Assembly: GCF_018141545.1 (NCBI RefSeq)
Contig: NZ_CP064357.1
Coordinates: 62,001 to 126,000 of the forward strand
Reading direction: 5' to 3'
Length of the DNA stretch: 64,000 bases
Source of the DNA: Miltoncostaea oceani
Lineage (GTDB): Bacteria > Actinomycetota > Thermoleophilia > Miltoncostaeales > Miltoncostaeaceae
A program made the translations under genes and the position numbers. The notes beneath the pieces were generated by a model. It saw nothing but the letters and a program-made list of their open reading frames with translations. It made no database searches and was not told the origin of the DNA. Shown here one piece after another: positions 1 through 64,000 of this stretch. Within the stretch, counting starts at the first letter, position 1; every line of letters begins with the position of its first letter.

Positions 1-405
1 GGCCTCGCGCTCGGCCTCGATCGCGCGGAACAGCTCAGGGGAGATCATGAACGGCACCGGCCGCACCTCCGCGTCCGGGAAGTCGCTCTTGCGGGCGACC
101 TCGGCGAGCGCCTCCGCACCCTCCGCGGTTGATGTGAGCGCGAGCTGGGTGCCACCGTTGAGGACCGTGAAGGCCATCGCGACATCGGTGAAGGTCTCCC
201 CGCGCCGTCCCCGGCGGACCCATTCGGCCTGGTCTAGGCAGGCGCGCATGCGCGGCAGCTGATCCCAGTCGAGCTCGAGGCGGCCGTAGTCGGGGTCGCC
301 GTAGGTCGTCATCACCGCAGTGGGTCCGGTGATGACCACGCTCGTGGTCCGGACCTCGATGCTGAGGCGTCCGGTCTCGGGGATCTGCTCGGGGATGAAG
401 CCCAT
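1..405 (-). CDS. Unknown protein, C-terminus off the left edge
   Basis: Reading the minus strand from an ATG at 405 gives 135 codons without a stop, so the gene runs off the window. The protein starts MGFIPEQIPETGRLS and is a soluble mixed alpha/beta sequence with no signal peptide. A purine stretch (GAAAGG) lies just upstream of the start. I recognise no family; the first 35 residues look like beta strands. It is divergent from the lipoprotein gene at 581, with a shared upstream region of about 175 bases. Confidence 0.6.
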   Translation of the reverse strand, partial: MGFIPEQIPETGRLSIEVRTTSVVITGPTAVMTTYGDPDYGRLELDWDQLPRMRACLDQAEWVRRGRRGETFTDVAMAFTVLNGGTQLALTSTAEGAEALAEVARKSDFPDAEVRPVPFMISPELFRAIEAEREA

Positions 406-580
406 CAACGCGACCTTTCGTGCAAGGGGATGAGCCTCGAACGTAAGGCGCCCTCGGGACACTGCACGTGAGACGCGATGATCAGGTGTGGCGACTCACA
501 CGGAAGTCCGGGAGCGGGGCTATTGACGTGGCGCCGCCGCCGGACTTTTATGGCGTCCTATCTGGAGAGGGAGAAGCGCA

Positions 581-1399
581 GTGAAAGTGCGTCCTCGATC
601 GACCTCTGTGCGAGCGCGGACAGGGGCGGTGTTCGCCGCCCTCTCCCTCCTGCTGGGCGGAATCGCGCTGACCGTCGGCTGCGGAGATGACGATTCCTCG
701 GCGGACGTGCCGCCGCCGCCGCCGACCACGCAGACGCGCGTGCCGGATGCGGGCTGCACCGAGTCGACACCCAAGCGGATCGAGTGGAACCCACCCGAGG
801 CGGGCGTGTACGTCGTCGGCTGTTCGACGGACGGAGGGGGTCAGGTCGTCCTCACGAGCACGACGGCGCAGGTCCTGCGGGTCTGGTCTCCAAGCGGAGG
901 GCAGGTCGATTCGTATCCGCCCCCGAGCGGGGATGCCTCCGCGCTCGCTGTCGCGAGCGTGATCCCGACGTCGCCGCTCCCGAACGGCTCGACGCCGCTG
1001 CTTCCAGGAGGGTCGGCATCGATCTTCGGGACTGCGCCGGTGACCGTGACCTTCGAGGCGGACCCCGCCCTGACACACGAAGCGGCCGTCGCCGCTGCCT
1101 TCGCCTCATGGGCGCAGGGGAAGCTGGCTCAGCCCGGTCGACGGCTCGCGATCGGAGCGGCGGCGTGTGCGGATGCCTCGTCTCAAGTCCTCCAGACCCA
1201 GTCCTACTTGGAGGACTCGATCCGGGCGTCCTTCGGGATCTTCGAGTGCACCGACTTCGTGCGCGCGATCCAACGTGAGGTCGGAGACGCGGCGCCGCCC
1301 GCTTCCGTGCTCGATGATGTCCTGTCCACGGGTAGACGCGTCATCGGTCCGAGTTTCCGTGACGAGGTCATCCGGGTGCTCTACCGGCTCGCGTCCTAG
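581..1399 (+). CDS. Secreted lipoprotein of unknown function
   Basis: The GTG start follows a strong ribosome site (GGAGAGGGAGAA). The product has a basic N-terminus, a hydrophobic stretch and a lipobox-like LTVGC, after which comes an Asp/Ser- and Pro-rich linker (DDDSS, then PPPPPP). It should therefore be lipidated on Cys and face outward. The rest is a roughly 220-residue domain with four or five Cys residues that I do not recognise. Its stop codon overlaps the stop of the convergent hydrolase gene in a single CTAG. Confidence 0.8.
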   Translation: MKVRPRSTSVRARTGAVFAALSLLLGGIALTVGCGDDDSSADVPPPPPTTQTRVPDAGCTESTPKRIEWNPPEAGVYVVGCSTDGGGQVVLTSTTAQVLRVWSPSGGQVDSYPPPSGDASALAVASVIPTSPLPNGSTPLLPGGSASIFGTAPVTVTFEADPALTHEAAVAAAFASWAQGKLAQPGRRLAIGAAACADASSQVLQTQSYLEDSIRASFGIFECTDFVRAIQREVGDAAPPASVLDDVLSTGRRVIGPSFRDEVIRVLYRLAS

Positions 1400-1947
1400 C
1401 GCAGGAGCTCTTCGATCCGGGCCCACATCGCCCGGAGCTCCCCCGGTCTCTTGAGGGCGTGGCGAAAGCCGTCCTGCTCCTTGCGGTACATGCCGAGGAG
1501 GGTGCCGCCGGCCTCGAGGTTCGCAATCCGGTCGGCGAGCTTGACGATGACGGCCCGCTCGCCGGCGGCACGGATGCGGGGGTAGGTCAGGGCGTGGCGT
1601 GTCTTGCGGTTCGGGCCCTGGCGGTTGGTGACGGCGTCGACGAGCCGGGCGACCTCCGGCCCGAACGTCTCTCGAACCTCATCGAAGGTGATGGGGGTGT
1701 CCTCGATCACGTCGTGGAGTTGGGCGGACATCCTCAGCTCCAGGTCGGCGCCGAAGCCGAACCGCACGAGCACAGCCTCGACCGCGTCCAGGTGATGCCG
1801 GTAGGGGCGGCCGTCTCCGTAGCGTTGATCGGCGTGCGCCGCGATAGCGAACGCGCGCGCCTCGGCGAGTCGTGCGCGCTCGGATGCCGGCAGGTCTGTG
1901 ACAGCCGGAGCGCCAGCCCCCTGTCTCTCGGAGAGCCCCCGGGCCAC
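1396..1947 (-). CDS. Small alarmone hydrolase, (p)ppGpp 3'-pyrophosphohydrolase type (HD domain)
   Basis: A 183-residue single-domain HD protein of the SpoT/Mesh1 hydrolase type, expected to remove the 3'-diphosphate of (p)ppGpp with a metal ion. Visible ligands are His38 (AAHADQRY), the HD pair at 78-79 (QLHDVIEDT) and Asp139 (KLADRIANL). The typical RPYRHHLDAV segment is also present. No synthetase, TGS or ACT domain follows, so this is a stand-alone hydrolase rather than a long RSH enzyme. The GTG start at 1947 is preceded by GAGGAG. It could act on another nucleotide, as some family members accept NADPH. Confidence 0.85.
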   Translation of the reverse strand: MARGLSERQGAGAPAVTDLPASERARLAEARAFAIAAHADQRYGDGRPYRHHLDAVEAVLVRFGFGADLELRMSAQLHDVIEDTPITFDEVRETFGPEVARLVDAVTNRQGPNRKTRHALTYPRIRAAGERAVIVKLADRIANLEAGGTLLGMYRKEQDGFRHALKRPGELRAMWARIEELLR

Positions 1948-2082
1948 TATGAGAGCTCCTCGTTGACATCGACCCGGAGTGCTCCGGGGGCAATCTTCAT
2001 TCGGTCCATCACCTAAGGCTAGCCAGGCTCGGAGGCAGCGACGCAGTTCCTCTCAGGGGCATGGCGACGTAGGCTCCTCGCG

Positions 2083-2439
2083 ATGGACTTCGACTCCGTC
2101 ATCGCCTTCCTCGAGGAGCACCGCGGCAAGACCGTGGAGGTCTCCCTGTCCCTCCCCTCAACCAGCATGTCCGAGATGCCGCTGGCCGGCTTCTCCGGGA
2201 GGATCGGCAGCATCCGGCAATCGGGCCGGCGCGGCCCGGAGGTTTGGACCCTCCGCCTCGAGATGGAACAGTCGCTACCGGGTCCCGGCCATCTCTGGCT
2301 CGCACGCGAGGGATTTGTCTCGGCCGATCTGATCGCCGATCCCCCCTCAGAGCCGGAGGAGCGTCGCGACTCGGGGACGACATGGACTCTCACCATTCGC
2401 CTGCGCGAGGTCGACGTGGCGGTGATCTTCTACGTGTGA
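2083..2439 (+). CDS. Unknown small protein
   Basis: 118 residues, soluble, without Cys. The sequence alternates short strands (TVEVSLSL, WTLRLEME, WTLTIRLREVDVAVIF) in a way that suggests a beta-rich domain. No clear ribosome site precedes the ATG. An overlapping minus-strand frame exists (2019-2396), but the plus frame has the more natural residue pattern. I do not recognise the family. Confidence 0.5.
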   Translation: MDFDSVIAFLEEHRGKTVEVSLSLPSTSMSEMPLAGFSGRIGSIRQSGRRGPEVWTLRLEMEQSLPGPGHLWLAREGFVSADLIADPPSEPEERRDSGTTWTLTIRLREVDVAVIFYV

Positions 2440-2644
2440 TGGATCGGCGCTCCAGCTCGCGACGCAGAGCGCGCGGGAGAGAGAAGGCCAGGGCGAGCGG
2501 GGGGGCGGCCATGGCCGGCGCCACGGGGAGGCTGCAGAACGGGGGACTCGCCTTATGTTGGTCTCGGTCGCCCGACGTCCGCACGTGAGACGCCGTGATG
2601 GCCGCGACCACCTTCTGACAGCTCGATCAGCCCCGAGGAACCCG

Positions 2645-3049
2645 ATGCCCCTCGTCACCCCCAAACGCCGTGAGAGTCAGGGCCTGCCCGCTGAGACCTG
2701 CGGGAAGATCGAGATCGCCGCGGAGCAGATCGGGGATCCGGAGATCGTGGCCTGGCTCCAGCGCCACTACGCGGCCCGCAGCTCGAACGACGGCTTCGCG
2801 ATCCGCCCCTACGACAAGGACGCTGCTGCCTACTTCCGGGCTGGGCTCCTCCACTCCCCGGACGGCGGGCCGGCACTCATCCTCGCGGACGGCCGCGCCT
2901 GGCACGCGTGGTGGGGTGAGCTCACCGAGCTCCCCTACCCGGTCGCCCTCTCGGATTACCTGCCGCGGCGCCCCCGCCTTCGTCGGCTCGTCCGAGACCT
3001 CGCCGCGGTCGCCCCGTTCGCGGTGATCATCTACCTGCTCCTGCGCTGA
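2645..3049 (+). CDS. Unknown protein with C-terminal membrane anchor
   Basis: ATG 2645 is chosen because GAGGAA stands just upstream; an in-frame extension to 2555 reads as random Arg-rich sequence. The 134-residue product has a soluble domain (about 1-110, with a repeated Trp motif near AWHAWWGEL) and ends in a single hydrophobic segment, AVAPFAVIIYLLL, followed by one Arg. That is the layout of a tail-anchored membrane protein facing the cytoplasm. Function unknown. Confidence 0.65.
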   Translation: MPLVTPKRRESQGLPAETCGKIEIAAEQIGDPEIVAWLQRHYAARSSNDGFAIRPYDKDAAAYFRAGLLHSPDGGPALILADGRAWHAWWGELTELPYPVALSDYLPRRPRLRRLVRDLAAVAPFAVIIYLLLR

Positions 3050-3207
3050 GCCCGGCGAGGCGCCGTCTGGATCGACCCTCCCGGTGATGATCAGCGGCGT
3101 GGGTTTCGCGCCGCCCAGACCTATGGCGACATCACGTCGGCTGATGGGCGCGGCGCCTCGGTAACGGGCCCTTGGTGGTGTCCGGCGTGGGTGATTCACT
3201 GCCGGGC

Positions 3208-4242
3208 ATGGACTGGGAGCGAATGCCCCGCCCGGACGGGGTGAGGGAGGTCACGAACACCGGCAGCGGATTCGAGGTGAGCGTCACCACCGACGTCGAC
3301 GACGAAGGGTTCCTCGCCCGGGAATGCCCGTCGTGCGAGGCCCCGTTCAAGATGCTCGAGCACGAGTACGCCCTCCTGCCCGAGGAGATCGCGCTCACCT
3401 GCCCCTACTGCGGTCACTGTGAGCACCACGCGGAGTTCCTCACCCCTGGGCAGAGGGAGCGTGTGCTTGCCGCGGCCGCAGCACTGGCTCAACAGATGGT
3501 CCATCGCGAGATGAACAGGATGCTCAGGAAGACGTTCGGGCCCTCGCGGCGCCCACGGCGGTCACGGGGCTCCTTCATCAGCCTGGACGTCTCCTACAAG
3601 CCGGGACGGCCTCCCCGGCTCGTCGCGCTCCCGGAAGCCTTCGGGGACAAGACCCGCTCCACCGTCGAATGCTCGAGCTGCGGTAACCACCATGCCGTCT
3701 ACAGCATCAGCGCGTTCTGTCCGGTCTGCGGTCCCCGGCCGGCCGCCGACAAGGTGCTTGAGGAGATCGGCGCGGCCCGGCTCGCCCTCGCCCTCGAGGA
3801 TCGGTTCACCGATGAGGACGAGCGGGAGAACCTGCGGGCCGCGGGTGTCTTCGAGCGGTTCGCGGTGGACGCGCTCGGTTCCGTCGTCAGCCTGTTCGAG
3901 ATCACCGCCCGCGCGGCCTTCGCGAAACGGGCCGCCGATCACGCCACGCTCACGAAGGGCAAGGGGAACGTCTTTCAGCGCCTCGACGACACCGCGGCTC
4001 TCTTCTCCGAACACGCGGGGCTCGACCTTGTCGACCTCGCGGGTGAGGAGAGGTGGCTCCGGATGAAGCAGTCGTTCGCCCGCCGGCACGTCCACGTCCA
4101 CAACGGCGGCGTCGTCGACGAGAAGTTCCTCGCCCAGTCCCCAGGACTCGGCCTGAAGCCCGGGCAGCGGATCGTCATCCGCCGTGCGGAGGCGCAGACG
4201 GCCCTTGACGACCTCGAGGCGATCGTCCGCGCGTTCGCCTGA
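3208..4242 (+). CDS. Double zinc-ribbon protein with HEPN-like C-terminal domain
   Basis: The product (344 residues from ATG 3208; a GTG at 3172 would add 12) holds two Cys4 ribbons: CPSC with CPYCGHC in the first 80 residues, and CSSC with CPVC around the middle. A basic stretch lies between them. The last 170 residues are helical and contain RRHVHVHNGG, which fits the R-X4-6-H motif of HEPN ribonuclease domains, here followed by Asn as in many HEPN proteins. HEPN domains often cut RNA in defence or toxin systems; others are inert. No partner antitoxin is adjacent. The zinc ribbons suggest nucleic acid or protein binding. Function is inferred. Confidence 0.65.
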   Translation: MDWERMPRPDGVREVTNTGSGFEVSVTTDVDDEGFLARECPSCEAPFKMLEHEYALLPEEIALTCPYCGHCEHHAEFLTPGQRERVLAAAAALAQQMVHREMNRMLRKTFGPSRRPRRSRGSFISLDVSYKPGRPPRLVALPEAFGDKTRSTVECSSCGNHHAVYSISAFCPVCGPRPAADKVLEEIGAARLALALEDRFTDEDERENLRAAGVFERFAVDALGSVVSLFEITARAAFAKRAADHATLTKGKGNVFQRLDDTAALFSEHAGLDLVDLAGEERWLRMKQSFARRHVHVHNGGVVDEKFLAQSPGLGLKPGQRIVIRRAEAQTALDDLEAIVRAFA

Positions 4243-4503
4243 GCTGGAGTCGGGAGTCGAGGGCAAGTGGTGCGGAGCCGCCCCGTTGCCTGCGACAGTC
4301 AGCCCCCATCACAGCTAGTGGAGAACGAGCTGACCGTCTGGCCGGCAGGAGCGGTCATGGCCAAGTCGTCCCCCCGGGGTCAGGGCGCGTCGCCGTGGCC
4401 CAAGGCCCGCCCGAACTCGCACGTTCCTCGCCGTGACCTCTCTGCTCTACCGCGATCCCCCCTTCGGGATACCGTTCGAGAAGGGATAGACGAGGGAGGC
4501 CTC

Positions 4504-6099
4504 ATGGGTGCCATGGGAGCGCGCGGGGCGGGGGTGGGGCTCGTAGCGTTGACCGCGCTCGCCGTGGCGGGCTCGGGGGTGGGCGCGCCGCTCGCGACGG
4601 GTCCGGTGCTGGCACTGTCGGGTGGTGGCCCCGAGGTGGTGGCGGTCTCCGACGTCGCCGTGACGGATGCCGGGGACGCCCTCGTCGTCCTCGCGCGACG
4701 GAGGTCCGCGACGGAGCCCGTCGTGCTCCAGGTGCGGCAGCGACGCGGCGCCCGCGGCGTTTTCGCCGCCCCTGTCGCCGTCTCATCGTCCGGTTCGTGG
4801 AGTGGTGTCGAGGCGGCCCTCGGCGCCAACGGCGACGCGTTCGTCGCGTACCCCGCGCCGAGCGGCCTGGTGGTGAAGGTGCGGCGCGGTTGGACGGGTC
4901 GGTGGCGCGACCTCTCGCCCCCGGCCGCCGCCGGCGCGGAGGTCTCGTCGATCCGCCTTGCCCTGACCCCCGGTAGCCGGGGCCGTCTTCTCGATGTCCT
5001 GTGGGTGGAGGACGGGGTCCCGGGTCCCGGTACCGGCGGACTGGTTCTGCGCGGTGCACGGCGCACGGCGAGCACCTGGCTCCAGGCCCCGGATGCCCCG
5101 GGCGGCGCTCCCGGGGCCGTTGCCTTGGCGTCGGGTGGCGCCGCCCTCGCGGTCAGCGCCACACCCGACGGGCACGTCCGCGCCGTGAGTCGCGGGGGCA
5201 TCCATGACGCTTGGGAGGGGCCGGTCGAAGTGGCCCGGGTGGGGGTGCCGACGTCGGTGCCTCTCGGTGTCCGCGTCTCCGCGACGGCTGCGGCGAACGG
5301 TCTCCTGGTCGCCGGCTGGACGGGGATCCCGCCGGGCGGCACGACACGGCACGCGTTCGTCGCCCGGCGGCTGCCGGGGGCGCCGACATGGGACCCGCCT
5401 ACGGACCTCGGCGAGGGCGTCCGGCCGCCGGCCGCGTCGGTGAGTGGCGGGGGCTCGATCGCCGTCGCGTGGCCCGGCGCGGAGGGCGACAGCGACGTGG
5501 GCCCGGAGCCCCTGCTGTTCCGGACCGTCCCGCCCCTGTCCGGGCCGCCCTCCGACACTCTTGAGACGCTGACCCTCCTCCCCGCTGCGGGTGCCGCGGA
5601 GCCTCGTTTCGCCGCCGACGGGTCGTGGGTGGCGGGCATCTTCCCAGGTGAGAACGCCGCTTCGTCCTCCGGCCTCATCGCCTTCGCGGACCGCCCTGGT
5701 GGGCGGGTCCGCCGCACCCCGATCCTCGTCGGCGACAGCCGCGGGTTCGCCGCTGGTGAGCGGTCCGCGCTCCTCGCGGTCGCTGCCCCGGCCCGAGGAA
5801 CGAAGCCTGCCCTCGTCGGCGTCGACGATCTCGGCCCCCTGGGCCTCTCGTCGCCGGGCCGGGTGCGGGCGGGGACCACGGTCGGCGTGAGGTTCCAGCT
5901 GTGGCGCCGCACACGCGTCGCGCTGAGTGTGCTGGGCACGCCAGCTCGACCGGCCGTCGTCCGCACCCTCCCTGCGGGCCGGTCCGTCATCCGGGTGCCG
6001 CTGCCGGCACGCCCGGGGACCTATGTGATTCGCGCGACCGGCCGGGAGCCCGGTGGGCGCTCGGGCCTCCGTCAGCAGGCCGTGGTGCGCGTGAGCTGA
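4504..6099 (+). CDS. Large secreted protein, probable repeat (propeller-like) fold
   Basis: ATG 4504 follows GAGGGAGG; an upstream in-frame extension to 4267 is unlikely because it would bury the signal peptide. Residues 1-35 form a signal peptide (AGVGLVALTALAVAGSGVG). The mature part, near 500 residues, is Gly/Ala/Val-rich with recurring units of the type A-V-A-W-P or L-V-A-G-W followed by acidic turns, as in proteins built from beta-propeller blades. The final 80 residues look like an Ig-like domain. No enzyme motif is visible. Possibly an extracellular binding protein. Confidence 0.7.
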   Translation: MGAMGARGAGVGLVALTALAVAGSGVGAPLATGPVLALSGGGPEVVAVSDVAVTDAGDALVVLARRRSATEPVVLQVRQRRGARGVFAAPVAVSSSGSWSGVEAALGANGDAFVAYPAPSGLVVKVRRGWTGRWRDLSPPAAAGAEVSSIRLALTPGSRGRLLDVLWVEDGVPGPGTGGLVLRGARRTASTWLQAPDAPGGAPGAVALASGGAALAVSATPDGHVRAVSRGGIHDAWEGPVEVARVGVPTSVPLGVRVSATAAANGLLVAGWTGIPPGGTTRHAFVARRLPGAPTWDPPTDLGEGVRPPAASVSGGGSIAVAWPGAEGDSDVGPEPLLFRTVPPLSGPPSDTLETLTLLPAAGAAEPRFAADGSWVAGIFPGENAASSSGLIAFADRPGGRVRRTPILVGDSRGFAAGERSALLAVAAPARGTKPALVGVDDLGPLGLSSPGRVRAGTTVGVRFQLWRRTRVALSVLGTPARPAVVRTLPAGRSVIRVPLPARPGTYVIRATGREPGGRSGLRQQAVVRVS

Positions 6100-6234
6100 A
6101 CCGGGAGGTGCAGCCAGCAAAGGTGAGGGCGGGTCGGTGAGGCGCCGGCCGCACCCTGGGAGCTCTCGGCGGCGGATCGCCGTCTGGCATCGTTGTGAGG
6201 CGCGCGACATTCCATCTCCGAAGAGGGAGTCAGG

Positions 6235-6786
6235 GTGCCCGAGGATGCGGAGGGTCTCGAGAGCTGGTTGAGCGGTCGCATCCGCGCTCGCGCTGCCAGG
6301 GATGACCTCGAGGTCGCCCGCGGCACCCAGTTGGTCGGCGCTCTCGTGTCGCTAATGCGAAGACACGGCGTCGATCCACAGCGCCTCCGGAACGAGATCG
6401 GGACAGAGTGGGTCAGCCGTGATCAGTCGCAGGCGATCTATGGAGACTCGCCCTTCACAGGCTGGAGGGTCCTCGTCCCGGAGAACTGGTACGCCGTCCA
6501 GGATCTCATCGAGAACGGGCGATCCTGGACGGCGACGAGGTTCGCGATCTCGTCGCGCGGGCTGCTGAGACAGGGGAGCGGAGAATGGTCCTTGCTCCCA
6601 CCTCAGGCGGACCTGGTGGTCGAGATGCGCCTCAAGCACATGTCGCGTCAGCAGGACGTCCTGATCGGTGAGGCGCTCGCCTACACCGGGATGCTCGCCA
6701 TGACGGGCCGCTACCCCCAGGGGCGGCCGATACCGGAGGCGCACGAGGGAGGCACTGGCAGTGTCTGGGGGAGAGACGGGCCCTGA
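6235..6786 (+). CDS. Unknown cytoplasmic protein
   Basis: GTG start preceded by GAAGAGGGAGTCAG. The 183-residue product has a helical N-terminus (LSGRIRARAARDDLEVARG) and a central Trp-rich beta region (WRVLVPENWYAVQDLI). No signal peptide, membrane segment or known motif. The stop codon lies at the base of a strong hairpin that separates it from the convergent recombinase-like gene. Confidence 0.6.
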   Translation: MPEDAEGLESWLSGRIRARAARDDLEVARGTQLVGALVSLMRRHGVDPQRLRNEIGTEWVSRDQSQAIYGDSPFTGWRVLVPENWYAVQDLIENGRSWTATRFAISSRGLLRQGSGEWSLLPPQADLVVEMRLKHMSRQQDVLIGEALAYTGMLAMTGRYPQGRPIPEAHEGGTGSVWGRDGP

Positions 6787-6812
6787 CCCCGGGGCCGCAC
6801 CCGGGGTCAGGG
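6781..6812. terminator. Bidirectional hairpin between convergent genes
   Basis: A perfect 12-base inverted repeat, CCCTGACCCCGG (6781-6792) and CCGGGGTCAGGG (6801-6812), with an 8-base loop. It overlaps the end of the 6235 gene and sits 16 bases from the end of the minus-strand gene at 6829. There is no T-run, as is common for terminators in GC-rich actinobacteria. Confidence 0.7.
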
Positions 6813-6828
6813 CGCTCTCCTTCTCGGC

Positions 6829-8211
6829 CTAGGCGGCGCTTCGGCGCCGGACCTCGGCCGCTTCGACATCTCGGGGAGTGCGGAGCCGGATCCGCTTGTC
6901 GACTCCCGGCCTGGTGCGCGCCGGCGGCGCGTCGATGAACACGCCGGAGGGGAAGGCCAGCCGCAGGAAGGTGTTGCGCCGGCCTGGGGGATAGGTCATC
7001 CAGGTCTCCGGGTCGAACGGTTGCTCAGCGGCGGCATCTCCTGTCAGCCTCGCGACGTCCTCGGCGGAGGGCGCCGCCCCGTCGGCCCTGGCCGCCCGCG
7101 CCAGGGAGAGCTCGTCACCGTCGATCATCGCCGTGATCTGGGCGACCAGGTGCCTCTCCGTCGCCGGCGCGGCCAGGGACTGGCCCTGGCAGAAGCTCCG
7201 GTCGTGGACGTGGTGGATGCAGCGGTACCGGTCGGTCTGGACGATGGAGCCGTCGCGAAGTCGGTTGCGTCCGTAGCAGAGGCTCATCGGGCTCCAGCCC
7301 TCACAGCGCCCGCAGTAGAGCAAGCCCGAGAGGGCGTGGTCGAGGTTCTGCCCGGTGACGCGGCGCTCCTCCAGGCGGTCCTTGACGCGCCCCCAGAGCT
7401 GCGGGTCCTCCTCGGCGAGGAGGTCGTGTCCGGAGTCCCAGTATCCATCGCCGTCCGGGACGAGCCCGATGTACCAGGTCCTCCTCAGCATCTGCGAGAC
7501 CCCTGACGCGCTCCATTGGCTGTGGCCCGCCTCACGTCGCGGGATCCCGGCAGCGGACAGGTCCCGGGCGATCCGGCTGATCGAGAGCCCGGAGTCGAAG
7601 TCCCGGAACACCCTCAGGACGACAGACCACTCCTCGGGATCCGGCGCGAGTCGGTTTCCGTCCCAGCGCACCCCGTATGCCCGTCCTCCCTTCACGGGTG
7701 GCAGCCCCTTGGCGCGACGGTGACGGATCAACGCCGTCGAGGCATCTCCGCGCTCAGCCGCCTGCCCTTCCTTGATGGACGTGATGATCGAGCGGACCTG
7801 GCCGTCCATGAGCGCCGGGAAGTCGACGGAGGCGATGAAGGCGCCCGCGGCAACGCAGTCGTCCCAGAAGGTCATCGACTGAACCGCGTCCGGCGCGATC
7901 CTGGTGGCACTGTGTGCCATGACCGCATCGGCCTGGCCTGTGCGCAGGAGCTCGAGGATCCCACCCAGGCGCGCCCGTGGCCCCTCGGCCCCGCCCGACG
8001 TGTCGATCCCTTCGATGACGGTGATGGAGACAGGGGAAGGGTCGATGGCGGTGATGGCGTCGCGGCAGGCCCGCTCATGACCGCGGACGATCTCCGCCTC
8101 CACCTCGGGGTTGGGAGCCCGCCTCCTCGGGCTTCCGTGGTGCGGGTTGATCAGCCACCGGCGGCCGCGCGTTTCCGGTGGAGCAAGGTCAGTTCTCGAG
8201 CGGTCACCCAT
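6829..8211 (-). CDS. Large serine recombinase homologue with eroded active site
   Basis: The ATG at 8211 has an ideal ribosome site (AAGGAGG, five bases away); a longer frame to 8364 is not needed. The 460-residue protein follows the large serine recombinase plan: resolvase-like domain (about 1-130), recombinase domain (GVRWDG...SGLSISRIARDL), and a zinc ribbon (LSGLLYCGRCEG, later YRC and FCQG). The catalytic part is degenerate. Where active enzymes have Y-R-x-S near the N-terminus this protein has WLINPHHGSP, and the LDRLSRD segment reads SATRIAPD, which keeps one Arg but loses the Asp and the second Arg. It probably binds DNA but may not cut it. No att-like repeat was seen nearby. Confidence 0.8.
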   Translation of the reverse strand: MGDRSRTDLAPPETRGRRWLINPHHGSPRRRAPNPEVEAEIVRGHERACRDAITAIDPSPVSITVIEGIDTSGGAEGPRARLGGILELLRTGQADAVMAHSATRIAPDAVQSMTFWDDCVAAGAFIASVDFPALMDGQVRSIITSIKEGQAAERGDASTALIRHRRAKGLPPVKGGRAYGVRWDGNRLAPDPEEWSVVLRVFRDFDSGLSISRIARDLSAAGIPRREAGHSQWSASGVSQMLRRTWYIGLVPDGDGYWDSGHDLLAEEDPQLWGRVKDRLEERRVTGQNLDHALSGLLYCGRCEGWSPMSLCYGRNRLRDGSIVQTDRYRCIHHVHDRSFCQGQSLAAPATERHLVAQITAMIDGDELSLARAARADGAAPSAEDVARLTGDAAAEQPFDPETWMTYPPGRRNTFLRLAFPSGVFIDAPPARTRPGVDKRIRLRTPRDVEAAEVRRRSAA

Positions 8212-8625
8212 GGGGGCCTCCTTGAAGGGTCTGATGGCATCGCCTTGCGTTGACGCGCGGGGACGTGACCAATCCGGCACCGGCCCGTTCCCGGCCTGCT
8301 TGATGCCAGGTGAGCTCTCCCTGCCGCCTGCCCACGCGCGACTCATGAGGACACGATGTGACATCGGATGCGAGTCGCAGCTCAGGTCTTGACGAGTGCC
8401 ACTGAGCAGCTGCTCTAGCGGGGCCGGCAGCGACCGATCGGGCCGATACGTCCAAGAGGCCGCGACTCGCGTGGGAGGCCTCAGGAGGGCCTGTTACCGG
8501 CTCCTGGACGGCAGAGCGGCCGGTCTCTTCGCTCGCAGTGCCACGCGGAAGGCGATCGCCACCTCTCCGGAGCCCTCATCGCATAGCTTCCAGGGGACAG
8601 ATCCTCGCGAGCGGAGGTTGACGAC
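8212..8625. other. Intergenic region between divergent genes
   Basis: About 410 bases lie between the recombinase-like gene and the DUF6636-like gene. I see no convincing small gene, RNA or repeat. It must hold the promoters of both genes, but no consensus -35/-10 pair stands out. Confidence 0.5.
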
Positions 8626-9060
8626 ATGGACGCACCCGGCAGGACACGGCGGCGCCCTCGAAGGGTCGGTCTGCTCGCGACCATGCTGGCGGCGGCTATC
8701 GCGATCCCCCTCGTCTCTGCCGGGGGAGCGGCCGGCGCCACGGTCAGCTTCCGCACTCCGAGCAACAACGTCCACTGCTACTCGGACTCCGGCCCGAGCG
8801 TTCAGTGCTGGGTCCTCTCAGCGACCTGTCGCGGGTATGGAGGGGCGACCTACGCCTACTCGTGGGCCGTCCGCGGCAACGGCCGTCCGTCTCGCTTCTG
8901 CCCGGGCGACATCGTCCGCGGCTCCCGAGTGCTCCGCTACGGGCAGTCGCTCACGTTCCGCGGCACGAGGTGTGTCTCCCGGACGAGCGGACTGACCTGC
9001 ACCCGGACGGCGACGGGTCGCGGCTTCTTCCTCAGCCGGGAGCGTCAACGCATCTTCTAG
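8626..9060 (+). CDS. Secreted DUF6636-type protein
   Basis: ATG 8626 follows GGAGG at eight bases. Signal peptide in residues 1-38 (GLLATMLAAAIAIPLVSAGG). The mature domain has the order seen in DUF6636 proteins: FRTPSNNVHCYS, VQCWV, a Cys pair, FCPGDI, an LRYGQSL turn, CVSRTSGLTC, and GFFLSRERQRIF at the end. Six or more Cys residues probably form disulfides. The family is common in secreted proteins of actinobacteria and its role is unknown. Confidence 0.8.
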   Translation: MDAPGRTRRRPRRVGLLATMLAAAIAIPLVSAGGAAGATVSFRTPSNNVHCYSDSGPSVQCWVLSATCRGYGGATYAYSWAVRGNGRPSRFCPGDIVRGSRVLRYGQSLTFRGTRCVSRTSGLTCTRTATGRGFFLSRERQRIF

Positions 9061-9705
9061 GTGATCAGACACAGGGCGCCGGCCGGTGAGTGAACGCCGC
9101 GGGACGCACGGGCTGTCGCGCTCGACTTGATCGGCTGGCCCCTCATGCTCTGAGCCCGGATGCCGCCGGGTGGCGCCCCGGCACTGGCCCGGCGCCATGT
9201 GGGAGGGGAGGTGCTCCAACGGGAGGCCACGTCCGGCGGGGAGGTGCCCGGCGATGGATCCCGCGAAGGGCTCTGGGGCGCTCCCACGCGGACTGGTCCA
9301 GGCCTCCGTCATGTCGGAGCCGCCGGAGTGGGGAGGCCGAAGTGCGCCCCGGGATGACGGGCGTCCGGAAGGCCTCAGGCTCCGCCCGGGGGAGAGCAGC
9401 CCACGGGGGGGGGCGACCCGGCCAGCCCGGCGCCCGGTCCACGCGTGGGAGGAGCGCGCGACAGATGTAGGGGGTCACGCGGCCAGGGAGCCAGTCAGAG
9501 TCGGAAGGCGGGCATGGCCCTCGGGGAGCCAGCCCCTCCCGAGGCATGACCGATGCCTCGCTCCAGCGCGGTTGCCGAGCTCCAGGCTCCCGGGCCTGGC
9601 CGCAGAGACGTGGATGCCTCTAGAGACACCGGCGCCGCGGCACCTGGAGGAAGGCCCAATCTCCAGGCCCTGCGGATCGCTGACTCGCCCCTGTGAAGAG
9701 AAGGC

Positions 9706-9727
9706 GCCTAGCGGACGCCTAGCGGAC
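9706..9727. repeat. Two tandem copies of an 11-base unit
   Basis: GCCTAGCGGAC occurs twice without spacing (9706-9716 and 9717-9727) inside the gene-poor region. Could be chance slippage or part of an RNA structure. Confidence 0.5.
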
Positions 9728-9887
9728 GCGGGGCCAGCACGAGCTCCGCCCCATCACGCCATGCCCTTGAGCGGCCCATGGACACGGGACCGGGCACGCC
9801 CACCTCGACAGCCCCCATGGCACGGATGTCCCTCCCAACTTCCGCACCTTCAGACGTGCTCTCGGGCGCTCCTCAGACCCTAACCGC

Positions 9888-10595
9888 GAGATCCCTCTCC
9901 ACAAAAGGGATCTCAGCCATTCCCGTCCCTCGAAAGTGGTTATAGCCGGCACCGGACTTGGGCACCTAGCCCCACCGACCGGGTCACAAGAACCCCTTGA
10001 ACAAGCCAAAAAGCCCTTCCGCGGCCCCTCAGACAGACTCGCCATAAGTCCCCGTAGGCGAAAAGGAGGGAAGCTCGTTCACGAGGCAGATCAGAAGCCC
10101 ATAAGAGAGGGATCTGAACGCGACGAAGCCCACAGGAGAGGGGACTCTCCCTAAGGACTGTCGATCGAGGAGGAAAAGCGAAGGAGGGCAAGGGGACGCA
10201 GAGCCACTGAGTGGCCACGAAAGCAAGGGAGGGACTCCCGCGTTCATCCCAGGAGGAGGCTCCTCGGTCAGGGGAGAGATGACGAGGAAGAACAACGGAC
10301 GAGCTCACGGTCAGGAGCTCACGGGACGAACGCACGGGACAGACGACGGCCGAGCGTGACGAGGGAGCTGGAGACAGCAGTAGGGGGAGAGGGGCTGTGA
10401 GCTGCTGAGGGGAAGAGAGCAGCGAGGCGACGAGGGCTAGTCGACGGGGCCACGATCCGATGAGGCCACTCGGAGGCACACAGGGACTCGAAAGGGCGAA
10501 CGGGCAGTAGGGACGGAGAGCCGTCACCGTGAGAGCACGAGTGCCCGTCCCGTAGGAGAGCCAGCCGCCCTGCCTCTGGCTCTCTCCCCATGGGG
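9888..10595 (+). ncRNA. Candidate large structured non-coding RNA
   Basis: Purine-rich, T-poor segment with many short local helices on the plus strand. Examples are GAGATCCC/GGGATCTC (9888-9914), CAGCAG/CTGCTG (10375-10407), ACGGGCA/TGCCCGT (10500-10548) enclosing GACGG-AGAG-CCGTC, and GAGAGCCAG/CTGGCTCTC (10556-10584) followed by the palindrome CCCCATGGGG. The size, about 700 bases, is in the range of known giant bacterial RNAs, but I match it to no known class. The boundaries are guesses: the first and last strong hairpins. It could also be a purine-rich spacer with chance stems. Confidence 0.35.
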
Positions 10596-10723
10596 CCTCT
10601 TCCAGGCCGTTGGCGTGGGGAAGCACCGTGAGCACTCCACGAATTCCGGCCTGTGGCCTAGCGAGCTGTGGGAGAGGGAGGACTCAGGGCCCGTGTTGCT
10701 TTGGCTCTGCGGTCCGGTGGCCT

Positions 10724-10754
10724 GTGGGCCAGCGGCCTCGTGGGCCAGTGGCCT
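10724..10754. repeat. Direct repeat, 15-base unit
   Basis: GTGGGCCAGCGGCCT (10724-10738) and GTGGGCCAGTGGCCT (10740-10754) differ at one base. Further looser copies of GTGGCCT lie on both sides (10715-10830). Role unknown. Confidence 0.5.
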
Positions 10755-11125
10755 AGGGGTCGGGATAGGGAAGTGGGACTTGGGATGAGCTGAAGCTGAC
10801 CTAGTGGCCTGTTGGTCGAGTGGCCGGCCGGGATCGTCTGCTGAAGAGCGGAGCTGAGCGGGCGCCGGCTGAGAGGTCCCGAACCGGGGAGGTCCCCAGC
10901 AAGGAGCCGAGTCTTCCCTTCCCGCCCCTCGGGGCAAGGTGCGGCATGTCAACAGTCGCCAGAGAATCCGCGCTCGAGACCGTCCGTCGCTCCACGGCTT
11001 CCTGGGGCTGGCGGGCCGCTCGGGCTCACTCCGGCCCCGGTGGCAGATTGCGGCATGTCGATGCTCCGCAGGGATCGACGCGATGAAAGCCCGGCAGGTC
11101 TCAGCTCGGCTCCTACATTCAAGCG

Positions 11126-11944
11126 GTGGCCAGGGGCAAGAGAACGCGGAGAAATCTCGGTGTCGGACTTCGGTCTGGCGGCTCAGGCGCGGGTGCTTCA
11201 CCTGTGCCGTCCATCCGAACCCTCTCCGCTCGAGCTGCGCGGATGACAGCCCTCGGGGCGGCCTGCCTGGCCGGCATGGTCGCTCCCTCAGCGGCAGACG
11301 CGGCGACGCCGGCGACGGCACCGACGGACAGCCTCGCGTGGGCCGGCCGAGTGATCGCGCCGATCGACGCGCGGACCGCTCCGGACCCCGGCGCGAAGAA
11401 GATCACCCGGGTCTCTCCGACCGCTCCTCTGGCCGGCGGCGAGGCGGTGCTCAGCATCACCCGCTCCACCGTCGGCAAGGACGGCCGCGACTGGGTCGAG
11501 GTCCTCCTTCCGATCCGCCCGAGTGGCCGCCGCGGCTGGGTCCCCGCTGACGTGCTCTCCCTGCGCAAGGTGACCACTCGCATCGAGATCTCAACCGGGT
11601 CTCGCACCCTCACCCTCTTCCGCTCGGGCCGGCGGGTCCTCACGACGAAGGTCGCGGTCGGTAAGGCCGGCACCCCGACCCCGCTCGGGCGCTTCGCGAT
11701 CGCGGAGCTCATCAGGCTCCGTACCCCGGACGGCGCACTCGGGCCCGTCGTCCTTCCCCTCACGGCCTACTCACCGACCCTGAACGAGTTCGCCGGGGGC
11801 GATGGTCGCGTCGCCGTTCACGGCACGAGCTCGCCCGGCCTGCTCGGGACCCGCGCGTCGAACGGATGCATCCGGGTCCACAACAACGAGGTCCTGAAGC
11901 TGGCGCGCCTCGCCCGCCCCGGCACTCCCGTCCGCATTCGCTGA
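11126..11944 (+). CDS. Secreted L,D-transpeptidase (YkuD domain)
   Basis: Peptidoglycan cross-linking or anchoring enzyme outside the membrane. Signal peptide about residues 36-60, then an SH3-like domain (about 70-145, with GWVPADVLSL) and a YkuD catalytic domain. Key residues are His232 (AVHGTSS), Cys248 and Arg250 (SNGCIRVHN), the complete signature. The first 35 residues are basic and unusual for a signal peptide, so the true start may be ATG 11243 (MTALGAACLAG). Neither start has a clear ribosome site. Stands alone on the plus strand. Confidence 0.85.
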   Translation: MARGKRTRRNLGVGLRSGGSGAGASPVPSIRTLSARAARMTALGAACLAGMVAPSAADAATPATAPTDSLAWAGRVIAPIDARTAPDPGAKKITRVSPTAPLAGGEAVLSITRSTVGKDGRDWVEVLLPIRPSGRRGWVPADVLSLRKVTTRIEISTGSRTLTLFRSGRRVLTTKVAVGKAGTPTPLGRFAIAELIRLRTPDGALGPVVLPLTAYSPTLNEFAGGDGRVAVHGTSSPGLLGTRASNGCIRVHNNEVLKLARLARPGTPVRIR

Positions 11945-11978
11945 GCACTGACCGTCGGGCAGGCCCGAGCGACCCTCC

Positions 11979-12344
11979 CTAGCGGCGGGGCGCTTCTCGG
12001 ATCCACCCGCCGGATGGGTGGCGGCGGAAGCCCTTGGCCTCCATGCGCCGGTCGAGCCGCCGTCTGACCGGCGGGATCGAGTGGGCCAGCAGATAGAGCG
12101 GCTGGACCAGCAAGAGCGCGAGGATCATCGCTCCGGCCAGCGCCGCGATCAGTGTCAGGCCGAGCGGGATGTCCACTGGGGTGTGGAGCCCGAGCAGGGC
12201 GAGGATCGGCGCCACGAACGCCACGACGGTGACGCCGAAGTAGACCCCGTAGAGCCCGCCGGCGGATCGGAGCACTGACTGGATCACCACGGCGGCGGCG
12301 AGTGCCCCCAACCCGGTGAAGGCCGTGGTCGAGATGAAGGTCAT
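11979..12344 (-). CDS. Small membrane protein, three predicted helices
   Basis: 121 residues from ATG 12344 (a GTG directly before it is also possible). Three hydrophobic stretches: GLGALAAAVVIQSVL, VYFGVTVVAFVAPILALLGL and LGLTLIAALAGAMILALLLV. A basic C-terminal tail of 30 residues is probably cytoplasmic (RRRLDRRMEAKGFRRHP). No family recognised. Confidence 0.6.
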   Translation of the reverse strand: MTFISTTAFTGLGALAAAVVIQSVLRSAGGLYGVYFGVTVVAFVAPILALLGLHTPVDIPLGLTLIAALAGAMILALLLVQPLYLLAHSIPPVRRRLDRRMEAKGFRRHPSGGWIREAPRR

Positions 12345-12619
12345 CACGGCGCTGATCCGCCGCTGGGTGGCGCTCCGTGGAGCCGCTCACTCTTGGCCAG
12401 GGGCGTGGTGAACATGAGAGCAACATAAGACGGGGGTGGCGCCGCGACCGCCCCGCCACCGAGACAAGGCCCCGAGGGATGAAAGGTGGGTTCCTCGCAC
12501 CTCCTAGAGGGCGACTGGTCGTCCGTCCAGTGCCTTGACGCCGGGGGGCCGGATAGCTTGCGCCAAGCCGCGCTGGCCTAGACCCGCGGCCGACGTTCCT
12601 GACGAGGCATGGGAGCCGC

Positions 12620-14170
12620 GTGCCCCTTCGACCCGCCGCAACCGATCCCGCTCGATCGCAGCTGACATGGCGGAGGTGGCCCTTATGGCTGATGGGGGTT
12701 GCCCTCGCCCTGCTCATCCTCGGCGCCGATCGCGGCCTTGGAGCGCCGGCGGCGGCGGGAAACGCCCCGGGCGGGAAGATCTCGAAGCCGTCCACCCAGT
12801 GGCTGGCCGACAAGAACGATCCCCAAGCGTGCGCGGATAACGCTGTGGTCCTGCTGACCGTCCGAGGATCAGGCGCCCGATACGGCGATGTCTTCGAAGA
12901 CGGCCGCGACCACACTCTTGAGTGGTTGGTCGCAGCGCGCAAGCAGGCGATCGCGCGCGGCTACCGGGTGCGCCACCTCCAGTGGATCTACCACGCGAAT
13001 CCGTTGCCCCTCCACATTGGCGTGGCCGCGGGCGAGCCGGTTTCTAGGTACTTGCGAGATGCGAAGACTGTCCCGCCCGCTCAGATCCGGCTGCTCGGCC
13101 AGGCCAGCCGCCGATGCCCTAACCGCCCGATCCTGATCGGCGGCTTTTCTCAGGGGAACATCCAGCTGCGCGCGGCCATGCCGAAGCTCGGTGTCAAGGT
13201 CGTGAACGCGATCCGCTCCGTGGATCTCATCGCCGATCCGACAGCCGCGCGGAACTCGGACTCGGGCCTGCGCCACCCGAAGGACTTGGGCGGCCGGCTG
13301 ACCGCTAGGGGCATCATCCACTTCAGGGTGTCGGCGAAGCGCGTGGCCCAGAGCCCCTACCGCAACACCGGCGGGCTCCGGCAGCGGATCTACCAGTACT
13401 GCGCTGCCGGCGATCGAGTCTGCGACCACAAGAACGCTGTGCAGACAGCTTGGTTCGGGGCCGCGCTGAAAGCCAAGGCCCACTTCGACTACCGCTGGGC
13501 GGCGATCGGCCGGGCCGCAGCGAACCGCCTTCCGGCACTGGGCCAGCCGACGCCTCCTCCGGCTCCTGATCCGGATCTGGTCGCCCGTGTCTCCCTGGCC
13601 TACGGGAGCCAGTCCGTGAACCTCGCCGGCCTCCAGCTCAAGGGCGCGGTGGAGGGGCCGCCGTACCAGGCAGCGCCACTCTTCCGGGCGCGGTTCGGCC
13701 CGCCTGACTCCTGCGAACGCTTCAATAATCCAGGAGCGGGGCGTGGAACCGTGTTGACCTGGCAGCGCCACGGGATCAGGGCGAAGTTCAACGACTTGGG
13801 CCAGGCCCCCATTTGCGGCTCGGACGCCGGTTGGGTCGTAGAGGTTCAGCTCTTCTCGCCCACGCCAAGCGGATCGTCCCCCTGGATCGTGAGCACAGAG
13901 CGTGGGGACTTCCGGGTGGGAACAGCCGCGGATCAGCTGCCGGCCCCGCTGCGTCAGACCGCGCTTCAGCCGAACTTCGTCGTCGACTACTACTCCGACA
14001 CCTACTGGCCTGAGCAGGATCCCTGCGCCGCGAGGCCGATCTTCGCAGATGACCCCGAGCGCGCGTTCATGACCGTCCGGAAGATGAACCTGGCCCCGCC
14101 GGGCCCGGGCAGCTGGCGCGTCATCCTCAGGTTCTCGATTCCCGAGGGTCTTGCCGAGTGCGACGGATAG
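12620..14170 (+). CDS. Secreted cutinase-like serine hydrolase with extra C-terminal domain
   Basis: Signal peptide in residues 15-45 (WLMGVALALLILGADRG). Residues about 75-310 match the cutinase alpha/beta hydrolase plan: LLTVRGSG in the oxyanion region, nucleophile Ser177 in GGFSQG, acid Asp265 in AAGDRVCDH with its Cys, and probable His288 (AHFDYRW). Family members cut esters such as cutin, lipids or polyesters. A Pro-rich hinge (PTPPPAPDPD) leads to a 190-residue C-terminal domain with Cys residues that I do not recognise. GTG 12620 has no clear ribosome site, so the start is uncertain. Confidence 0.8.
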   Translation: MPLRPAATDPARSQLTWRRWPLWLMGVALALLILGADRGLGAPAAAGNAPGGKISKPSTQWLADKNDPQACADNAVVLLTVRGSGARYGDVFEDGRDHTLEWLVAARKQAIARGYRVRHLQWIYHANPLPLHIGVAAGEPVSRYLRDAKTVPPAQIRLLGQASRRCPNRPILIGGFSQGNIQLRAAMPKLGVKVVNAIRSVDLIADPTAARNSDSGLRHPKDLGGRLTARGIIHFRVSAKRVAQSPYRNTGGLRQRIYQYCAAGDRVCDHKNAVQTAWFGAALKAKAHFDYRWAAIGRAAANRLPALGQPTPPPAPDPDLVARVSLAYGSQSVNLAGLQLKGAVEGPPYQAAPLFRARFGPPDSCERFNNPGAGRGTVLTWQRHGIRAKFNDLGQAPICGSDAGWVVEVQLFSPTPSGSSPWIVSTERGDFRVGTAADQLPAPLRQTALQPNFVVDYYSDTYWPEQDPCAARPIFADDPERAFMTVRKMNLAPPGPGSWRVILRFSIPEGLAECDG

Positions 14171-14314
14171 CGACCGCGTCTCCTCCGGCGATGGCCACTG
14201 ATGCCCAATTTCGGGCGCCCGGGAAGAACTGACCCTCCCCAGCAGTAGTAGTCGGGGGAGCAGTGGCTCCTGCGTCGAGGTCAGCTCCCGGACAGCGAGT
14301 TGAGGAGAGAGGGT

Positions 14315-14779
14315 TTGTCGGACTATCTGGAGCCATCGAAGGCTCTTGGGACCACGGTCTGGATGAGGCGGGCCCGCGAACTCGGACTGAGTCGGGAGGA
14401 TCTTGCGGGTCTGCTCGGCTGGTCGCTGGCTGACGGGGGAAGGAGCCTCTCCGGCTGGTCGCCGAAGACGATCGCCCGCATCGAGCGAGGCGAACGCGGC
14501 ATCCGATCCGTGGCTGAGCTGCAGCTCCTCGCCCCGGTCCTGGATCTGACGCCGGGGCAGTTCGAGGCGCGGGTCTCACAGGCAGCATCTGCGATCCGGG
14601 AAGAAGGTTCGCTGGGGCTCCCGGAGGCCATCGCAGCCATTGCCGACCCGCAGCTCCGGGAGGTCCTTTGGCGTATCGCCGATGACCTCACCTCCCTCGC
14701 CCTCCGCCTCAGTGCGGAGTCGGCCAGTGAGGTGCCCCCGCCCACCCCCAGCTCATCGAACGGGAAGGCGACTCGATGA
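14315..14779 (+). CDS. HTH (XRE-like) DNA-binding protein
   Basis: TTG 14315 is chosen because GAGGAGAGAGGG lies directly upstream; another in-frame TTG is at 14300. Residues about 15-85 form a helix-turn-helix of the XRE kind: MRRARELGLSREDLAGLLGW, then SPKTIARIERGERGI and a LAPVLDLTPGQF helix. The C-terminal half is helical and ends in a Pro/Ser tail. Probably a repressor; the convergent phosphatase at 14843 is the nearest neighbour. Confidence 0.75.
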   Translation: MSDYLEPSKALGTTVWMRRARELGLSREDLAGLLGWSLADGGRSLSGWSPKTIARIERGERGIRSVAELQLLAPVLDLTPGQFEARVSQAASAIREEGSLGLPEAIAAIADPQLREVLWRIADDLTSLALRLSAESASEVPPPTPSSSNGKATR

Positions 14780-14842
14780 ACGGCGCGGCCAGCTGGTCCC
14801 TCATCACCGCGCCATGATTCCCAGGCCCGAGACCCTGGCGGC

Positions 14843-15718
14843 TCAGGTGCTGGAGATCACGCTCGCGGCTTCCTGCCCCTCGGGGATGACATCACTGCCG
14901 AAGACGAGGCGCCCGTCCGGCCAGCAGACGGCCACCCCGAGCCTCCAGCCGCCGGTGTCGAAGCAGTAGAGGCGCCCCTTGGGGTCTCGCTCCACGGCCC
15001 CGCGGGGTGAGTGGCCGACCACCTGGCGGTAGCGGGTCCTCGGTGCGTCGAGGAGCGAGCGCCAGCCCTGCCAGAGGACCCCGCCGTAGGGGTCTCCTCC
15101 TCCCCGCAGGCCCTCGGTGCCCATGAGCGGGCGGGGTTGGCGTAAGCGCGTCGAGAGCCACCGGGCCCAGAGCCGTTCCAGCCTGGCGGCCGCGCTCGAG
15201 GCGCGCGTGAGCGAGAGCAGTCGCGGGTCGACGCCTGCGTGGGTGAACAGGACATCGGCCTCGGCGTGGGCCACTCCGAGGCGTCCCTCCCGGCCGGCCT
15301 TCTCCAGATGGAGGCTGAGATCGTGGAACTGGCGCTGACCGTCGAATCGGATGCCGCCGCGCAGGTAGGCGAGCTCGTGGTTGCCGACCAGGTAGCGGTC
15401 GAACACACGCAGGATCAACCTCAGCGTGTGGAGGTCGGTGGCGAAGTGCCGCCCGTCGATGCCGTCTCCCACCTGGATCAGGGTGGTGGTCCGGCTCGAG
15501 GGGATCCGCTCGGAGTTCTCGTCGATCATCCCTAGACGGAAGAGGACCCCCTCGAGCAGCTCGTGCCAGCCGTGGACGTCGGAGATCGCCACGGTGCACC
15601 GAGGCTCATCGGCGATCAGATCCGCGAGCTCCTCGAGCGGGTGGAGGAGCTCGACCTCCGCGCCGTCGGAGATCGGCAGGGCGAGGCTCTCGATCAGGTC
15701 GATGTGGGGGTCGTACAC
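14843..15718 (-). CDS. PPP-type metallophosphatase, copy 1
   Basis: 291-residue calcineurin-like phosphatase. The two-metal motifs are in order: SDVHG (46-50), QVGDGIDGR (82-90), VGNHE (111-115), FTHAGV, and GHSPRG near the end. This layout is that of PPP-family protein phosphatases and bis-nucleoside tetraphosphatases, so the substrate is either a phosphoprotein or a dinucleotide polyphosphate. Related to the gene at 47317-48321, with which it shares the segment GGVLW..W..LLD and RQ(V/I)VGHSPRG. No signal peptide. Confidence 0.8.
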   Translation of the reverse strand: MYDPHIDLIESLALPISDGAEVELLHPLEELADLIADEPRCTVAISDVHGWHELLEGVLFRLGMIDENSERIPSSRTTTLIQVGDGIDGRHFATDLHTLRLILRVFDRYLVGNHELAYLRGGIRFDGQRQFHDLSLHLEKAGREGRLGVAHAEADVLFTHAGVDPRLLSLTRASSAAARLERLWARWLSTRLRQPRPLMGTEGLRGGGDPYGGVLWQGWRSLLDAPRTRYRQVVGHSPRGAVERDPKGRLYCFDTGGWRLGVAVCWPDGRLVFGSDVIPEGQEAASVISST

Positions 15719-15790
15719 AGTCCGACTATCGGACGGAACCGGCGAGCTGCATGGCCGACCCCGGCGCGCCTCTCGCCTCGAGGAGAAGGA

Positions 15791-16171
15791 CTAACGCCGC
15801 GCCGACGCTCGGCACGGCAGCCGCGTCGCAGAGAGGATCGACCCGTCGCGCCCGAGCGACACCACCGAGACATGGCGTGGGCCGCGGGAGAGGAGCGCCA
15901 GGCCGAGCCCCGCCGGCATGCGGAAGAAGGTGGTCCCTCCGAGGCGCGGTGGGCAGCGGTAGGCGTTCGGTGAGATGCCGAGCCCCGTGAGCGCGCGGAG
16001 TCGCGCTGCCTCTGGGAAGGGGCGGTCACCGCCGGCGGTGAGGGTCGCGCCGAGCACCCGGCCCTGGTCGGTGAGCGCGGCGAGGTTGCCGGGCGCTGCC
16101 GCCGTGGCGGTGGAGGTGATGGCGAGGACGCAGAGTCCCGTGCCGAGGATGGAGGTGAGACAGGAACGCAT
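15791..16171 (-). CDS. Small secreted protein
   Basis: 126 residues starting with a signal peptide (LTSILGTGLCVLAITSTATAAA, cleavage after Ala). The mature part has two Cys residues (YRCPP and LPCRA) that could form one disulfide. No family recognised. Lies between the phosphatase and the subtilase on the same strand. Confidence 0.65.
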   Translation of the reverse strand: MRSCLTSILGTGLCVLAITSTATAAAPGNLAALTDQGRVLGATLTAGGDRPFPEAARLRALTGLGISPNAYRCPPRLGGTTFFRMPAGLGLALLSRGPRHVSVVSLGRDGSILSATRLPCRASARR

Positions 16172-16234
16172 CGACCCACGCTAGGTCGAGCGGTCAACCG
16201 GCTCAGCGTTTCTCCCTGTGGCCATCTTGCCCGG

Positions 16235-18088
16235 CTAGCGGCGGATGATCAGGCGGCCGTCCACAAGGCGGCCAGCAAGTACCCGCAAGTTGCCGGCCCG
16301 GTCGCGGAAGCTGACCTTCACCGGGCGGGGGCTCGAGCTGTCGCTCAGCGTGATCCGCAGCCGGCCGGTGCGCTGGGTCTTCGTGAGCCCCTTCGCGGTC
16401 CAGCGCACCGACGCCCGGTCGATCCCCGCGCCGCCCTTGTCAGTGGCGCGCAGTGTGAGGACGACCCGGGCGCCCGTCGCCTTCGAGATGACCCGACCGT
16501 TCGGCTTTGTCCGATCGATGACAACGAAGCGGCGGGTGGTCTGGCTGACTTCGGCGCCTGCGACGTCCACTGACCTCAGCTCGATCCGATGGCGCCCCGG
16601 GCGTAGCGCCACGGAGGCCGTCGCGCTCGTGCGCGGCAGACCCCGGAGCTGTCCGTTCACGTAGACGGTGTAGGCGGGGAAGGATCCCAGCGAGACGGGG
16701 ATCCGCACGACAGCGGTGCGGTGGAACTTCTTGAATCCCTTCCCCGGCGCGATGAAGGTCGGCGGGGCGGGGGTCGCCGGCGGTGCCGGGGTCATGCTTG
16801 CCAGCGGCACCGTGAGACGCGGCAGGCCGTCCTGGCCGATCCTCGCCGCGGAGCGAAGGATGGCGATCCGCTGGTCGACAGTGGCCCCGGGCGTCTGCTG
16901 GGCGATGATCGCAAAAGCGCCGGCGACGAGCGGAGCAGACACGGAGGTCCCACTCCAGAACGCAACGCCGCCCTTGGCACTCGCGCCTGGGACGAGGCCA
17001 CCGGGGGCGAGGATCTCCGGCTTGGAGAGCGCAACGGGCACCTCCCCGGGGGGAGCCCAGATGACCGGGCCACGTGATGAGAACGAGGAGACCCGGTCGT
17101 CCTCATCGACGGAGCCCACCGTGAACGACTCCGGGTAGTCGGCGGGGCTGCTGATGGTGGCCTCGGCCGGCCCCTCGTTCCCCGCTGCGAAGACGGGGAT
17201 GATCCCGAGCGAACGCCAGGCCCGGATCATCGTCTGGAGCCAGGGCTGGTTCGGGACCGAGCTCGCCCAGGAGTTGTTCACCGCGACCGGCTGGTCGGCC
17301 GTCGCCGGGTTCCCGTCCGGATCGGCCATCCACTGAGCGGCAGCCAGGAGAGGGCCAGCGTTCCCGGCTCCCGCGTCGTCGAGGCCCTTGGCAACGAGCA
17401 GGCGCGCCTCGGGGGCGACCCCGAGACGCGACCAGGACCCGGAGCTGCCACCGACGATGAAGGACGCGACGGCGGTCCCGTGTCCGTGCACGTCGTGGGG
17501 TGTCGGGTTCCCTCCGACCGTGTCCCTCCAGCCGGCGATCTTGCCGGCGAGCGCCGGATGCCCAGGTGCGATCCCCGTGTCGATCACGCCGACGGTGATG
17601 CCCTGGCCGAGGGGCGCGGAGGCCGGCGCCCCGAGGCTCCCGATCCTCTGGAGCGCCCACGAGGTGGGCGGGGCGGTCTGCGCCGGCTGCAGGGCGGTTG
17701 CCCGGACCGCGGCCCGGTCATCGACGATGCTCTCGACCCGTCCGCTGGACGCGAGCCGCTCCAACTCCTCCGCGCTGACCCGGACCCGGGCTGAGTTCAT
17801 GACCCAGTAGTCCTCCACCGGGCCGACCCCCTGGGCATCGAGCCACCCGCTGTCCTGCTGGGAGAGTGTCTGCGCGCGCCGCTGGTAGGCCTGGGAGTCG
17901 TAGGCGGGTAGGTCAGCGGCCTGGCGGGTGAAGACCACGATGACCTCGGTCTCCGCGTCCGGACGCTCAAGTCGATCCTCGACCGACCCAGGGATCTCAG
18001 TCGCTGTGGCAGCGCCGGCCCCAGCTAGCGAACCGACGGCCAAGCAGGCGAGAAGAGCCACCCGCCGCCTGGTGAGATCCCTCCGCAC
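16235..18088 (-). CDS. Secreted subtilisin-like serine protease (S8)
   Basis: 617 residues. Signal peptide 1-30, an I9-like propeptide (about 45-130, starting EVIVVFTRQ), then the S8 domain with the complete triad: Asp170 (GVIDTGIA), His203 (HGHGTAVA) and Ser382 (SGTSVSAP), plus oxyanion Asn304 (AAGNEGP). After a Pro-rich hinge (near PAPPATPAPP) come two Ig-like domains to the C-terminus. An extracellular protease that matures by cutting off its propeptide. The GTG start has no good ribosome site; a downstream start would cut into the signal peptide. Confidence 0.9.
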   Translation of the reverse strand: MRRDLTRRRVALLACLAVGSLAGAGAATATEIPGSVEDRLERPDAETEVIVVFTRQAADLPAYDSQAYQRRAQTLSQQDSGWLDAQGVGPVEDYWVMNSARVRVSAEELERLASSGRVESIVDDRAAVRATALQPAQTAPPTSWALQRIGSLGAPASAPLGQGITVGVIDTGIAPGHPALAGKIAGWRDTVGGNPTPHDVHGHGTAVASFIVGGSSGSWSRLGVAPEARLLVAKGLDDAGAGNAGPLLAAAQWMADPDGNPATADQPVAVNNSWASSVPNQPWLQTMIRAWRSLGIIPVFAAGNEGPAEATISSPADYPESFTVGSVDEDDRVSSFSSRGPVIWAPPGEVPVALSKPEILAPGGLVPGASAKGGVAFWSGTSVSAPLVAGAFAIIAQQTPGATVDQRIAILRSAARIGQDGLPRLTVPLASMTPAPPATPAPPTFIAPGKGFKKFHRTAVVRIPVSLGSFPAYTVYVNGQLRGLPRTSATASVALRPGRHRIELRSVDVAGAEVSQTTRRFVVIDRTKPNGRVISKATGARVVLTLRATDKGGAGIDRASVRWTAKGLTKTQRTGRLRITLSDSSSPRPVKVSFRDRAGNLRVLAGRLVDGRLIIRR

Positions 18089-18157
18089 GCACGATGAAGT
18101 GCCGGTGTGCGCGTGTGGGTCTGTCGGTTTATCCCCCCGCTACCGGTCAGGTCTCAT

Positions 18158-18808
18158 TCAGGTCGCGGCCGGTAGGGCGAGCGGGCGCTCGGTGAGAGCT
18201 TCCAGCAGTCCGAGACGACTCAGTGATGAGGGGGACGGGTCGATGCCCTTGCCCCAGGCATCGCAACGGCGCAGCAGGCAGAGATCAGGGCCGAGTGGCC
18301 CGAGACGCTTCAGCAGGCTGAACACTTCGGCCTCCGAACGCTCGCGCGGCATGTGCCAGCGGATGAGCGTTCGGATCTCCTCGGCCTCTCGCGCTCCCAC
18401 CCCGAGGCGCTGGAGGACCGCGCCGGCGATCTCGGCACCGACGACTTCGTGGCTCGGGATCGCACCGTCAGGCGAGCCGCCGTAGTGGTAGTAGCCGTCA
18501 GTCCCCAGGTAGGCGGCACCTGGCTTGCCGATGTCGTGCAGCAGCGCGGCGAAGCGGACGCGCATCGAAGCGCGCTGGGCGACGGCCCGGTCGAGGACAC
18601 GGAACATGTGTTCGTCCAGTGTCAGGCAGTGGTGGATCGTGCGCTGCCGGTAGCCCAGGCAAGGGGCGAGCTCCGGCAGCAACCTGATGAGCACCTGTGA
18701 GTCACGGGCCTCCCGGATGAGCCGGCCTGCCGCGGGCGATCTGAGCATCTCCTCAAGGGCGCGGCGATCGCCCTGGCAATCGGGTTCCGGTGATCGTTCG
18801 CGACTCAT
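18158..18808 (-). CDS. HD-domain phosphohydrolase
   Basis: 216 residues. The HD domain resembles the one attached to bacterial CCA-adding and HD-Pnk enzymes: HHCLTLDEHMFRVLD, FAALLHDIGKPG, PSHEVVGAEIAG and LIRWHMP supply the metal ligands. Such domains remove 2',3'-cyclic or terminal phosphates from RNA or nucleotides. No nucleotidyltransferase domain is attached. The HD core is related to that of the 56640 gene. Start at ATG 18808. Confidence 0.75.
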   Translation of the reverse strand: MSRERSPEPDCQGDRRALEEMLRSPAAGRLIREARDSQVLIRLLPELAPCLGYRQRTIHHCLTLDEHMFRVLDRAVAQRASMRVRFAALLHDIGKPGAAYLGTDGYYHYGGSPDGAIPSHEVVGAEIAGAVLQRLGVGAREAEEIRTLIRWHMPRERSEAEVFSLLKRLGPLGPDLCLLRRCDAWGKGIDPSPSSLSRLGLLEALTERPLALPAAT

Positions 18809-18941
18809 CTCCCGTGACGCTAGGGGCGTTCTGGGGCGGGGTGCGGACTCTTCGAGTGGGGAGTTCCGACGAGTCAGGCGAAGCGCGAAAAAGGGCCTAC
18901 GTTCGTGGCGTCTGCATCAATCCGACCCAAGGGAAACCCGC

Positions 18942-19115
18942 ATGTCCACCGACCTCCTGACCAGCCCCGAAGAGCAGCTCGAGCGCGCGACCAGCGACTA
19001 CCTGGCCGTCTCGCGGGGCCGGAGCCTCTTCTCGTCCGACTCCGATCACGCTCGTGCAGAGGAGGCCGCCTGGCAGCGGCTGGTCTCGGCGCAGGCCGAG
19101 GTCGCCGCGGCCTAG
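18942..19115 (+). CDS. Small acidic protein (57 residues)
   Basis: ATG 18942 preceded by AAGGGA. The product is a helical, acidic 57-residue protein with the pattern LERATSDYLAVSRG and ending AQAEVAAA. A strong hairpin follows nine bases after the stop, which supports a real transcription unit. Function unknown. Confidence 0.55.
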   Translation: MSTDLLTSPEEQLERATSDYLAVSRGRSLFSSDSDHARAEEAAWQRLVSAQAEVAAA

Positions 19116-19123
19116 GGGCCTTG

Positions 19124-19154
19124 GTGCCGGGTCACCACTAGGGTGGCCCGGCAC
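19124..19154 (+). terminator. Intrinsic terminator-like hairpin
   Basis: GTGCCGGGTCACC (19124-19136) pairs with GGTGGCCCGGCAC (19142-19154) over 13 bases with one G-T pair and a five-base loop. Located right after the small gene at 18942. Confidence 0.7.
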
Positions 19155-19357
19155 TTGTAGGAGTGTCCCCGGATGAGGTATGTGCGGCACTGTCACTTGC
19201 GCCCGCGCAGTTCTCATCCGACCGTCGGATGTTTGAGAATTGACCCGTCAGCGCGGCGGTCCGGTGGCATGTCCCCATTGACATCCGCAAGCGCGCGCAG
19301 CAACATGAGTGCGCAGTACGGTCACTTCTGGTCATCGGGCGTGGAAGGGAACATTGC

Positions 19358-19828
19358 TTGTCCAAAGCTGATGAGGTCTACAAGCGGGTGAAGGAGATCG
19401 AGGCCGAGAGCCCCGAGATGAGTCGGCCTCAGATCTTCGCGAAGATCCAGGAGGAGAGCGGTATGAACGTCGCCGCTGTCTCCGCCAACTTCTACCGCGC
19501 GCAGCGATCGGACCCGAGCGCGCCGAAGCGGAGCACGGGCAGCCGGAAGGCACCCGCCGCCGCGAAGGCCGCCCCGGCCGAGCCCGCCACGTCAAGCGCA
19601 GCGCCTGCCCGTCGGTCCCCGGCCGGACGCAAGGCCGCTTCCAGCCGCGGCCCTGCGCGCAAGTCCCGGGCCTCCTCCGCATCACGCGGCGGTGGCGCTG
19701 GAACCCCGGCCTCGTTGCGAGCGGCGATCGAGTCGATCACGCGCGTCGCCGAGGAGAACGTGGCTCTGCGAGCTCAGGTCACCGAGCTCGAGGGCAAGCT
19801 GGCCAACGCCCGGGGCGCCCTCAAGTAG
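19358..19828 (+). CDS. Basic DNA-binding-like protein with coiled-coil end
   Basis: TTG start with GGAAGGGAACA upstream. Residues 1-50 form helices with a possible HTH (SRPQIFAKIQEESGMNVAAV). Residues 50-115 are a Lys/Arg/Ala/Ser/Pro-rich linker like those of actinobacterial histone-like proteins. The last 40 residues (LRAAIESITRVAEENVALRA) form a heptad-like coiled coil. Probably a nucleoid-associated or DNA-bridging protein; this is inferred from composition only. Confidence 0.65.
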   Translation: MSKADEVYKRVKEIEAESPEMSRPQIFAKIQEESGMNVAAVSANFYRAQRSDPSAPKRSTGSRKAPAAAKAAPAEPATSSAAPARRSPAGRKAASSRGPARKSRASSASRGGGAGTPASLRAAIESITRVAEENVALRAQVTELEGKLANARGALK

Positions 19829-19846
19829 GCACCCCGGTCGCTCTTC

Positions 19847-22123
19847 TCAGGCGCCGATGCGATTCGGTCGGCGCCTGAGTCGGGCACGTCTCGCGCGCTT
19901 GCCGGCGCGAGGGCGCATCGACCAGAGACTGCCCATGAGCACACGGGCTGCGTCTCTGAGGTCGGCGCGAGAGGCCGTCCGGCCCTCACGGGCTCGAGAG
20001 GGGGCCGGAGCGGACAGGCTGCTCTCAGCCTCCGAGACGGCGCGCGGCGCTGGCACGTCCGCGGCGATCGGCACGACCTCGACAGGCGCCGGCTGCTCGG
20101 CCGACTGACGCCACCGCGGGCTGCGCTCGAGCGCCGTTGCGGGCAGGTCAGCCATCAGCTCGTCGAGCTCCGCCCGCCCGAGCTGCTCGCCCGCGAGGAG
20201 CGCGACGGCGAGGGCGTCGAGCGCACCCGAGTGGGCCTGCAGGAGTGCGTAGGCGTCGAGGTATGCGTGCTCGGCCATCCGGGCCACTTCGACATCGATC
20301 TGCTGACGGGTGGTATCGGCGGTGCTGTAGGGGCCATTCGCCATCCCGGTGATCAGCTGACCGACCAGCTCGGAGAAGCCGAAGCGTTCGATCGCCGTGC
20401 GCGCCATCGTGTTGACCTGCTCGAGGTCGTTGGCGGCGCCGCTCGAGATGTTCGAGAAGCGCAACTGCTCGGCGGCGCGTCCGGCCATGGCGACGACCAT
20501 CTTCTCGTGGAGCTGCTGGGGGGAGAACAGCGATGAGTCCTCCGAGCCGAACATGGCGAGGCCGGCGGTCGCGCCTCGCGCGCTGATCGAGACCCGCTGG
20601 GTCTTCGGGTGGGTGACGCAGAGCTCAGCAGCGAGGGCGTGTCCAGCCTCGTGCCAGGCGATCCGCTCGATCTCACCCTCGGCGAGGGCGCGGTCCTTAC
20701 GTCGCGGTCCGGCGATCGAGCGCAGCATCCCCTCCTCGAGGTCGGCGAGGGTGATCCGGTCCCGGTCATCGCGCGCGGCCATGATCGCGGCCTCGTTGAC
20801 GAGCTGGGCCAGGTCGGCGCCCGAGAAGCCCCCGGTGTACGAGGCGATCTTCTCGAGGTCGGCCGTGTCCTCCATCGGCATACCCTTGGCGTGGACTCCG
20901 AGGATCTCGAGGCGGCCCTTCTCGGCGGGGAGTGGCACGTTGACGTGGCGGTCGAACCGCCCCGGCCGCGTCAGCGCCTTGTCCAGGATGTCGATCCGGT
21001 TGGTCGCGGCGATCACGATGATCCGGTCGCGGGTGCCGAAGCCGTCGAGCTCGACCAGGAGGGCGTTGAGCGTTCCCTCCCGCTCGCTGTCACCCTGGTT
21101 GCCCGAGCCGCCGCCGGCGCGGGCCCGCCCGATGGCGTCGATCTCGTCCATGAAGATGACGGCGCCCTCGGCGTGCTCGCGGGCCTTGGCGAAGAGGTCT
21201 CGGACCCGTGAGGAGCCGACGCCGACGTAGGTGTCGACGAAGTCGGACCCCGACATCGCGTAGAACGGCACCCCGGCCTCGCCGGCGACTGCCTTGGCGA
21301 GGAGGGTCTTGCCGGTCCCGGGAGGCCCCTGGAGGATGACCCCGCGGGGCATCTTGGCGCCGACCCGGGTGAACTTGACGGGGTTGCTGAGGAAGCTGAC
21401 GGTCTCGGACAGCTCCTCGACGCACTCGTCGCAGCCGGCGACGTCGCTGAAACGCACCTCGGGAGGCGCGGCGAGGGCGGTCTTGGAGATCTTGCCGTGC
21501 CCGGCCATCCGACCGCCACCGCCGCCGCCGCCACGGAAGCGACGGATCAGGACGATGCTGATCAGGAAGAAGGCGCCGATGGCGGCGAAGATCAACGGGG
21601 TGATGAGATACCGGGTCCAGCCGGTCGGGCCGCTGGACTGCCCGCTCTCGTTGTCGCCGGCGCTCGGCGGAGTGACCGTGACGACTCCGTTCTGGGTGAG
21701 GAACTCGTCGAGGCCGTAGACGGTGGGGAGCTTGTCGTCGCCGGTCCGCGCGGCGCCGTTGGCCACCGCGAACTCCGAGCCGACCTGAGGATCCGGGATC
21801 TGCGCGGAGGCGAGCTTGCCCTCCTCGTCGCGGGCCACGATCCACTCGCGTGCCCGGTCGATCGCAACGACGTTGACCCGGTCCAGGCGGATCGCCTCGA
21901 CCATGCCGGGGTAGCCGATGTCGGGAGCCGAGCCGCCGTTGGAGAAGACGTTCACCAGGGACAGCGGGGCGGTGGGCTCTGCGTCCTGGGAGAGGGCCAT
22001 CGAGGGCAGGGCCATCAGAGCGCCCAGCGACACTGCGATGCGGAGGAGGGTCGATCGATGAGTGGTCACGGGTGTGAGTCTCTCAATCGCGTCTTCGTGA
22101 TTGGGGAGATTTCCTCTCCGCAT
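19847..22123 (-). CDS. ftsH: FtsH-type membrane AAA+ zinc protease
   Basis: 758 residues from ATG 22123, three bases after AGGAGG (close, but the best site). Two membrane helices (26-44 and 173-194) flank a 125-residue periplasmic-side domain. Then a Gly run and the AAA module: Walker A GPPGTGKT (266-273), Walker B VIFMDEID (322-329), and second region of homology ATNRIDILD...RPGRFDR. The peptidase domain has HEAGH (491-495) and a later Asp ligand (AANDLEQ). All key residues are intact. FtsH degrades membrane and short-lived soluble proteins. Divergent from a SecY paralogue across an unusual repeat region, so it may guard that translocon. Possibly a second copy of ftsH in the genome. Confidence 0.9.
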   Translation of the reverse strand: MRRGNLPNHEDAIERLTPVTTHRSTLLRIAVSLGALMALPSMALSQDAEPTAPLSLVNVFSNGGSAPDIGYPGMVEAIRLDRVNVVAIDRAREWIVARDEEGKLASAQIPDPQVGSEFAVANGAARTGDDKLPTVYGLDEFLTQNGVVTVTPPSAGDNESGQSSGPTGWTRYLITPLIFAAIGAFFLISIVLIRRFRGGGGGGGRMAGHGKISKTALAAPPEVRFSDVAGCDECVEELSETVSFLSNPVKFTRVGAKMPRGVILQGPPGTGKTLLAKAVAGEAGVPFYAMSGSDFVDTYVGVGSSRVRDLFAKAREHAEGAVIFMDEIDAIGRARAGGGSGNQGDSEREGTLNALLVELDGFGTRDRIIVIAATNRIDILDKALTRPGRFDRHVNVPLPAEKGRLEILGVHAKGMPMEDTADLEKIASYTGGFSGADLAQLVNEAAIMAARDDRDRITLADLEEGMLRSIAGPRRKDRALAEGEIERIAWHEAGHALAAELCVTHPKTQRVSISARGATAGLAMFGSEDSSLFSPQQLHEKMVVAMAGRAAEQLRFSNISSGAANDLEQVNTMARTAIERFGFSELVGQLITGMANGPYSTADTTRQQIDVEVARMAEHAYLDAYALLQAHSGALDALAVALLAGEQLGRAELDELMADLPATALERSPRWRQSAEQPAPVEVVPIAADVPAPRAVSEAESSLSAPAPSRAREGRTASRADLRDAARVLMGSLWSMRPRAGKRARRARLRRRPNRIGA

Positions 22124-22133
22124 CAGCCTCCTG

Positions 22134-22192
22134 GGGGGAGGGGGCAATTTTTGACCCCCCTGCCGCAGGGGGAGGGGGCAATTTTTGACCCC
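22134..22192 (-). repeat. Two identical 25-base repeats upstream of ftsH
   Basis: Identical copies at 22134-22158 and 22168-22192, each with a G-run block, CAATTTTTGACCCC and C-runs. The first copy ends about ten bases from the ftsH start and overlaps its leader. Between them CCCCCTG-CCG-CAGGGGG can form a hairpin. G-runs on one strand could also form a quadruplex. Likely control elements of ftsH at DNA or RNA level. Confidence 0.75.
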
Positions 22193-22272
22193 ACAAAAGA
22201 AAGAGTGACTAACTAGGTCTTCTTGGAGGAGAGGAAGAGCTAGGTCAGAGAGATCACTGAGACACAGGAATA

Positions 22273-22329
22273 GTGGACTAGGGGGATAGGCCCTAGTGGA
22301 CTAGGGGGATAGGCCCTAGTGGACTAGGG
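22273..22329 (+). repeat. Tandem 23-base repeats with internal dyad upstream of secY-like gene
   Basis: Two perfect 23-base units (22273-22295, 22296-22318) and an 11-base partial third. Across each unit junction the dyad CTAGGG-N7-CCCTAG is formed, a typical operator symmetry. The array ends about 55 bases before the SecY start, so a regulator or the promoter could be there. Confidence 0.8.
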
Positions 22330-22385
22330 CGCGCGCGAGAAGAGGATCCGACGAGGGTGGCGCCGGCGCGGCTAGCGTCGCCGTC

Positions 22386-23573
22386 ATGGCGAGGCGACCC
22401 ATCTCCGAAGGCATCCGCCTCCGCAACCGGATCCTGATCACCCTCGCGCTCCTGCTTGCCTACCGTCTGCTCGCCCACGTGCCGGCTCCCGGGGTGAACG
22501 ATCAGTTGAGTGCGGCATCCACCGATGCGCTCCTCAGGGCAGCGGGCCTCTTCGGGGGTTCCGCCGCCGGTGTCGTCTCGATCGTCGCGCTCGGAGTCGG
22601 CCCCCTCGTCCTGTCAGCGATCGCCTACCAGGTGGCCGAGCGGGTGATCCCCTATCTCTCCCAACTGCGCGACTCGGGCGCTGACGACAAGCGCAACCGC
22701 GTCAAGCGGTTGCTGGCCTGCGTCATCGCTCTTGGTCAGGCGGCGACGCTCGCCTCGAACCTCAGCGGGCCGGAGGCGACGGATTACCTGCTCGTGACGC
22801 TGTCGTTGTTCGCCGGCGCGGTGGTGGTGGTCTGGTGCGCCGACCGCATCAGCCAGAACGGGATCGGCCAAGGAACCTCGCTGCTGATCGTGGCCTCGCT
22901 CCTGCCGATGCTCACCGGCCAGTTCTCCTCCTGGTCCTCATCGGGGCCCGCGGCGATCCTCACCGGCAGCCTCGTCGTCGGCGTCGTGATCCTGGTGATC
23001 CTCGGCCTGAGCCTCCACCAGCTGCGCCTCCCGGTCATGCTGGCCGGCGGCCGGACCTCGGCGTCGGCCAGCTACCTGCCGATCGGCTTCATCCTCTCGG
23101 GGGTGACGCCGGTGATCTTCGCGGTCGCGGTCCTCAGCGCGCCGGCGACGTTCATCCCCATGCTCGGCCTCGACGCCTCCGCTCTGGATGTCATCGCGCC
23201 GACGAGCTGGGGTGGCCTCGCCCTCACCGCGGTCCTCGTCGGCTTCTTCAGCATCACCTACGCCCGCTTCGTCTTCGACCCTTGGCAGGTGGCTGCAGCC
23301 CTCGCCCGCTCGGGCGCCTTCATCCCGGGCCACGCCCCCGGGCCCGCGACGGCCGAGCTGATCGCCGCCAGCGCGAGCCGGAACGTCTATGTCGGCGCCG
23401 GAGCTCTCGCCGGGCTCTCCATCGCTCCTCGCGTCCTCGGTGAGCTCGTGCCCGCCCTACCGCAGATGCCCGCGGGGACGCTCCTGCTGATCGTGGTGGG
23501 TGTCGGCATCAGCGTCGGCTCGAGGCTCCTCGCCGAGATCTCCACCCTCAAGGACCGGTCGGCCGTCGCCTGA
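22386..23573 (+). CDS. Divergent SecY translocon paralogue
   Basis: 395 residues, about ten membrane helices. SecY landmarks are visible: RNRILITLALLLAYRL at the start, SQNGIGQGTSLLI after the fifth helix, LPIGFILSGVTPVIFA, and ARSGAFIPGHAPGPATAELI near helix nine. It is shorter than the usual 430-440 residues, and loops that normally contact the ribosome or SecA are reduced. No SecE, SecG or SecA gene accompanies it and no ribosomal protein operon is near, so it is not the housekeeping copy. Possibly an accessory or regulatory translocon subunit. Paired divergently with ftsH. Confidence 0.85.
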   Translation: MARRPISEGIRLRNRILITLALLLAYRLLAHVPAPGVNDQLSAASTDALLRAAGLFGGSAAGVVSIVALGVGPLVLSAIAYQVAERVIPYLSQLRDSGADDKRNRVKRLLACVIALGQAATLASNLSGPEATDYLLVTLSLFAGAVVVVWCADRISQNGIGQGTSLLIVASLLPMLTGQFSSWSSSGPAAILTGSLVVGVVILVILGLSLHQLRLPVMLAGGRTSASASYLPIGFILSGVTPVIFAVAVLSAPATFIPMLGLDASALDVIAPTSWGGLALTAVLVGFFSITYARFVFDPWQVAAALARSGAFIPGHAPGPATAELIAASASRNVYVGAGALAGLSIAPRVLGELVPALPQMPAGTLLLIVVGVGISVGSRLLAEISTLKDRSAVA

Positions 23574-23637
23574 GAGGCTCGGGACTCGGATGCGAGCCTC
23601 GAGCAACGCCCACTGCTCCGCTGGCAGTGTCGGCGAC

Positions 23638-23841
23638 ATGAGCTCACCCATCCGCGCCCTCACACCTGGGACCATCGTCGAGATCACGGACCCGCTCCCC
23701 GGCTCGACCCTGGCGCCCGGCACGCGCGGGGTCTTCATGCGCGAGTCGTTCGGGCCCGGTGGCGCTCTCCTGAAGGTCCGCGGCGAGGACGGGGACACCG
23801 ACCCGGTCCTGATCGAGCTGAGTCGCCTTCGGTTGGTCTGA
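23638..23841 (+). CDS. Small SH3-like protein
   Basis: 67 residues from ATG 23638. The sequence LTPGTIVEITDPLPGSTLAP and a later VLIELSRLRLV suggest a five-stranded SH3/KOW-like barrel. An in-frame ATG at 23590 would add 16 residues of poor quality. No ribosome site stands out. Function unknown; same strand as the next two genes. Confidence 0.5.
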   Translation: MSSPIRALTPGTIVEITDPLPGSTLAPGTRGVFMRESFGPGGALLKVRGEDGDTDPVLIELSRLRLV

Positions 23842-23931
23842 GCGGCCGGTCTCTCGGCTGAATGTCGCGCTCTCACACGTAAGCAGGAGAAACGCCCGGA
23901 TGCCGGACAGCGGTCAGTACGGTTGCGCTCG

Positions 23932-24459
23932 ATGTCAGTCCCAGCCAGCGAGACAGGCGCGGCGCCCGCCGATGAACAGGGGCGCTGCTCGACCTGCCAC
24001 TACATCCGCAGCTTCTCGACGCCGCTGCGGGCGATGTACTTCTGCCGGGCCCGTCGCACTGAGATGACGGTTCCCCAGAAGGACGCGGTCCGCGACTGCT
24101 CACTCTGGCGTCTGTTCACCCCTCGAGCCATGAGTGCCAGGGCGCGCGAGTTCAGCGCAAGCGGTGAGATGGCCAGCGACCTGATGCGGCTCGAGGAGCA
24201 GATGTTCCAGAAGCTCGCCCAGTCCCTCGGCCGGCACGGTGCCGACCTGAAGACGCTGATGCTGCTCGCCTATCCGTCCATCACATCCGCGGACCAGATC
24301 TCCTGGCTCGACGAGCTCGGGCTGGAGCGCACGCCCGCACCTCTGGCTGACCTGGTCCCGGTCCTGATCCACCTTCGCTACGAGGAGCTCATCCCGTTCC
24401 TCGAGCCATTCATCGTCCGCGAGTCCGCGGCACAAACAGAGGAGTCCGCGGGTGCTTGA
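23932..24459 (+). CDS. Unknown protein with N-terminal Cys cluster
   Basis: Probable start ATG 23932 (another at 23923). The first 65 residues hold CSTCHYIRSF, YFCRARR and VRDCSLW, a possible zinc or iron-sulfur site. The rest is helical (EEQMFQKLAQSLGRHGADLK, LVPVLIHLRYEELIPFLEPF). The stop overlaps the start of the CarD-like gene by eight bases, so the two are probably translated together and may act together. Confidence 0.65.
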   Translation: MSVPASETGAAPADEQGRCSTCHYIRSFSTPLRAMYFCRARRTEMTVPQKDAVRDCSLWRLFTPRAMSARAREFSASGEMASDLMRLEEQMFQKLAQSLGRHGADLKTLMLLAYPSITSADQISWLDELGLERTPAPLADLVPVLIHLRYEELIPFLEPFIVRESAAQTEESAGA

Positions 24460-25015
24460 GATCGGTAGCCACGTCAGCTATTCCACGTTCGGCCCGGGGG
24501 AGGTCGTCGATCATCGCGTCCGCCTCCACGACGGCAAGGAGACCACGTTCGCGGTGGTCGTCTTCCCGCACAAGCACCTCGAGGTCCAGCTGCCGATCGG
24601 GCTGGCAGGAGTGGCCGACCGGTTGCGGCCGATCGTCGGGGCCCGCGAGGCCCGCCGACTCCTGAAGAAGCCGGCCGCGCCGGCGCTGGTGCTCTCGAGC
24701 GTCTACGAGGAGCGCGAGAAGGCCGCCCACCGACTCCTTCGTGAGAACAACCCGGCGGCCTGGGCGGACGTCCTCTGGTCCTACGTCACCTACTTCGGGA
24801 ACGGGGGGCTGCTCGCCGTCTCCGACCGCGAGCTCGTCTCGGATTCGATCGGTCGGCTCTCCTGTGAGGCCGGGTACGCGCTCAACGAGGCGCCCGAGGT
24901 CATCTCGGCCGAGCTCTGGAAGCCGTTCGAGGCGACGCCGAAGAAGCGCCCGCGCAATCGCAAGGGGGCCGCAGCGCCTGTCGAGGGCGCCCCCGAGGCT
25001 GTCGTCGGGACCTGA
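24452..25015 (+). CDS. CarD/CdnL-like transcription regulator
   Basis: 187 residues from GTG 24452 with GAGGAG upstream. Residues 1-50 (IGSHVSYSTFGPGEVVDHRV, later HLEVQLPI) match the RNA polymerase-binding Tudor-like domain of the CarD_TRCF family. The following helical part resembles the CarD DNA-contact domain (LRPIVGAREARRLLKKP, SSVYEEREKAAHRLL). A basic tail (KKRPRNRKG) ends the protein. CarD proteins stabilise open promoter complexes. The overlap with the Cys-cluster gene is unusual for housekeeping carD and suggests an accessory copy. Confidence 0.7.
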   Translation: MLEIGSHVSYSTFGPGEVVDHRVRLHDGKETTFAVVVFPHKHLEVQLPIGLAGVADRLRPIVGAREARRLLKKPAAPALVLSSVYEEREKAAHRLLRENNPAAWADVLWSYVTYFGNGGLLAVSDRELVSDSIGRLSCEAGYALNEAPEVISAELWKPFEATPKKRPRNRKGAAAPVEGAPEAVVGT

Positions 25016-25032
25016 CCCGCGGGGAGCCGCGT

Positions 25033-25572
25033 TCAGGCAGCGTCGTCGCTGAGCACGAGCGCGGCTCCCGGCAGCGAGTCGAAGAGCGCCAACCGGTAGG
25101 CGGCGTTCCGGATGATCCAGATGTTCCGGGTGTGGATCACCGCCGACTGGGAGAGGGCCTCATCAGACTGGAGGCTCGGACAGGGCGTCGTCAGCGCGCG
25201 GGAGTGGATCCCCTCCAGGTGCTCGTCGAGTGAGTTGATCAATGTCAGCGAGGTGCGGATCCTCAGCATGATCTCGCTCCGCGCCAGGCGGGCGAGGCGC
25301 AGGGCCTCCCGGCGCTCGGCGGCGACGACCTCTGGCGGCAGGGACGGGGAGAGGCTGTAGGCGACCTGGCTGCTGTGCGGCGCCGCCGCGGCGACGAGGA
25401 TGCCGTCCTCTTCGAGATCGCGGATCGCTTGGGTTGTCCGCCTTGCCTGCACGCGGTAGCCGTAGCGGACGGAGATCGCTGTGGTCAGCTGGGCGGCAAG
25501 CCGGTCGGGAGCGATCGCGAGCTCGTGGATCAACCGCTGCTGAGCGCGCGGACGTCTGGAGAAGGTGGACAT
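25033..25572 (-). CDS. Winged-helix DNA-binding-like protein
   Basis: 179 residues from ATG 25572 (MSTFSRRPRAQQRL; a longer form from 25602 is possible). Residues 20-75 look like a winged helix: LAAQLTTAISVRYGYRVQAR, TTQAIRDLEEDGILVAA, then a wing ending VAYSLSP. A long helix follows (RREALRLARLARSEIMLRI). Probably a transcription regulator; divergent from the zinc-finger gene at 25672, its likely target. Confidence 0.6.
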   Translation of the reverse strand: MSTFSRRPRAQQRLIHELAIAPDRLAAQLTTAISVRYGYRVQARRTTQAIRDLEEDGILVAAAAPHSSQVAYSLSPSLPPEVVAAERREALRLARLARSEIMLRIRTSLTLINSLDEHLEGIHSRALTTPCPSLQSDEALSQSAVIHTRNIWIIRNAAYRLALFDSLPGAALVLSDDAA

Positions 25573-25671
25573 GGGTGTGATGATCCGGATCCTCTCTCGC
25601 ATCGAGGGCGAATCTCGCCGGGCATGAGAAGCGCCGGCCACCCGCGGGGGGCTGGCATGCTCTGTCAGTCG

Positions 25672-27462
25672 ATGTCCAGGGGCCGCTCCACACATACCAA
25701 CGCATCCGCCTCTGCGCCGCCGCGCCCCGTGTCTGCGAGTGTCGATGCCGAGATCGAGGCCGTCTTTGCTGAGACGCGCCGCCTGGTCAAGACCGAGATC
25801 TCCAAGGGCCTCGAGGGCTCGCAGACCGACCCCGCACTCCCCAACAGCGCCGGGGCGCGCCGCGAGGACTCGGAACTGCCTCGGGATCTGATGGAGCTGG
25901 CCCTCTGGGCGTCCCTCACCGAGGACGATCAGTTCGCCGACTCACTGCTCGGGTCCGCTCAGGATCACATCGACCGGCACCTGGCGTTCCTCGCGGCACG
26001 CCCCAGGTTCGAGGACGGGCGGGACACCGAAGAGCTCGTCGTGGTCGCCCAGTGGATGCGCGAGCGGTGTCAGCGATTGCGCGACCCCGACTACCGGCGC
26101 GAGGAGTGCTCGGTCCGGCGGCTGAGGCTGAAGGGCTTCGGCGAGCGCCGGCGCCTGTTCGCTGTCCTGAAGCCCCGGACGGTGGCTGCCTTCCGCGCAG
26201 GTGACCTCCCGGGCGCCCGGGCCCTGATCCGGCGGATGGTCGAGCTCGGCGAGGGCTACGACGAGATCACCGTGGAGGACATCGACGCGGTCGATGACGC
26301 GCAGCTGGAGCGGTGCGGCCGGGTCATGCGGGCGCGGGCGATCTTCGAGGGCGACCGAGGCATGCCGCCGGCCCTTCGGCTCGGGCTCGGCTACGACGCA
26401 GAGCCGCCCGAGACCCTGCTCGCCAGCAGTGTCATCGAGGTCGAACTCGCCGGGGACGCAGCCCTGACGCTCCATCGCCGAAGAGTCCTCACGGCCCGCC
26501 GGGGCGGGTTCGCAGGCCGCAAGGACGACAAGGGACGCAATGAGGCGGCACCGGCCCTCCACGGCGTCGTCGCCCACGAGCACATCGCCGCGTCATTGCG
26601 CGTCTGGCGGGAGGCGGGGGTACCGGCAGCGATCGACCTACGACCGGATGCCCGCACACGAGCGCAGCTGATCTCCGATCTGGCGGCCGCGGGGTTCGAG
26701 GTCACGGAGCGCCTGGCGGTATCATCGAACAGGTCCTCCGCTTCATCCACCCGCCTGCTTCAGCTCATGACCGAGGCCCGCGGCAGTCTCAATGGGAACG
26801 AAGTCGTCGTGACCCTCCTGCGCGACGTCGAGACGGTGACGAGCGACCGCCCCGAGTTCCAGCGCCGGAAGCTCCTCGCCGCGATCAAGGAGTGGGACGA
26901 CGTCGGTGAGCTCACCGACCAGGCGCTCTATGAGAACGGGGTCGACCTGTTCTCCGGCGAGCGTCTGTCGGAGAGGCGCCCGCCGGCGCCGGTGATCGAC
27001 ATAAAGGCCGTTGGCCCGTTCATGGGGAGCTCGTGCTCTCACTCCTCCGCGGAGTGGGAGGTCGCAGGCGGTCGTCCCTACGCGAGGATCTACTGCCTCA
27101 CGTGCGGCCACGAGTTCGAGCGCCAGCCGGCGTATCTCGATCCGGGCATGAGCCCGAGCGACCGCAAGGCGACGATCAACCTCCACCTCGACCAGTACCG
27201 GGTCGTGGCGATCTTGAAGGGGGAGCCGGAGCCGACCGCCGCCGGTCTCCTCGACGCGATCCCCGCCCCGCACACGTCTCCGAGCTCACGAGGCGCGCGC
27301 AACATCCGCGAGGCCCTAGGTGTAGTTCCCACGGACGTTGTTGAGGAGGGCGTCCATGGGGGTCAGGCCGCCGAGGGCGGTGTGGGGTCGGCGCCGATTG
27401 TAGGTGTCGACCCACGCCGCCAGGCAGGCCAGGCGTTCGGTGTTCGAGCGATACAGGCGTAG
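25672..27462 (+). CDS. Two-copy family protein with C-terminal zinc finger (copy 1, tail altered by IS)
   Basis: Start ATG 25672 gives MSRGRST, an N-terminus also seen at 52180. The protein is related to the 58930 gene: both have the segment SELPRDL(M/I), a helical block with a D-H-I---HL motif, and a C-terminal C-x-H...CxxC finger (here CSHS and CLTCGHEF) followed by AIL(K/R)G-(E/D). The middle part includes an extra domain (about 250-350). I recognise no known family. The IS element at 27321 interrupts the last codons. Without it the frame would end A-L-G-R-R-S-stop; with it 46 or so IS-encoded residues are added. It probably still folds. Confidence 0.75.
   Translation: MSRGRSTHTNASASAPPRPVSASVDAEIEAVFAETRRLVKTEISKGLEGSQTDPALPNSAGARREDSELPRDLMELALWASLTEDDQFADSLLGSAQDHIDRHLAFLAARPRFEDGRDTEELVVVAQWMRERCQRLRDPDYRREECSVRRLRLKGFGERRRLFAVLKPRTVAAFRAGDLPGARALIRRMVELGEGYDEITVEDIDAVDDAQLERCGRVMRARAIFEGDRGMPPALRLGLGYDAEPPETLLASSVIEVELAGDAALTLHRRRVLTARRGGFAGRKDDKGRNEAAPALHGVVAHEHIAASLRVWREAGVPAAIDLRPDARTRAQLISDLAAAGFEVTERLAVSSNRSSASSTRLLQLMTEARGSLNGNEVVVTLLRDVETVTSDRPEFQRRKLLAAIKEWDDVGELTDQALYENGVDLFSGERLSERRPPAPVIDIKAVGPFMGSSCSHSSAEWEVAGGRPYARIYCLTCGHEFERQPAYLDPGMSPSDRKATINLHLDQYRVVAILKGEPEPTAAGLLDAIPAPHTSPSSRGARNIREALGVVPTDVVEEGVHGGQAAEGGVGSAPIVGVDPRRQAGQAFGVRAIQA
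27315..27320. repeat. Left target-site duplication of the IS element
   Basis: CCTAGG at 27315-27320 and again at 28360-28365, directly outside the inverted repeats. A 6-base NCTAGN target is the known preference of IS481. Confidence 0.85.
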
Positions 27463-28277
27463 GTAGGCCCACTCCTCGATGAGGGTCCGGTTGAACCGCT
27501 CGACCTTCCCGTTGGTCTGGGGCCGGTAGGGCGCGATCACGACATGGCGCGCCGCCAGATCGGCCAGGGCACCGCGAAAGTCCGCCGAGCGGCAATAGGC
27601 CAGGGCCCGGTCGGTCATCACGCCCTCGATCACCACGCCGTGACGGGAGAGGAAGGCGGCGGCCCGGCGCAGAAACCCGGCGCACGTCGCCGCGCGCTCG
27701 TCGGGGTGCACCTCGACATAGGCGAGGCGGGTGCAGTCATCGACGGCGGCGTGCACGAAGTCCAGATGGCGTCCCGTGCGGGCCTGGTTGGGCCGGCCGG
27801 CCTGGCGGCCAAGCAGCCGGTGGCCGCCCCGTCGGGGATGCGCGCCAGCCGCTTGACGTCGATGTGCACGAGCTCTCCCGGGCGCTCGCGCTGGTAGCGC
27901 ACGATGCGGCGGGTGGGCCGGTCGAAGTCGGAGAGGCGGCTGTGCCCCGCCCGCCGCAGGATCGCATAGACACTCGAGCGGGCGATCCCCAACGCATAGG
28001 CGATCCGGTGCGGACCCCAGCGGCGCTCTGAGCGGAGCCCGAGGACGCGCGCGACCCGCGCCGAGTCGGCCTGGTGGGGGCAGCGGTGCGGGCGCGAGCT
28101 TCGATCCTCGAGTCCCTTGAGGCCCTCGACACGGAAACGCGCCCGCCACTTGTAGGCGGTGGCCGCCGAGACCCCCATCGACTCGGCGGCCACCCGCACC
28201 GGCCACCCCAGCACCTCGATCCGCTCGACCAACAGCATCCTGCCAAGCGGCGTCAGCTTCGCCTTACGATGAGCCAC
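27316..28277 (-). pseudogene. IS481-type transposase, frameshifted
   Basis: GTG start at 28277 after GGAGG. The first part (HRKAKLTPLGRMLLVERIEV, HTH with GVSAATAYKWRARF) is in one frame until RIPDG. The DDE domain (AVDDCTRLAYVEV, MTD, GKVERFNRTL, then YNRRRPHTALGG) continues in the -1 frame. The break lies at a GGGG run (plus strand CCCC 27827-27830). Either one base was lost or a -1 slip makes the full protein. The stop codon TAG lies in the duplicated target CCTAGG, not in the element. Confidence 0.85.
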
Positions 28278-28359
28278 GAGGGCCTCCTTCGGTTGGAACC
28301 TCGACAGCTCTAACCGTCTCGGAGGCCCTCGCCCCTCAACAACCTTCCTGGGAACTACA
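27321..28359 (-). mobile_element. IS481-family insertion sequence, complete ends
   Basis: 1039 bases. Ends begin TGTAGTTCCCA and match as inverted repeats over 26 bases with three mismatches. A 6-base CCTAGG duplication flanks the element. It carries one transposase gene on the minus strand, broken by a frameshift. It sits in the last codons of the gene at 25672 and downstream of the acidic protein gene at 28375. Both ends and duplications are intact, so the insertion is probably recent. Confidence 0.9.
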
Positions 28360-28365
28360 CCTAGG
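28360..28365. repeat. Right target-site duplication of the IS element
   Basis: CCTAGG, identical to 27315-27320. Confidence 0.85.
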
Positions 28366-28374
28366 GCGACGCTC

Positions 28375-28662
28375 CTAGCCCTGGGGGTGGGCCTGCCCGA
28401 GGCGGGCGATCTCGGCCATGGCACCCTCCGCGCCGAGGTGGGCGACGATGAAGGAGACCTGAGCTCCGACGCCGCCGTTGTTCACGTCCGAGGCGCCCCG
28501 GGAGATCAGATCGTGCGTGGCCTCGAGGGCCTCCTCGTCATCCTCCATGGTGTTGAGGGTCCGGCTCGCCTGGGCGTCGGCGAGGTCGTGGACGAGCTCG
28601 TCGAGGTGCTCAGGGGTGAGCCCTGAGCTGGTGGCGTGCGCGACGACGTCGGCTTCGTTCAT
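28375..28662 (-). CDS. Small acidic helical protein of the MoxR/VWA cluster
   Basis: 95 residues, ATG 28662 with GAAGGAG upstream. Acidic N-terminal half (DELVHDLADAQASR, MEDDEEALEATHDL) and a Gly-rich middle (NNGGVGAQ). It follows the VWA gene by 75 bases on the same strand and may be co-transcribed with it. It could be a small regulator or inhibitor of that system, but this is only inferred from position. No motif recognised. Confidence 0.7.
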   Translation of the reverse strand: MNEADVVAHATSSGLTPEHLDELVHDLADAQASRTLNTMEDDEEALEATHDLISRGASDVNNGGVGAQVSFIVAHLGAEGAMAEIARLGQAHPQG

Positions 28663-28737
28663 GGGTGTCTCCTTCGACCAGCGTGACCTCTCCCCGAAGA
28701 TACGTCGACCGGTCGGGTGGGCCCGCCGGATCGGGCC

Positions 28738-30555
28738 TCAAGGGCGCCCCTCGCGCTGGGCGCCGGGCAGCCGCATGCGGAACACCGGACCCTGAGGGCG
28801 GAACGGGAGCTCGCTGCCGTAGGGGACCAGGAAGGCGTGGTCGCGCGCCACACGCAGGTCCGGCTCGCAGTAGGTGTCGGTGATGACCAGGACCGGCGCG
28901 CCGGCGGGAAAGTCCGGCAGGTCATCGAGCAGGTCCACGCCCGGCTGCAGGACCGTCCCGCCGCGTCCTCTTATCTCTACCCGGCCGGCGATCTGGGCGG
29001 GTGCCATGTAGCCCTCGTCGTGCGCCTGGGCGTCGCAGAAGACGACCCGGACCAGTCCCACTTCACGCTGGTTGGCGTAGCTGGCGATCGTCCCGAGCGC
29101 GCGCGCCAGGAGCGCCTTGTCCATCGAACCCGAGGTGTCCAGGACGACCCCGAATGTGCGCCCTTCCCCGGGGGCGTCGAGGGGGACGACGCGGGGGCGA
29201 GGGATCTGCGAGTTGGACGCCTGCCGGCGCGAGGGGCGCGCGTAGCTGCGCCGGGTCTCGGGCGGCGGGAAGCGCGCGTCCATCCAACGGGCGAGCTCCA
29301 CATCCCAGGGGATCGGCGGCTGGGCGAGCGCGGCGACTTCCTCCACCAGGTCGGCGGGGAGCAGGCCGCGGCCGGAGGAACGGTGCCACTCGAGGCCCTG
29401 GGCGAGGGCGCTGCGGTAGAAGGCATCCAGGTCGAGGCCGTCCCCGCGCTCCCACCACTCCGGGCGCCGGTTCAGGACATCCCCGACGCCGCGGCCGGCG
29501 AAGGTCGCGAGCTTGCGGGCCCGCCTCATGTCAGAGGCGATGCGGTCGTAGATCTCCTCCGAGGTCAGGCCGGCCAGGTCGGGGTCGTGGAGCATCCCGA
29601 TCTGAGGCGGCGTGCCCACCTCGAGCTCGATCAGCCAGCGGTTGATCACGAAGTCGCAGGCGCAGTTCCAGAGGAAGGGGTCGCGGCCGGCGCCGCGTGA
29701 GTGATGCGAGAGTCCGGGGTGGAGCAGCTCGTGGGCGATCACGAAGCGCATCTCCTGCTCGTTCAGGCCGGCCGCCGGGTTCACGAAGATCTTCTTCTCC
29801 TGCGCGTCGACGGCGGCGATCTGAATGCCCAGACGCTGGCAGACGAGGGCGTCCTCGATGATCCGGAACGACGCCCCGAGTGCCCCGAGCAGGGGGTAGG
29901 AGGCCATGAACCACTCCTTGGCCTTCTCGGCGGCGCTGCGGGTGTTCCTCGAGGACCCGGGCGCCGCGACCACCTCTGGATCCTCACCGCCGGCGATGCG
30001 GACCGCTGACTCGAGCGCCCAGCGCATGCCCTGGGTCATCGCGGCGCTCCAGTCGATCCTGCCCCGGTAGGCCAGGGACTTCTCGAAGATCAGGTCCGGG
30101 CGGAACCCCTCAGGTGCGGGGCGTCCCTCGAGGGTGCGGTAGGCGGGATCCTCTCCACGAGGAAGACCGGCGAGGACGAGAGCCCCGGCGTCGGTGGGAG
30201 GGCGCCCGATGCCGACGCTGCGCTGGAAGTGATCGGCGGCCGCGCAGCAGGAGAGGTTCCAGGCGACCGGGTCCGGGTGCTCGCGGAAGTGGCCGAGGCC
30301 GAGGTGGAGGAGGCAGTGGCTGATCGCGAACGCCCACTCCTGGGGTTCGGCGCGCCGGGCCGGGTTCGCCCACAGGACCCCGTTGCTCGTGACCACACAC
30401 AGCAGCCGGTCAGGGCAGAGGCCATCCGGGCGGCGCATCACCACCACCCGGTGGGCGAGCGCGGACATCATCGGGTTCGTCTGGACCAGCCGAAGGCCCT
30501 CAGCGAACGCCTCGGAGGCCGGATCAGGCGCGGCCCTGCGGCTGCGCTTGCCCAC
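28738..30555 (-). CDS. VWA protein with duplicated metallopeptidase-like domain (DUF2201 type)
   Basis: 605 residues. Two related domains come first. Domain one (about 25-125) has SHCLLHLGLGHF with His80, His84 and His89 but Cys in place of the catalytic Glu. Domain two (about 225-320) has AHELLHPGLSHH, a full HEXXH (275-279). Both share the frame 'x-NP---...-LLH-GL-H...W--(S/C)-CA-D'. The C-terminal VWA-like domain has the metal-site motif DTSGS (473-477). Proteins of this kind pair with MoxR ATPases; the gene follows one by three bases, so they form an operon. It probably acts as a MoxR-driven metal-dependent chaperone or protease. No signal peptide. Confidence 0.85.
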   Translation of the reverse strand: MGKRSRRAAPDPASEAFAEGLRLVQTNPMMSALAHRVVVMRRPDGLCPDRLLCVVTSNGVLWANPARRAEPQEWAFAISHCLLHLGLGHFREHPDPVAWNLSCCAAADHFQRSVGIGRPPTDAGALVLAGLPRGEDPAYRTLEGRPAPEGFRPDLIFEKSLAYRGRIDWSAAMTQGMRWALESAVRIAGGEDPEVVAAPGSSRNTRSAAEKAKEWFMASYPLLGALGASFRIIEDALVCQRLGIQIAAVDAQEKKIFVNPAAGLNEQEMRFVIAHELLHPGLSHHSRGAGRDPFLWNCACDFVINRWLIELEVGTPPQIGMLHDPDLAGLTSEEIYDRIASDMRRARKLATFAGRGVGDVLNRRPEWWERGDGLDLDAFYRSALAQGLEWHRSSGRGLLPADLVEEVAALAQPPIPWDVELARWMDARFPPPETRRSYARPSRRQASNSQIPRPRVVPLDAPGEGRTFGVVLDTSGSMDKALLARALGTIASYANQREVGLVRVVFCDAQAHDEGYMAPAQIAGRVEIRGRGGTVLQPGVDLLDDLPDFPAGAPVLVITDTYCEPDLRVARDHAFLVPYGSELPFRPQGPVFRMRLPGAQREGRP

Positions 30556-30558
30556 TGT

Positions 30559-31638
30559 CTATCCCCGCGCCTTCGCGAGACGCGGCAGGTCGCGGACCAT
30601 CTCCGTGATGAACCAGTCCGGCAGGTCCTCGAGACCATCGGCGGACCCGACCACGAGCTGGGCGAGCTCGATCTGGATCCCCGCCAGCGAGGTGATCAGC
30701 TCCTTCGCCCGGTGCCGGAGCTCATCCGAGCGCCCGCTGACCGCCTCTCGCGACGCGGGGAGCTCCTTGACCAGCTGGGCCCGCAGGGACTGGGCGAGGA
30801 AGTACCGCACGTCAGCCTCCTCGGGCGCCCGCGGCCAGGAGATGTCCCCCTTGATGAGTGCGGTGACGCGGTAGGCGGTGTCGCGGGTCTTCCAGTAGGT
30901 GATGAAGGACTGGGCGTGGTGGTCGCTGAGACAGCCGAACGCGATCGCGGCCAGCGAGCCGGCGGGGACCTGCGGCCCGAAGGCGGTGAGGGCGTCTGAG
31001 ACCATGTGCCAGCTGCGCGGGGTGGAGAAGGGCGCCTCGTGCGGCGCGGCGGGGGAGAGCAGGTGGTCGGGCCGCTGGCCGAGGTAGTCGATCACGGCCT
31101 CGTGGATGCCGTTGACCTTCGCCCACGCGAGCCAGTCGCGGTGGGAGACCCTCAGGTGGACGTGGACCATCCGGTTGAGCAGCGCCGAGGAGACCTGACG
31201 GGTGATCGCGTGGTCCTGGGCCCGGTTGCCGGCGCCGATCACCACCGAACCGGCCGGCAGCTTGTACTCGCCGAGGCGCCGGTCGTGGATGAGTGAGTAG
31301 AACGACCGCTGCACGTCCTGGGTCGCGCCGTTCAGCTCGTCCAGGAAGAGCACGTAGGGCTCGGCGCGGGCGATCATCCGCGGCGGGCAGAAGAAGGAGG
31401 TCCCGTTCTCGATCTGGGGGACGCCGATCAGGTCCTCGGGGGCGAGCTGGCTGCCGAGAAGGGAGACGCACGGCAGGCCGACGGAGTCGGCGAACTGCTC
31501 GACGAGGGCGCTCTTGCCGATACCGGGCTGCCCCCAGATGAAGACAGGCCGTGTCAGCGCGACCGCGAGGAGGAACTCCGGCAGCTCGCTCTGGGCCATC
31601 TGGGCGGAGGTGTTCACGAGATCGAGGATAGTGCGCAA
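30559..31638 (-). CDS. MoxR-family AAA+ ATPase
   Basis: 359 residues. Walker A GQPGIGKS (36-43), Walker B VLFLDELNG (96-104) and a sensor region with GAGNRAQDHA. MoxR ATPases act with VWA partners in assembling or remodelling complexes, and some serve defence. It begins a two-gene unit with the VWA gene at 28738 and follows the HNH gene by about 96 bases. The C-terminal helical lid is long (about 240-359). Confidence 0.9.
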   Translation of the reverse strand: MRTILDLVNTSAQMAQSELPEFLLAVALTRPVFIWGQPGIGKSALVEQFADSVGLPCVSLLGSQLAPEDLIGVPQIENGTSFFCPPRMIARAEPYVLFLDELNGATQDVQRSFYSLIHDRRLGEYKLPAGSVVIGAGNRAQDHAITRQVSSALLNRMVHVHLRVSHRDWLAWAKVNGIHEAVIDYLGQRPDHLLSPAAPHEAPFSTPRSWHMVSDALTAFGPQVPAGSLAAIAFGCLSDHHAQSFITYWKTRDTAYRVTALIKGDISWPRAPEEADVRYFLAQSLRAQLVKELPASREAVSGRSDELRHRAKELITSLAGIQIELAQLVVGSADGLEDLPDWFITEMVRDLPRLAKARG

Positions 31639-31734
31639 CCGCCGGCCTGCCGCTCACACCTCACCTGTTGGCCCTCGCCATCCGCCCCGCGCCCGGCGGC
31701 ACACGCGTGCCTGCCGGGGCGGAGCTCGTGGTGG

Positions 31735-32304
31735 TCACCTCGCCCGGACGAGCTCCGGGTCGAGGCGGTAGTAGTCGGACACCCACTGGACGTGCGCCGG
31801 CTCGTGCAGGCGACCGGCCCAGCGCGCGGCGACGTAGCTCGGCGCGCGCGGCGCCTTGACCGGCCACATCCCGACCTCCATCGGCAGCCTGTCGGCCTTC
31901 TTCTGGTTGCAGGCGTAGCAGGCCGTGACCACGTTCTCCCAGGTGTGAGCGTCGCCAGGGCGCTCGAAGCGGCACTTGGGCTTGACGTGGTCGATGGTCG
32001 CGCTCCGCGGGTTCCCCGAGCGCAGGACGACGGGCTCCAGGCAGTACTGGCAGCGGTAGTCGTCGCGGGCGACCACGACCCGGCGGGTCGGGCGCTTGCG
32101 CTCGAGCTTGGTCAGCGGGATCGCCATCGGGACCGCTGCGACGACCGGGGCCGGCAGGTCCAGGTAGGCCGAGCGGAAGCGCCGCGTCTCGTCGACGACG
32201 AGCGCCTGGGCGCGTCCGACGGCCACCGAGGCGACGGCCAGGTGCATCGGCACCAGGTCGATCGGGGCGCAGGTGAGGTCGCAGAGGAGAGTCGTGTTGG
32301 ACAT
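31735..32304 (-). CDS. HNH endonuclease
   Basis: ATG 32304 chosen; an in-frame start at 32373 would add a repetitive basic leader (FHPQPR twice) made by the upstream repeat. In the 189-residue protein the HNH core is in the C-terminal half: RCQYC, ATIDHVKPKCRF, HTWENVVTACYACNQKKADR. All metal and zinc ligands are present. Such proteins cut DNA in phages, mobile elements or defence systems. It stands upstream of the MoxR gene on the same strand and could belong to the cluster. Confidence 0.85.
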   Translation of the reverse strand: MSNTTLLCDLTCAPIDLVPMHLAVASVAVGRAQALVVDETRRFRSAYLDLPAPVVAAVPMAIPLTKLERKRPTRRVVVARDDYRCQYCLEPVVLRSGNPRSATIDHVKPKCRFERPGDAHTWENVVTACYACNQKKADRLPMEVGMWPVKAPRAPSYVAARWAGRLHEPAHVQWVSDYYRLDPELVRAR

Positions 32305-32319
32305 GTCGCGGTCGTTTCG

Positions 32320-32361
32320 TCGGGGTTGAGGGTGGAACGGTCGGGGTTGTGGGTGGAACCG
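32320..32361 (-). repeat. Two tandem 21-base repeats upstream of the HNH gene
   Basis: Copies at 32320-32340 and 32341-32361 (plus strand TCGGGGTTGAGGGTGGAACG and a copy with two or three changes). They lie 16-57 bases before the HNH start, where a promoter or operator for the HNH-MoxR-VWA group is expected. Confidence 0.65.
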
Positions 32362-32386
32362 TCGCGCGGTCATCTGTCAGGGAACG

Positions 32387-32410
32387 AAAAAGGCGGCCAT
32401 CTGGGCCGCC
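32387..32410 (-). terminator. Intrinsic terminator for the 43-residue gene
   Basis: On the minus strand GGCGGCC pairs with GGCCGCC around a five-base loop and is followed by five T. This is the only terminator with a T-run I noticed in the window. It lies 36 bases after the stop at 32447 and before the repeats of the HNH promoter, so it insulates that cluster. Confidence 0.8.
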
Positions 32411-32446
32411 TCGTCGTGCTCTTACCTGGTTCTCGAAGGGAGGCTG

Positions 32447-32578
32447 CTACGGGCAGCGCCCTCGATGGCCGGCGAACACGACGGGGCTGGCCCCGTGCTT
32501 CGGGTAGGCGATCGACTCTCCGCGGATATCCGCGGAGGTCGTGCCGGGGGCCTGCGTGTTGTGAAGTCGCCAGTTCAT
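32447..32578 (-). CDS. Short protein, 43 residues
   Basis: ATG 32578 opens MNWRLHNTQAPGTTSADIRG and the frame ends GHRGRCP. The stop is followed by a clear terminator, which shows that a minus-strand transcript ends here. The ribosome site is weak (CTGGA next to the start). Composition is hydrophilic with no membrane segment. An alternative is that the transcript is a small RNA and the frame is chance; the palindrome CTCCGCGGATATCCGCGGAG in the middle would fit a structured RNA. Confidence 0.45.
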   Translation of the reverse strand: MNWRLHNTQAPGTTSADIRGESIAYPKHGASPVVFAGHRGRCP

Positions 32579-32720
32579 TCCAGGGCCAATGTAGCGTCAG
32601 CGCGGTGGAAGTGCATGCGTTTTGGCCTTTGAGTGTCTGCATTGCGCGGGACGTTGCGAGCGCGCCCTGAGAGGGCAAGGAACGCACCGGGTGGTGATGG
32701 CACGCCCATAGGCTCGGCCG

Positions 32721-33836
32721 GTGATCAGTCCCCGCAGAGTCCTCCTGTCGCTCCTCACCAGCGCGCTCACACTCGCGGCGCTCGGGGCATCGAGTGCCAC
32801 GGGAGCCGCGGCACGCGATGACGGCAGCTGGGCCCGGCCCGCAGCCGAGCGCCTCGTCGCTGAGGGCCTCTGGCAGGGAGCGATCCCCCGGGATCTCTCG
32901 CGACCGGCGCCGAGGCGGGCACTGGCTCGCGCGCTTCATCTCGCCCTCACCTCTGAGGACGCTCCGGCCCCGGCGCCGCTCGAGGCCGTGTCTCTCCCGC
33001 GACTCGATGACGTCCGCACGGATGACAGAGACCGGCTCGCTGTCGAGTACGTCGTCGGGCTGGAGTTGCTCGGGACGAAGGCCGGGTCGTTCATGCCGGC
33101 GCGCGGTCTCAGCCTTGCTCAGGCGCGCCTGGCAGTGGTGCGGGGTCTCGGCCTCGAGTCCGAACGCGCCGCCATCCAGGGTCTGTCCGGCTTGCGCATG
33201 CCGGCCTTCGCCGGCTCCGAGGTCCTCGCCCGTGAGCTCGGCCTGGTCGGCAACCACCTCGCTGAAGCGGACTACCGTGAGCGCCACGCCGCGGACCAGC
33301 TCAGCTGGGCCGAGCTCTTCACCCTGATGGACCGCCTGCGTGAGGTTTCCTCATGGGACCTCGAGCGACTCGGTGTCTTCCACCAGATCGCCCTCCCTGA
33401 GCTCTCGCCGCGGGAGCGGGCTGTCATCCAGGCGGGGATCTCCCAGATCGGGCACCCCTACGTCTGGGGCGGCTCCGCTCCGGGGCGCGCCGGCACCACG
33501 CGGCGCGGGGCGGGCTTCGACTGTTCTGGCCTGGTCTGGTGGGCGTACGCCTCGGCGGGCCAGGGGGAGAGCATCCACCGCTGGCGCTCGACGGCCGCGG
33601 CCTTCGCGATGACCCGCGGCGCGAGACACGTCCCCGTCGCCGCGGCCGGCCCGGGGGATCTGGTCTTCTACGGCGCGAAGGGCGCGAAGACCCGCCGCTC
33701 CCAGATCGAGCACGTCGGCATCGCCCTCGGCGGAGGCTGGCTCTTGCACTCCTCCGGTGGGAGGGGCGGTCCGACGATCAGCTACCTCCCGCACTACTGG
33801 TCCGAGGGAGAGGTCTCCGCCCGGCTCATCGGGTGA
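32721..33836 (+). CDS. Secreted NlpC/P60 peptidoglycan peptidase
   Basis: 371 residues, GTG start without a strong ribosome site. Signal peptide 1-32. Residues 35-215 look like three SLH-type helical repeats for cell wall attachment. The NlpC/P60 domain (about 230-371) has Cys268 (GFDCSGLVWWAY) and His331 (EHVGIALGG), with a third polar residue soon after (LLHSSGG). It likely cuts cell wall peptides near the D-Glu/diamino acid bond. Ends at a strong hairpin. Confidence 0.85.
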   Translation: MISPRRVLLSLLTSALTLAALGASSATGAAARDDGSWARPAAERLVAEGLWQGAIPRDLSRPAPRRALARALHLALTSEDAPAPAPLEAVSLPRLDDVRTDDRDRLAVEYVVGLELLGTKAGSFMPARGLSLAQARLAVVRGLGLESERAAIQGLSGLRMPAFAGSEVLARELGLVGNHLAEADYRERHAADQLSWAELFTLMDRLREVSSWDLERLGVFHQIALPELSPRERAVIQAGISQIGHPYVWGGSAPGRAGTTRRGAGFDCSGLVWWAYASAGQGESIHRWRSTAAAFAMTRGARHVPVAAAGPGDLVFYGAKGAKTRRSQIEHVGIALGGGWLLHSSGGRGGPTISYLPHYWSEGEVSARLIG

Positions 33837-33841
33837 GAGGA

Positions 33842-33860
33842 GGCGGGGCCGAGCCCCGCC
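33842..33860 (+). terminator. Hairpin after the NlpC/P60 gene
   Basis: GGCGGGGC (33842-33849) and GCCCCGCC (33853-33860) with a three-base loop, six bases after the stop codon. No T-run. Confidence 0.65.
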
Positions 33861-33917
33861 CCGCCCTCAGCCCGCGAGCGCGGTCAGGAGGGGCGGGGTG
33901 GGGTTACCTTGCTGCCC

Positions 33918-35651
33918 TCAGCATCCGGGGAGTCCGAGCCCGCCACGGTCGGCGGCCCGGATCCAGACCTCGCTGATGTAGCCGAAGACGCCGTTGGTGA
34001 GCCGCACGCCGTAGTAGCGGGTGGACTCGAAGCGCAACGGGTTCGCGTCGTCGGCCGCCGAGGTGTCGTGGCCGTTCGTCGTCCGCTCACCAGTCGTCTG
34101 GCAGACGGCCGCGTCATACACGTGCCCGCTGCCCGCTTCGGTGCCGTTGATGTTGCAGCCCCGCGAGCCGCACCGGATCCACGGCTGGGTGGTCAGGCGC
34201 ACCGGGGTCGTGTCCTCGCGCATCCCCATCCCGTCCGTGACCCGGTTGTCCACGACGATGGCGCGACGCGTCGGCGCCGGCGGCGGCGGCGGCGCGGCCA
34301 CGTTGACGGTGACGGAGTTGGTCGGTGCGCTGACGACGCCGAAGCGGTCCGTCACGGTGGCGTAGAAGGTGTGGGCGCCGGGCGGGAGACCGTAGAACTG
34401 CTTGCTCGAGCGCGTCCCGCACTGGGCCGCGAAGACCTCGGCGCCGTTGCGGTAGAACCGGCAGGTGACGGGGTCCCGGCCCGACTGCCAGCCCACGTCG
34501 AAGGCGACTCCGACATGTCCGCCCCCGTTGTTCACGGCGGTCAGGTTCGCCGCGACCGGACGAGGAGTCCCGGGATCGGGTGTCGGGGGCTGGGGGGTCC
34601 CATCGACGATCGGGGGCGGCTGCGCGCAGATCGCGTGCTCTCCGACCCGGTCCGGGATCGAATCGATCGAGACCTGGTCGAGGTTCACGACCGGAGCCCC
34701 GCGGCCGGTGTGGCAGAGCCAATCGCCACCCGTAGGGATCCACCGCCGGTAGCCGTCGGCTCCCACCAGCCATGAGGCCCCGTTGCGGGAGTTGCGCACG
34801 ATCGTGTTGGCGCCGGGCCGCGGAAGGTTCGCGACCGTGCGCACCCACTCGAGGAGGATCTTGCTCGGGGCAGCCGCGCTGAGCGCACCCACCGCGCGCA
34901 AGGGCCCCTGCTTGCCGCTGCGGGTCAGGTTATCCACGTTCGAGGCGACACCGATGATCTGCCAGGCGCCGGAGACCCACCGCATCACCGGGCCGCCCGA
35001 ATCGCCGTGGAGAGCCTTCGTCTTGTCGGTGGGCTGGATGCAGATGAACCGCCCGTCGCAGCCCGGAGAGCGTAGGAAGGCCCCCTGCGGGGACTTTCGA
35101 AGCTGGCCACCCCCGATGGTCTCGGTCTCGTTCTTCCATCTCGTGTTCCCGTAGCCGAAGAGCGTCAGGGTGACGGGGCCGTTCACCACCCATCGCTCGC
35201 GTGCGATCGGGACCGCGTTCCAGCGCGTCTCATCGAACCCAACGAGCCGAAGCAGCAACGCGTCGTTGGCCCGCACCTGCGGGTAGCCCGGCATGACCAC
35301 CGCGCGATCCACCTTCAGATTCACCCCGCCGCTCTTGGGGTTGTTGCCGTTGGGTCGCCCGAGGTTCACTGTGATCTTGTCCAACCCGTAGCGGGTCGTG
35401 TAGTCGTTGTTGTAGATGCAGTGAGCCGCGGTCAGCACCCAGCGGTTGCCGATCACCGTTCCCGTGCACGCGTCGCTCCAGCCCGACGCCGACACCTTGG
35501 TTAGCACATGGGCGATCCACGGGCTCGCGGGCTCCGTCTCCGCGTTGCTCATGGCGCCCGCGCGCATCGGCAGAAGTGCGCAGACGAGGAGTAGGCCGAG
35601 GATAAGGCCCAGCGGAGCTGGAGACCTCCGGGAACAGCTAGATCCATGCAT
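33918..35651 (-). CDS. Secreted trypsin-like serine protease with Ig-like and SH3-like tail
   Basis: ATG 35651 preceded by GGAGAGG. Signal peptide 1-33. Trypsin fold with complete triad: His77 (TAAHC), Asp130 (ANDALLLRL) and Ser218 (GDSGGP). Then a 40-residue linker with a Trp-rich repeat (GADGYRRWIPTG), an Ig-like domain (about 370-470), and a C-terminal SH3-like domain with four Cys (RCGSRGCNI, later PGC). Extracellular. A longer frame to 35909 exists but has no signal peptide at its start. Confidence 0.85.
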   Translation of the reverse strand: MHGSSCSRRSPAPLGLILGLLLVCALLPMRAGAMSNAETEPASPWIAHVLTKVSASGWSDACTGTVIGNRWVLTAAHCIYNNDYTTRYGLDKITVNLGRPNGNNPKSGGVNLKVDRAVVMPGYPQVRANDALLLRLVGFDETRWNAVPIARERWVVNGPVTLTLFGYGNTRWKNETETIGGGQLRKSPQGAFLRSPGCDGRFICIQPTDKTKALHGDSGGPVMRWVSGAWQIIGVASNVDNLTRSGKQGPLRAVGALSAAAPSKILLEWVRTVANLPRPGANTIVRNSRNGASWLVGADGYRRWIPTGGDWLCHTGRGAPVVNLDQVSIDSIPDRVGEHAICAQPPPIVDGTPQPPTPDPGTPRPVAANLTAVNNGGGHVGVAFDVGWQSGRDPVTCRFYRNGAEVFAAQCGTRSSKQFYGLPPGAHTFYATVTDRFGVVSAPTNSVTVNVAAPPPPPAPTRRAIVVDNRVTDGMGMREDTTPVRLTTQPWIRCGSRGCNINGTEAGSGHVYDAAVCQTTGERTTNGHDTSAADDANPLRFESTRYYGVRLTNGVFGYISEVWIRAADRGGLGLPGC

Positions 35652-35902
35652 CGTCGCGAGGCCTCTCCGGGAACCGAACGGGACGGTCTCGGACTTGTAC
35701 CTCACGGGGAGGTCTTCGCGACACTGGACGTCCGGCCAGGTTGGATCGCGGGGCCTCGTCTCCGCCACCCTCTTGCCAGGGACGCAGCAGACTGGCCGGC
35801 GCCCTCGGGGGGCGAAATGGGAGGCAGATGCAAGCGCCCGGTTCCGCGGTAGGGTCACCGCAGAGTCCTCGCGCCGGCGGGGTATCGAATCCTCTTGGAG
35901 GC

Positions 35903-36361
35903 GTGCCACATGGATCGCGACAGTTCGACGTTGTCATCCCGGTCTGTGAGGTCCTGGCGTCCGTCATCGCGCCGAGCTCGGGTGTCGTCCTCTGGCAGGA
36001 CGGCTCGACCTGGATGATCGACTTCGAGGGGAACCTCCACGGCGCCGCGAACATCCGCACCTTCGGCGACCGCGTCGCGCATGCCGCGGGCCGTGCCGCC
36101 ACCCGCTACCCGACCGTGGCCCGCTGCGCCGTTCGCCTCGACCAGGTCGAGTCAGTGGGTTCGTTCAGCGAGTCGCAGGGCCAGGTCATCCTAGGCTCCC
36201 CGGAGCAGCTGACGAAGTGGCTCGGCCTCGAGGTGATCCCGTACGGCGAGCTCTTGACGACCGACGCGCGATCGCAGGCGCGCCGCCACCTCGAGAGGAT
36301 CCGACGCCCGAACCCCGCCCTCGCCCGTGAGATGTCCCGGCGACTCGGACTGCCCCGGTAG
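35903..36361 (+). CDS. Unknown protein
   Basis: The coding part is clear from about codon SRQFDVVIPV onward. The start is not: GTG 35903 is only one base after GGAGG, and ATG 35828 with GGGAGG is an alternative. The 152-residue product has a beta-rich first half (VVLWQDGSTWMIDFEG) and a helical basic end (ARSQARRHLERIRRPNPALA). No motif recognised. A hairpin follows at 36369. Confidence 0.55.
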   Translation: MPHGSRQFDVVIPVCEVLASVIAPSSGVVLWQDGSTWMIDFEGNLHGAANIRTFGDRVAHAAGRAATRYPTVARCAVRLDQVESVGSFSESQGQVILGSPEQLTKWLGLEVIPYGELLTTDARSQARRHLERIRRPNPALAREMSRRLGLPR

Positions 36362-36368
36362 AGACCGG

Positions 36369-36394
36369 AGAGCCGGGGCGGACTTCCCGGCTCT
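36369..36394 (+). terminator. Hairpin after the 35903 gene
   Basis: AGAGCCGGG (36369-36377) and CCCGGCTCT (36386-36394), nine pairs with an eight-base loop, eight bases after the stop. Confidence 0.6.
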
Positions 36395-36457
36395 ACGGCA
36401 GCTTGGTGGCAATCAGCCGGCGTAGTGCCGGCAAGCTGCCAGCGCGAGCGAGGGCTC

Positions 36458-36811
36458 TCAGTCGCGCGGGGCTGAGGCCGAGACCACCGTGGTGGTGGTT
36501 CGGCTGCCCGTCCGCGCGAGGTGCATCACCCGGACCGTCATCTGCCCTCGCGTCCTCGTGGCCTGGCAGACGCGGGCCCGCCCGGAGCGCGAGCAGACCC
36601 ATGGCGAGAACCCGGCCATCCGGGCGGGCGAACGGAGGGCGCCCGGAGCCCGACGAAGATCGAGGCTCTCGCGGTAGGTCTCCACTGGGCCGGTCCCGTC
36701 GTAGGAGGCAGAGGTGCCGGTCGAGCCGGAAAGTCCGGGCGGGATCGGCTGGTCGGAGGTCGCGGCGGGCACGAGAGCGAGGGTGGCTGCGACGACGGTG
36801 GCGATGATCAA
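36458..36811 (-). CDS. Small secreted protein
   Basis: TTG 36811 is the likely start: GGAG lies upstream and a signal peptide follows at once (IIATVVAATLALVPAATS). The frame stays open to 37171 but that part reads as noise. The 117-residue product has a Pro/Gly linker and a domain with two Cys (WVCSRSGRARVCQATR). No family recognised. Divergent from the 37033 gene. Confidence 0.55.
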   Translation of the reverse strand: MIIATVVAATLALVPAATSDQPIPPGLSGSTGTSASYDGTGPVETYRESLDLRRAPGALRSPARMAGFSPWVCSRSGRARVCQATRTRGQMTVRVMHLARTGSRTTTTVVSASAPRD

Positions 36812-37032
36812 GAGACTGGCTCCGTGTGAGCGGGAAGTGCCTGACAGGGCGAAGGTAGGCCGGACGGACCCCGCTGCAGCACGCCCAACGCCCGGTGAGC
36901 CGCGGACGCAGTCGACGGGTGCCGTTCCCGCCCCACGGAGCGGCAATGGCGCAGGCTCGCCCGGTCTGCGACCGCCTCCCTTCCAGGAGGTCCGAGCCTC
37001 GACCCTCCTGTGCGCGCTTGTAGGGTCAGCCG

Positions 37033-37470
37033 ATGCGTCGCATCGCCATCGGATGCCTTCTCGCCCTCTTCCTAGCGGTGCCGGCGCTCGGGTCCGGAAC
37101 TCCCGCCGAGCGCGCGAGGGCCATCTACGCGGACTACGTCCTCGATCTGCGCATCGACGCTGCCTACACACCCGAGGATCTCCGACGCGCGCTCACCCTG
37201 ACCGCGGGCTACCCGGGCTTCGCCGAGTTCGAGGAGGCCGCGAGGCGCTCCCTGGATGAGCGGTATCTCGGCGTGTCCGGCAGGCCTCCCTCGAGCGCAG
37301 TGGGAGGGGAGCTCCTCGCTCTCGGCCGGTCGCAGTCCCTCAGCGAGCAGGACTCGGTGCCCGGGATCTTCCCCGTGCTCTGCGCCGCCGGAGGGCTGCT
37401 CATCATCGCCGGCGTGGTTTCTCGGATCATCGGCCGCGTCCGGCTCCGGCGGGGACCCTCTCCGGTCTAG
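37033..37470 (+). CDS. Exported protein with C-terminal membrane helix
   Basis: 145 residues. Signal peptide (IAIGCLLALFLAVPALG), a helical domain of about 90 residues, and a single helix near the end (PVLCAAGGLLIIAGVVSRII) followed by basic residues. So the central domain faces outward and the protein is anchored. The stop CTAG overlaps the stop of the convergent HEXXH gene. Confidence 0.65.
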   Translation: MRRIAIGCLLALFLAVPALGSGTPAERARAIYADYVLDLRIDAAYTPEDLRRALTLTAGYPGFAEFEEAARRSLDERYLGVSGRPPSSAVGGELLALGRSQSLSEQDSVPGIFPVLCAAGGLLIIAGVVSRIIGRVRLRRGPSPV

Positions 37471-38144
37471 GGGGCCAGGGCGTCCAGGTCCTCTGCGAAG
37501 GACCCGAGCATCTCGCGACGTCGCTCGTCGCCGGAGCCCCACAGTTCCCGGCGCCAGCTCACGGCAGCGGGGTCATCCCGGTCGGCGCCGGTCGCTTCCT
37601 CGGAGGCGAGGCGGAGTAGGAGGACGTGCCTTTCGTAGTGGACGCGCGCCGGCCTCTCTAAGCGACGGCCGATCACAGCCTCACTCCAGTCCGGCAGGAG
37701 GTCGTAGGCGATGGCGTCGGTGGCGGCCTCCTCGATCGGACCACCGGAGGTGTCATCGCGGTGGAGCTGCTCGTGGAGGATCAGGAAGGCGGCCCGCCGC
37801 GCGTCGGCATCCGCCTTGCCGGCCTCCAGGCGCGGGAGCTGCCTCCAGATCGTGTCGCTGAAGAGGATCCGCTTCCGGTAGGCGATCCCGTCGCAGCCGT
37901 CATCGAACTGAGCGGCGACGGCTTCGGAGCCCATGCAGCTGCGCATGGTCTGCCGCTCGCCGAGCTCAAAGCCCCGGTCCAGGATGCCGACTGAGAGCTC
38001 TGACTCGAGCCAGGCGGCGGAGCGGTCCGCGAAGTCGTCGTGTGGCCCGCGTTCTCGATCGACCGCCACGATGATGAACGCCACTGACGTCAAGACGATG
38101 GCGATCAGGATCAGTGCATCGACGATGTCCTTCCGTGAGGGCAC
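37467..38144 (-). CDS. Membrane-anchored putative zinc metallopeptidase
   Basis: 225 residues. One N-terminal helix (ALILIAIVLTSVAFIIVAV) anchors the protein. The body has HEQLH (a full HEXXH) followed about 13 residues later by EEAATD, a possible third ligand. This is the layout of gluzincin-type zinc peptidases, but I do not recognise the family. Two Cys residues (SCMG and DGCDG) may form a disulfide. Its 3' end shares CTAG with the previous gene. Confidence 0.6.
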   Translation of the reverse strand: MPSRKDIVDALILIAIVLTSVAFIIVAVDRERGPHDDFADRSAAWLESELSVGILDRGFELGERQTMRSCMGSEAVAAQFDDGCDGIAYRKRILFSDTIWRQLPRLEAGKADADARRAAFLILHEQLHRDDTSGGPIEEAATDAIAYDLLPDWSEAVIGRRLERPARVHYERHVLLLRLASEEATGADRDDPAAVSWRRELWGSGDERRREMLGSFAEDLDALAP

Positions 38145-38198
38145 ACAGGCGATGAAGGCAGACCCGTGCCCCCTGACGGCGCGAGTCTCGCCCTAGCC

Positions 38199-39089
38199 TC
38201 AGCCCCGTGTGAGTGCGCGGCTCACCGCGGCCGCATACGCCGAGGCGTCGATGCTCGAGATCGAGAAGCCCGTGGAGAGCTCGACCGTGGCGATCGCCGT
38301 CTTGCGTGGGACCAACTCGAGGTGCCAGTGGGCCGCGGCGCGGTCGAGCCTGAACCAGGCGAAGAGCATCAGACTGCAGTCGAGCGTCCCCATCACCGTC
38401 GTCGAGGCCCGCGCGACGCGGCGGACAAGCGGGCCGAGCTCGCGCAGCTGCTCTGCGCTCAGCGCCGAGGTGTGGGACTCGGGCGCGATCCGGATCAGGC
38501 CGGTGCGGCAGTGATACGGCGCCCAGACGGTGAACTCGCCCTGGCGGGTGATGATCGGACTGGTCGTCCCATCGCCCCGGCAGATCACGCAGTCCCGTGC
38601 GCGGACGCGCTTTCGCCTCGGGCCCCAGGAGTCAGGTTCCGCCGGGAGGCCGATCAGCTGGGAGTGGAGGTGCGGCTGGGAGCAGCCGGCCATCTCCCCC
38701 TGGTTCATGATCATCAGCGGGAAGAGGTCCCGCTCGCCCGCCGCGCAGGCCTCGAGGCGCCGGTGCCAGAAGGCGAGGAAGCGGGCAACCTCCCCGTCGG
38801 TCAGGTCCCAGAGGCGCTCGGCGTGGCGCAGGCACGGCAGGAGCACCTCGTGGCGTCCCTGGTCCTCGGTGAGGACCGGCCACTTGTTCCTGACCGAGGC
38901 CGCCATCCAGTGGTCGAGTCCCGCCGCGGCGGCGATGCGGTCGACCTGCTGCTCAATCTGGGAGTCGCAGAACGGGCAGAGCTCGCGTGCGCGGGGGTTC
39001 CCGATCAGGCGGCCTGAGCCGGACCCCTCTGCCTGGCGCAGGCTCGGCCGGCCGGTCAGCGGGTCTCGCGGCAGAGCGAAGGACTCCAT
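38199..39089 (-). CDS. GalT-like nucleotidyltransferase (HIT superfamily)
   Basis: 296 residues from ATG 39089 (a GTG at 39155 is the other option). GalT landmarks: RDPLTGR at the start, a CPFC metal site, RNKWPVL, NQGEMAGCSQPHLHSQ with the active site H-x-H-x-Q, a second metal site CVIC, and AHWHLELVPR. It should transfer UMP or another nucleotide to a sugar phosphate. No galactose genes are near. It may act on another sugar or be an ADP-glucose type phosphorylase. Confidence 0.75.
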   Translation of the reverse strand: MESFALPRDPLTGRPSLRQAEGSGSGRLIGNPRARELCPFCDSQIEQQVDRIAAAAGLDHWMAASVRNKWPVLTEDQGRHEVLLPCLRHAERLWDLTDGEVARFLAFWHRRLEACAAGERDLFPLMIMNQGEMAGCSQPHLHSQLIGLPAEPDSWGPRRKRVRARDCVICRGDGTTSPIITRQGEFTVWAPYHCRTGLIRIAPESHTSALSAEQLRELGPLVRRVARASTTVMGTLDCSLMLFAWFRLDRAAAHWHLELVPRKTAIATVELSTGFSISSIDASAYAAAVSRALTRG

Positions 39090-39189
39090 GTGAGAGACGG
39101 TATGTGTGACGTCGCGCGGATCGCTCGAATCTGAGGACCCGAGCTCGAGGATCACGCGCTGATGGAACTTCTCGTCCTAACGTGGATCG

Positions 39190-39480
39190 GTGAGCCGCGT
39201 CGACAAAGCCCCGTCTCTCCTCGAGCTCTCGGGCACCTGCGTCGCCCCGGCGCTCTCCGGTCGTGCGCGCTCCGAGCGTCGTGAGCGCGTGCGCTGCTTG
39301 CTGTTCTCGGCGCTCGGCGGCTGCGATGACCTGGCGGGCTGGCTCGCGACTCCCGGGCTGGGAGGGCTCACCCCGCGGGACCTTCTTCTCCGCGGCCGCG
39401 ACGAGGAGTTCGCGCGCCGGTTCGGGGATCCCGAACGACGTCGCCTGGAGCGACCTGTCGGCGACGGCACTCCGAGCTGA
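39190..39480 (+). CDS. Small protein, possible MbcA/ParS-like domain
   Basis: 96 residues from GTG 39190. The central segment GWLATPGLGGLTPRDLLLRG resembles the conserved W-L-x-TP---L-G-TP--LL stretch of the toxin-binding domain of Xre/MbcA/ParS antitoxins. No HTH and no RES toxin are adjacent, and the family assignment is weak. The frame ends 100 bases before the next gene. Confidence 0.4.
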   Translation: MSRVDKAPSLLELSGTCVAPALSGRARSERRERVRCLLFSALGGCDDLAGWLATPGLGGLTPRDLLLRGRDEEFARRFGDPERRRLERPVGDGTPS

Positions 39481-39582
39481 GCTAGCGGACCGCCAAGGAT
39501 CGAGAAGCGACGGCCGGGTCTCCGACTCGAGGGGCTCCTCGCTACCGTTGGAGTGGCAGTGCCCAACCTGCGAGGAGCGCGA

Positions 39583-39828
39583 ATGGCTCGCCAGACGACG
39601 GTCGCCCGCATCAGCGATCCGACCACTTACCCGTACGCGATCGTGTCGAAGGCGATCGGTAGTCCGGCCGATAGAGGTTTCGCGCTACACGTGATCGAGG
39701 GCCCGTCCACACTCGGGGATTGGCAGCAGCTGGTCGCGGAGCTGCTGGCGGCCGGCGGCTATGAGTACGTGATGTTGACCACCATGAACTTCCAGGAGCA
39801 TGAGAGCGGGCGACCCCTGGGGGCCTGA
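39583..39828 (+). CDS. Unknown small protein
   Basis: ATG 39583 with GAGGAG upstream. 81 residues of mixed structure (FALHVIEGPSTLGDWQQLVA, YEYVMLTTMNFQ). No motif. It follows the MbcA-like gene on the same strand. Confidence 0.6.
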   Translation: MARQTTVARISDPTTYPYAIVSKAIGSPADRGFALHVIEGPSTLGDWQQLVAELLAAGGYEYVMLTTMNFQEHESGRPLGA

Positions 39829-39894
39829 ACCGCGTCGGTTGGCTCCGCCAGGATCGGTGCCGGGGGCCCGGCTACTGGGGCTATCGTTGCGGAT

Positions 39895-40743
39895 GTGGAG
39901 AGTCTCGCTGCGATAGACATCTGGGCGGTCTGCGCCTACTACCTGCGCGGTGGCCACGGCGTCGCGGTAAGAAGTCCGGACGTGCCCGCCGTCCCCGATG
40001 ACGTTGTGCTGGTCCGGATCTGCGCAGACGCGCCGGCGGACGGTCGGGTCGCTGCTGACGACAATGACTGGTTCGCCCGTGGCTTTCGCGGACAACGGCT
40101 GCGAGGCGTGCGGGCAGAACTAGAGGTCGCCCCGGACGGTCCATCGGCCCTCTTCCTCATCCCGGAGGGCGCACTTGCTGAGGGGCAGATGGACCCTGGG
40201 CCCTTCGGCTTCCCCGAGATCAACATTCACGTGTCTGAAGGCGACCCACGTGAGAGGTGGCCCGGGCTGGATCTCGACCGCCCGATCGAGGGCGCTCGGC
40301 CTCACTCCGGCATGGCCACCGATGGAGGCGCGGCGTGGGTTAGAGCTGCTCAACTCCTGAAAGGCAATCCCTACATCGATGTCCCGCGGGAGCCGTCGTT
40401 CATCGCCGATGTGGACGTCTCGCACCCGATCGGCGGGCTCAGCGTGCTGATCAACGGTTCACCTCCGGACCAGCAACCAGCCTCTGGCCCTCAGCCAGCG
40501 GACCCGCTCACCCTCAAGGAACGGGATCTCTTTCGAGCCGACGACCGGGGGCGATGGACGGCACTGCTCGATCCGACGCCCGAGGTGCTGGTGTTCCGCA
40601 CGTTGCCTGTTGCGAACGAAGGGGGCACAGTCGTGAGCGTGGCCTGCTTCGGGGACGCCACTGCGCCAGGTGCCTCAGGACACACGGCTGTCCTCGCCAT
40701 CCCCGCTGTGCGCCGGGCGCTGGTTCTACCCGCTGTTACGTGA
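39895..40743 (+). CDS. Unknown protein
   Basis: 282 residues from GTG 39895. Acidic, Pro/Gly-rich, beta-type sequence without signal peptide, Cys motifs or known motif (LDLDRPIEGARPHSG, VDVSHPIGGLSVLIN). It may be a two-domain protein with a Pro-rich hinge near residue 205. No ribosome site is clear. Confidence 0.5.
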   Translation: MESLAAIDIWAVCAYYLRGGHGVAVRSPDVPAVPDDVVLVRICADAPADGRVAADDNDWFARGFRGQRLRGVRAELEVAPDGPSALFLIPEGALAEGQMDPGPFGFPEINIHVSEGDPRERWPGLDLDRPIEGARPHSGMATDGGAAWVRAAQLLKGNPYIDVPREPSFIADVDVSHPIGGLSVLINGSPPDQQPASGPQPADPLTLKERDLFRADDRGRWTALLDPTPEVLVFRTLPVANEGGTVVSVACFGDATAPGASGHTAVLAIPAVRRALVLPAVT

Positions 40744-40816
40744 GGGCTCACGAACGCACCGTCTCTTCCTACCTCACCGGAGGATTGCCGCCAACGGGGC
40801 AGGCCATAACTGCCAG

Positions 40817-41242
40817 TTAGAGGGGCAGCTTCCTCTGCCAGGCCCAGGCCACGAGCTCGGTGAGCTGTGCCCTCCAGCGGAGTCGCGCTTCCTGGTCCAG
40901 CTCGATCAGGCCGATGATGTTGACGCCCGCGCGGTGGTCCTGGATATGGAGCGTCTTCGCATTGCCTCCGTGGCGCTCCACCCAGACCGTGCAGTGACCC
41001 TCCGGCAGGGTGAAGACGAGCGAGACGTTCGCAGCCCCGAGGTCGATGGTCGTCTGAGCGGGGTCGCTCATCGCCGCCATCAGCCGGGAGACCACGTCGT
41101 AGAAGCAGTCCGCGCCGAGCGGCGTCTCATTCGCTCCGGTGAGCCGGACGCTCGTCCATCCGTTGGCCGCGACGTCGAGAGCAAGAGAGGATCTACCCTC
41201 GGAGGCGGCGAGCTGAAGAGTTCTGATCGGGTCGGCGCTCAT
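40817..41242 (-). CDS. Unknown cytoplasmic protein
   Basis: 141 residues from ATG 41242, with GAGGA upstream. The sequence is a regular mix of strands and helices (VSLVFTLPEGHCTVWVERHG, then ARLRWRAQLTELVAWAW). No motif recognised. Convergent with the 39895 gene. Confidence 0.6.
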   Translation of the reverse strand: MSADPIRTLQLAASEGRSSLALDVAANGWTSVRLTGANETPLGADCFYDVVSRLMAAMSDPAQTTIDLGAANVSLVFTLPEGHCTVWVERHGGNAKTLHIQDHRAGVNIIGLIELDQEARLRWRAQLTELVAWAWQRKLPL

Positions 41243-41413
41243 CAAACGTCCTCGTCATCAGCGGTCCGATCTAACATAGCGCGGGGTCCTTCGACGCCGG
41301 CGCCAGGTTCCTCTAGCTCGTCAGTCCGCAGGTCAGGTCGTCTCGATCCGGTGCCGGGTCCGTTCCACGCCCACGCCCCGGAGTTGGGGCTCTTACCTAG
41401 GCCTTCGGCTGAG

Positions 41414-41650
41414 TCAGCCCTCGAGCGGGGCCGGCTCCAGGTCCTCGCTGCGACACTCCACGAACGCCGTCGGGACTCCGCCGTCGGAGATGACGCCGAT
41501 CTTGATCGTTCCGTCCGGACGTGAGAGCAGGACGCGCGCGGCGGTCGTCGCCGTGATGATCAGCGGCCGGGTCGGTGAGGGGGAGCGGCCGGGGAGGTCT
41601 CTCAGCGTCACGACACGGTCGTAGGGATGAAACTCCGCTCGGCGTGCCAT
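41414..41650 (-). CDS. Small unknown protein
   Basis: 78 residues from ATG 41650. Strand-rich (RPLIITATTAARVLLSRPDG, IKIGVISDGG). No ribosome site. Possibly a small beta-barrel domain; weakly supported. Confidence 0.45.
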   Translation of the reverse strand: MARRAEFHPYDRVVTLRDLPGRSPSPTRPLIITATTAARVLLSRPDGTIKIGVISDGGVPTAFVECRSEDLEPAPLEG

Positions 41651-41931
41651 GGAGGGAATCGTCGCAAGACGCGTGGCCCGTCATGGCGCCTCTCGCCTCC
41701 GGACCGATCCATCGTGTGGGCGCCTCGCATGACCAGAGGCTAGAGCAGCTACCTATTCGTCGGTCTCATGGCACCTCGGTCGTTTGGCCGGAGGTCGGGC
41801 GCGCCGATAGCGTCACGGCGCCCGTGGGCTCGTGAGAGCCCTGGGGCGTACATGCAACAGCCTGAGGGCGGCCTATCGTCCGGCGAGGTCAATGAACTCG
41901 CGGCGACGTCGCGACAGCGATAAGGATATCG

Positions 41932-42813
41932 ATGCTTCGTCTCTGCGTTCTCGTCGGTGCTGCCGTCCTGATGCTGGCCGGTTCTGCAAGTGGGGCGCCG
42001 CGCTATGAGGTGCCGGCCCTCGTGCCCGTCTACGACCAGCTGCGCCCGGCGACGGCGATCTTCCGTGCCAAGGAGAACCCGCTCACTCCTGAGCGCGGCG
42101 GCCGCCGTCAGAGCCCGGGGCCGGGTGGGGTCTTCCAGCTCAACGACGAGACCTACCGCCTCGGGAAGGTCAAGGACGCGGAGCTGCTCGGTGAGTCGGC
42201 GACGCAGATGGCCTCCTACCTGCGCTTCGAGCTCTCGAACGAGCCCTCCGGGATCATCTTCGTGGACGAGATCGGCCGCGCCTGGGCGGACGTGTCGGGC
42301 GCGCCGAGTAAGGACGCGCGGAACCTCGCCCGGGCGATGAGGATCCTCAGCCGGACCGCGCACCCCGACGGAGGGACTGTCGCCTCGCGGATCCACATCT
42401 ACCTGGCACCCTCGTTCGTGGCGACTGTCGCCGATCCCGAGCACGCCGGCGCCCGTCGCTGGAACGGGATGTTCCCGGCGCTGGCGCGCGCCGGCAGCGT
42501 CTGGGTGGAGATGTACCGGGCGATCGGAGTCTCGATGCCAGCGTCGATCTGGCGTTCGGTCATGCCCCGGATGGCCTCCAAGCTGCGGCAGGCCGGCGGG
42601 GCGGGGATCCCCCAGCTCCACTTCGCCTTCAGCTCCTCGCTGCGCCGTCCCGCGGGCGCCCCGGCCAGCTGCGGTGAGCCGATGGCCTGCCAGTGGGCCC
42701 TCGCCGAGGCGACGTCGCCCAACCGCCGGGTGCTCGCCAACGGTCCCGGTGCCTACCGGACCGGTCGCCAGGCCCCCGCCTGGCTGCGCGAGTTCAACGC
42801 GCGCTTCGCCTAG
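41932..42813 (+). CDS. Secreted protein of unknown function
   Basis: 293 residues, AAGGAT upstream of the ATG. Signal peptide (LCVLVGAAVLMLAGSASG). The mature protein is basic, with an aromatic core (RIHIYLAPSFVATVADPEHA) and a Cys pair near the end (SCGEPMACQW). I do not recognise the fold; an enzyme-like alpha/beta domain is possible. Confidence 0.65.
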   Translation: MLRLCVLVGAAVLMLAGSASGAPRYEVPALVPVYDQLRPATAIFRAKENPLTPERGGRRQSPGPGGVFQLNDETYRLGKVKDAELLGESATQMASYLRFELSNEPSGIIFVDEIGRAWADVSGAPSKDARNLARAMRILSRTAHPDGGTVASRIHIYLAPSFVATVADPEHAGARRWNGMFPALARAGSVWVEMYRAIGVSMPASIWRSVMPRMASKLRQAGGAGIPQLHFAFSSSLRRPAGAPASCGEPMACQWALAEATSPNRRVLANGPGAYRTGRQAPAWLREFNARFA

Positions 42814-42814
42814 G

Positions 42815-43207
42815 TCAGAAGTCCTCTGGGAGGATCTGGCCGGCGTTCAGGGCGCAGATGAAGCGGTCCGCCTGCTCGCGTAGGAGGTCCGACTCCACCA
42901 GGTGGGCCTCGACGCACTCGATCAGGCGCTCGGCGCTCAGGCTGCGGAGGTTCTCGAGCAGGAGCTCCGTCCCGGAGTTCACCGCGGTGTCGAGCAGATC
43001 CATCTGAGGCTCACCGAGAAGCGAGCGGCAGACGGCCTCGCACTCGGGGCAGCGCAGGTGGACCGACCAGGTTCCGCTCGGGAGGATCCTCCAGCGGGTC
43101 GGATAGACCAGGGGACTCGCGCAGGCCCGGCAGACGCTGGGGTCCTCGGTCCGTGTCTGCGGTGCGCTCGGGGAACGCTCGGGGCTGGGTGATCCGGGAC
43201 GGCTCAC
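42815..43207 (-). CDS. Conserved zinc-ribbon protein ending ILPEDF
   Basis: 130 residues. A CxxC...CxxC ribbon (VCRACASP, LRCPECEAVC) is followed by two helices and the end GQILPEDF. From memory, proteins with a ribbon of this kind and an ILPEDF end occur widely in Thermoleophilia genomes; this is recollection, not a search. Function unknown; likely nucleic acid or protein binding. Its stop lies two bases from the stop of the convergent secreted gene. Confidence 0.7.
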   Translation of the reverse strand: MSRPGSPSPERSPSAPQTRTEDPSVCRACASPLVYPTRWRILPSGTWSVHLRCPECEAVCRSLLGEPQMDLLDTAVNSGTELLLENLRSLSAERLIECVEAHLVESDLLREQADRFICALNAGQILPEDF

Positions 43208-43341
43208 CGGCAGAGGTTGCCGGGCGCGGGGGGCCGCCGCCGGGCTTTCGGCTTCCGCCCCGGCTGCCGACGGAGTGGGCCCGTCCGATCAGGCCCCCTC
43301 GCGGTTGCGTCCACGTGGTCCGGACGACTTAGGATCAGTGC

Positions 43342-43674
43342 ATGTCGAGAAGCCCTGAAGGAGTCCACGCGAACACGGAGGGGCGCAACCCGGCGCCTGC
43401 GGGGATCGAGGATCGCCACGGCGCTCTCTCGGTCCGTGTCTCGGAGCTCGGCTTCGAGATCTCCCTCTACCCGATGCTCTTCGGCAACGTCCGCCTCTGC
43501 GTCGGTGCCGCCGGCGCCTCGACCTACGATCGGGCCTGGTGCTACCGGGACCACGCGGCGCCGGGTGCCTTCGAGGCGGCTGAGACCTGGGATGGGAGTG
43601 GCCTGCCTCCAGGGTCCTGGTACCGGGACCTCAGCACCGGCGAGACCCGCGACGACGGAGCGCCTGACTCCTGA
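43342..43674 (+). CDS. Unknown protein
   Basis: 110 residues from ATG 43342. Contains ISLYPMLFGNVRLCVGAAGA and Trp-rich turns (AWCYRDHAAP, GSWYRDL). Cytoplasmic by sequence. No motif recognised. Confidence 0.55.
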   Translation: MSRSPEGVHANTEGRNPAPAGIEDRHGALSVRVSELGFEISLYPMLFGNVRLCVGAAGASTYDRAWCYRDHAAPGAFEAAETWDGSGLPPGSWYRDLSTGETRDDGAPDS

Positions 43675-43726
43675 GCGGCGATCGCGCGGCGCCTAGGGGG
43701 CGCCTGAGATCGAGTGGCTCAGAGCA

Positions 43727-44200
43727 TCAGCAGCCGGGCGCCGCGCGACGGGTGCGGCTCGAGATCAGATCAGGGGAGCCCGTGACCCGGTAGCGCGTGT
43801 AGGCGCTGTACCTGGTCTGGAAGTGGCCGCAGCGGAAGCTGGCGCGGTTCGTGAGCCGGATGGTGATCGGCTGCCAGGCGGTGCAGGGGGTCGGGTACTC
43901 GCAGTAGCGGGCCTGGCCGCGCACGATCGCCCGTGCAGTGCCCCACCCCTGCCAGCGCAGGCGGCGCAGGAACACCATGCGTACAGCCGACGCCTCGAAC
44001 CGGAGCGCGGCGGTCGGTCGCTCGACGAAGACTGACGGCTCTATGCGGCCCGCGACGGGGCGACCGTCCCAGTCTTCGGGGTCGAAGTGCCAGACGTGGG
44101 GCACCCGTTCAGCTTCGACAGCTTCGGTCGCTGCCAGGGCCGGCGACGGTGCAGCCACCACAGCGACACCGATCAGAACCAGTCGGGCGACATTGCTCAA
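43727..44200 (-). CDS. Secreted protein, probably translated from TTG
   Basis: TTG 44200 starts a signal peptide (VARLVLIGVAVVAAPSPALA). The longer frame to 44290 puts Cys-rich noise before it. The 157-residue product has a beta-rich domain with Cys residues (RYCEYPTPC, RCGH). The start overlaps the stop of a short frame at 44197-44328 as TTGA, a coupling arrangement. No family recognised. Confidence 0.6.
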   Translation of the reverse strand: MSNVARLVLIGVAVVAAPSPALAATEAVEAERVPHVWHFDPEDWDGRPVAGRIEPSVFVERPTAALRFEASAVRMVFLRRLRWQGWGTARAIVRGQARYCEYPTPCTAWQPITIRLTNRASFRCGHFQTRYSAYTRYRVTGSPDLISSRTRRAAPGC

Positions 44201-44328
44201 CGGATCACTCGAGACGGCTGGCCAGGCCGCGGTGCTCCGCGGTAGGCGTGGCCCACCCACGCTGTGGTTCGCAGTGCAACACCCGCACACTCCCGAATCA
44301 TGTCAACGCCCTCCATCGTGCTACGCAT
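44197..44328 (-). CDS. Short frame (43 residues) coupled to the secreted gene
   Basis: ATG 44328 follows AGGAAGG at five bases, one of the best ribosome sites in the window. The product MRSTMEGVDMIRECAGVA... ends SRVIR. Its TGA overlaps the TTG start of the 43727 gene. It may be a leader peptide or a small protein that brings ribosomes to a weak TTG start. Confidence 0.45.
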   Translation of the reverse strand: MRSTMEGVDMIRECAGVALRTTAWVGHAYRGAPRPGQPSRVIR

Positions 44329-44708
44329 CGATACCTTCCTCTCGCGTCTCGGCGGCGTCTCGCCATAGTAGAACCCGGCCATCGCACGATCCAGCGCGAC
44401 CTGACGGGTAAGGGCAAATGGCCACTGCGGGATCCCGCTTACGGCGATCAGCCGACGGGCCGAGACGGATCTACTCGCGCTCGCCTCCGATCGACCGCGG
44501 GCAAGGTCCTTCAACGATGTCTGGGAATCCGGACATCCACCCCGTGCGGCCGGATGTCTGGATTCTGAGACAATTGGCAGTCGGAGCCCGGCCTCCGCCT
44601 CGGACCATGTGCCAGTCCAGTCCTCCTCGGCTCGGCGTCGTAGCTTGGCCTCATGAGGGCGGTGCGCGTCGAGGCCTCCGCCACCCCGATGACTGGCCGA
44701 GGAGCCCG
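44329..44708. other. Intergenic region between divergent genes
   Basis: About 380 bases without a credible gene. It contains the dyad described at 44526-44564 and must hold promoters for the short frame at 44328 and the gene at 44709. Confidence 0.5.
44526..44564. promoter_or_regulatory. Inverted repeat, possible operator or terminator
   Basis: AATCCGGACATCC (44526-44538) and GGATGTCTGGATT (44552-44564), 13 bases with one mismatch, 13-base gap. Located about 145 bases before the 44709 gene. No T-run. Confidence 0.5.
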
Positions 44709-45167
44709 ATGCAGATCCTGATCGCCCGCGAGAAGCACGGAGACGCGATCTATGACGTCTCCACCCCCGATGACCTCTCGCGGGTCAGCGTCCACCTGCT
44801 CCGGGAGCGCAGCGAGTGGTTCTGCACGCCCGATGAGATGTACCCGGCCTCCGCGGCGCCGGCCCCGCTGAGCGAGGAGGAGCTCGCCAAGCTGCCGCCG
44901 GACATGCAGCGTGAGCTGAAGCGCCGCCTCGCCAACCACACGCGGGAGGCGTCCGCCCGCGAGGGCTACCAGCGGTGGTGGGACGAGGTCCAGCAGGTGC
45001 TGAGCGCCGGCGACCGCACGATCACGGTCGGTCGCGGGCGTTGGGAGCGCACCACCAGCCTCGCCTTCACGCTCCTCGAGCAGCGGGCCGACCACGAATA
45101 CGAGGGCTTCGAGGTCGTCTCCCCGACGCGGATCCCCCCACCCGAGGCCGAGATCTCGGTCGACTGA
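44709..45167 (+). CDS. Unknown cytoplasmic protein
   Basis: 152 residues from ATG 44709 with GGAG upstream; the frame stays open further upstream without support. N-terminal strands (QILIAREKHGDAIYDVSTPD), a helical middle (SEEELAKLPPDMQRELKRRL) and a C-terminal region with TSLAFTLLEQRADHEYEGFE. No motif recognised. Confidence 0.65.
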   Translation: MQILIAREKHGDAIYDVSTPDDLSRVSVHLLRERSEWFCTPDEMYPASAAPAPLSEEELAKLPPDMQRELKRRLANHTREASAREGYQRWWDEVQQVLSAGDRTITVGRGRWERTTSLAFTLLEQRADHEYEGFEVVSPTRIPPPEAEISVD

Positions 45168-45197
45168 GGGACCCGGTCTCGGCGGGAGGCTGCGGTC

Positions 45198-45392
45198 TCA
45201 GCCCCCGCCGACACCCCTCAGCGCGCCCTCGTCATCGAACGCGAAGGCGATCACCACTCCATCCGCGGTCCCGACGGCGACCTGAGGGTGCCCCGGTTTG
45301 GTCGGATCCTGGTCCGGAGAGATCTCGGTCGACGCGGCGAAAGCGACGCCGGCGCGGGAGAGCATCCGTGTGAAGGTCTCGAGGTCGTCCAT
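45198..45392 (-). CDS. Small unknown protein
   Basis: 64 residues, ATG 45392. ETFTRMLSRAGVAFAASTEI then GVVIAFAFDDEG, the pattern of a small alpha/beta domain. Convergent with the 44709 gene. Ribosome site weak. Confidence 0.55.
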   Translation of the reverse strand: MDDLETFTRMLSRAGVAFAASTEISPDQDPTKPGHPQVAVGTADGVVIAFAFDDEGALRGVGGG

Positions 45393-45435
45393 GCGATGAA
45401 CCTACGCCACCCGGTCAGGGGCGACGGCTCCGACT

Positions 45436-45696
45436 TCAGTGACCCTCTGGGGGCTCGGCAGACAGGATGTTGCCGGGGGCGACGTAGACGGTCGTCGGTT
45501 CCCGTCCACCCCCGCGCTCGCTGAATACCGGAACGAACCCGCCGACCTCCGGGCCGTTCACCGTCCCGTATGCGACCCCGAGCTCGCCGTCATCGCTGAT
45601 CGCGTTCGCATCGGCGTAGGTGATCCGCGTCCCGACCGGGTACCTCGCTCCAGAGTTCACCGCGCTGCCTCCATTGCTGCTGGTCGCCTCACCCAC
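45436..45696 (-). CDS. Small unknown protein, Gly-rich
   Basis: 86 residues, GTG 45696 with CGGAGGGG upstream. Beta-type sequence (YPVGTRITYADANAISDDGE, EPTTVYVAPGNILSAEPPEG) that could be one small barrel. No motif recognised. Confidence 0.6.
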   Translation of the reverse strand: MGEATSSNGGSAVNSGARYPVGTRITYADANAISDDGELGVAYGTVNGPEVGGFVPVFSERGGGREPTTVYVAPGNILSAEPPEGH

Positions 45697-45830
45697 GCCC
45701 CTCCGGTTGCACTTCTAAGGCGGTGCCTCAGGACTTCGTTGCAGAGTGCTGATGGTCTCCTTGCGCACCCGAATCACTTCAGCCGGTCTCGTCCTTGTGC
45801 CCCGGTCGGATGCGCATCGAGGTTACGCCG

Positions 45831-46250
45831 ATGCGAACCTTCTCATGTCTGGTGGCCGCGGCGATTGTCGGGATCTGCGGGATGCAAGCAACCACGACCT
45901 CCTCGGCGTCTGCTCGCCAGCCGGTGTCGTGCGCGTCGCTTGTGATCACCGGGCCCGACCTGGTCGGCCGGGAGTATGTAACCGGGCGGGTGCTGCTGAT
46001 CTGTACCGGCCGGGTGAGGATCGAGCTGGAAACCTGCATCCAGGTGCGCCTCGTTGTGCTGTGGCGTAATGTGAGGTGTGTGAGATCGGACCGCGGGACC
46101 GCCGGATCGGCCACCCAGCGGGTCTCCGGCGCCTGTCGTTCCCGGGGGCCGTCCCGTGTCTTCCGGGTCTGGTCGACCGCAACGATCAGCCGCGCCGGAC
46201 AGAGCGCCAGCGATCCCGGCTGGACCTCAGGGCGGCGGTTGCTGTGCTGA
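45831..46250 (+). CDS. Small secreted Cys-containing protein
   Basis: 139 residues from ATG 45831 (GAGG upstream). Signal peptide (FSCLVAAAIVGICGMQATTT). The mature start CASLVITGPD resembles CASFVVAGPD of the protein at 60822, so the two may share a domain. Several further Cys residues. The last TGA overlaps the GTG start of the next gene. Confidence 0.55.
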   Translation: MRTFSCLVAAAIVGICGMQATTTSSASARQPVSCASLVITGPDLVGREYVTGRVLLICTGRVRIELETCIQVRLVVLWRNVRCVRSDRGTAGSATQRVSGACRSRGPSRVFRVWSTATISRAGQSASDPGWTSGRRLLC

Positions 46251-46669
46251 GCTTCGACCTCGAGGGGGCCGTCATCGCGCTCGAGCGGGTCGCGGGGGAG
46301 ATCGCGGTCTCGAGCGCCGGCCGACTGGTCGCCACGCTCCCTCTCGGCGAGCAGGCCGGGGTGTCGCTCGGCAGAAACCTCTGGTTGCTCTGTGATCGGG
46401 CGCCGGCAGGGACGGCCCGCGTCAGGGGCAGTGGTGTCGAGCATGCCGAGTCCTGGGATGAGAAGGGGCTTGTGGTCTGGGTTGCGGTGGTGAGGGAGTC
46501 AGCTGACCCCTGGGAGCTCGTCTTCGAGGACTCCACGGGCCGCGACAACGGTCGGATGAGTGGCTCGCCGGTTCCTGGTCGAGCCCTGAACTGGCGCCAG
46601 CGGCTCCTCAGTCGCCTCCCGCGCCGCAGGGCGCGAGCAATCTCCTTGAAGCTGCCCGGAGACTCCTAG
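46244..46669 (+). CDS. Unknown protein, coupled to the previous gene
   Basis: 141 residues from GTG 46244, which overlaps the upstream stop as GTGCTGA. Strand-rich (VLSFDLEGAVIALERVAGEI, GLVVWVAVVRESADPWELVF) with a basic C-terminus (RLLSRLPRRRARAISLKLPG). No signal peptide. Function unknown. Confidence 0.55.
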   Translation: MLSFDLEGAVIALERVAGEIAVSSAGRLVATLPLGEQAGVSLGRNLWLLCDRAPAGTARVRGSGVEHAESWDEKGLVVWVAVVRESADPWELVFEDSTGRDNGRMSGSPVPGRALNWRQRLLSRLPRRRARAISLKLPGDS

Positions 46670-46765
46670 GCGAGGGTCTTCGGTCGGGAGACCCGGCTCT
46701 TGACCGGCGCGGGTGTATCCGCGACGGTTCGCGACGAGCGATGACCACTCGCGAAGGAGGACCTC

Positions 46766-47173
46766 ATCCGCGCGCTCCTGACCTTGGCAGTGCTCCTCCT
46801 GTCGGCCACCTCGGCCCTCGCCATCCCGGTGCAGCGGGTCACCGTGACGTCGGAGCCGAAGCTCCGGGTGGCTGTCAGCACGGTGCTGCTGTCTCCCGCC
46901 GCGGCGGATGAATGCCTCATCGCCTACCAGATCCAGATCAGGTCAGGCGACGGTAACGACTTCATCTACAAGTCAGCTCGAGGCAAGGCCCGTGCCTGCC
47001 CGGGTCCTGGGCGCACTGGAGTCGAGAGAGTGAAGGTCACGCGGCGCTTCTACATGGGCAACGTCGAGCCGCAGGGGCGCTACCGGATCTGCGTCACCGC
47101 TCGCCAGCGCGTGGCCGGGCGGATCTCCTCCGATCAGGTCTGCCGCCTGCGCGAGATACGCCGCACCTTCTGA
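46766..47173 (+). CDS. Small secreted protein, possible ATC start
   Basis: An ideal ribosome site AAGGAGG (46754-46760) is followed five bases later by ATC rather than ATG. In that frame ATC-CGC-GCG opens a complete signal peptide (RALLTLAVLLLSATSALA). TTG 46784 or GTG 46790 would be the regular choices but would cut the signal peptide. The mature 110 residues hold four Cys (ECLIAYQ, KARACPG, YRICVTA, QVCRLRE) and look like a small Ig-like domain. Confidence 0.6.
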   Translation: MRALLTLAVLLLSATSALAIPVQRVTVTSEPKLRVAVSTVLLSPAAADECLIAYQIQIRSGDGNDFIYKSARGKARACPGPGRTGVERVKVTRRFYMGNVEPQGRYRICVTARQRVAGRISSDQVCRLREIRRTF

Positions 47174-47316
47174 GGGCGTAGCTCGCCTACGCGCCATCGT
47201 TCTGGTGGTGGATCCCCGGCGGGATGGCGGAGGTTCGCCTTGCCGAGGGGCGGGGGCCGGTGCGGTCGGCCGCGACTCCTTGGGTCTCGGCCGTGGCCTC
47301 ATCCTCGGTCAGGCTT

Positions 47317-48321
47317 CTAGCCGAGCAGTTCCAGGTCATCCGGCTCAGGGCAGGCAGCCGCCTTCTCGAGCTCGTCCCGGGACCAGCCTCGAGGAACCCA
47401 GCTGGACCCGACCCTGATCCGCCCGTCCGGGGTGATCACGGCGACGCCGAGCCGGGCTCCGGCGGTGTCGATCAGGGTGAAGCGGCCCAGGTAGTCGCTC
47501 TCACAGGATCCCCGCGGGCTGTGCCCGACAATCTGGCGGTAGGAGCGTGGCCCGTTGTCGAGCAGGTTGCGCCAGTCGAGCCAGAGCACCCCGCCGAGCT
47601 CGATCCCGCCGCGGCAGCCGTCGACTCCGAAGAGCGCCGCGCTCGTCCTCGAACGGGAGCCGAGGAACTCGTGCCAGAGCGACTCGATCGCCTTCGAGGC
47701 GGCGCGCGGGTCCGTGTGGCCGAACAGCCGGCGGTGCACGCCGGCGTGGCTGATGAGGATGTCGCCGACCACGAACGAGGCCGCGAGGCTTCCCTGCCAG
47801 GCGAGCCGGTCGAGGCCACGGCCGAGCTCGGGGATCATGTGGGGGGCCGGCAGCCCGGTGAAGGTCCCCCCGCCCATGATCGCCGCCTCGTGGTTGCCGG
47901 CGACGACGAGATCGAAGAGGCAGGCCATCTCGAGGCAGGCGCGGTCGCCCTCCCCGCCGCGGCCGTCCAGCAGGTCGCCGATCTGGACCAGGGTAACGCC
48001 ACCTCCGACGCGGTTCCCCTCCCTCATCAGTCCCAGCGCACCCAGGGTGTCGGCGAGGAGCTGAGGCTGGCCGTGCACGTCGGAGATGACCACCGTCGAT
48101 CCGTGCTCGCGCGCGATCACCTTCGCGAGCTCGTCGAGCCGGTAGTGCGCGGGCCTGATCGTGTCCGGCGTCTGCCCGCGCTCGAGCACGGCGAAGCGCA
48201 GCTCCTCCTCGCGATCCTCCGGCGTCCAGCGGCGCGAGGCGCCCGGTGCGGTGCGGCCGCTGTCCAGGATCAGCTGCGTGGCGGCTGAGACGGCCCTCGT
48301 GCTCTTCGGCGCGCTTGCCAT
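47317..48321 (-). CDS. PPP-type metallophosphatase, copy 2
   Basis: 334 residues from ATG 48321 (GAGGA next to it). Motifs in order: VVISDVHGQ, VQIGDLLDGRGG, VVAGNHEAA, LISHAGVH, IVGHSPRGS. Related to the gene at 14843 but with a longer N-terminus and a different C-terminal extension (SRDELEKAAACPEPDDLE). The metal ligands are intact. Substrate unknown: phosphoprotein or dinucleotide polyphosphate. Not linked to a kinase gene. Confidence 0.8.
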   Translation of the reverse strand: MASAPKSTRAVSAATQLILDSGRTAPGASRRWTPEDREEELRFAVLERGQTPDTIRPAHYRLDELAKVIAREHGSTVVISDVHGQPQLLADTLGALGLMREGNRVGGGVTLVQIGDLLDGRGGEGDRACLEMACLFDLVVAGNHEAAIMGGGTFTGLPAPHMIPELGRGLDRLAWQGSLAASFVVGDILISHAGVHRRLFGHTDPRAASKAIESLWHEFLGSRSRTSAALFGVDGCRGGIELGGVLWLDWRNLLDNGPRSYRQIVGHSPRGSCESDYLGRFTLIDTAGARLGVAVITPDGRIRVGSSWVPRGWSRDELEKAAACPEPDDLELLG

Positions 48322-48418
48322 TCCTCGAGCGTAGGGTGCCCGGCGCGGCTGAGGCGATCGGTCTCGCTCTGGGCACTCCGACGTACCCATCGGCACCGCT
48401 GTGAGTCAGTGTGAGCGG

Positions 48419-50338
48419 ATGCCGATTGCACCAACGATCCAGCAGACCTTCCTCGAGTTCATCATCCGTGCCGAGCCTCAGGGGCGGCCGCCGATGGCCG
48501 GGGTGATGCTTGCGCCGCCGCAGAGTGTCGGTCTGCGGGTTCTCGATGAGGTCGTGAGCGGTCAGCTCCCGGATGCGATGGCACGCCACATCGCCGGGGT
48601 CCCGGCCCGGTTCGAGCTCTACCTGGCGCCTGATGAGTCCGCCCTCGAGGTGCTCTGCGTCTCGGGTCTCGTCGATCAACCCGGCTCTTCGTCGTCAGCC
48701 ACCTGGTCGCTGGTCAGCCCCCCGGGAACCTCGGAGGACCTGCGCCGTCACCTGATCAGCGGCGAACCGGTCCCGGACTCGTGGCGCCGGCAGATCAACG
48801 TCGACTCCGAGGACGACCTCCAGACCCAGTGGGGGAGGGTCCTGTCGGTCCGCGATCGCCTGCGCCTGCTGCTCAGTGAGCTCTCCGGGGAGGAGGGGCT
48901 CGCCTTCCGGAGCGCCTGGGCGAGCCCGGGGCAGCTGATCGTCGCGGCGTCCCTCGGGGGCCCGGCGATCAGTGAGTCCGTCGCGGCCATGTTGGCTGGA
49001 GCGGAGCCGAGCGCCTCCTTCGTCGACGCGCTCGCGGCCCAGATGCCCTCACCCGAGGTCCTCGGACCGATGCCGATCCGCGCGAGCGCGCTCTCCTACG
49101 AGGGGCCCGAGGGATGGGAGGACTGGGCCGGCCCGTTCGCCGACGGGATCCGCGACGGCGACTACTTCATCTGCCACCTGATCGACTCGCGCCGCCTCGC
49201 TGACCTGCTCGAGCAGGCGATCGCCCGCTTCGGGCTGGAGCGCACCGACGCGGGTGAGCCCTTCCCGTCAGCGGAGCCGTCGGTCGGGCCGGAGGACCTG
49301 CTCGGCTACCAGCACTGGCTGCTCGGTGCCCCCGGCGTGCCGTTCACCGTCTCACTCGGGGAGTTCGTGGACGAGGCGGCAGGACGCGGGATGACGATCG
49401 CCGAAGCCGTCTCGCTCGTGGTCGGGCGAGGAGCCACCCACGCCGCCTTGACGAGGGAGATCAGCGATGCCTTCAGCGCCGAGACCGGACACCCAGCCAC
49501 GGCGGTCAGCCCGGAGGCCCTGGTCCTCGGAGGCTCGGAGCGTCAGCTGGTCGCGAACGTCGCCTCGCTGCTGCGAAGGCTCTCTCCAGAGGAGGTGGTC
49601 GCCCACCTGGTCCGCTCCCACCGCGAATCGCTCACCGGCCCCGGTCTCGGTGCCTTCGGACTGGAAGGGCGCTGGTTCATGACCCACCTGCGCCGCCGCG
49701 AGTGGAGGGAATCAGAGCTGCCGATCCTCGACTGCGCGCGGGTCGAGCCGGTCGCCGACTCGACGGGGGCCGAGGGTGTCTTCGAGCTGATCGGTGCCCT
49801 GGAGGACGAGCACAGCGTCGGCTGGCTCTCGGAGACCATGCTCGAGCGGATCCGGAACATCCAGCCCGGCTACGACCTCGACGCAGCACTCGAGGATGGC
49901 CTGGAGCGGATGACCTTCTCCGGGCGCAGCATCGGCTTCGGCGGCACAGACCGCCCCCTGTCCGCGGTGATCCACAGCTCGAACATCCCGAGCGCCCTCG
50001 CCCATCCGAGCCTGCGGCGCGGCTTGGTCCTGCGGCTACGACACGACTATGCGCTGCGGCCGCCCCTGCTTGTGATCGCCTACAGCTCCGAGGTGATGAT
50101 CGTGAGCGCGAACCTCGATCCTGACCGATCACTGGTCGATCGCGGTCTCGATCTGCTCCGGGCAGAGGGCATGAGGGATCAGGGTTCGCGCCTCGGGGCC
50201 CTCTGGCTGATCGAGGACGAGGCCGGCGAGCCACAGGGGGCGTTCGATCTCCTGCCGATGAACCCCATCGTGGTCGGACGCAACGACGCCTGCCCCTGCG
50301 GGTCGGGCCTCAAGTCAAAGCGGTGCTGCCGACCCTGA
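48419..50338 (+). CDS. Large protein with C-terminal SEC-C zinc motif
   Basis: 639 residues from ATG 48419 (GTG 48401 is possible). The body is a soluble mixed sequence with no motif I know. The end VGRNDACPCGSGLKSKRCC is a SEC-C motif, the zinc-binding tail first seen in SecA and common in stand-alone proteins, where it helps bind proteins or nucleic acids. The protein has several similar alpha/beta stretches and may consist of three domains. It is divergent from the copy 2 phosphatase, with only about 97 bases between starts. Confidence 0.75.
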   Translation: MPIAPTIQQTFLEFIIRAEPQGRPPMAGVMLAPPQSVGLRVLDEVVSGQLPDAMARHIAGVPARFELYLAPDESALEVLCVSGLVDQPGSSSSATWSLVSPPGTSEDLRRHLISGEPVPDSWRRQINVDSEDDLQTQWGRVLSVRDRLRLLLSELSGEEGLAFRSAWASPGQLIVAASLGGPAISESVAAMLAGAEPSASFVDALAAQMPSPEVLGPMPIRASALSYEGPEGWEDWAGPFADGIRDGDYFICHLIDSRRLADLLEQAIARFGLERTDAGEPFPSAEPSVGPEDLLGYQHWLLGAPGVPFTVSLGEFVDEAAGRGMTIAEAVSLVVGRGATHAALTREISDAFSAETGHPATAVSPEALVLGGSERQLVANVASLLRRLSPEEVVAHLVRSHRESLTGPGLGAFGLEGRWFMTHLRRREWRESELPILDCARVEPVADSTGAEGVFELIGALEDEHSVGWLSETMLERIRNIQPGYDLDAALEDGLERMTFSGRSIGFGGTDRPLSAVIHSSNIPSALAHPSLRRGLVLRLRHDYALRPPLLVIAYSSEVMIVSANLDPDRSLVDRGLDLLRAEGMRDQGSRLGALWLIEDEAGEPQGAFDLLPMNPIVVGRNDACPCGSGLKSKRCCRP

Positions 50339-50351
50339 CCGTGGTGTGAGG

Positions 50352-50744
50352 CTACTGCTCGACGGTCGTCATGGCCACGCCGTCGAAGTGGTGGATCCAC
50401 TCCGAGCCATCCTCGGCGCTGGAGCTCACCGCCCCGCCGGCGAGGATGAAGGGGGAGAGGGCCTGGAGCAGGGCCCGCTGGTCCAGGGAGCCCGCCGCGC
50501 GGTGCTCACCTCCCATGGGCTCGCCCACGAACTCGAGCCAGGAGATGGATCCGTCCTCCTCCACCCCGACCATGAAGCCTGCTCGTGTCAGGAGCCCGAC
50601 CAGGTCCCCCGATGCCTGCAGCTGGCCCGGGTGGGTCGCGCTGTCGGCGGTGATGACCGCGGGTGAGGTGAGGGCGACGAGGGAGTGCGGGTGGTCGGCG
50701 CCGTCCCCGCCGAGGTAGCCCTGCCCGTTCACTGACCATCCCAT
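50352..50744 (-). CDS. Unknown protein
   Basis: 130 residues from ATG 50744 with AGGAG upstream. Mixed sequence with a Gly-rich start (GWSVNGQGYLGGDGADHPHS) and a strand-helix end (GSEWIHHFDGVAMTTVEQ). No motif recognised. Convergent with the SEC-C gene, whose stop is 13 bases away. Confidence 0.6.
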   Translation of the reverse strand: MGWSVNGQGYLGGDGADHPHSLVALTSPAVITADSATHPGQLQASGDLVGLLTRAGFMVGVEEDGSISWLEFVGEPMGGEHRAAGSLDQRALLQALSPFILAGGAVSSSAEDGSEWIHHFDGVAMTTVEQ

Positions 50745-50944
50745 AGCCCTACTCCTGACGTCGGTATCCACCTCAAGCTACGGCGCATACCTCGCGGCGC
50801 CTCGGGAGTGCCATGGGGCCGCCCGTCGGCCATCAGGCCGGGAAGCGTCGGCCTCTCGGGAAGGTAGTAGTTGTGAGAGATCCGGCCGCCACCGAGCCCG
50901 GCCTCCATGCTCAATCAGGAAGAGCGCCCGTTTCCTCCACCTCC

Positions 50945-51252
50945 ATGGCCCAGCTACGTGACAAGCGGATCGTCCGGTGCGCCCTCGCGGCGGTCGGCAG
51001 CGCCGCGCTCCTCGTTGCGTTCCTCGAGCTGCTGACGGTCTTCCCGACGAGGGTGAACGTCGTCCTCTTCGGGCTCGCGCTGATCGTCTTCTTCCTCGGG
51101 TATCTGCGATCCCCATACTTCTCGCGACGACAGACCGGCGGAGAGCCGTGCCCGGCGTGTGGTGGCCTCGGCTACCCGTGGCCGCCCATCCCTTCTACAT
51201 GCACCGCGGCCGCTGTGGTCGCTGCGGTGGGCGAGGGCGTGTCCCCGCCTGA
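50945..51252 (+). pseudogene. Membrane protein with DnaJ-type zinc finger, frame broken
   Basis: ATG 50945 opens a frame with two hydrophobic helices (ALAAVGSAALLVAFLELL, VNVVLFGLALIVFFLGYL) and then CPACGGLGY. The matching second half HRGRCGRCGGRGRVPA and a stop at 51252 lie in the -1 frame. Joined, they give CxxCxGxG...CxxCxGxG, the DnaJ central zinc finger repeat. A one-base loss near 51185, or a sequencing error, best explains this. In the uninterrupted frame the protein would end at 51295 with an unrelated tail. Confidence 0.6.
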
Positions 51253-51368
51253 GGTGCGAACCGTCCCGGTGTCATCCGTCCCCCCGGCGCTCTAGGCTCC
51301 GTTCGCCTGGGCAGGCGGGACTCTCCGCATCGCTGCCCTTCCTCTGACAGACGCCGTGGGAGTGAGCG

Positions 51369-52103
51369 ATGAAGACCAGGACCTTGGCACTCGGTGCCCT
51401 CGCGGCCGGCGTCATCCTCAGCGCGCCCGCCGGGGCGGGCGCGCTCAACGCGAACGTCGTCGACAGCGTCACGGTCACGCTGGTCGGTCCGCCGCGGCCC
51501 TACACCGAGGTGATCACCCCGGGGTCAACGACGGTCAACCGGGTGGAGATCCAGCTCACGATCACCTGCCGATCGATCGATTTCACGACCTGGCTCGATG
51601 CCGACCGCGACGACAACATCTACATCACGGGTCTCGGCGGCTCGAGCAACCTTCGGTCATGGCTCGGCGGGTGCGGGGACCTCGATCGTCCCCTGGGTGA
51701 GGTCTGGACCGCGGTGAGCCCGGTCTACGCGAAGGCGTTCTCGGCGAGGATCGACCAGACGCCGATTCGCTTCGAGACGATCGGCGTCGAGGTCGCCGGC
51801 TACTCGGCGAAGATGAGCCTGGCCGTCGAGCGGCTGCGCGCCACACGCAAGTCGGTGATCAGGCAGGTCCGGCAGCGGTACAACGTGCGGATCTGGTCCG
51901 ACACGAACTTCGACCGCTACGTGAACATCTGCATCAACGAGGGCAAGCGCACCTACTCCTCCGGCGGTCGGCTCTACTGCAACGTCACCCTCACCAGGAC
52001 GGTCCCCCGCCGGTTCCGGGTCGTGACGAAGGCGACCGTGCGCTGGGTCGCCACGGGCGCCGACTCCTTCAACGGCGCCATCGTCGCCCCGCCCCCGCTC
52101 TAG
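51369..52103 (+). CDS. Secreted protein of unknown function
   Basis: 244 residues. Signal peptide (TLALGALAAGVILSAPAGAG). Mature part is beta-type with conserved-looking Cys residues (ITCRSID, GGCGDLD, NICINEGK, LYCNVTLT), so probably a disulfide-bonded extracellular domain. No family recognised. Confidence 0.7.
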   Translation: MKTRTLALGALAAGVILSAPAGAGALNANVVDSVTVTLVGPPRPYTEVITPGSTTVNRVEIQLTITCRSIDFTTWLDADRDDNIYITGLGGSSNLRSWLGGCGDLDRPLGEVWTAVSPVYAKAFSARIDQTPIRFETIGVEVAGYSAKMSLAVERLRATRKSVIRQVRQRYNVRIWSDTNFDRYVNICINEGKRTYSSGGRLYCNVTLTRTVPRRFRVVTKATVRWVATGADSFNGAIVAPPPL

Positions 52104-52179
52104 GGGAGCGAGCCGACGCCCGACCCCTGGGGCCTTCGGAAGACGAAGCCGGCGCGGGATCGCGTTGTATCGTCGGGGC

Positions 52180-52770
52180 ATGAGTCGAGGACGCTCCACC
52201 AGCCGCCCATCCAACGCGCTCGCCCCCGCGCGCGGGGCAGAACAGGGCCCGATCACCCGCCTGAGCTTCGACGCGCAGGTGAAGTCGATCTCGGCCTTCG
52301 CCTACTGGGCCGAGGACGGGGAGCTGGACCTGACCCCGCCCTACCAGCGCGGCAGCGTCTGGCCCGAGGAGGCCCGCGTCGCTCTGGTCCACAGCGTCCT
52401 TCAGGGCGTGCCTCTCGGCTCGGTGTTCCTCAACGCGCGCGGCGAGCACGACCCGGTCCTCCACGTGGTCGACGGCAAGCAGCGACTCGAGGCCCTGACC
52501 GACTTCCTCGCCGGCCGGCTCCGCTTCCCCGCCGCCTGGATCGCTCCCGAGGATCTCGCCGGCACCGCTGACGCGGATGGGCTGGTCTGCTTCTCCGATC
52601 TCACCCGCCCGGCTCAGCTCGTCCTGAAGCGGGGCGCGACGGTCTCGGTCTACATGACCAAGCTGTCCTCCGAGGAGGAGGAGCGCGAGCTCTTCGAGCG
52701 GATCAACTGGAGCGGAGTCCCGATGGAGGACTCGATGCGCCCCTCATCCCAGGCGGACCCGGGCTCCTGA
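52180..52770 (+). CDS. DUF262 (ParB/GmrSD-like) domain protein
   Basis: 196 residues from ATG 52180. The DUF262 core is clear: LTPPYQRGSVWP, LVHSVLQGVPLGSVFLN, VVDGKQRLEALTDFLAG. This domain forms the NTP-using half of GmrSD-type modification-dependent nucleases and of many defence proteins. The usual DUF1524 HNH half is missing: the protein ends soon after ELFERINWSGVPM. It may be a stand-alone regulator or a truncated nuclease. The first seven residues MSRGRST are shared with the 25672 gene. Confidence 0.85.
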   Translation: MSRGRSTSRPSNALAPARGAEQGPITRLSFDAQVKSISAFAYWAEDGELDLTPPYQRGSVWPEEARVALVHSVLQGVPLGSVFLNARGEHDPVLHVVDGKQRLEALTDFLAGRLRFPAAWIAPEDLAGTADADGLVCFSDLTRPAQLVLKRGATVSVYMTKLSSEEEERELFERINWSGVPMEDSMRPSSQADPGS

Positions 52771-52823
52771 TCCCGGGGCCCGCGTTGCCCTGCCGGAGTT
52801 GACCCCGGACGTCCCGCTCTCCC

Positions 52824-53672
52824 TCAGCCGAAGCGCAGACCCTCGAGGGTGTCGGCATAGGGGCGGTCCATCACCGAGATCGATCGGTATCCCTGGCGCA
52901 TGAGCTCGGCGCCGACACCTCGGGATGGTCCGTCCGGGTCGAGAAGATCCTGCCGTAGACCCTCCCAGTCGGCGATGTAGCCATCGAGGATCTCCCCCGG
53001 GATCTGCCGCGCTCTCCGGGACTGCCCTTCATCGCAGAGCTGGCGGTCCCCGTCGAGGTAGATGACGTGTGCCGCGCGCCCGTTGGAGATCGCCGCCCGG
53101 ACGTAGGCTCTGAGCATCGTCAGCTTCAGCGCGGGGGCTGTGAGGACCGTCGCCCGCCCCTCCTCCATCGCCACATCCAGCTGATCCAGCAGCTCACCCA
53201 TCAGGAGGGCGCCGTCCACCTCCTGTACGTCAGGGCCGACCAGCTCGTCGCGGAGGCGATCAGGGCAGAGGACCCGAGCGCCGCCGAGGTCGAGGCGCTC
53301 GGCCAGGTGGGTCTTACCGACGCCGGGCGGACCGCCGATGATCAGAAGGGCCCCGGCCTCGAGGTGGATCCGCCGGACGGGATCCCGGAAGGCGCTCGCC
53401 CCGCGCTCGGGCGCGGTCTGGCGCTCCGCCGCGCGGGAGAGCTCGAGGATCCCGTAGGGGCGCAGGGACCCCGACGAGCGATCAAGAGCAGCCGCAGGCG
53501 CGGCCGGGGGGCGACGATCGAGATCTTCGAGACCCCGGGCGTTCTCGGCTGTGGACGAGCGCGCCCACTCCAGGGCGTCGCGGACCCCCTCATCCTGTCC
53601 GCCCCAATGGGCATCGAGGCCTCGCACGCGCTCGAACTCGATACGGAGCTCCGCCGGGCCGAGGACGGCCAT
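52824..53672 (-). CDS. P-loop kinase of the polynucleotide kinase-like (AAA_33) type
   Basis: 282 residues from ATG 53672; the frame is open to 53768 and the start is uncertain. N-terminal helical part (RIEFERVRGLDAHWGG), then a P-loop GGPPGVGKTH, LCPDRLRDELVG where substrate Asp/Arg residues are expected, and a lid with R-R-A-R. Related in type to the kinase half of the 56640 protein. The substrate may be an RNA or DNA 5' end or a small molecule. Convergent with the DUF262 gene. Confidence 0.75.
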   Translation of the reverse strand: MAVLGPAELRIEFERVRGLDAHWGGQDEGVRDALEWARSSTAENARGLEDLDRRPPAAPAAALDRSSGSLRPYGILELSRAAERQTAPERGASAFRDPVRRIHLEAGALLIIGGPPGVGKTHLAERLDLGGARVLCPDRLRDELVGPDVQEVDGALLMGELLDQLDVAMEEGRATVLTAPALKLTMLRAYVRAAISNGRAAHVIYLDGDRQLCDEGQSRRARQIPGEILDGYIADWEGLRQDLLDPDGPSRGVGAELMRQGYRSISVMDRPYADTLEGLRFG

Positions 53673-53832
53673 CCGACGTGTCAGCGCAGTGCGGCGAGGT
53701 CCCGGGGTGTTCGCCGGGCGTGCGTGTCCGATCGGCGCCCCATCACCCGCTCCTCGTCCGCGCCCCATGTGTCCATGATGCGACCTCCCGCGGGAGCCGG
53801 CGTCACTTCACGCGCGCCGTCCGTTGCTCCTT

Positions 53833-53879
53833 TGACACCGAACGGTGGCACTCGGAGGGATGACACCGAACGGTGGCAC
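53833..53879. promoter_or_regulatory. Two identical 19-base sites with internal dyad
   Basis: TGACACCGAACGGTGGCAC occurs at 53833-53851 and 53861-53879, start-to-start 28 bases. Each holds the perfect dyad CACCG-AA-CGGTG. They lie about 160 bases upstream of the kinase gene (52824-53672) and downstream of the gene at 53918. Looks like a pair of operators; the first also contains TTGACA, a possible -35 box. Confidence 0.7.
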
Positions 53880-53917
53880 GGGAGCGGACTCACCAGCGAG
53901 CGGCGCCGGCGCAGAGG

Positions 53918-54595
53918 TCAGGCCGAATCCCTGCGGTTGCGGTACAGGACGAATCCTCCGGCTCCGGCGCCGCAGAGCCCGAGGATGCCGAGCCAGGAGT
54001 ACTTGTGCCCGTCGGTTTCGCATCCCACTCCGTCGCCATCGCGGTCGAGGCCGTGGGGGTCGCCGGGGGTGACGTTGACGCGATGGCCGATGTCCGCGCA
54101 GTTGAGATCGAAGCCGGTGCTCGGGGCGTCCGGGACGTAGTTGAACCCGAAGCCGGCGAGGAGCACGCCGACGATGCAGAGGGCGATCCACTGGCCGCGG
54201 GCAGAGGAGGCCGTCCTCGAGGCGGTGGGCAGGGGCCGCGGCTCAGGCGCTGACGGCCGGGTGCGTGGGGTCGGAGGCCGGGGTGCGATGCCCGGGTCTG
54301 GCGCCGCCGCGGGGCGGGAGGTCGAAGCGGGCCTCGAGGTGCCGTCGGCCGCCGCGAGGGCGTCGCGTATCCAACGGGCTGCCGCTGGAGTCATCTCGTT
54401 CCAGGCACTGCGGTCGGGGTCCCATGTCTCCAGGTCGTTCTGGCGGACCGCCAAACGCACGAGCCGGAAGCGGACGTGGACCCTGTCCCCGTCGAAGCCC
54501 TCGACGTAGCCGACCTTTCCCGCGGGGATGACCCCCTTCGAGCCTGAGAGGTCTCGGCGTAAGCGCACCATCGTCGAGCCGATCATCGCTGCCAT
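53918..54595 (-). CDS. Membrane protein with Excalibur calcium-binding domain
   Basis: 225 residues from ATG 54595. N-terminal SH3/KOW-like part (VGYVEGFDGDRVHVRFRLVR), a Pro/Ala-rich linker, a membrane helix (WIALCIVGVLLAGFGFNYV), an Excalibur domain with LNCADIGHRV and DRDGDGVGCE (the Cys pair and the calcium-binding DxDxDG), and a second helix near the end. Excalibur domains are extracellular, so the N-terminus is probably inside the cell. Start choice is open among three ATG. Confidence 0.75.
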   Translation of the reverse strand: MAAMIGSTMVRLRRDLSGSKGVIPAGKVGYVEGFDGDRVHVRFRLVRLAVRQNDLETWDPDRSAWNEMTPAAARWIRDALAAADGTSRPASTSRPAAAPDPGIAPRPPTPRTRPSAPEPRPLPTASRTASSARGQWIALCIVGVLLAGFGFNYVPDAPSTGFDLNCADIGHRVNVTPGDPHGLDRDGDGVGCETDGHKYSWLGILGLCGAGAGGFVLYRNRRDSA

Positions 54596-54717
54596 CACCC
54601 CCGGCGTGCCGGCGTCGACCGCGTCATGGCCGACGATAAAGTGTCGAGCGGTCGCGGAAACCTAACCATCGGTCGAGGAGTCGCACCCAGGGCCGAACAG
54701 GGGAGAGGGGCGTCGGC

Positions 54718-55056
54718 ATGGGGATCTTCGGCAAGGCCAGGAACCGGATTCAGCTGGTCCAGTCGCTCGAGCGGGCGGCGCAGACAGTCGAGTACTCCAG
54801 AGCCGTCGAGGCCCTCGACAACGAAGAGCTCCTGTGGGCCACCTACCTCTTCCACCGCTTCAAGCACCGCGGCGCGGAGTATGAGGGCGCCACCGAGGTC
54901 GAGCGCCGCAAGCGCGACCCGTCGCTGATGGATGACCTCCAGGACCTCAACGAGGAGTACCAGGCGCTGCGACTCTCGGACTGGCAGGCCTTGGAGGGCC
55001 CCTTGTCGGCGAGGATCCTCGCCAAGCTCGACCCTGCGGCTGGACCGGCGGGGTAG
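54718..55056 (+). CDS. Small helical protein
   Basis: 112 residues, ATG 54718 with GGGAGAGGGG upstream. Almost fully helical (RNRIQLVQSLERAAQTVEYS, YLFHRFKHRGAEYEGATEVE, LMDDLQDLNEEYQALRLSDW). No motif recognised; likely cytoplasmic and perhaps a dimer. Confidence 0.7.
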   Translation: MGIFGKARNRIQLVQSLERAAQTVEYSRAVEALDNEELLWATYLFHRFKHRGAEYEGATEVERRKRDPSLMDDLQDLNEEYQALRLSDWQALEGPLSARILAKLDPAAGPAG

Positions 55057-55195
55057 GGGTGAGGGAGGCTCGCCTGCATGGGAGCCGGCGTTAGTCCCCG
55101 ACGTCAACCGCGACCCCTGGACTGGGTCCGGTGGGCTCGGTCATGCTCACCCCGTTCTGCTGGCAGTTCAGGCACATCACGAGGAAGAGGCATCG

Positions 55196-56053
55196 ATGAG
55201 CGCACGCCCCATCCGCCGAGTGGCCGCGGCAGCCTTCACCGGGCTTGTCGGCTTCGGTCTCATCCAGGCGACACCACTCTCGGGTCAGGGCACCGCCGCC
55301 AGCCCACCACCCTGCCCGCTCGCTGGTCGAGAGCTCGCCATCGAGGTGACCCCTGGCACTCTCACCCTGGCGAAGCTGCTCTCGACTGACCTCACAGCGT
55401 CGGTGTCGATCTGCCCTGGCGAGTACCTGAGTGCGAGGATCGTGACCCCGGATGTCCTCCTGGCCGGCGACGACCTCGATCCTCGTTTCGGTACCGATCT
55501 CGGTGCGACCACCAGCGACCAGCCGGCCACCCAGCAGGGACGAGGAGCGATCTCACTCAGGGCCAGTGGTAACGCCCGGCGCCAGATCGCGGGATACGAC
55601 TCTGTGAGGGTGCAGCTGGTCGCGTTCACACTCAATGCGCCCGGTGCGGATGGGCCGGCGAGTTTCATCACGATGAATGCACTGTCGGCCCCGATCCCGT
55701 TCGTCGGCGGCCCTGCGCCACTCATCGCTCCCGGCCTCCGAGTCTCCGGCACTGCGCGTTTGCCGATCCTCAACGTCACCTCGTTCGTTCCGCCAGGTCT
55801 GATAGATCGCCGCGCCGTGGTCGAGCGTCGCGTCGGAGGGCGCTATGTCCTGGTGCGCACACGGCCGGTGAAGCCCTTCTTGAACGGGCGTTTCGGAATC
55901 GTGAGGTCTGGGATCCGCCTCGACCCCGAGCGGGCCGGCGGTCCGACGGGTGTGGCCGGGGCGCGTGCGGTGAGTGTCCGCGTGCGGATCCTCAGAGACG
56001 GTGCGCGTCAACCGGCGATCGGTGGCACACCAGCCACGGTGAGACTCCCCTAG
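55196..56053 (+). CDS. Secreted protein of unknown function
   Basis: 285 residues from ATG 55196 (GAGGAAGAGG upstream). Signal peptide (RRVAAAAFTGLVGFGLIQAT). The mature protein is beta-type, with two Cys (PPCPLAG and SICPGEY), and could comprise two Ig-like domains. No family recognised. Confidence 0.7.
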   Translation: MSARPIRRVAAAAFTGLVGFGLIQATPLSGQGTAASPPPCPLAGRELAIEVTPGTLTLAKLLSTDLTASVSICPGEYLSARIVTPDVLLAGDDLDPRFGTDLGATTSDQPATQQGRGAISLRASGNARRQIAGYDSVRVQLVAFTLNAPGADGPASFITMNALSAPIPFVGGPAPLIAPGLRVSGTARLPILNVTSFVPPGLIDRRAVVERRVGGRYVLVRTRPVKPFLNGRFGIVRSGIRLDPERAGGPTGVAGARAVSVRVRILRDGARQPAIGGTPATVRLP

Positions 56054-56157
56054 CGACGTCGATCAGCCAGGCCGCCGCGTCACTCAGCCCGAGGGTCGAG
56101 CGACGCGGCGCTTGGAGGTTCACCTCCGCGCCATCCGGGGGAGGCCATACTCGCCCC

Positions 56158-56589
56158 ATGACCACACCACCTCCCTCGAACAGCCGCCGCAGTCCACTGG
56201 ATCTCGTCGCCGAGTTCCACGAGTCCCAGGACGTCACGGTGAACACGACGCCGACCTGGCCCTCCCAGAAGGACGTCGCCCTTCGCCTGCGGCTGATCGA
56301 TGAGGAGGTGGAGGAGCTGCGCGAGGCGATCGCCGCCGGCGACATGGTCGCGGTGGCTGACGCGCTCGGGGACATCGCCTACGTGGTCTACGGGTCCGCG
56401 GTGACGTTCGGGATCGACCTCGACGCGGTCGTCGCCGAGATCCACTCCAGCAACATGTCCAAGCTCGGCGATGACGGCCGCCCCGTCCATGACGCCGGCG
56501 GCAAGGTCATGAAGCCCGCGACCTACCGGCCGCCGGACCTGGAGCGCGTGCTCGCCGAGCAGGCCCGGACGGCCGCCTCACAGGGCTGA
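56158..56589 (+). CDS. MazG-like all-alpha NTP pyrophosphohydrolase
   Basis: 143 residues. The metal-binding pattern LIDEEVEELREAIAAGD with VADALGDIAYVVYG (E-x2-E-x2 and D-x3-D) is that of all-alpha NTP-PPases; the ending EIHSSNMSKLGDDG is typical of the branch related to HisE and COG4696 proteins. It should cleave an NTP to NMP and pyrophosphate, perhaps to remove modified nucleotides. About 50 bases before the HD-Pnk gene on the same strand, so possibly one operon. Confidence 0.85.
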   Translation: MTTPPPSNSRRSPLDLVAEFHESQDVTVNTTPTWPSQKDVALRLRLIDEEVEELREAIAAGDMVAVADALGDIAYVVYGSAVTFGIDLDAVVAEIHSSNMSKLGDDGRPVHDAGGKVMKPATYRPPDLERVLAEQARTAASQG

Positions 56590-56639
56590 GGGCGCCTGGC
56601 TCGGGCCGTCCGCGGCCGTCGACGTAGTGTGGAATCGAG

Positions 56640-57776
56640 ATGACCTCCACCTCGATCACGACACTGCCGGCCCTTCCCTCGGTTCCGAGCGCGCCAGGAT
56701 GGTCCGTGGACTGGGATGCGATCCTGCCCCGGCTCCCGTGGGTCGAGGAGATGCGTGCCTGTGAGCAGAACCCCGCCTGGCACGCCGAGGGGGATGTCCT
56801 CACCCACACGATGATGGTCGTCGAGGCGCTCGTTGCCGACCCGGCCTGGCGCGCCCTCGATGTGACCGAGCGCGGCGAGCTCTTCTGGGCGGCGGTCCTC
56901 CACGACATCGGTAAGCCCTCGCGCCAGCGCGCCGAGGCAGACGGAGATCTCTCCTCGCCCGGCCACGCCCGACGCGGCGAGGTGATGGCCCGTACGTTCC
57001 TGTGGCGGTGCGGTTGGGAGCCGGCGGCCCGTGAGCGGGTCTGCCACCTGGTGCGCCACCACATGGCCCCTCCCCGCTTCATCCTCAAGGACGACCCGAG
57101 CCGGGAGCTGATCGCGGTTGCCGCCGAGGTCCCCCTCGCGACCCTCGCCATCCTCTCCCGGGCCGACATCAACGGCCGGATCGCCCCGGACCTCGCGGAG
57201 TTCCACGAGCGTCTCGAGCTCGGCCTCGTGCTCGCGGCCGAGATCGGGTGCGACGCCGGCCCCTACCCCTTCAGCTCCGACCACGCCCGCGTCGAGTTCT
57301 TCCGCACCCCGGGCCGGGATCCCGGCTGGGAGGCCCACGACGACAGCTGGGCTCAGGCAACGGTCCTCTGCGGCCTCCCCGGGGCGGGAAAGGACCGCTG
57401 GGTCGCCGAGCATGCAAAGGGGCAGCAGATGGTCAGCCTCGATGACATCCGGGCTGAGCGCGCCTACCGCGGCAAGCCGAACGGTGTCATCGCCGCGGCG
57501 GCGCGCGAGCGGGCCCGCGAGCTCCTTCGAGCGCGCACGCCCTTCGTCTGGAACGCGACGAACCTCTCGCGCCAGCAGCGCGGCCGGCCGGTCGGTCTCT
57601 GCCTCGACTATCACGCGTCCGTGAGGATCGTCAGCGTCGAGGCCGGAGTCGCCCAGATCGTCGAGCGCAACGCAGCCCGCCCCGGCGGCGGTGTTCCTCT
57701 CGAGGTGATCGAGCGGATGCTCGCCCGCTGGGAGTTCCCGTCACCCACCGAGGCGCACCGGGTCGAGTTCGCCTGA
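56640..57776 (+). CDS. HD-Pnk type bifunctional end-healing enzyme
   Basis: 378 residues. N-terminal HD phosphohydrolase with His56 (LTHTMMV), the HD pair 88-89 (VLHDIGKPS), SPGHARRGE and LVRHHMAPP. C-terminal P-loop kinase with GLPGAGKD (245-252), substrate Asp in SLDDIRAERA, and a WNATNLSRQQRG lid. Such HD-Pnk proteins (known from Runella) repair broken RNA or DNA ends: the HD part removes a 2',3' phosphate and the kinase adds a 5' phosphate. No ligase gene is seen in the window. Confidence 0.85.
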   Translation: MTSTSITTLPALPSVPSAPGWSVDWDAILPRLPWVEEMRACEQNPAWHAEGDVLTHTMMVVEALVADPAWRALDVTERGELFWAAVLHDIGKPSRQRAEADGDLSSPGHARRGEVMARTFLWRCGWEPAARERVCHLVRHHMAPPRFILKDDPSRELIAVAAEVPLATLAILSRADINGRIAPDLAEFHERLELGLVLAAEIGCDAGPYPFSSDHARVEFFRTPGRDPGWEAHDDSWAQATVLCGLPGAGKDRWVAEHAKGQQMVSLDDIRAERAYRGKPNGVIAAAARERARELLRARTPFVWNATNLSRQQRGRPVGLCLDYHASVRIVSVEAGVAQIVERNAARPGGGVPLEVIERMLARWEFPSPTEAHRVEFA

Positions 57777-57963
57777 CCGGGGTGCATCGCTCGCGGGTGT
57801 GCGCAGGCCCATAGTCGCACCCACCGAAAAGTTGCCGCCTCGGAGAGTCATCTCACCCTGAGGTGTAGCCATCACGGGTCGCTCTGACAGGTACGGAGTC
57901 CACAGCAGTCGTGGTGCGGCGAGGATCGAGCGTCCGGCCGGCGCGCCCGACTAGCGTCGGCGC

Positions 57964-58752
57964 ATGGATCCGATCACCCCGCCCCAGGGACATTCCGAGC
58001 GCCTCCTGCGCGCAGCCCAGAAGAGGGAAGCCCTCATCGTCACCGTCGAGAAGCAAGTCGAAGACGGGACTCTCGTGCGCACCGAAGACGGCGACGCGCT
58101 GCTGCTCCCGATCGCCCTGACCGACGATTCCACCCTCAACGACATCGCGATCCATCCCGAGAGCACGATCATGCTCCAGGTGCTGGTCGTCTCCGGCTCG
58201 GACGGGGACCTGGTCGCCTCTCAGACCGACCTCCTCGAGCAGCTTCGCCGGCGCGCGGAGGACGACGCCCTCGAAGGCATGGCCAAGGGCCAGGTCGTCG
58301 AGGCCCACATCACCGGTCTGGAGGACTTCGGAGCCGTCTGCCTCGTCGGCCTGGTGCCGGGGATGATCCACATCTCCGATCTCTCCTGGTTCCACGTGGA
58401 CTCCCCGGCGGATGTCGTCAAGGTCGGCGACCGCGTCTCCGTCGTCATCCTGGATGTCGATCGGAACCGGCGGAGGATCAGCGTCGGCCTGAAGCAGGCG
58501 ACCCCTGATCCGTGGGCGACGTTCACCTCGACCCACCGAGCGGGTGAGGTGATCGAGGGGCGTGTGGTGAAGGACGTCGGCTGCGGCCTCTTCATCGCCC
58601 TCGGAGGCGGGATCGAGGGGCTTCTGGCCTTCAACACCGCCGCGCCGGATGACCCCCGCCTCCGCGACGGATGGCAGGAGGGCTCAGTCCTCGAGGTCCG
58701 CCTTGCCGAGGTCGACCCGGATCGCCGGCGGATCGCGCTGCGCCTGCCCTGA
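57964..58752 (+). CDS. S1-domain RNA-binding protein
   Basis: 262 residues. Two clear S1 domains: GQVVEAHITGLEDFGAVCLV...GMIHISDLSW...VGDRVSVVILDVD (about 105-175) and GEVIEGRVVKDVGCGLFIAL...GLL (about 190-262). The first 100 residues look like a third, degenerate barrel. Shorter than ribosomal protein S1 and not near rRNA genes, so probably an accessory RNA-binding protein. It follows the HD-Pnk gene by 187 bases. Confidence 0.85.
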   Translation: MDPITPPQGHSERLLRAAQKREALIVTVEKQVEDGTLVRTEDGDALLLPIALTDDSTLNDIAIHPESTIMLQVLVVSGSDGDLVASQTDLLEQLRRRAEDDALEGMAKGQVVEAHITGLEDFGAVCLVGLVPGMIHISDLSWFHVDSPADVVKVGDRVSVVILDVDRNRRRISVGLKQATPDPWATFTSTHRAGEVIEGRVVKDVGCGLFIALGGGIEGLLAFNTAAPDDPRLRDGWQEGSVLEVRLAEVDPDRRRIALRLP

Positions 58753-58929
58753 GAGGGGTCCGCTGGCTGAGAACAGCGTCCTGATCAGACCCGGCGCCCG
58801 CCGTGGCGATCTCAGCTGCAGCCGCGCCGGGGCGTCTTAGCTTGAGGTGGAGCCCACCTCACCTTCGGAGCCTGCGATCACCCGAACAACGCGCCCCATC
58901 GCCCCCGCCTTGTCCCTCGTCTCAGAGGC

Positions 58930-60549
58930 ATGGACGCTGTGAGCATCGCAACCTCACCTGAGGGATCCACGCGCGCGGTGCGTGCCGCGATCGCACAGGC
59001 CTCGTTCGAGGTGAGCGCGCGGATCGACAAGCAGCTGCGCCGCGCTCTGGACGACCTTCCCACTGAGCCGCCGCTCCCCGGAACTGCCGGGCGGCTCGGG
59101 AACGAGTCCGAGCTGCCCCGCGATCTGATCGCCATGTCCCTCTGGGCGATCGCGATAGACGATGACCGGACCGCCCACGAGCTCCTTGACCGCGCCGCGG
59201 ATCACATCACCGCCCACCTGGACTGGCTCGGCACCCAGCCGCGCCTCATTTCCGGCAGCGACCGGGACGAGATGGCCAGCCTCGCCTCGTGGCTGCTCGC
59301 CAAGGTCCAGCGCATGCGGGCCGATCGCACGGCCCTCCACGCTGAGGCGAAGGAGCTCGAGGTCAGGGCGAAGGGCTTCGCCGAGGAGCAGCTGACATCC
59401 ACGGCCGCAGCCCCGACCTTCGCAGAGGCGGCTCACGCCGGCGACCTCGCTCTCATGCGCGAGACGGCGCTGGTCATGGCCGAAGCGGTGTCGCCTGAGC
59501 GCCTCGCAGAGGTGGATGGCGTCTCGGACGAGCAGTGGGAGAGGTTCTCCCTGCAGATCAGGGCCCGGGGAGCCCGCGTCCCCGCGCACAGCGCCGCGTG
59601 GATTCGCGACCGCAACGACGCCCGGCTGCTCGATGACCTCCTCGCCTGCGATGAGCGGACGATCCAGCTGATGCGCCTGGACGACTACTCGGGCTTCGAG
59701 CGAGAGGTCATCGAAGCGCGTCTGGACTCCCGGCTCCCGACCCTGCACCACTTGGTGAGGAACCGCGTTTCTCCGGCCTCGGATGCCGAGATCGCCCGGT
59801 TCGTCGGCTCCGTGCGCCACTACCTCACCGTCGCTCAGGCGGCGGGTGCGGCGGAGGCCGGCCGGCTGCGCCTCGCTGTGCCCCAGCAGGAGCTGGAGCG
59901 CGTCGAGACCCTCGTGGCCGACGGTCAGGGCCGGATCACGCGACGCCTGATCGAGGCCTACCGGTATGGGCGTCGGACGCGCGCTGACCTCACCTACGAG
60001 CTCACGTCGAGCGCGATCGTCGACGGGGTGCCGGTGTCCGTCACCTTCGCCGTCCCTCTCGGGGCCACCCATCAACGCACCGCCGCATCCCGGTTGGTCC
60101 GCGCCCGCGCGACCGCGGAGCGGATGAACCTCCCCCAGCCGGACCCCGGGCTCTGGGGCGAGGAGGGCCTGGTAGAGGGGGACCCGGACGACTCCATCCC
60201 CGCGATCCCCGAGCTCGGCAGCATCGCCGACTTCTTCGGTCCCGAGCCGGTCTGCGACCACCCCCAGATGGTCTGGGTCGGCGTCGACCATCCCCGCCGC
60301 CATCTGCGCTGCGCGCAGTGCCAGCGGACCCTGGCCGAGGTGAAGAACTTCCAGGTTGGCGACACCATCCCCCTCCGTCAGCGCAACGCACGCCGCTTCC
60401 TCGGCCACGAGCAGTCCCTCGCGATCCTCCGCGGCGATGAGCCACCGACCCTGGAGGGCCTCCTCGCGGCCCCGACGGTCGATCCCGATGCGGTGGAGGC
60501 TTCCTGCGCGTCCTATCCTCAGGGCCCGAGCCAAGGACAGACCCCATGA
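58930..60549 (+). CDS. Two-copy family protein with C-terminal zinc finger (copy 2, intact)
   Basis: 539 residues, ATG 58930 with AGAGG upstream. Related to the 25672 gene: SELPRDLIAMSLWAIAIDDD, HITAHLDWLG, and a C-terminal CDHP...LRCAQCQRT finger followed by SLAILRGDE. The middle is helical with Arg/Glu patterns and a less conserved part. It lacks the extra domain of copy 1. No known family. Its stop overlaps the start of the next gene (ATGA), so both are probably translated together. Confidence 0.75.
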   Translation: MDAVSIATSPEGSTRAVRAAIAQASFEVSARIDKQLRRALDDLPTEPPLPGTAGRLGNESELPRDLIAMSLWAIAIDDDRTAHELLDRAADHITAHLDWLGTQPRLISGSDRDEMASLASWLLAKVQRMRADRTALHAEAKELEVRAKGFAEEQLTSTAAAPTFAEAAHAGDLALMRETALVMAEAVSPERLAEVDGVSDEQWERFSLQIRARGARVPAHSAAWIRDRNDARLLDDLLACDERTIQLMRLDDYSGFEREVIEARLDSRLPTLHHLVRNRVSPASDAEIARFVGSVRHYLTVAQAAGAAEAGRLRLAVPQQELERVETLVADGQGRITRRLIEAYRYGRRTRADLTYELTSSAIVDGVPVSVTFAVPLGATHQRTAASRLVRARATAERMNLPQPDPGLWGEEGLVEGDPDDSIPAIPELGSIADFFGPEPVCDHPQMVWVGVDHPRRHLRCAQCQRTLAEVKNFQVGDTIPLRQRNARRFLGHEQSLAILRGDEPPTLEGLLAAPTVDPDAVEASCASYPQGPSQGQTP

Positions 60550-60761
60550 CCTCCACGACCGAGACGTCCCATCACCTGGTCCGCCATCGCGAGGGCACCT
60601 GCGTGTCCGCGGCCGGCGCGTTCGCTCCGGACGCCGACCACGTCCCGACGCTCTGCGACCACGTCGTGAACCTGCCCTTCGGATACCAGCGCGGCGTCCC
60701 CGACTGCCCCGAGTGCCGGACGCAGCTGGCCCGTGTCGATCGAGGCGCTACCCCGACCTGA
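60546..60761 (+). CDS. Small His/Cys-rich protein coupled to copy 2
   Basis: 71 residues, ATG overlapping the previous stop. Contains TCVSAAG, TLCDHVVN and DCPECRTQL, a likely zinc site, in a protein with no other structure visible. It may be a partner or regulator of the zinc-finger protein. Copy 1 at 25672 has no such neighbour because the IS element follows it. Confidence 0.7.
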   Translation: MTSTTETSHHLVRHREGTCVSAAGAFAPDADHVPTLCDHVVNLPFGYQRGVPDCPECRTQLARVDRGATPT

Positions 60762-60821
60762 CGGGCCGCCACGGTAGAAGGCCTGATCGCCAGGTTGGAC
60801 GATCCCGGGCCGCCCGTCGGG

Positions 60822-61466
60822 TCAGGCCCTTCCGAACGTCCAGCGAACCGACTGCCGGCCCTTGCTGCAGAGAACGCCCAGCTGGGAGCTCTGCCCCACC
60901 AGACGGCACCGGAAGCCCTCCGGCCGCGGCAGCGGATTGTCGCCGTCATCGGCGTTGAGCACCGCAAAGGCCACGCGACGCGCGACCGGGCAGGTCGTGC
61001 GGACGGCGAACACCCCGTTCCTCGAGCGCGCGTACACCGATCCGTCGGGGTTCCGGACGATCACGTTCGCGCAGCGCCGCTGGACCGGCTGCCGCGCGCG
61101 AGGGGGAGCGTTGTTCACCTCAGCGGTGATCCGCTGCGTCGCGGCATCTATGGATGTACCTCGGAAACACGCCGCCCCGCCGGCGCCTGTGCCGCAGCGC
61201 CAACCACGCACGAGGGTGACCCGACTCGGGCCTTCGCCTGAGGTCGTCCCGCGCCCCAGATACAGATCGGTGAACAGGCCCCGCGCCGTCTGGCAGGTCG
61301 CATTCCCGACTTCGACGGTTGCCTTGACCGTGTAGCGCCAGTCAGGGCCGGCGACCACGAAGGACGCACACGACCTCGCGGCCTGAGCTTCAGACGGAGC
61401 GACGACGACGCTCCCTGCAAGGGCGCAGCATGCGAATGCCGCGAGCATCAGGCGGTGCGACTTCAT
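60822..61466 (-). CDS. Secreted protein with CASFVVAGPD start
   Basis: 214 residues from ATG 61466 (GGGAGG upstream). Signal peptide (RLMLAAFACCALAGSVVVAP). Mature part starts SCASFVVAGPDW, similar to the 45831 protein, and carries seven or more Cys (NATCQTA, GWRCGTG, AACFRG, RRCANVI, TTCPVA, FRCRLV, VLCSKG). Two beta domains with disulfides are likely. Function unknown. Confidence 0.7.
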   Translation of the reverse strand: MKSHRLMLAAFACCALAGSVVVAPSEAQAARSCASFVVAGPDWRYTVKATVEVGNATCQTARGLFTDLYLGRGTTSGEGPSRVTLVRGWRCGTGAGGAACFRGTSIDAATQRITAEVNNAPPRARQPVQRRCANVIVRNPDGSVYARSRNGVFAVRTTCPVARRVAFAVLNADDGDNPLPRPEGFRCRLVGQSSQLGVLCSKGRQSVRWTFGRA

Positions 61467-61757
61467 CTGATCACGCCTCCCCGCCCCGACAGCGGCGAAA
61501 TGGGGGTCTGAGTGTTGTCCCGAGCTGTGGGGCCGCAACGGATAGAGCCGAAGCGCCGACATTATGAGTCCGTCCGCTCTGAGCCTGTCAAGCGAGGATC
61601 CGAGCGGCATCAATCCGAGGGCGCGAGTGCGGCTGACGCTACTGCGCAGGTAGGGGGCCGCTGAGTGAGTCGTGAGCGGCGGACCTTTCACACGGCCGTG
61701 ACTGTCGCAAAGTAGGGTAGGCAGCCTCTGCAGCTGAACCTGATGAGGTGATGAAAC

Positions 61758-62180
61758 ATGGCCGGCCTGTTGCGCTCGTCCCTGACGCTCGGCGCGATGC
61801 TCGCCCTGGCTCTCTTCGCCATGACCGGCGTCGGCTGGGCCGCAGCGGACAGCACCCCCTCAGCTCCAGAGGCGATCGCCCTGGATGGGCTGAAGTCCGA
61901 GGACGCCACGACCAAGCGATGCCGCACCGGGGGCTTCTACGGCACCTCGCGGATCTCGGTCAAGAGGGTGATCGGAAAGGTCTCTTGTCGGGCGGCCGGC
62001 GGCATCGCACGCGCAGCGGTGGTCTATCGCGTCAACTCCGACTTCCCGGACACGTTCTGCCACCGCGGCTGGTGCTGGAGGTTCGGCGAGTTCCGCGGGG
62101 TGGGACCGGGCGCCAGCATCGTGACCTTCGTCGGGCGTCGTGGCGAGATGCAGATCGGTGCGACCCAGTCGGTGAGCTAG
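61758..62180 (+). CDS. Small secreted protein
   Basis: 140 residues. Signal peptide (SLTLGAMLALALFAMTGVGW). The mature domain has four Cys (KRCRTGG, VSCRAAG, TFCHRGWCWRF) and is probably a small beta sandwich. A strong hairpin follows the stop. No family recognised. Confidence 0.7.
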   Translation: MAGLLRSSLTLGAMLALALFAMTGVGWAAADSTPSAPEAIALDGLKSEDATTKRCRTGGFYGTSRISVKRVIGKVSCRAAGGIARAAVVYRVNSDFPDTFCHRGWCWRFGEFRGVGPGASIVTFVGRRGEMQIGATQSVS

Positions 62181-62191
62181 GGGACGGACTT

Positions 62192-62240
62192 CCGCCGCGT
62201 GGGCCAGGGGCCTCGGCACTGGGCCCTGGCCACGCGGCGG
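62192..62240 (+). terminator. Long hairpin after the 61758 gene
   Basis: CCGCCGCGTGG-G-CCAGGG (62192-62209) pairs with CCCTGGCCACGCGGCGG (62224-62240), 17 pairs with one bulged G. No T-run. Probably a terminator. Confidence 0.7.
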
Positions 62241-62308
62241 CTGAGGCGCGCCCTCTGCGACGTCGTATCGTGGAACCACTGAAGCGGTGAGACCACAAAG
62301 GGACGGCC

Positions 62309-62995
62309 ATGAGCGACACGACCTCCACGGTTCTTCTGGACATCGACACCCAGGTGGACTTCTGTGCTCCGGAGGGGGCGCTGTTCGTCCCCGACGCCGA
62401 TGGCTACGAGATCCGCCACTCGCAGGCGGCCCTGGTCTGGTGGGCCTCCGAGCACGGGATCCCCCACATCGCCACGGCGGATGACCACCTGATCACCGAT
62501 CCCGAGATCTCGGACGAGCCGGACTTCGCATCGACGTTCCCGCCTCACTGCATGCGCACGAGCCCGGGTGCGGAGAAGGTCGGCTGGACGCGCCAGCGGT
62601 CGCCCCTGGTCCTCGGTGATGAGCCCCTCGAAGCCTCCCGTCTGGCGGCCCTCTCCCGGGAGCGCAGGGAGATCCTCATCCTGAAGCGGCACTTCGACTG
62701 CTTCACCAACCCGCACACGGCAGCCCTGATCACGGAGCTCGCTCCCGAGCGGGTGGTCGTCTTCGGCGTCGCCACCGACGTCTGCGTCGCCGCGGCGATC
62801 GAGGGTCTGCTCGGCCTTCTCACGCCTGCTCAGATCGCGCTCGTACCGGCGGCCTGCGCCGGCCTCGACGTGGCGGGCTCGAAGGCACTGATCGCGGACT
62901 GGCAGCGCCGGGGAGTCGTCATGTCGACCATCAAGCAGATCACCGGCCGGATGCCGACGGGCGTCCTCTCGGAATCCACTCTGGATCTCGAGTAG
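62309..62995 (+). CDS. Nicotinamidase/isochorismatase-type cysteine hydrolase
   Basis: 228 residues. Catalytic triad Asp13 (DIDTQVDFC), Lys126 (LILKRHFDCF) and Cys159 (FGVATDVCV) of the isochorismatase-like hydrolases, with a metal-site pattern DDHLI near 58-62. Within the superfamily the nicotinamidase branch, which makes nicotinate for NAD, fits best, but the true substrate is open. No NAD genes are near. Confidence 0.85.
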   Translation: MSDTTSTVLLDIDTQVDFCAPEGALFVPDADGYEIRHSQAALVWWASEHGIPHIATADDHLITDPEISDEPDFASTFPPHCMRTSPGAEKVGWTRQRSPLVLGDEPLEASRLAALSRERREILILKRHFDCFTNPHTAALITELAPERVVVFGVATDVCVAAAIEGLLGLLTPAQIALVPAACAGLDVAGSKALIADWQRRGVVMSTIKQITGRMPTGVLSESTLDLE

Positions 62996-63023
62996 GGCCG
63001 CCCGCGCCGCCGAGGCCTGACCG

Positions 63024-63248
63024 CTATTCGGCTCCGCGATCGCGGAGGGCGGCCTCGACCCAGACGCTGGCACTCGCGAGTGCCTGCTCCGGGGTGTCTC
63101 CCCGGACGGTTTCGATCGGCTCTCCTGGTAGCTCGATATGGACGAGCCAGCTGTTGCCATCAGGGACTGGTGATCGGACCTGGCCGCCGACACGGCCGAG
63201 TCGCACGTTCAGGACCGCGAGCGCGGTGCGATCCAGCGGGGTTGACAT
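63024..63248 (-). CDS. Small unknown protein
   Basis: 74 residues from ATG 63248. VRLGRVGGQVRSPVPDGNSW then VHIELPGEPIETVRG and a C-terminal helix (EQALASASVWVEAALRD). Resembles a small barrel with a helix. No motif recognised. Confidence 0.6.
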   Translation of the reverse strand: MSTPLDRTALAVLNVRLGRVGGQVRSPVPDGNSWLVHIELPGEPIETVRGDTPEQALASASVWVEAALRDRGAE

Positions 63249-63280
63249 CTCCTACGCTCCCTCCGAGCGGAGGCGGCGAC

Positions 63281-63418
63281 ACGATGCCAGCCGCACTGGC
63301 GCCGAGATCGTACGTCCTCGCGTTGCGTGTGGATCCGGGTGACACACCTGCTGCGCGGCTGGTCAGACCCCCGGCCTCTGCGTCGAGGCCACTCCCCGGG
63401 GTCGAGACGGAGTGTTGA
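63281..63418 (+). CDS. Short protein, 45 residues
   Basis: ATG 63281 follows GGAGG at ten bases. The product runs MPAALAPRSYVLALRVDPGD and ends GVETEC. Short and weak, but the ribosome site and divergent position to the 63024 gene make it possible. The stop region TTGATG overlaps another short frame. Confidence 0.35.
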   Translation, partial: TMPAALAPRSYVLALRVDPGDTPAARLVRPPASASRPLPGVETEC

Positions 63419-63547
63419 TGTCCAGCTGGCCGTCTCGGGGTTCGGTGAGACAGGTCGAGGGCGACTCGCCCCGCCGGGGAAGTTACACCATGTCCCTGAT
63501 GCGCTGGGATCCGCTGGCATCACGTCCGCAATCGATTCTTCGCGTTC

Positions 63548-63838
63548 ATGCCACTGCTCAGCGCGTTGACGTATATGTTCGCGCCGATGGCCTCCCTGAC
63601 GGTGGTCGGCTACCTCGCCGGCGCGGAGGATCCCCATGAAGAGGTGGCGTTGTGGTCAACCGACTTCGGGGGATGGCAGCTGACTCACAGGTTCCTCGTC
63701 GAGTCGCGCTGCACACCTCGCCGCTACGTCGTGGACGTCGACGGGCGGGCGCTCGCAGCGGGGGAGACGGAGTCGCGGCACCTGGTGCCCGGGGAGATCT
63801 ACCGGCTTCGAGTCGCCGAACCGGTGGCCGCGACCTAG
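63548..63838 (+). CDS. Unknown protein
   Basis: 96 residues from ATG 63548. The second half (FGGWQLTHRFLVESRCTPRR, YVVDVDGRALAAGETESRHL) looks coding; the first 30 residues are less certain. A different frame over 63418-63639 also looks partly coding, so a frameshift between the two is possible. Confidence 0.5.
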   Translation: MPLLSALTYMFAPMASLTVVGYLAGAEDPHEEVALWSTDFGGWQLTHRFLVESRCTPRRYVVDVDGRALAAGETESRHLVPGEIYRLRVAEPVAAT

Positions 63839-63935
63839 CGACCGGGGCTCCGCCCTCCCCTTCCAGCATGGAGGGCCTCTGGAAGAGGAGGGCGCGCTGA
63901 GAGCATCGACATGGCCGCCGTCAAGGTGACGGTTC

Positions 63936-64000
63936 GTGGCCGTCGACGTCGTGGGGGAACCGGGCTGGCGGCTGGTCGGCTGGACGCTCCGACGACCGGC
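63936..64000 (+). CDS. Partial gene at the right edge
   Basis: GTG 63936 with AAGGTGA upstream opens a frame (AVDVVGEPGWRLVGWTLRRP) that runs off the window. Too short to identify. Confidence 0.3.
   Translation, partial: MAVDVVGEPGWRLVGWTLRRP

Follow-up and report, generated by a model that had tools for sequence, protein, structure and literature searches.

A candidate orphan large noncoding RNA gene in a strand-asymmetric gap of an actinobacterial megaplasmid or second chromosome

What occupies the long gap between a gene for a DUF6636 secreted protein and an L,D-transpeptidase gene (Table 1), in which no protein gene can be recognized? The gap is part of a window of 64,000 nucleotides (the whole stretch of DNA analyzed; positions 62001 to 126000 of contig C2), with the segment of interest at about 72 kb of the replicon and a large serine recombinase gene upstream of the gap on the opposite strand. 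An earlier note on this DNA saw no credible gene here, and the present analysis bears this out. The open reading frames in the gap have flat GC content over the three codon positions, and their codon scores are negative, from -0.32 to -0.72 per codon against a reference of +0.26 ± 0.09 for real genes of 150 to 300 aa on the same replicon. None of the frames matched an NCBIfam family, the three longest had no Pfam match, and inspection of all six frames revealed no trace of a reading frame. A long noncoding stretch without coding signal is a criterion for large structured bacterial noncoding RNAs, and the gap is such a stretch. Syntenic orthologs of the flanking genes were sought among relatives and none was clear; because no homolog of the stretch itself was found either, the locus looks lineage specific.

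The composition of the stretch is real, unusual, and clearly beyond chance. Optimal segmentation of 8300-12000 yielded two unusual adjacent segments, a C-rich, A-rich 5′ arm and a purine-rich, T-poor core, between which the GC skew changes sign at 10060. The 460-nt core contains 131 A against 40 T and 186 G against 103 C, and each 60-base line of the plus strand between 10000 and 10540 holds only 3 to 7 T. The T scarcity that the earlier note had described for 9888-10595 is therefore present, but its purine-rich range extended too far in the 5′ direction, as the purine fraction of the arm is 0.435 and the purine-rich part proper is the core. Even so, the purine fraction over those 708 nt is 0.610, compared with 0.499 ± 0.020 in 90 noncoding windows of equal length from this replicon, a departure of 5.5 standard deviations that none of the 90 equals. 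The core also has the largest purine skew in approximately 1.2 Mb inspected in 500-nt windows (all but 2 kb of the 816-kb replicon, together with contig 3, 220 kb of contig 1, and 160 kb from a genome of the same genus), where the peaks ranked second and third are coding. Within one strand of neutral noncoding DNA, A is expected to approximate T and G to approximate C. Since this symmetry is broken, strand-specific constraint is the natural reading, and the plus strand is pointed to because the RNase P RNA of the same genome is skewed in the same direction (A.205, T.116, G.361, C.318, purine fraction.566). The skew is smaller in the tmRNA of the replicon (A.193, T.173).

Structure beyond composition is apparent in hairpins and in fold definition but not in folding energy; these statistics were all applied to one and the same locus. 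The range 9888-10595 contains seven local stems of 6 bp or more, compared with 2.9 ± 1.5 in dinucleotide shuffles (p = 0.002 for paired bases; about 0.002 to 0.005 for the excess overall), and neither flank has any hairpin excess over its shuffles. A larger hairpin z was obtained for 2 of the 90 other noncoding windows, of which one lies at the tRNA cluster near 351 kb. The hairpin count is moderately beyond chance. The minimum free energy is not special against dinucleotide shuffles, with z = -0.6 for 9888-10595, -2.2 for 10060-10560, and +0.1 for 9800-10620; when shuffling was confined to 65-nt blocks, z was -1.8. The power of this test is low here, since the RNase P RNA is hardly singled out (z = -1.1) and 300-nt windows drawn at random from the replicon have a mean z of -0.6 ± 1.3; the tmRNA scored -2.4 and a weak RNase P RNA match on the replicon -0.8. 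More telling is the definition of the fold: positional entropy averages 0.553 over 9800-10620, compared with 1.03 ± 0.23 in shuffles, and 1 of 100 shuffles was as low. When other noncoding windows of the replicon were tested strand by strand, 4 of 110 tests gave an entropy as low as this, and the predicted fold is better defined on the plus than on the minus strand.

Folding of 9800-10620, with limits taken from the segmentation, predicts two domains from the single sequence (Table 1). In domain I, the C-rich arm would be joined to the G-rich part by a ladder of helices, pairing mainly with 10167-10444; the closing pairs join TCGAC-AGCCC (9805-9814) to GGGCT (10434-10438) and GTCGA (10440-10444). 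Long-range pairing of this kind would be expected to give the two segments opposite GC skews, as observed. The C-rich arm, the predicted partner of the G-rich part, had been missed by the earlier note. The helices that the note had listed exist: the ACGGGCA/TGCCCGT stem (10500-10506 / 10542-10548), the GACGG/CCGTC stem within it (10512-10516 / 10521-10525), and a 9-pair stem, GAGAGCCAG/CTGGCTCTC, which lies inside a 10-bp stem near the proposed 3′ end. Both hairpins of the predicted three-way junction carry AGAG loops. No T-run follows the 10-bp hairpin, and neither a promoter-like site for the candidate nor a plus-strand terminator-like site was found. Three copies of GGCCTGTGGCCTAGCG-like units are present at 10648-10758 of the window, 3′ of the candidate.

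Table 1. Features of the gap, its neighbors, and the candidate RNA (window positions unless marked C2)
Feature	Position	Strand	Remarks
DUF6636 secreted-protein gene	8626-9060		5′ neighbor of the gap
Noncoding gap	9061-11125		Between the DUF6636 and L,D-transpeptidase genes
L,D-transpeptidase gene	11126-11944	+	3′ neighbor of the gap; same strand as the candidate RNA
Candidate RNA	9800-10620	+	Proposed extent ~820 nt; ends placed from segmentation and closing helices
C-rich, A-rich 5′ arm	9800-10059	+	A.223, C.408, G.212, T.158
Purine-rich, T-poor core	10060-10519	+	A.285, C.224, G.404, T.087
Predicted domain I	9805-10444	+	Closing helices, probability 0.99
9-bp hairpin GAGATCCCT/AGGGATCTC	9888-9914	+	Probability 0.99
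6-bp hairpin GAGCTC/GAGCTC	10301-10320	+	Probability 1.00
Predicted domain II	10450-10618	+	Closed by 10450-10477 / 10595-10618
Predicted three-way junction	10500-10548	+	ACGGGCA/TGCCCGT closing GACGG-AGAG-CCGTC and CGTG-AGAG-CACG
10-bp hairpin GGAGAGCCAG/CTGGCTCTCT	10555-10585	+	10555-10564 / 10576-10585; near proposed 3′ end
Intein-bearing loci	C2: 6155-11119, 48602-51769, 323619-327497

Homologs and known classes were sought widely. The earlier note had matched the stretch to no known class from the letters; Rfam 15 agrees, with no match in the whole window at gathering score, including GOLLD, ROOL, and OLE, and nothing overlapping the gap in a relaxed search of 8400-11700 up to E = 5. The note had also proposed a search for homologous regions, which came back empty across several hundred actinobacterial genomes, plasmids, and phages. 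Specifically, blastn found no homolog of the gap in 100 relatives and none of 9640-10900 in 399 genomes of the class and 396 of the phylum (overlapping sets that amount to several hundred different genomes); the only matches, of approximately 20 to 60 nt at scattered places, were attributed to chance. No homolog of the candidate was found in collections of plasmids and phages, and searches of viral contigs with exact 20- and 21-mers gave no match. A covariance model (R1) built from the one sequence at 10478-10594 matched only itself in the replicon and 299 genomes of the class. A sister replicon was sought through the DNA polymerase III gene, and the best relatives are approximately 50% identical, leaving no replicon to align. 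No purine-rich segment flanks the L,D-transpeptidase and DUF6636 homologs examined in relatives. GOLLD, sought in control genomes as a yardstick, was not found in them.

The host contig, C2, is 815,643 bp long and accompanies a contig of 3.68 Mb. Its GC content is 70.1%, compared with 74.4% in a sample of the chromosome, and its GC skew has two arms, as in a complete replicon. We interpret C2 as either a megaplasmid or a second chromosome. No 16S rRNA was found anywhere in the genome, so that this search is uninformative about the second replicon. C2 carries approximately 40 tRNA genes, including one for selenocysteine tRNA, with clusters near 351 to 363, 489 to 502, and 671 kb, and a tmRNA with the tag ADNRLALAA, an unusually full translation kit. 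A second, short RNase P RNA match (C2:377614-377873; 64.8 bits, below the gathering score) contains the stretches GAGGAAAGTCCGGACA and ACAGAATCCGGCTTACAG; a normal RNase P RNA is encoded on contig C1, and C2 possibly has its own. C2 also encodes intein-containing forms of DNA polymerase III alpha, of a RecD2-type helicase, and of ribonucleotide reductase, as well as signaling proteins (kinase, diguanylate cyclase, and SpoIIE-type). Positions 19847-23573 of the window contain genes for an FtsH-type protease and SecY, and between these genes is a perfect 23-bp tandem repeat, TAGTGGACTAGGGGGATAGGCCC, in 2.6 copies (22271-22329).

Several explanations other than an RNA gene were weighed. The stretch could be decayed or foreign DNA, the relic of a gene or mobile element whose function is lost and whose composition is accidental, as might be expected of lineage-specific accessory DNA that adjoins a recombinase gene, has no homolog, and sits on a replicon of low coding fraction (~0.76 by a crude gene caller). 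Decay, however, pushes A towards T and G towards C, whereas A is more than three times T in the core; no frame has left a trace, and no other tested noncoding window of the replicon has such a purine extreme. We regard decayed or foreign DNA as unlikely. Alternatively, the stretch could be a strand-asymmetric element whose inverted repeats work as DNA; a transfer origin, a secondary site of replication or partition, and a G-rich tract that forms R-loops would all be of this kind. The flip of GC skew at 10060, the excess of inverted repeats on either strand, and the position on a second replicon beside a serine recombinase gene are consistent with this. Against it, the stretch contains no iteron-like repeat family, the plus-strand fold is more definite than that of the minus strand, and the GC skew of the replicon has its minimum at approximately 814 kb and its maximum at approximately 366 kb, not at 72 kb; on the whole, a DNA-level element is unlikely. 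A replication origin at the candidate was rejected on these skew extremes, and the KOPS motif GGGNAGGG has no occurrence in the stretch.

That the transcript is the long untranslated leader or a regulatory RNA of the L,D-transpeptidase gene, rather than a stand-alone RNA, is suggested by its location directly upstream on the same strand. Yet approximately 500 nt of DNA of ordinary composition and without hairpin excess separate the candidate from the gene start at 11126, and the L,D-transpeptidase loci examined in relatives have no such purine-rich flanking segment, which makes a leader improbable. We consider it highly improbable that a protein gene was missed by the family models. One such case, a minus-strand frame at 9940-10635, is open over 231 codons, but 9% of locally shuffled sequences carry an equally long frame, stops on the minus strand being rare because the plus strand is T-poor. 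The frame has GC contents of.68/.60/.64 at its codon positions and a codon score of -0.48 per codon, while reference genes of 150 to 300 aa score at least +0.03; as a gene, it was rejected.

A large structured RNA on the plus strand is the candidate that best fits noncoding DNA that breaks strand symmetry, forms excess hairpins, and has a well-defined predicted fold. We give about an even chance to an orphan, lineage-specific large noncoding RNA gene at approximately 9800-10620, and somewhat under an even chance to the narrower proposal of a new giant-RNA class of approximately 820 nt, with two domains, restricted to a single megaplasmid lineage among high-GC actinobacteria. The suggestion of a giant RNA in the earlier note thus gains from composition, hairpins, and predicted fold, but it is weakened by the lack of a homolog or Rfam class and by a folding energy not above that of shuffles; covariation is the standard of proof for large structured RNAs. 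Transcription, ends, fold in the cell, and function are what we infer for such a gene. In its transcript, the C-rich 5′ arm would pair with the G-rich, A-rich 3′ part to form a long domain, followed by a compact 3′ domain holding the three-way junction, and unpaired A-rich stretches would be free to make tertiary contacts or to bind protein. The RNA would then act in trans as a structured, non-protein-coding molecule, as do OLE, ROOL, and GOLLD, and would serve its replicon. Bacteria are known to have no more than a handful of giant structured RNAs, whose functions are mostly open. If the candidate is real, an orphan on a megaplasmid would represent a separate origin of the giant-RNA type, and strand-asymmetric noncoding composition could flag such genes without homologs in high-GC genomes, in which folding energy is a weak criterion.

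The tRNA-rich megaplasmid setting recalls the known giant RNAs, by analogy and not as membership in a class. GOLLD (RF02032) is likewise giant and ornate and occurs near tRNA arrays on phages and other mobile DNA, including those of actinobacteria (PMC6582537, PMC12286853); in mycobacteria it lies inside the tRNA arrays (PMC6582537), and arrays with tmRNA and structured RNA are found on mycobacterial plasmids, phages, and chromosomes (PMC5966550). The candidate differs in having no Rfam match or homologs, and it lies at 72 kb, approximately 280 kb from the nearest tRNA cluster of C2 (the clusters begin at ~351 kb), although the tRNA-array location of GOLLD is frequent rather than strictly defining. 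ROOL, too, is large, structured, and borne by mobile elements, frequently close to tRNA islands, as in phages (PMC12286853), but belongs to a different host group, and the candidate does not match its Rfam model. OLE, 577 nt in Clostridium acetobutylicum (PMC12286853), resembles the candidate in size class and elaborate fold and acts untranslated; unlike the orphan described here, which has no Rfam match, it is widespread and supported by covariation. A further parallel in setting is the species-specific 520-nt RNA of the Lactobacillus salivarius megaplasmid, which RNA-seq showed to be transcribed above the level of 16S rRNA (PMC5643018), whereas the candidate, which would likewise be a lineage-specific long RNA on a putative megaplasmid, is predicted from sequence.
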